The notes under the pieces are model-generated. The model made no database searches, had not been told where the DNA came from, and was given only the letters and a program-made list of their open reading frames with translations. This document shows, piece by piece, positions 1 through 9,117 of a stretch of 9,117 nt of DNA. How positions within the stretch are numbered: position 1 is the stretch's first letter; each line of letters opens with the position of its first letter. This DNA is from Ardenticatenales bacterium (lineage in GTDB: Bacteria > Chloroflexota > Anaerolineae > Ardenticatenales > Ardenticatenaceae): positions 1 through 9,117 of the forward strand of contig JACCSL010000720.1 of NCBI GenBank assembly GCA_013812995.1. Reading direction: 5' to 3'. The position numbers and the translations under genes were made by a program.

Positions 1-312
1 GCCAGACGGGTCTATGGGCAGCTTTAGTTCTCGTAGAACGCGGGCAACGCGCTGCTCCTCGCGCAGCCGGAGGGCATAGTTGGCCCCCAGGTCTGACAGC
101 GAGAGCCAGTGCCCCTCGCGGAGAATGCGCGGGCGGAGCACCATCTGCCCCTCGCTGGCCCACTGCGGCGGCTGCGCCAGCGCCCATACTGCGAGGAGCA
201 GCACGCCCAGCAGCAACCCCGCCAGCCATAGCCGCCAACCCCGGCCAATTAGGTAGATTATGTCAACAATACCGCGCAGGGCGCGGCGAAGGAGAAATAA
301 GAAGTGCTTCAC
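1..312 (-). CDS. N-terminal part of a single-pass membrane protein, possibly Wzz/chain-length-determinant-like (runs off left edge)
   Basis: The reading frame is open from a GTG at 312 to the window edge, giving 104 codons with no stop. The product has a basic N-terminus (about residues 1-27, with RR at 9-10), a hydrophobic leucine-rich segment at about 28-46 (LWLAGLLLGVLLLAVWALA), and then a soluble part with an ALRLREEQRVARVLREL stretch. One N-terminal membrane anchor followed by an extracytoplasmic helix-rich region recalls Wzz-type polysaccharide chain-length regulators, but too little is visible to assign a family. No Shine-Dalgarno is seen. An in-frame GTG at 330 is an alternative start, but it would lie on the upstream side of the best -10 element. 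It follows the terminator of the sigma/anti-sigma operon, so it probably has its own promoter. That this is a real gene is fairly likely; the function is a guess. Confidence 0.6.
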   Translation of the reverse strand, partial: MKHFLFLLRRALRGIVDIIYLIGRGWRLWLAGLLLGVLLLAVWALAQPPQWASEGQMVLRPRILREGHWLSLSDLGANYALRLREEQRVARVLRELKLPIDPSG

Positions 313-320
313 GGGGGGCG

Positions 321-329
321 ATTCTAGCA
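321..329 (-). promoter_or_regulatory. Candidate extended -10 promoter for the left-edge membrane protein gene
   Basis: On the minus strand the sequence reads TGC-TAGAAT, an extended -10 (TGn) joined to a hexamer matching TATAAT at five of six positions. No good -35 lies 17 nt upstream, where the terminator T-tract sits. Initiation about 7 nt downstream would fall near 314, almost at the GTG at 312, so the message would be nearly leaderless. This is an inference from motif match and position only. Confidence 0.35.
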
Positions 330-342
330 CGCGTTTGACTCA

Positions 343-370
343 ACAAAAAACCACTCCAAGCGGAGTGGTT
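343..370 (-). terminator. Rho-independent terminator of the sigma/anti-sigma operon
   Basis: A perfect 9-bp inverted repeat (349-357 with 362-370, AACCACTCC/GGAGTGGTT) encloses a 4-nt loop. On the minus strand it is followed by TTTTTTGTTG. It starts 24 nt beyond the stop of the anti-sigma gene, where a terminator for that operon would be expected. On the plus strand the hairpin is followed only by the mixed tract CTTGTTTATT, so minus-strand function is preferred, with weak bidirectional activity possible. Confidence 0.85.
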
Positions 371-393
371 CTTGTTTATTCGCTATTCCAGGA

Positions 394-948
394 TTATGTC
401 ATGGTAAGCGTCTGTTGATCCTTGCGCTGTATCAGCACTGTGACGAAGGCCCCGCAGAGCAAGGAAAGCACGGAGGGTACCAGCAGCGGTCCCAGCAGGA
501 GGCCGCGCAGGATGTCGAGCACCGAGAGACTCACCCGGCCCCCGATCATCAGGGCCTGCCAGAACTCTCCCATCCAGAGGCTGCCGCTTGATAGAAAGCC
601 TGGTGCAAAGAGGATAGAGAGAACCGTCCATACCAGACTGGCCTGCCCCATTATCAGGATTACGCTAATGACCAGCGTGCCAACCATGAGCCCAACAACT
701 CCAAGGCGAAGGTTATAACGCAGGGCATCGGCAAAGGCCGCATCGACCACACGGGTCGTAAAGCCGCTGGGCGCGTACTTCATCGGTGCCCGGTGAAAAA
801 GGGCATCGACAGCCTGTAGCTCGGAGAAGGCGAGGGCGCAGTCCGGGCAGTGAGTCAGGTGGAGCGTCAGGCGGTTTGCGTCCGCTGCCTCCAGGGCTTC
901 ATCCAGTTGGAGAGAAATCAGTTCCAGAATCTCGTCGCAGTTGTTCAT
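394..948 (-). CDS. Putative zinc-finger anti-sigma factor, membrane-anchored
   Basis: The 184-residue product has an N-terminal cytoplasmic domain with the zinc anti-sigma signature H30-x3-C34-x2-C37, preceded by Cys4 and helices of the ZAS type. A long hydrophobic region follows: a clear membrane segment at about 82-101, a hydrophobic stretch at about 104-118, and a second strong segment at about 143-173. The protein ends in a short charged tail. In this family the N-terminal domain holds an ECF sigma factor inactive until a signal disrupts the complex. The gene starts 9 nt after the stop of the sigma gene (TAA at 958-960, ATG at 946-948). The intervening bases provide only a weak GAGA ribosome site, which fits translational coupling. 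More than one membrane segment and almost no extracytoplasmic domain suggest sensing within the membrane rather than by a large external sensor; that is inference. The signal is unknown. Confidence 0.85.
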   Translation of the reverse strand: MNNCDEILELISLQLDEALEAADANRLTLHLTHCPDCALAFSELQAVDALFHRAPMKYAPSGFTTRVVDAAFADALRYNLRLGVVGLMVGTLVISVILIMGQASLVWTVLSILFAPGFLSSGSLWMGEFWQALMIGGRVSLSVLDILRGLLLGPLLVPSVLSLLCGAFVTVLIQRKDQQTLTMT

Positions 949-957
949 TTTTTTCTC

Positions 958-1560
958 TTATGCCTCTACCTTTTCCTTGGCCTGAGCCATCAGGGGGATC
1001 AGATCGGGCGCATGGGCTCGCATCAGCTCAGCCAACTTCAAGCGGGCGCGGTGTAGCCGGCTCTTCACAGCACTCAGGCTCAGCCCCGTTGCCTCACAAA
1101 TCTCCTGGTAGGACAGATCATTCCAGTAGTGCATGATGAGGGGAACCCGATAGCCAGGTTCCAGGTATTCGAGCAATTGTTGGACCCGCGCCTCCTGCTC
1201 CGAATCCAGCAACTGTCGTTCGGGTTGCGGACGATCACTAACCAGCGGTTGCCACTCCGGCATCTCTTCAATATCGACGGTCTGGAGACGGCGACGACGC
1301 AGGCGGTCAATGCAGTGATGGGAGGCGACGGAGAGCACCCAGGAGGAGAGTTTGCGGTCAGGATCATAGGTATGCAGGCGACGATAGATCTTGACGAAGA
1401 TCTCCTGCGCTGCATCCTCTGCCTCGGTGCTGGTTCCGAGCATTCGATAGCAGAGATTATAAACCGGGTTTTTATACGCCTCGACCAGTGAGGTGAAGGC
1501 GGTGCGGTCTCCCGCAAGGGCACCCTGGACCCAGGCTTTTTCTTGGTCAACCGATATCAT
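958..1560 (-). CDS. RNA polymerase sigma factor, ECF (sigma-70 region 2 and 4) family
   Basis: The 200-residue product has the compact ECF layout. Sigma region 2 lies at about residues 22-91, with the AEDAAQEIFVKIYRRL core-binding helix at 47-62 and the SSWVLSVASHHCIDRLRRRR -10-recognition segment at 72-91. An acidic, proline-containing linker follows. Region 4 lies at about 128-175 and contains a helix-turn-helix (LSYQEICEATGLSLSAVKSRLHRAR). Length and order match RpoE-like sigma factors. It would direct RNA polymerase to a small regulon when released by the anti-sigma factor encoded next in the operon. The ATG at 1560 has AAGGA 9 nt upstream. It is divergent from the kinase operon, so it may control itself and possibly its neighbours, but no duplicated promoter motif was seen to prove that. 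The ECF subgroup cannot be named from sequence alone. Confidence 0.93.
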   Translation of the reverse strand: MISVDQEKAWVQGALAGDRTAFTSLVEAYKNPVYNLCYRMLGTSTEAEDAAQEIFVKIYRRLHTYDPDRKLSSWVLSVASHHCIDRLRRRRLQTVDIEEMPEWQPLVSDRPQPERQLLDSEQEARVQQLLEYLEPGYRVPLIMHYWNDLSYQEICEATGLSLSAVKSRLHRARLKLAELMRAHAPDLIPLMAQAKEKVEA

Positions 1561-1602
1561 TCAAGTTTGTCCTTCGCACTCCTGCCCAGGCTCATTGCGT
1601 AC

Positions 1603-1628
1603 TACGCAGATGGGAAGAGCATGGTTGC
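1603..1628 (-). promoter_or_regulatory. Candidate ECF-type promoter upstream of the sigma factor gene
   Basis: On the minus strand, GCAACC (complement of 1623-1628) is followed after 16 nt by CGTA (complement of 1603-1606). This loosely resembles the AAC ... CGT arrangement of ECF-dependent promoters and would start transcription about 35 nt before the ATG. It would fit autoregulation, but the motif is short and the match is not exclusive, so confidence is low. Confidence 0.25.
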
Positions 1629-1700
1629 ACCTCAAAACAATACCACAATTAGGTTAATTTTAACAGGGGCAGCGTGCTTTTGTTGTGCGCCAGGTGCGAT

Positions 1701-1729
1701 TTGCGGAAAGCATCCACGACCGTTATTCT
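1701..1729 (+). promoter_or_regulatory. Candidate sigma-70 promoter of the deoxynucleoside kinase operon
   Basis: TTGCGG at 1701-1706 and TATTCT at 1724-1729 are separated by exactly 17 nt. The hexamers match consensus at three and four of six positions. Initiation near 1736 would give a leader of about 26 nt with AAAGG placed 6 nt before the ATG at 1762. Position and spacing support it; the -35 is weak. Confidence 0.45.
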
Positions 1730-1761
1730 TGGCTGGCCTGTGCTGACGGGAAAGGTTGAGG

Positions 1762-2388
1762 ATGATCGCACCAATCTACATTGCTATTGAGGGAGTCATT
1801 GGCGTCGGCAAGACGAGCCTCGCTACCCTCCTCCAAGACGAATACAACGCTCAAGCCGTGATGGAAGTCTTCGAGGAAAATCCTTTTCTTTCCTCTTTCT
1901 ATCACGAGCCTGAGCGCTACGCCTTCCAGGTGCAGGTGGCCTTTCTCCTGAGCCGATACCAGCAACAGAGGGTCATTGGGGAGCAGGCGGGGCGGCGCTC
2001 CCTGGTCAGCGACTATCTGTTCGCGAAGGACCAGCTCTTTGCCAGACTGAATCTGTCGGGCGACGAGTGGGAGACCTACCACCAGTTGTACCATGTGATG
2101 GCGGAGCGGATCATCAGGCCGGACCTCGTGGTGTACCTGCGAGCCAGCACGGACACACTCATGGAGCGCATCACGAGGCGGGGGCGTCCCTACGAGAAGA
2201 ACATGGCGCGCCAGTATATCGAGCGACTCGCGGCGACCTACGAGGCATTCTTTGCCACCTACAATCCCTCACCCTTGCTCATTATTGACAGTGATGGGCT
2301 GGACTTTGTGGGTTGCCAGGGCGATCTCAGATATGTCCGACAGCAGCTTGACGCGGCGCTGGGCAGAGTACAGGTCGTGATCTCATGA
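1762..2388 (+). CDS. Deoxynucleoside kinase, deoxyguanosine kinase-like (first of pair)
   Basis: This 208-residue enzyme of the dCK/dGK family phosphorylates deoxynucleosides to 5'-monophosphates with ATP, for salvage of DNA precursors in the cytoplasm. Visible features are the P-loop G11-x2-G14-x-G16-K17-T18-S19, the acidic segment EVFEENPFLSSFY at about 35-47, S83-D84-Y85 where relatives carry Asp-Arg-Ser, and the arginine-rich LID segment RITRRGRPYEK. An SDY-type motif in place of DRS is typical of Bacillus-type deoxyguanosine kinases, which suggests a purine (dGuo) preference; that is inference. The ATG at 1762 is chosen over an upstream in-frame TTG at 1756 because AAAGG lies 6 nt ahead and the protein then begins just before the first beta strand. 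The stop overlaps the next start as ATGA, indicating translational coupling with the second kinase. Confidence 0.88.
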   Translation: MIAPIYIAIEGVIGVGKTSLATLLQDEYNAQAVMEVFEENPFLSSFYHEPERYAFQVQVAFLLSRYQQQRVIGEQAGRRSLVSDYLFAKDQLFARLNLSGDEWETYHQLYHVMAERIIRPDLVVYLRASTDTLMERITRRGRPYEKNMARQYIERLAATYEAFFATYNPSPLLIIDSDGLDFVGCQGDLRYVRQQLDAALGRVQVVIS

Positions 2389-3020
2389 AACACTTCGTTG
2401 CTATTGCGGGCAATATTGGCGTCGGCAAATCATCGCTGACCCGGCTGCTGGAAGCGCGGTTGGGGTGGGAGCCTTTCTACGAGGCGGTGCAGGACAATCC
2501 CTATCTCTCCAATTTTTACGAAGATATGGAACGATGGGCCTTCCACAGCCAGATTTTCTTTCTCAGCCGCCGCCTCCAACATCATCGTCAAATCTGCTCC
2601 CATCCCGTCTCGGCCATTCAGGATCGCTCCGTTTATGAGGATGCCGAGATTTTTGCGCAAACGCTTTTCTTGCAGGGCAAGATGGACCGCCGCGATTATA
2701 CCGTTTACCGTGACCTGTACGACTCCGTCAGCGCTTTCCTGCCACCCCCCAATCTGATTGTCTACCTGCGCGCGAATGTGGACACCCTGCTGGGCCGCAT
2801 CGCGAGGCGGGGACGGGAATTCGAGCAGGGCATCTCGCGCAGCTACCTGGAACAATTAAACGAGCTTTATGACAGTTGGATTGAGCAGTTCGAGCTCTGT
2901 CCCGTCCTGACCATTGCAGCGGATGAGATAGACTTTGTGGCCCAGGAAACCGACCTGTCGTTCATCACAGGCCAAATTCTTGAGCAGTTGCACCGTGAAA
3001 ACGTGATGCATATTGCGTAA
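2385..3020 (+). CDS. Deoxynucleoside kinase, deoxyadenosine/deoxycytidine kinase-like (second of pair)
   Basis: This 211-residue paralogue of the preceding kinase has P-loop G9-x2-G12-x-G14-K15-S16-S17, the segment EAVQDNPYLSNFY at 33-45 and the family-defining D80-R81-S82 (QDRSVYEDAEIF). Its LID motif is RIARRGREFE in the C-terminal half. The DRS motif followed by Y-E-D is the form seen in bacterial dAdo/dCyd kinases, so the two adjacent enzymes plausibly divide the substrates between dGuo and dAdo/dCyd, like the adjacent dgk and dck genes of Bacillus. Its ATG lies inside the stop region of the upstream gene (ATGA at 2385-2388), so it depends on that gene's transcription and probably its translation. 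Substrate assignment is inferred; the kinase family is secure. Confidence 0.9.
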   Translation: MKHFVAIAGNIGVGKSSLTRLLEARLGWEPFYEAVQDNPYLSNFYEDMERWAFHSQIFFLSRRLQHHRQICSHPVSAIQDRSVYEDAEIFAQTLFLQGKMDRRDYTVYRDLYDSVSAFLPPPNLIVYLRANVDTLLGRIARRGREFEQGISRSYLEQLNELYDSWIEQFELCPVLTIAADEIDFVAQETDLSFITGQILEQLHRENVMHIA

Positions 3021-3084
3021 CTGCCGGACATAGCCATCGCGTCTGGCGTTCTGTTATCCACCCCCCTGTTAGGAGAATTCCCTG

Positions 3085-3825
3085 ATGCGCCGAGACATTA
3101 CTGGCTGGTACAGCGAGCGACTGTACATGAATATGCCCATCGTGGCCTATGGTCACTCGGGTTACCCCATTCTCATGCTGCCGACGGCTGCCGCCGACTA
3201 TCTCGAGTATGAGCGCTTCTATCTGATTGATGCCATCAAGCACCACATCGAGGCGGGCCACGTTCGCGTCTACTCGGTCAACAGCGTGAATCGGCATAGT
3301 CTACTCAACGATAGCGCATCTCCGGACATCAAGATGGAGTACCAGAGCCGCTACGATAGCTACCTGATCAATGAGGTTCTGCCCTTCATTCGCCATGACT
3401 GTGGGAGTGCCAGCGTTCTGCCCCTCGTCTCCGGCATCAGCCTGGGGGCGTACCTGGCGGCCAACACCTTCTTCAAACACCCGGACCAGTACGGCGGGGC
3501 GATTCTCCTTGCGGGTAGCTACAACATTCGTCACTACCTGGATGGGTACTACGACGACAATAGCTACTTCAACAACCCGATGGATTATCTCCCGAACCTC
3601 AGCGACAACTACCACCTGCCCATTCTCCAGAGTGGCACGCGCAAGATCATCATCTACACCGGCCAGGGCGCGTACGAGGCCCCGGAGCGCGCCTACGATC
3701 TCTCGCGCGTGCTCAGCGGCAAGGGCATCCCGCACGAGCTGGATGTCTGGGGCCACGATGTCAACCATGACTGGCCCTGGTGGCGCAAGGCGATGGATTT
3801 CTACGTTTCTCGCCTGTTCGGGTAA
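3085..3825 (+). CDS. Alpha/beta-hydrolase esterase, COG4947-like (intact copy)
   Basis: The 246-residue protein has an alpha/beta-hydrolase layout: an early beta strand region (IVAYGHSGYPILMLPTAAADYLEYE, about 19-43), a nucleophile elbow G117-I-S119-L-G121, and a C-terminal histidine segment with H228 within HDWPWW. The length is normal for cytoplasmic esterase-D-like hydrolases and there is no signal peptide. It should hydrolyse an ester or related acyl bond; the substrate is unknown. Opposite the N-D-P of the neighbouring relic, this copy reads GQGAYEAPE at about 193-201, so Glu198 rather than Asp may complete the triad. The start has AGGAG at 3071-3075, 9 nt ahead of ATG. It lies 64 nt after the kinase pair and opens the amide-ligase neighbourhood, where a hydrolase could release, transfer or proofread an activated intermediate. 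Its cluster role is inference. Confidence 0.82.
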   Translation: MRRDITGWYSERLYMNMPIVAYGHSGYPILMLPTAAADYLEYERFYLIDAIKHHIEAGHVRVYSVNSVNRHSLLNDSASPDIKMEYQSRYDSYLINEVLPFIRHDCGSASVLPLVSGISLGAYLAANTFFKHPDQYGGAILLAGSYNIRHYLDGYYDDNSYFNNPMDYLPNLSDNYHLPILQSGTRKIIIYTGQGAYEAPERAYDLSRVLSGKGIPHELDVWGHDVNHDWPWWRKAMDFYVSRLFG

Positions 3826-3838
3826 GGAGTGGTAGGGC

Positions 3839-4151
3839 ATGAGGCGGGAGTATTACCGGTGGTGACATTTCGAGCTGGGTGCGCGGCTACCACGATCAGA
3901 ATCCCTACTTCAATAATCCGGTCGAGTACATCAAGAACGCCCATCACCCGCACCACCTCGCCCAGGTGCGCCAACCGGATATCATTCTGGTTGTCGGCCG
4001 GAATGATCCTAACTTCGGTCACAATCAATACTTTTCCACTCTGCTCTGGGAGAAAAACATCTGGCACGCCTTCCGCGTGTGGGATGGGTGGGCGCACGAT
4101 TGGCCCTGGTGGCGACACATGTTGAGCCTGTACATCGGAGGCCCGGACTGA
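3839..4151 (+). pseudogene. Second COG4947-like esterase, disrupted by an internal frame-breaking deletion
   Basis: Two pieces of an esterase gene abut here. An ATG at 3839, preceded by AAGGAG 10 nt upstream, opens a frame reading MRREYYRW that stops at 3863-3865. This matches the start of the neighbouring esterase (MRRDITGW). The downstream piece is in another frame, from about 3861 to the stop at 4149-4151. It encodes GDISSWVRGYHDQNPYFNNPVEY and ends with AHDWPWWRHMLSLYIGG, aligning with the C-terminal half of the intact esterase (SYFNNPMDY, NHDWPWWRKAMDFYV). The region corresponding to about residues 9-145, including the catalytic serine elbow, is missing. A GTG at 3879 could still start a 90-residue fragment, but it would lack the nucleophile. 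The relic keeps N-D-P and H-D-W, consistent with an ancestral Asp-His pair. Loss of function is close to certain; a sequencing or assembly deletion cannot be excluded. Confidence 0.8.
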
Positions 4152-4156
4152 GCACC

Positions 4157-5002
4157 GTGATCTCGTGGCGCTTGCTGCCTGGCCCGGAAGGGCTGGTAGC
4201 AACGCGGCACCCCGAGGAGGTGGCAACGCTGGCCGAGGCGGCATTCTTCCTGCCGCACGGAGCCTATACGACCCTACGCACCTATGGTGCAACGGGCGTT
4301 CTCCTGCTCGATCAGCACATGGACCGTCTGGAGGAGAGCGCGGGACTAATGGGCTGTTCCGTGCAATTGGATCGTGCGGGTGTCCGGCGCGCGTTGGGGG
4401 GAATAGTGCATTCCCAGCGCGGGGAAACCGAGAGAGAAAACCGGCTGCGTCTGACCGTAGATTGCTCGGCGCATCCTGGGGAACTTTGGCTCTCAATGGA
4501 ACCCCTACCCTTGCTTGCACCAGACCTTTATGAGCAGGGTGTAGCCGTTGTAACTCAGACGATGCAGCGAGCGAACCCGCGCGCCAAGGACAATGCGTTT
4601 CTCACCACGACAAAGGCCGAGCGTGCCCGAATTAGCGGCCGCATCAATGAGGTGCTGATGGTGGGCACAGAGGGCGAGGTGTTGGAGGGGTTGAGCAGTA
4701 ATTTCTTCGGCATCCGCGCGGGAACGCTCTACACAGCGGAAGAGGGCATTCTACCAGGGCTCACGCGCTCGCTTATTCTGGAGGAGGCCGCACAGGGAGG
4801 AATTCCGGTACGTCTGGAGTCCCTCCAGGTAGGCGCGCTGTCGGGGCTGGACGAGGCGTTTATCTCCAGCAGCAGCCGGGCTGTCCTGCCCGTGGTCGAG
4901 ATGGATGGACAGGTGGTGGGAAATGGGCAGCCTGGATCTATCACCCGCGAGATCAGCCGGCGCTATGACGCGCGGGTCCAGCAAGAAATCGAGTGGCTCT
5001 GA
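4157..5002 (+). CDS. Class IV PLP-dependent aminotransferase or aminodeoxychorismate lyase-like enzyme
   Basis: The 281-residue fold-type IV PLP enzyme is related to branched-chain aminotransferase, D-amino acid aminotransferase and 4-amino-4-deoxychorismate lyase. Visible elements are GAYTTLRTYG at 35-44, the L-D-x-H54-x2-R57-L motif, the probable PLP-binding Lys144 (RAKDNAF, aligned with the IKSLN lysine of D-amino acid aminotransferases), and E177-G-L-S-S-N182, whose glutamate contacts the pyridine nitrogen. Length is normal for the family. It probably transfers or eliminates an amino group of a small substrate; transaminase and lyase cannot be separated by eye. The GTG at 4157 is a convenient start, but GGAGG (4137-4141) is better spaced for an in-frame CTG at 4148. 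It follows the esterase relic by 5 nt, so the truncated gene may still matter as leader sequence. In context it could supply an amino or keto building block for the ligases. Confidence 0.82.
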   Translation: MISWRLLPGPEGLVATRHPEEVATLAEAAFFLPHGAYTTLRTYGATGVLLLDQHMDRLEESAGLMGCSVQLDRAGVRRALGGIVHSQRGETERENRLRLTVDCSAHPGELWLSMEPLPLLAPDLYEQGVAVVTQTMQRANPRAKDNAFLTTTKAERARISGRINEVLMVGTEGEVLEGLSSNFFGIRAGTLYTAEEGILPGLTRSLILEEAAQGGIPVRLESLQVGALSGLDEAFISSSSRAVLPVVEMDGQVVGNGQPGSITREISRRYDARVQQEIEWL

Positions 5003-5078
5003 CACCGTCAAGCAGGCACGATACCCACCAGAGCCAGACCATTCCAGTCGTACGTTCGCCTTTTAGAAAGGAGCCTTC

Positions 5079-6050
5079 ATGGCAGATAAAGATGTCAGAC
5101 GCATAGGATTGTTTGTGGGCCGCGAGTGGTCCTGGCCGCCCGCCTTCATTGATGAGGTCAACAACCGGGACGAGGGGGTTGTCGCCGAGTATGTCAAGGT
5201 CGGGGGCACGCAGCAGGATGAGCCCTGCCCGTACGATGTCATCGTGGACCGCATCTCGCACGAGATTCCTTACTATCGCTCGTACCTGAAAAACGCCATC
5301 CTTCAGGGGAGCTACGTTATCAACAATCCGTTTATGTGGGCCTCGGACGACAAGTTCTTCGAGGCGGGCCTGGCAACCAAGCTCGGCGTGGCAAGCCCCC
5401 GCACGATTCTGTTGCCCAACAAGGATTATATCCCTGGCATTGTCGCCGAGTCGCTGCGGAATCTGGAATACCCGCTCAACTGGCAGGCGATTGTGGATTA
5501 TGTTGGCCTCCCTGCGATTCTGAAGGACGCGCATGGTGGCGGCTGGAAGGAAGTGTACAAGATCGACAACGTCGATGAACTGCTCTTCCGCTACAACCAG
5601 TCCGGCACGCTACAGATGATCCTCCAGGAGTTCATCGAGTGGGATCAGTATGTGCGCTGCCTCTGCATCGACCAGAGCGAGATTCTCCCGATGAAGTATG
5701 ACCCGAAGGAGCGCCGCTACCATGTCGAGGACGATCACCTGAGCCCTGAGCTAGAGGCACGGGTGGTGGGCGATGCGCGCAAGCTCTGCCAGGCACTGGG
5801 CTATGACATGAACACGGTCGAGTTCGCGGTGCGCGACGGGATTCCCTACGCCATCGACTTTATGAACCCCGCACCGGACATGGACATTTACTCCCTGACG
5901 CCCTTCTACTTCGACTGGGCCGTGAAGCACATGGCCGATATGTGCATCAAGAAGGCGAAAACGCGGTCGCAGGAGCAGAAGAATGACTTCCGCTGGGCTC
6001 GATTCCTCCCCAAGGCGGAGGAGGAGAAGAAAGTCGCCGCCAAGCGGTAG
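5079..6050 (+). CDS. ATP-grasp carboxylate-amine ligase (RimK/GshB-like)
   Basis: The 323-residue protein has an ATP-grasp arrangement: an N-terminal pre-grasp domain (GLFVGREWSWPPAFIDEVN), a central DDKFFEAGLATKLGVASPRT segment (90-109), the ATP-binding ILK149DAHGGG155W strand and glycine loop, LQE184F for adenine/ribose contact, and metal-binding residues around E248, D260 and N263 (IDFMNPAPDMD). Such enzymes activate a carboxylate as an acyl phosphate and join it to an amine, as in glutathione synthetase or RimK. The lysine- and arginine-rich C-terminal tail (about 300-323) is predicted to be flexible. It starts at an ATG with AAAGGAG 5 nt upstream, 76 nt after the aminotransferase, and no terminator is seen between them, so co-transcription is likely. 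The substrate pair is unknown. Family assignment is strong; the specific role within the cluster is inferred. Confidence 0.87.
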   Translation: MADKDVRRIGLFVGREWSWPPAFIDEVNNRDEGVVAEYVKVGGTQQDEPCPYDVIVDRISHEIPYYRSYLKNAILQGSYVINNPFMWASDDKFFEAGLATKLGVASPRTILLPNKDYIPGIVAESLRNLEYPLNWQAIVDYVGLPAILKDAHGGGWKEVYKIDNVDELLFRYNQSGTLQMILQEFIEWDQYVRCLCIDQSEILPMKYDPKERRYHVEDDHLSPELEARVVGDARKLCQALGYDMNTVEFAVRDGIPYAIDFMNPAPDMDIYSLTPFYFDWAVKHMADMCIKKAKTRSQEQKNDFRWARFLPKAEEEKKVAAKR

Positions 6051-6075
6051 AATCCGATCCCTTGTAGCGTAGAGC

Positions 6076-6125
6076 GGCGCTGCATGTGCCCCGCACCATC
6101 GGGGTGCGGCAGCGCCTTTTTGTTT
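6076..6125 (+). terminator. Intercistronic Rho-independent terminator or attenuator
   Basis: A compound hairpin has an outer stem (6076-6082 with 6110-6116, GGCGCTG/CAGCGCC), an 8-nt one-sided bulge, and an inner stem (6091-6097 with 6103-6109, CCGCACC/GGTGCGG). TTTTTGTTT follows immediately. It starts 26 nt after the ATP-grasp stop and ends only 15 nt before the next ATG. That placement would stop most upstream transcription just before the circularly permuted ATP-grasp gene, acting either as the true end of the operon or as a partial read-through valve. Confidence 0.82.
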
Positions 6126-6140
6126 CAGAAGAGGACTCTG

Positions 6141-7496
6141 ATGATCGAAGAGGCAATCCACGCGTATCACGACCTGTTTGATGACCAGGTGGCCGCCGAG
6201 AACTTCGGGCTGTTGAAGGAGAAGATGGAGCAGCGCCATCTCTCCTTCGGGGAGCGCCTGCTCTGCACCGTTCTGCGGCCACACTTCCTCACGCCCCATG
6301 AGTACCAGAAGATGAAGGAAGCATGCGAGACGCTGCTGGGCGCGTTTGACCGGCTCTACGAGACGATGGTCGAGGCTCCCGCCCTGCGCACCGAGGTGGG
6401 GCTGACCGAGCTGGAAGAGGGCGCATTTGCCCTCAATCCGGGCTACCGCACCCCGACGCCGACGGGCCGCCTGGACTCGTTTCTCTCCCACGAGCCGGAG
6501 GGAGACCCCACGATTCACTTTGTCGAGTACAATGCAGAAACCCCGGCAGGGGCAGGGTACGAGGACGTTCTGAGCGAGGCGTTCTTCGAGCTGCCCGTGA
6601 TGAAACAGTTCCAGAAACAGTACCGCGTCACGATGGTTCCCCTGCGACGGCGCGTTCTGGATACGCTCCTTGCCATGCACCGGGAAGCGCGCGGCCAGGA
6701 GCCCCCAACCATTGGCATCGTGGACTGGGAGGATGTTCCCACCACGAACGAGTTCGAGATCTTCAACGAGTTTTTTCTGTCGCAGGGCGTGGATTCCTTC
6801 ATCACGGCCCCGGAGCGCATGGAATATGACGGAAAGACGCTGCGCGGCGACGGAAAGCCCATCCACATCATCTACAAGCGCGTGCTGGGGAGCGAGTTGC
6901 TCCAGCGCTATGGGTTGGAGCACCCGATCCTGTATGCGCTGCGCGACGGGAATGTGACGATGGTCAATCCGTTCCGCTGCAAACCACTCCACAAGAAGAT
7001 GAGTTTTGCCCTGCTGAGCGATGAACGGTACAACGATTTGTACACGGTGGAGCAGCGGCACGCCATCGCGATGCACATTCCCTGGACCCGCAAGCTTGGG
7101 GAGCGCAAAACGCTTCTGGATGGCGAGCCGATTGACCTTCTTCCCTACATCGCGGATCACAAGGATGAGTTTGTGATGAAGCCCAATGATGAGTACGGCG
7201 GCAAGGGCGTCATCATCGGCTGGGAGAGCAGCAGCGAGGAATGGCACGCAGCCATGCAGGAGGGGCTGAAAGAGCCCACCATCATACAGCGCAAGGTGAA
7301 GATCGCGCGCGAGGATTTCCCCTCCTACATCGATGGTCGCCTGAACATCTCCGAGCGCCTTGTAGACCTGGACCCCTATCTCTTCGAGGGAAATGCCATG
7401 CACGGCTTCCTGACGCGCCTGGCAGCCACGACGCTGCTCAACGTGACAGCGGGAGGTGGCTCGGTCACTCCCACCTTTATCATCGAGAAGACGTAA
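6141..7496 (+). CDS. Circularly permuted ATP-grasp family protein, putative amide ligase
   Basis: The 451-residue product matches circularly permuted ATP-grasp proteins related to the glutathionylspermidine synthase type, in which the ATP-binding loop comes after much of the catalytic core. Visible motifs are GRLDSF (109-114), VEYNAETPAGAGYED (128-142) with metal/substrate-binding candidates E129, N131 and E133, NPFRCKPLHKK near the middle, FVMK347PNDEYGGKG356 as nucleotide-binding lysine and glycine loop, IIQRKV (381-386) as the adenine-contact strand, and a conserved-looking C-terminal GGGSVTPTFII. It is expected to form an amide bond using ATP; the substrate is unknown. The ATG at 6141 has AGAGGA 5 nt upstream. 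An in-frame upstream start would run through the terminator hairpin and is rejected. Because the hairpin sits directly before it, expression depends on read-through or an unseen promoter. Confidence 0.85.
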   Translation: MIEEAIHAYHDLFDDQVAAENFGLLKEKMEQRHLSFGERLLCTVLRPHFLTPHEYQKMKEACETLLGAFDRLYETMVEAPALRTEVGLTELEEGAFALNPGYRTPTPTGRLDSFLSHEPEGDPTIHFVEYNAETPAGAGYEDVLSEAFFELPVMKQFQKQYRVTMVPLRRRVLDTLLAMHREARGQEPPTIGIVDWEDVPTTNEFEIFNEFFLSQGVDSFITAPERMEYDGKTLRGDGKPIHIIYKRVLGSELLQRYGLEHPILYALRDGNVTMVNPFRCKPLHKKMSFALLSDERYNDLYTVEQRHAIAMHIPWTRKLGERKTLLDGEPIDLLPYIADHKDEFVMKPNDEYGGKGVIIGWESSSEEWHAAMQEGLKEPTIIQRKVKIAREDFPSYIDGRLNISERLVDLDPYLFEGNAMHGFLTRLAATTLLNVTAGGGSVTPTFIIEKT

Positions 7497-7551
7497 TGCG
7501 TAAAACGTAAAACGGCATAAGCTGTCATCCGCCATAAGTGAATGTCGTAAA

Positions 7552-7757
7552 TTACGTTTTACGTTTCTGCTTCTGACGGAATTTGTGGTATGGAAGATTG
7601 GGAAGCGTGCCATGCGAGCCCTCTCCCCCACGTCGTTTCGCTCCGTGTCCCCTCTCCCGAAATCGGGAGAGGGGCGGCCGAAGGCCGGGGAGAGGGCCAC
7701 CACGCAGAGCCACCCCTCAACCACAAATTCTATCAGAACCAGTTACGTTTTACGTTT
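7552..7757. repeat. MITE-like palindromic element with terminal inverted repeats and flanking direct repeats
   Basis: The core 7567-7742 (176 bp) has 23-bp terminal inverted repeats (7567-7589 and 7720-7742) matching at 20 of 23 positions, with core TTCTGACGGAATTTGTGGT on the left. Perfect 15-bp direct repeats TTACGTTTTACGTTT abut both ends (7552-7566 and 7743-7757). Inside are an 11-bp stem (7618-7628 with 7687-7697, GCCCTCTCCCC), a perfect 12-bp hairpin (7649-7660 with 7663-7674, CCCCTCTCCCGA) and a small CGGCC-GAA-GGCCG hairpin (7675-7687). No coding capacity is present, as expected for a non-autonomous element moved by a transposase encoded elsewhere. The folded RNA might also reduce transcription leaving the upstream gene. 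Confidence 0.75.
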
Positions 7758-7816
7758 TAACCAATCCTTCCACGCTATTACCTCCATCTACAGCTTTGTT
7801 CCACCTCCCATGGGGG

Positions 7817-7845
7817 TTGTCAGCGCCTTTCAAATCCGTTACGCT
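7817..7845 (+). promoter_or_regulatory. Candidate sigma-70 promoter of the GCS2-family ligase gene
   Basis: TTGTCA (7817-7822, five of six consensus positions) and TACGCT (7840-7845, three of six) are separated by 17 nt. Initiation near 7852 would give a leader of about 25 nt with AAAGGAGA in front of the ATG. It lies downstream of the repeat element, so the gene could be transcribed independently of the rest of the cluster. The -10 is weak. Confidence 0.4.
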
Positions 7846-7876
7846 TCTTGCCACTACAAGGTAAAGGAGAGTCTCT

Positions 7877-9016
7877 ATGCTACCCGCTCCCTCATTGACA
7901 ATCGGGATCGAAGAAGAATATCAGATCGTTAACCCCAAAACACGGCAGTTAACCAGTTACATCACCCAGTTTCTGGATGGCGACCACACCATCCTGCGCG
8001 AGCGAGAGATTAAGCCAGAACTTCATCAGAGTATGGTGGAGTTGGGCTCGAATGTCTGCCGGAATATTCAGGAGGCACGCACGGAACTGGTCAAGATGCG
8101 GTGCATGATCAATGACCTTGCAAAGGCGCGGGGGCTCGTTATCGTCGCCAGTGGTACCCATCCTCTCTCGTTGTGGCACGAGCAGGAAATTACGCCTCTG
8201 GAACGCTACCTGGGCGTTCTGGAGGATATGCAGGAGTTGGCACGCCAGCTTCTCATCTTCGGGATGCACGTCCACATCGGCATCGAGGATCCGGAGTTCG
8301 TGATCGATGTGATGAATGTGGCGCGCTACATGCTTCCCCATATTCTCGCCCTCAGTACCTCCTCTCCCTTCTGGGAGGGACGCAACACAGGATTGAAGAG
8401 TTATCGGAGCGTGATCTTCCGACGCTTCCCACGCACAGGAATTCCCTACACCTTCTCCTCGCACGCGGAGTATGATCGCTTCGTGCAGACGCTGGTGCAA
8501 ACAGGCTCTATCCCGAATGCCTCCAAAATCTGGTGGGATGCTCGCCCGCACCACAAGTACCCCACGCTGGAGTTCCGTGTGCCTGATCTCTGCACCACCG
8601 TGGATGAGGCGCTCTGCATCGCAGCCCTTTTCCAAGCACTCGTATTGAAGTTATGGAAGATGCGCGTGGAGAATACCACGTTCCGCCAATACTCCCCTGC
8701 CCTGATTGACGAGAACAAGTGGCGCGCCGTGCGCTACGGGATCGAGGGCAAACTCATTGACTTTGGGCGCGCCGAGGAACTCCCCGCGCGTCAGCTCATC
8801 CATGAACTGGTGGAGTTTGTGGATGATGTCGTGGACGAGCTGGGAAGCCGCCGCGAGGTGGAGTATGCCTATACCATGCTCCAGCAGGGCACCAGCGCGG
8901 ACCGCCAGCTACGCGTCTTCGAGGAAAGCGGGCAGAGCCTCGAAGCGGTGGTAGATCACCTGGCAAAGGAGACCATGCGCGGCTGCTACGACGCCGAGGG
9001 CAACCCGAATATTTGA
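7877..9016 (+). CDS. Carboxylate-amine ligase, GCS2/YbdK family (glutamate-cysteine ligase-like)
   Basis: The 379-residue protein carries the hallmarks of COG2170 ligases: G10-I-E12-E13-E14 at the first strand, E48-x-H50-x4-E55 (ELHQSMVE), A91-S-G-T-H-P96, the H131-V-H133-I-G loop, and the substrate/ATP-binding stretch R223-x-H225-H226-x-x-P-T-L-E232-F-R234-V-P-D. The length is close to YbdK (about 370 residues). YbdK-type enzymes share the glutamine-synthetase-like fold and join an amino acid carboxylate to an amine, with weak glutamate-cysteine ligase activity known for E. coli YbdK; the physiological substrate here is unknown. The ATG at 7877 is preceded by AAAGGAGA (7863-7870), 6 nt away. 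It is the third amide-ligase fold in the neighbourhood, yet it is separated from the others by the repeat element and bracketed by inverted repeat copies, so it may be a recent addition. Confidence 0.9.
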
Positions 9017-9040
9017 GTAAGAAGCGTTTCTCAGCTCAAT

Positions 9041-9117
9041 AAAACGTAAACCGTAACTGGTTCTGCTGGAATTTGTGGTGGAGTCATGGCTCTGCGTGGT
9101 GGCCCTCACCCCCACGT
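9041..9117. repeat. Second copy of the MITE-like element, inverted, cut by the window edge
   Basis: The 77 bp after the ligase gene match the reverse complement of about 7682-7758. AAAACGTAAACCGTAACTGG (9041-9060) differs at one of 20 positions from the inverse of 7739-7758. TTCTGCTGGAATTTGTGGT (9061-9079) differs at two of 19 from the inverse of 7720-7738. The stretch GGCTCTGCGTGGTGGCCCTC (9088-9107) is identical to the inverse of 7692-7711. Similarity falls after about 9107. The far end, including any second flanking repeat, lies outside the window. Confidence 0.85.

What the first reader, a model, noticed from the sequence alone, without database searches (positions are those of the whole stretch)
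3085..9016. A cluster of three distinct amide-ligase folds with a PLP enzyme and an esterase: candidate undescribed biosynthetic pathway
Seen: motifs for an ATP-grasp ligase, a circularly permuted ATP-grasp protein and a GCS2/YbdK ligase, all on one strand with a fold-type IV PLP enzyme and an alpha/beta hydrolase. Established: each ligase family joins carboxylates to amines with ATP, and neighbourhoods mixing ATP-grasp and COG2170 ligases are known from comparative genomics, mostly without known products. Inference: the set makes a small peptide-like or amino-acid conjugate, the PLP enzyme providing a building block and the esterase trimming or releasing an intermediate. No carrier protein, precursor peptide or transporter is visible, which favours a free small-molecule product.
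Basis: partly seen in the sequence, partly recalled or inferred. Interest (0 to 1): 0.72.

Follow-up and report, generated by a model that had tools for sequence, protein, structure and literature searches.

The report
Conserved three-ligase amide-building gene module
Four of the five genes in this Chloroflexota stretch (three amide-bond ligases and a serine hydrolase) recur together in dozens of bacterial genomes and are predicted to build and trim a small amide-linked molecule of unknown identity, while the fifth, a vitamin-B6-dependent enzyme, likely belongs to a neighbouring nucleoside-kinase cluster.

Summary
The genes are real: 3085-9016 holds an esterase (EST), a fold-type IV PLP enzyme, a RimK/LysX/Ddl-like ATP-grasp (ATPg), a glutathione-synthetase-like circularly permuted ATP-grasp (CPAG) and a YbdK-type ligase (GCS2), all on one strand. 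In 100 class-level genomes (own included) ATPg occurs in 21; CPAG in 20, all among those 21; EST in 19 of the 21. In 93 deduplicated loci, EST is within 5 kb of ATPg in 78 of 88 testable loci, CPAG in 74 of 88, GCS2 in 36 of 77, mostly Chloroflexota and Gemmatimonadota. The PLP enzyme fails: 2 of 83. A same-order genome without matches to the four module families carries dNK1-dNK2-PLP contiguously, so two clusters are interleaved here. Conserved catalytic motifs and predicted folds support working ligases. Product and substrates are unknown. The window also has a rare esterase type beside a truncated remnant of the usual type. No description was found in the papers searched, but the key 2009 survey was not readable.

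The parts
3085..3825 (+). EST, alpha/beta-hydrolase esterase of the rare 'type A'; nucleophile Ser119 in GISLG, His228 in HDWPWW
   Evidence: PF00756; Ser119 and His228 in 78 of 78 aligned ESTs
3843..4151 (+). C-terminal remnant of a 'type B' esterase (the type of the sister genus), without the nucleophile; likely a pseudogene
   Evidence: 64-65% identity over 95 residues to the EST of L026/L027; alignment
4157..5002 (+). fold-type IV PLP enzyme; likely part of the separate dNK1-dNK2-PLP cluster rather than of the ligase module
   Evidence: PF01063; contiguous with the kinases in L133; near ATPg in 2 of 83 loci
5079..6050 (+). ATPg, RimK/LysX/D-Ala-D-Ala-ligase-like ATP-grasp
6141..7496 (+). 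CPAG, circularly permuted ATP-grasp of glutathione-synthetase/Gsp-synthetase-like fold (an upstream ATG at 6084 is possible)
7877..9016 (+). GCS2, YbdK-type carboxylate-amine ligase
   Evidence: PF04107, PRK13515 543 bits; nearest solved structure YbdK 1r8g
1756..2388 (+). deoxynucleoside kinase 1 (dNK1), of the neighbouring cluster
   Evidence: PF01712
2385..3020 (+). deoxynucleoside kinase 2 (dNK2), of the neighbouring cluster
   Evidence: PF01712; in 26 of 31 genomes, 19 of the 26 without ATPg
7494..7775 (.). dispersed repeat in the CPAG-GCS2 gap

Best explanation
EST, ATPg, CPAG and, where present, GCS2 form a conserved gene module that likely makes a small amide-linked (pseudo-peptide) metabolite: the two ATP-grasp enzymes would each activate a carboxylate as an acyl phosphate and join it to an amine, GCS2 is predicted to add a further amide-linked group such as gamma-glutamyl, and the serine hydrolase is predicted to trim or release an intermediate. 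SHOWN: the gene linkage, the co-occurrence, the conserved motifs and the predicted folds. INFERRED: the order of steps, that the product is a free small molecule, and the hydrolase's role. UNKNOWN: every substrate. The likely core is EST+ATPg+CPAG, with GCS2 an add-on; the C26 peptidase that directly follows GCS2 in 11 Gemmatimonadota-titled loci would remove a gamma-glutamyl group. The PLP enzyme and the deoxynucleoside kinases likely belong to another cluster with which the module is interleaved in this lineage.
For: Co-occurrence in 100 genomes: CPAG in 20 of 21 ATPg genomes and 0 of 79 others; EST (E below 1e-20) in 19 of 21 and 1 of 79; GCS2 in 17 of 21 and 11 of 79. Neighbourhood in 93 deduplicated loci: EST 78 of 88, CPAG 74 of 88, GCS2 36 of 77, C26 15 of 75, each with a copy on the ATPg strand; median gaps 77 and 68 nt. 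Catalytic motifs kept in EST 78 of 78, CPAG 69 of 69, ATPg 91 of 91 (D260 89 of 91), GCS2 39 of 39 at eight checked positions. Folds. CPAG's R-x-D and E-x-N motif has the same pattern as R139, D141, E163, N165 of the pseudodipeptide ligase Cp1B, each needed for activity (PMC12568646, passages). No recurrent small precursor ORF: the largest small-ORF cluster covers 5 of 93 loci, on the opposite strand. C26 is by family a gamma-glutamyl-GABA-hydrolase-like enzyme.
Against: No substrate or product evidence of any kind. ATPg's nearest folds include ligases that act on proteins (RimK, LysX/ArgX with LysW) and RiPP precursors (PsnB), and D-Ala-D-Ala ligases tie with them, so a protein or peptide target is open. 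GCS2 is absent from 4 of 21 ATPg genomes. S8 peptidase or a second esterase adjoin many relatives (25 of 83 and 22 of 84) but not the window. 5 of 68 well-flanked loci have ATPg without any partner nearby, and 8 have EST only. G027 has ATPg without CPAG, G037 an EST without ATPg. Most genomes are metagenome bins; my gene caller was trained on module homologues; Fisher tests ignore kinship; loci were chosen through ATPg, so bias towards intact modules is possible.
Confidence: 0.5

Rival explanations
1. Protein or peptide modification: the RimK/LysX-like ATPg adds residues to a protein (perhaps the small conserved u9 protein or a carrier), CPAG and GCS2 extend or cap the tag, and EST, S8 or C26 remove it.
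For: ATPg's best structural matches include RimK, LysX/ArgX with LysW, and the RiPP ligase PsnB; peptidases S8 (25 of 83) and C26 (15 of 75) and the small protein u9 (8 of 83) lie near ATPg; the S8 has a weak PatA-type hit (40 bits, cut-off 421).
Against: No conserved small ORF; the peptidases and u9 are absent from most loci and from the window; the D-Ala-D-Ala ligases, small-molecule enzymes, tie in Z.
Confidence: 0.22
2. A glutathione- or glutathionylspermidine-like pathway: GCS2 makes a gamma-glutamyl amino acid, ATPg extends it, CPAG adds a terminal amine, giving a thiol or polyamine conjugate.
Against: GCS2 is missing from 4 of 21 ATPg genomes and scores below the glutamate-cysteine ligase cut-offs (352.8 vs 409, 85 vs 249.05). 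AdoMet decarboxylase is in 9 of 21 ATPg genomes and 19 of 79 others (p 0.105), so one route to spermidine does not track the module; other routes and uptake were not tested.
Confidence: 0.13
3. One reading: in this lineage the PLP enzyme supplies an amino-acid building block to the three ligases.
For: PLP sits between EST and ATPg, on the same strand, in the window and in both sister-genus genomes, 5 nt behind the remnant's stop codon in the window.
Against: 2 of 83 testable loci; contiguous with dNK1-dNK2 in module-free G006; in G009 it is on a different contig from all module genes; no equivalog cut-off reached, so its substrate is unknown.
Confidence: 0.12

Closest known systems
NRPS-independent two-ligase pathways such as E-64 biosynthesis, Cp1B + Cp1D (PMC12568646, passages read)
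   Different: the second E-64 ligase is an adenylate-forming (ANL) enzyme, here a RimK-like ATP-grasp; no oxygenase; an esterase and GCS2 are added
E. coli YgiC/YjfC and glutathionylspermidine synthetase
   Different: 12-15% identity; no amidase domain; polyamine link not supported
COG2308/alpha-E predicted peptide-tagging system (Iyer et al. 2009, recalled, not read)
   Same: CPAG belongs to the same Pfam family, PF14403
   Different: alpha-E is in 1 of 100 genomes; in that genome, G060, it adjoins a weak, different CP-ATP-grasp match about 320 kb from the module's CPAG
YbdK / PRK13515 carboxylate-amine ligases
   Same: GCS2 is a clear member
   Different: the PRK13515 model names no substrate
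RimK, LysX/ArgX and D-Ala-D-Ala ligases
   Different: 13-18% identity in the listed rows; below the RimK family cut-off (30.2 vs 143.4); its own conserved N-terminal motif GREWS[WF]PP

Membership tests
YbdK-type carboxylate-amine ligase (PRK13515, TIGR02050) | score above the curated cut-off | tested here: met
   543 vs 371 and 299.9 vs 176.4
glutamate-cysteine ligase equivalogs | score above the curated cut-off | tested here: not met
   NF010043 352.8 vs 409; TIGR02048 85 vs 249.05
CP_ATPgrasp_2 (PF14403) | score above the gathering cut-off | tested here: met
   32.8 vs 32 in the window, 56.5 in the sister genus
RimK family (TIGR00768) | score above the curated cut-off | tested here: not met
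COG2308/alpha-E tagging system | alpha-E partner gene beside the CP-ATP-grasp (feature recalled) | tested here: not met
   PF04168 in 1 of 100 genomes, about 320 kb from that genome's module CPAG
Glutathionylspermidine synthetase/amidase | synthetase fold | tested here: met
Glutathionylspermidine synthetase/amidase | N-terminal amidase domain | tested here: not met
   CPAG aligns only to residues 212-618 of the E. coli enzyme; Pfam shows PF14403 only
Glutathionylspermidine synthetase/amidase | polyamine acceptor | tested here: inconclusive
   AdoMet decarboxylase in 9 of 21 ATPg genomes, 19 of 79 others
Graspetide (RiPP) cluster | conserved precursor peptide gene | tested here: inconclusive
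   no small-ORF cluster in more than 5 of 93 loci (20-110 aa, E 1e-4)
E-64-like two-ligase cluster | R-x-D and E-x-N acyl-phosphate motif in the ATP-grasp | tested here: met
   R110, D112, E129, N131 in 69 of 69 rows; equivalence by motif pattern
E-64-like two-ligase cluster | ANL-type second ligase | tested here: not met
   none among the ten window proteins scanned
BCAT, D-amino-acid transaminase or ADC lyase (PLP gene) | score above an equivalog or subfamily cut-off | tested here: not met
   PRK08320 91.4 vs 363; TIGR01122 85.6 vs 245.55; TIGR01121 79 vs 277.45; TIGR03461 42.7 vs 176.85
Known anti-phage defence systems | PADLOC model match | tested here: not met
   0 hits for the five window proteins; a relative's S8 partner matches a subtilase model at 9.3e-13

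The most novel reading that the evidence does not exclude
A cross-phylum, NRPS-free amide assembly line (serine hydrolase + RimK-like ligase + glutathione-synthetase-like ligase, with optional gamma-glutamyl capping by GCS2 and decapping by a C26 peptidase) makes an unrecognised pseudo-peptide metabolite, perhaps cofactor-like, of Chloroflexota and Gemmatimonadota.
Probability: 0.4. Interest if true: 0.78.

Novelty: new variant of a known kind. Interest (0 to 1): 0.52.

Why it matters
A ligase set that co-occurs almost perfectly across 100 class-level genomes and spans at least Chloroflexota and Gemmatimonadota is strong evidence for a real pathway with a product I could not find described. 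The likely core is only three compact genes with solved structural relatives, so the product can be sought directly by expression and mass spectrometry. Separating the PLP gene removes a misleading building block from the hypothesis.

Tried and rejected
Spermidine acceptor: AdoMet decarboxylase shows no clear association (9 of 21 vs 19 of 79, p 0.105). The spermidine-synthase family matches 83 of 100 genomes (79 over its cut-off), too common and broad to discriminate.

Precursor peptide: no recurrent small ORF. Gene fusions: three long homologues (P0048, P0085, P0172) looked at, none a fusion by Pfam; by eye they have extra tails or a repeated N-terminus. Other operonic neighbours: 39 proteins listed and read by eye, not scanned; none recurred widely. 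Anti-phage defence. Promoter/terminator scan: 1 and 2 sites, fewer than the shuffle means 3.3 and 5.5.

The first gene calling used longest ORFs, read only 20 loci and favoured antisense frames; it was discarded for the composition-weighted caller. EST was not folded. Structural families absent from the lists or 63 are not excluded.

Literature: ten searches; in the listings shown I saw no paper on this neighbourhood. Only passages of PMC12568646 were read; all other papers were seen as listings with the start of the abstract. Iyer, Abhiman and Aravind 2009 is recalled and was not held.
Full report
OBSERVATION. The window is the whole contig C253 of a fragmented assembly. ORF and family scans give, on the + strand, two deoxynucleoside kinases (1756-3020), EST (3085-3825), a fold-type IV PLP enzyme (4157-5002), ATPg (5079-6050), CPAG (6141-7496) and GCS2 (7877-9016). 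Two of the three ligases are ATP-grasp enzymes, so there are two ligase superfamilies, not three folds.

WHAT RECURS. ATPg had 7998 homologues among 7998 candidates scored, a capped list. Of these 100 loci, 7 whose ATPg is at least 97% identical to another were dropped, leaving 93. Within 5 kb of ATPg (denominator: loci with at least 2.5 kb on the expected side, or with the gene found): EST 78 of 88, CPAG 74 of 88, GCS2 36 of 77, S8 peptidase 25 of 83, a second esterase 22 of 84, another ATP-grasp 17 of 69, peptidase C26 15 of 75, u9 8 of 83, PLP 2 of 83, dNK 2 of 83. Every locus with EST, CPAG, GCS2 or C26 has a copy on the ATPg strand; S8 in 23 of 25 and the second esterase in 20 of 22. Median gaps are 77 nt (EST-ATPg) and 68 nt (ATPg-CPAG). 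Of 68 loci with at least 2.5 kb on both sides, 28 have EST, CPAG and GCS2, 24 EST and CPAG, 8 EST only, 3 CPAG and GCS2, 5 none of them. Independent tblastn on the 20 stretches agrees. By submitter title, the 81-row ATPg tree holds 44 Chloroflexota, 23 Gemmatimonadota, 2 Planctomycetota, one row in each of four other phyla and 8 rows in no group; titles of metagenome bins can be wrong.

CO-OCCURRENCE. In 100 genomes (own included) ATPg is in 21, CPAG in 20, EST in 23 (20 at E below 1e-20; three weak matches dropped), GCS2 in 28. All 20 CPAG genomes have ATPg; 19 of the 20 EST genomes do (G037 does not); GCS2 is in 17 of 21 and in 11 of 79 others; Fisher p 4e-20, 3e-17 and 1e-8, ignoring kinship. 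ATPg lacks CPAG in G027 and EST in G027 and G039 (in G039 the contig ends near ATPg). Two of the 21 ATPg genomes (G026, G061) have only distant matches, 31-35% identical. In G009 the genes lie on separate contigs yet all are present; in G026 an EST directly precedes CPAG without ATPg (L140).

THE PLP GENE. The order dNK1-dNK2-EST-PLP-ATPg-CPAG-GCS2 is shared only with the sister genus (L026, L027). In G006, of the same order, 86% complete and without a match to any of the four module families, dNK1 (55.5% identity), dNK2 (57.5%) and PLP (42.5%) are contiguous (L133). dNK2 is in 26 of 31 genomes, 19 of them without ATPg, and in G017 the kinase pair and the module are on different contigs. PLP-type IV relatives occur in 30 of 31 genomes, as expected for a broad family. 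The simplest reading is that the ligase module came to lie around and within a dNK-dNK-PLP cluster. That PLP was recruited afterwards cannot be excluded.

THE ESTERASE SWAP. The window's EST is of a rare type (clearly nearer to only L024, L030 and L031 among 78 ESTs; two more are marginal). Right behind it lies a ~100-residue remnant, 64-65% identical to the single EST of the sister genus, without the nucleophile. I infer that one esterase replaced another in the same slot, which suggests that the step is needed. A misassembly cannot be excluded from one contig. The window's ATPg also does not group with the sister genus in the tree, although gene order is shared.

MECHANISM. Two amide bonds made by two acyl-phosphate-forming ligases, an optional cap by GCS2, and hydrolysis or acyl transfer by EST is the economical reading. 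C26, directly behind GCS2 in 11 loci, all titled Gemmatimonadota, is by family a gamma-glutamyl-GABA-hydrolase-like enzyme; this suggests, but does not show, that GCS2 makes a gamma-glutamyl bond. S8 and the second esterase never occur in the same locus among the 93 and mostly lie upstream of EST. A protein target for the RimK-like ligase is the strongest rival.

NOVELTY. Every family is known; I found no characterised close relative of ATPg, CPAG or EST among solved structures, and no paper describing this neighbourhood in the listings of ten text searches. The 2009 amidoligase survey, which from memory treats mixed ATP-grasp and COG2170 neighbourhoods, could not be read, so prior mention is possible.

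Noticed in passing
window 7494-7775: A repeat of about 200 nt with ends rich in TTACGTTTTACG fills the CPAG-GCS2 gap; it recurs at 85-98% identity in at least 40 other places of the genome (79 matches listed, 40 of 259 first-look candidates scored). The two sister-genus loci have gaps of about 50-60 nt there.
   Followed up: partly
window 3843-4151: Truncated type-B esterase beside a full type-A esterase: an apparent gene replacement caught in progress; the remnant's stop codon is 5 nt before the PLP start.
   Followed up: yes
L109:4796-7074; also L052, L063, L075, L083, L096, L098, L110: A small protein without Pfam match (u9, about 115-160 aa) lies upstream of an S8 subtilase that carries a C-terminal CBM48 domain in L109. 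In L139 a protein that looks similar by eye directly precedes CPAG.
   Followed up: partly
L049, L054, L073, L093, L094, L112, L117: A further ATP-grasp family (ATPg6; PF02222 in L049) is near the module in 17 of 69 testable loci; two copies in tandem in L049, L093, L094, L112, L117.
   Followed up: no
L022, L056, L090, L098, L109, L139: Two GCS2 genes in tandem follow CPAG; tandem GCS2 pairs also occur in genomes without ATPg (G043, G074, G085, G088).
   Followed up: no
window 394-1560 (-): A divergently oriented ECF sigma factor and zf-HC2 anti-sigma factor pair lies upstream of the kinases.
   Followed up: no
G060:C22:216527-217862: A canonical-looking alpha-E + CP-ATP-grasp pair lies in the same genome as, but about 320 kb from, the module.
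   Followed up: partly
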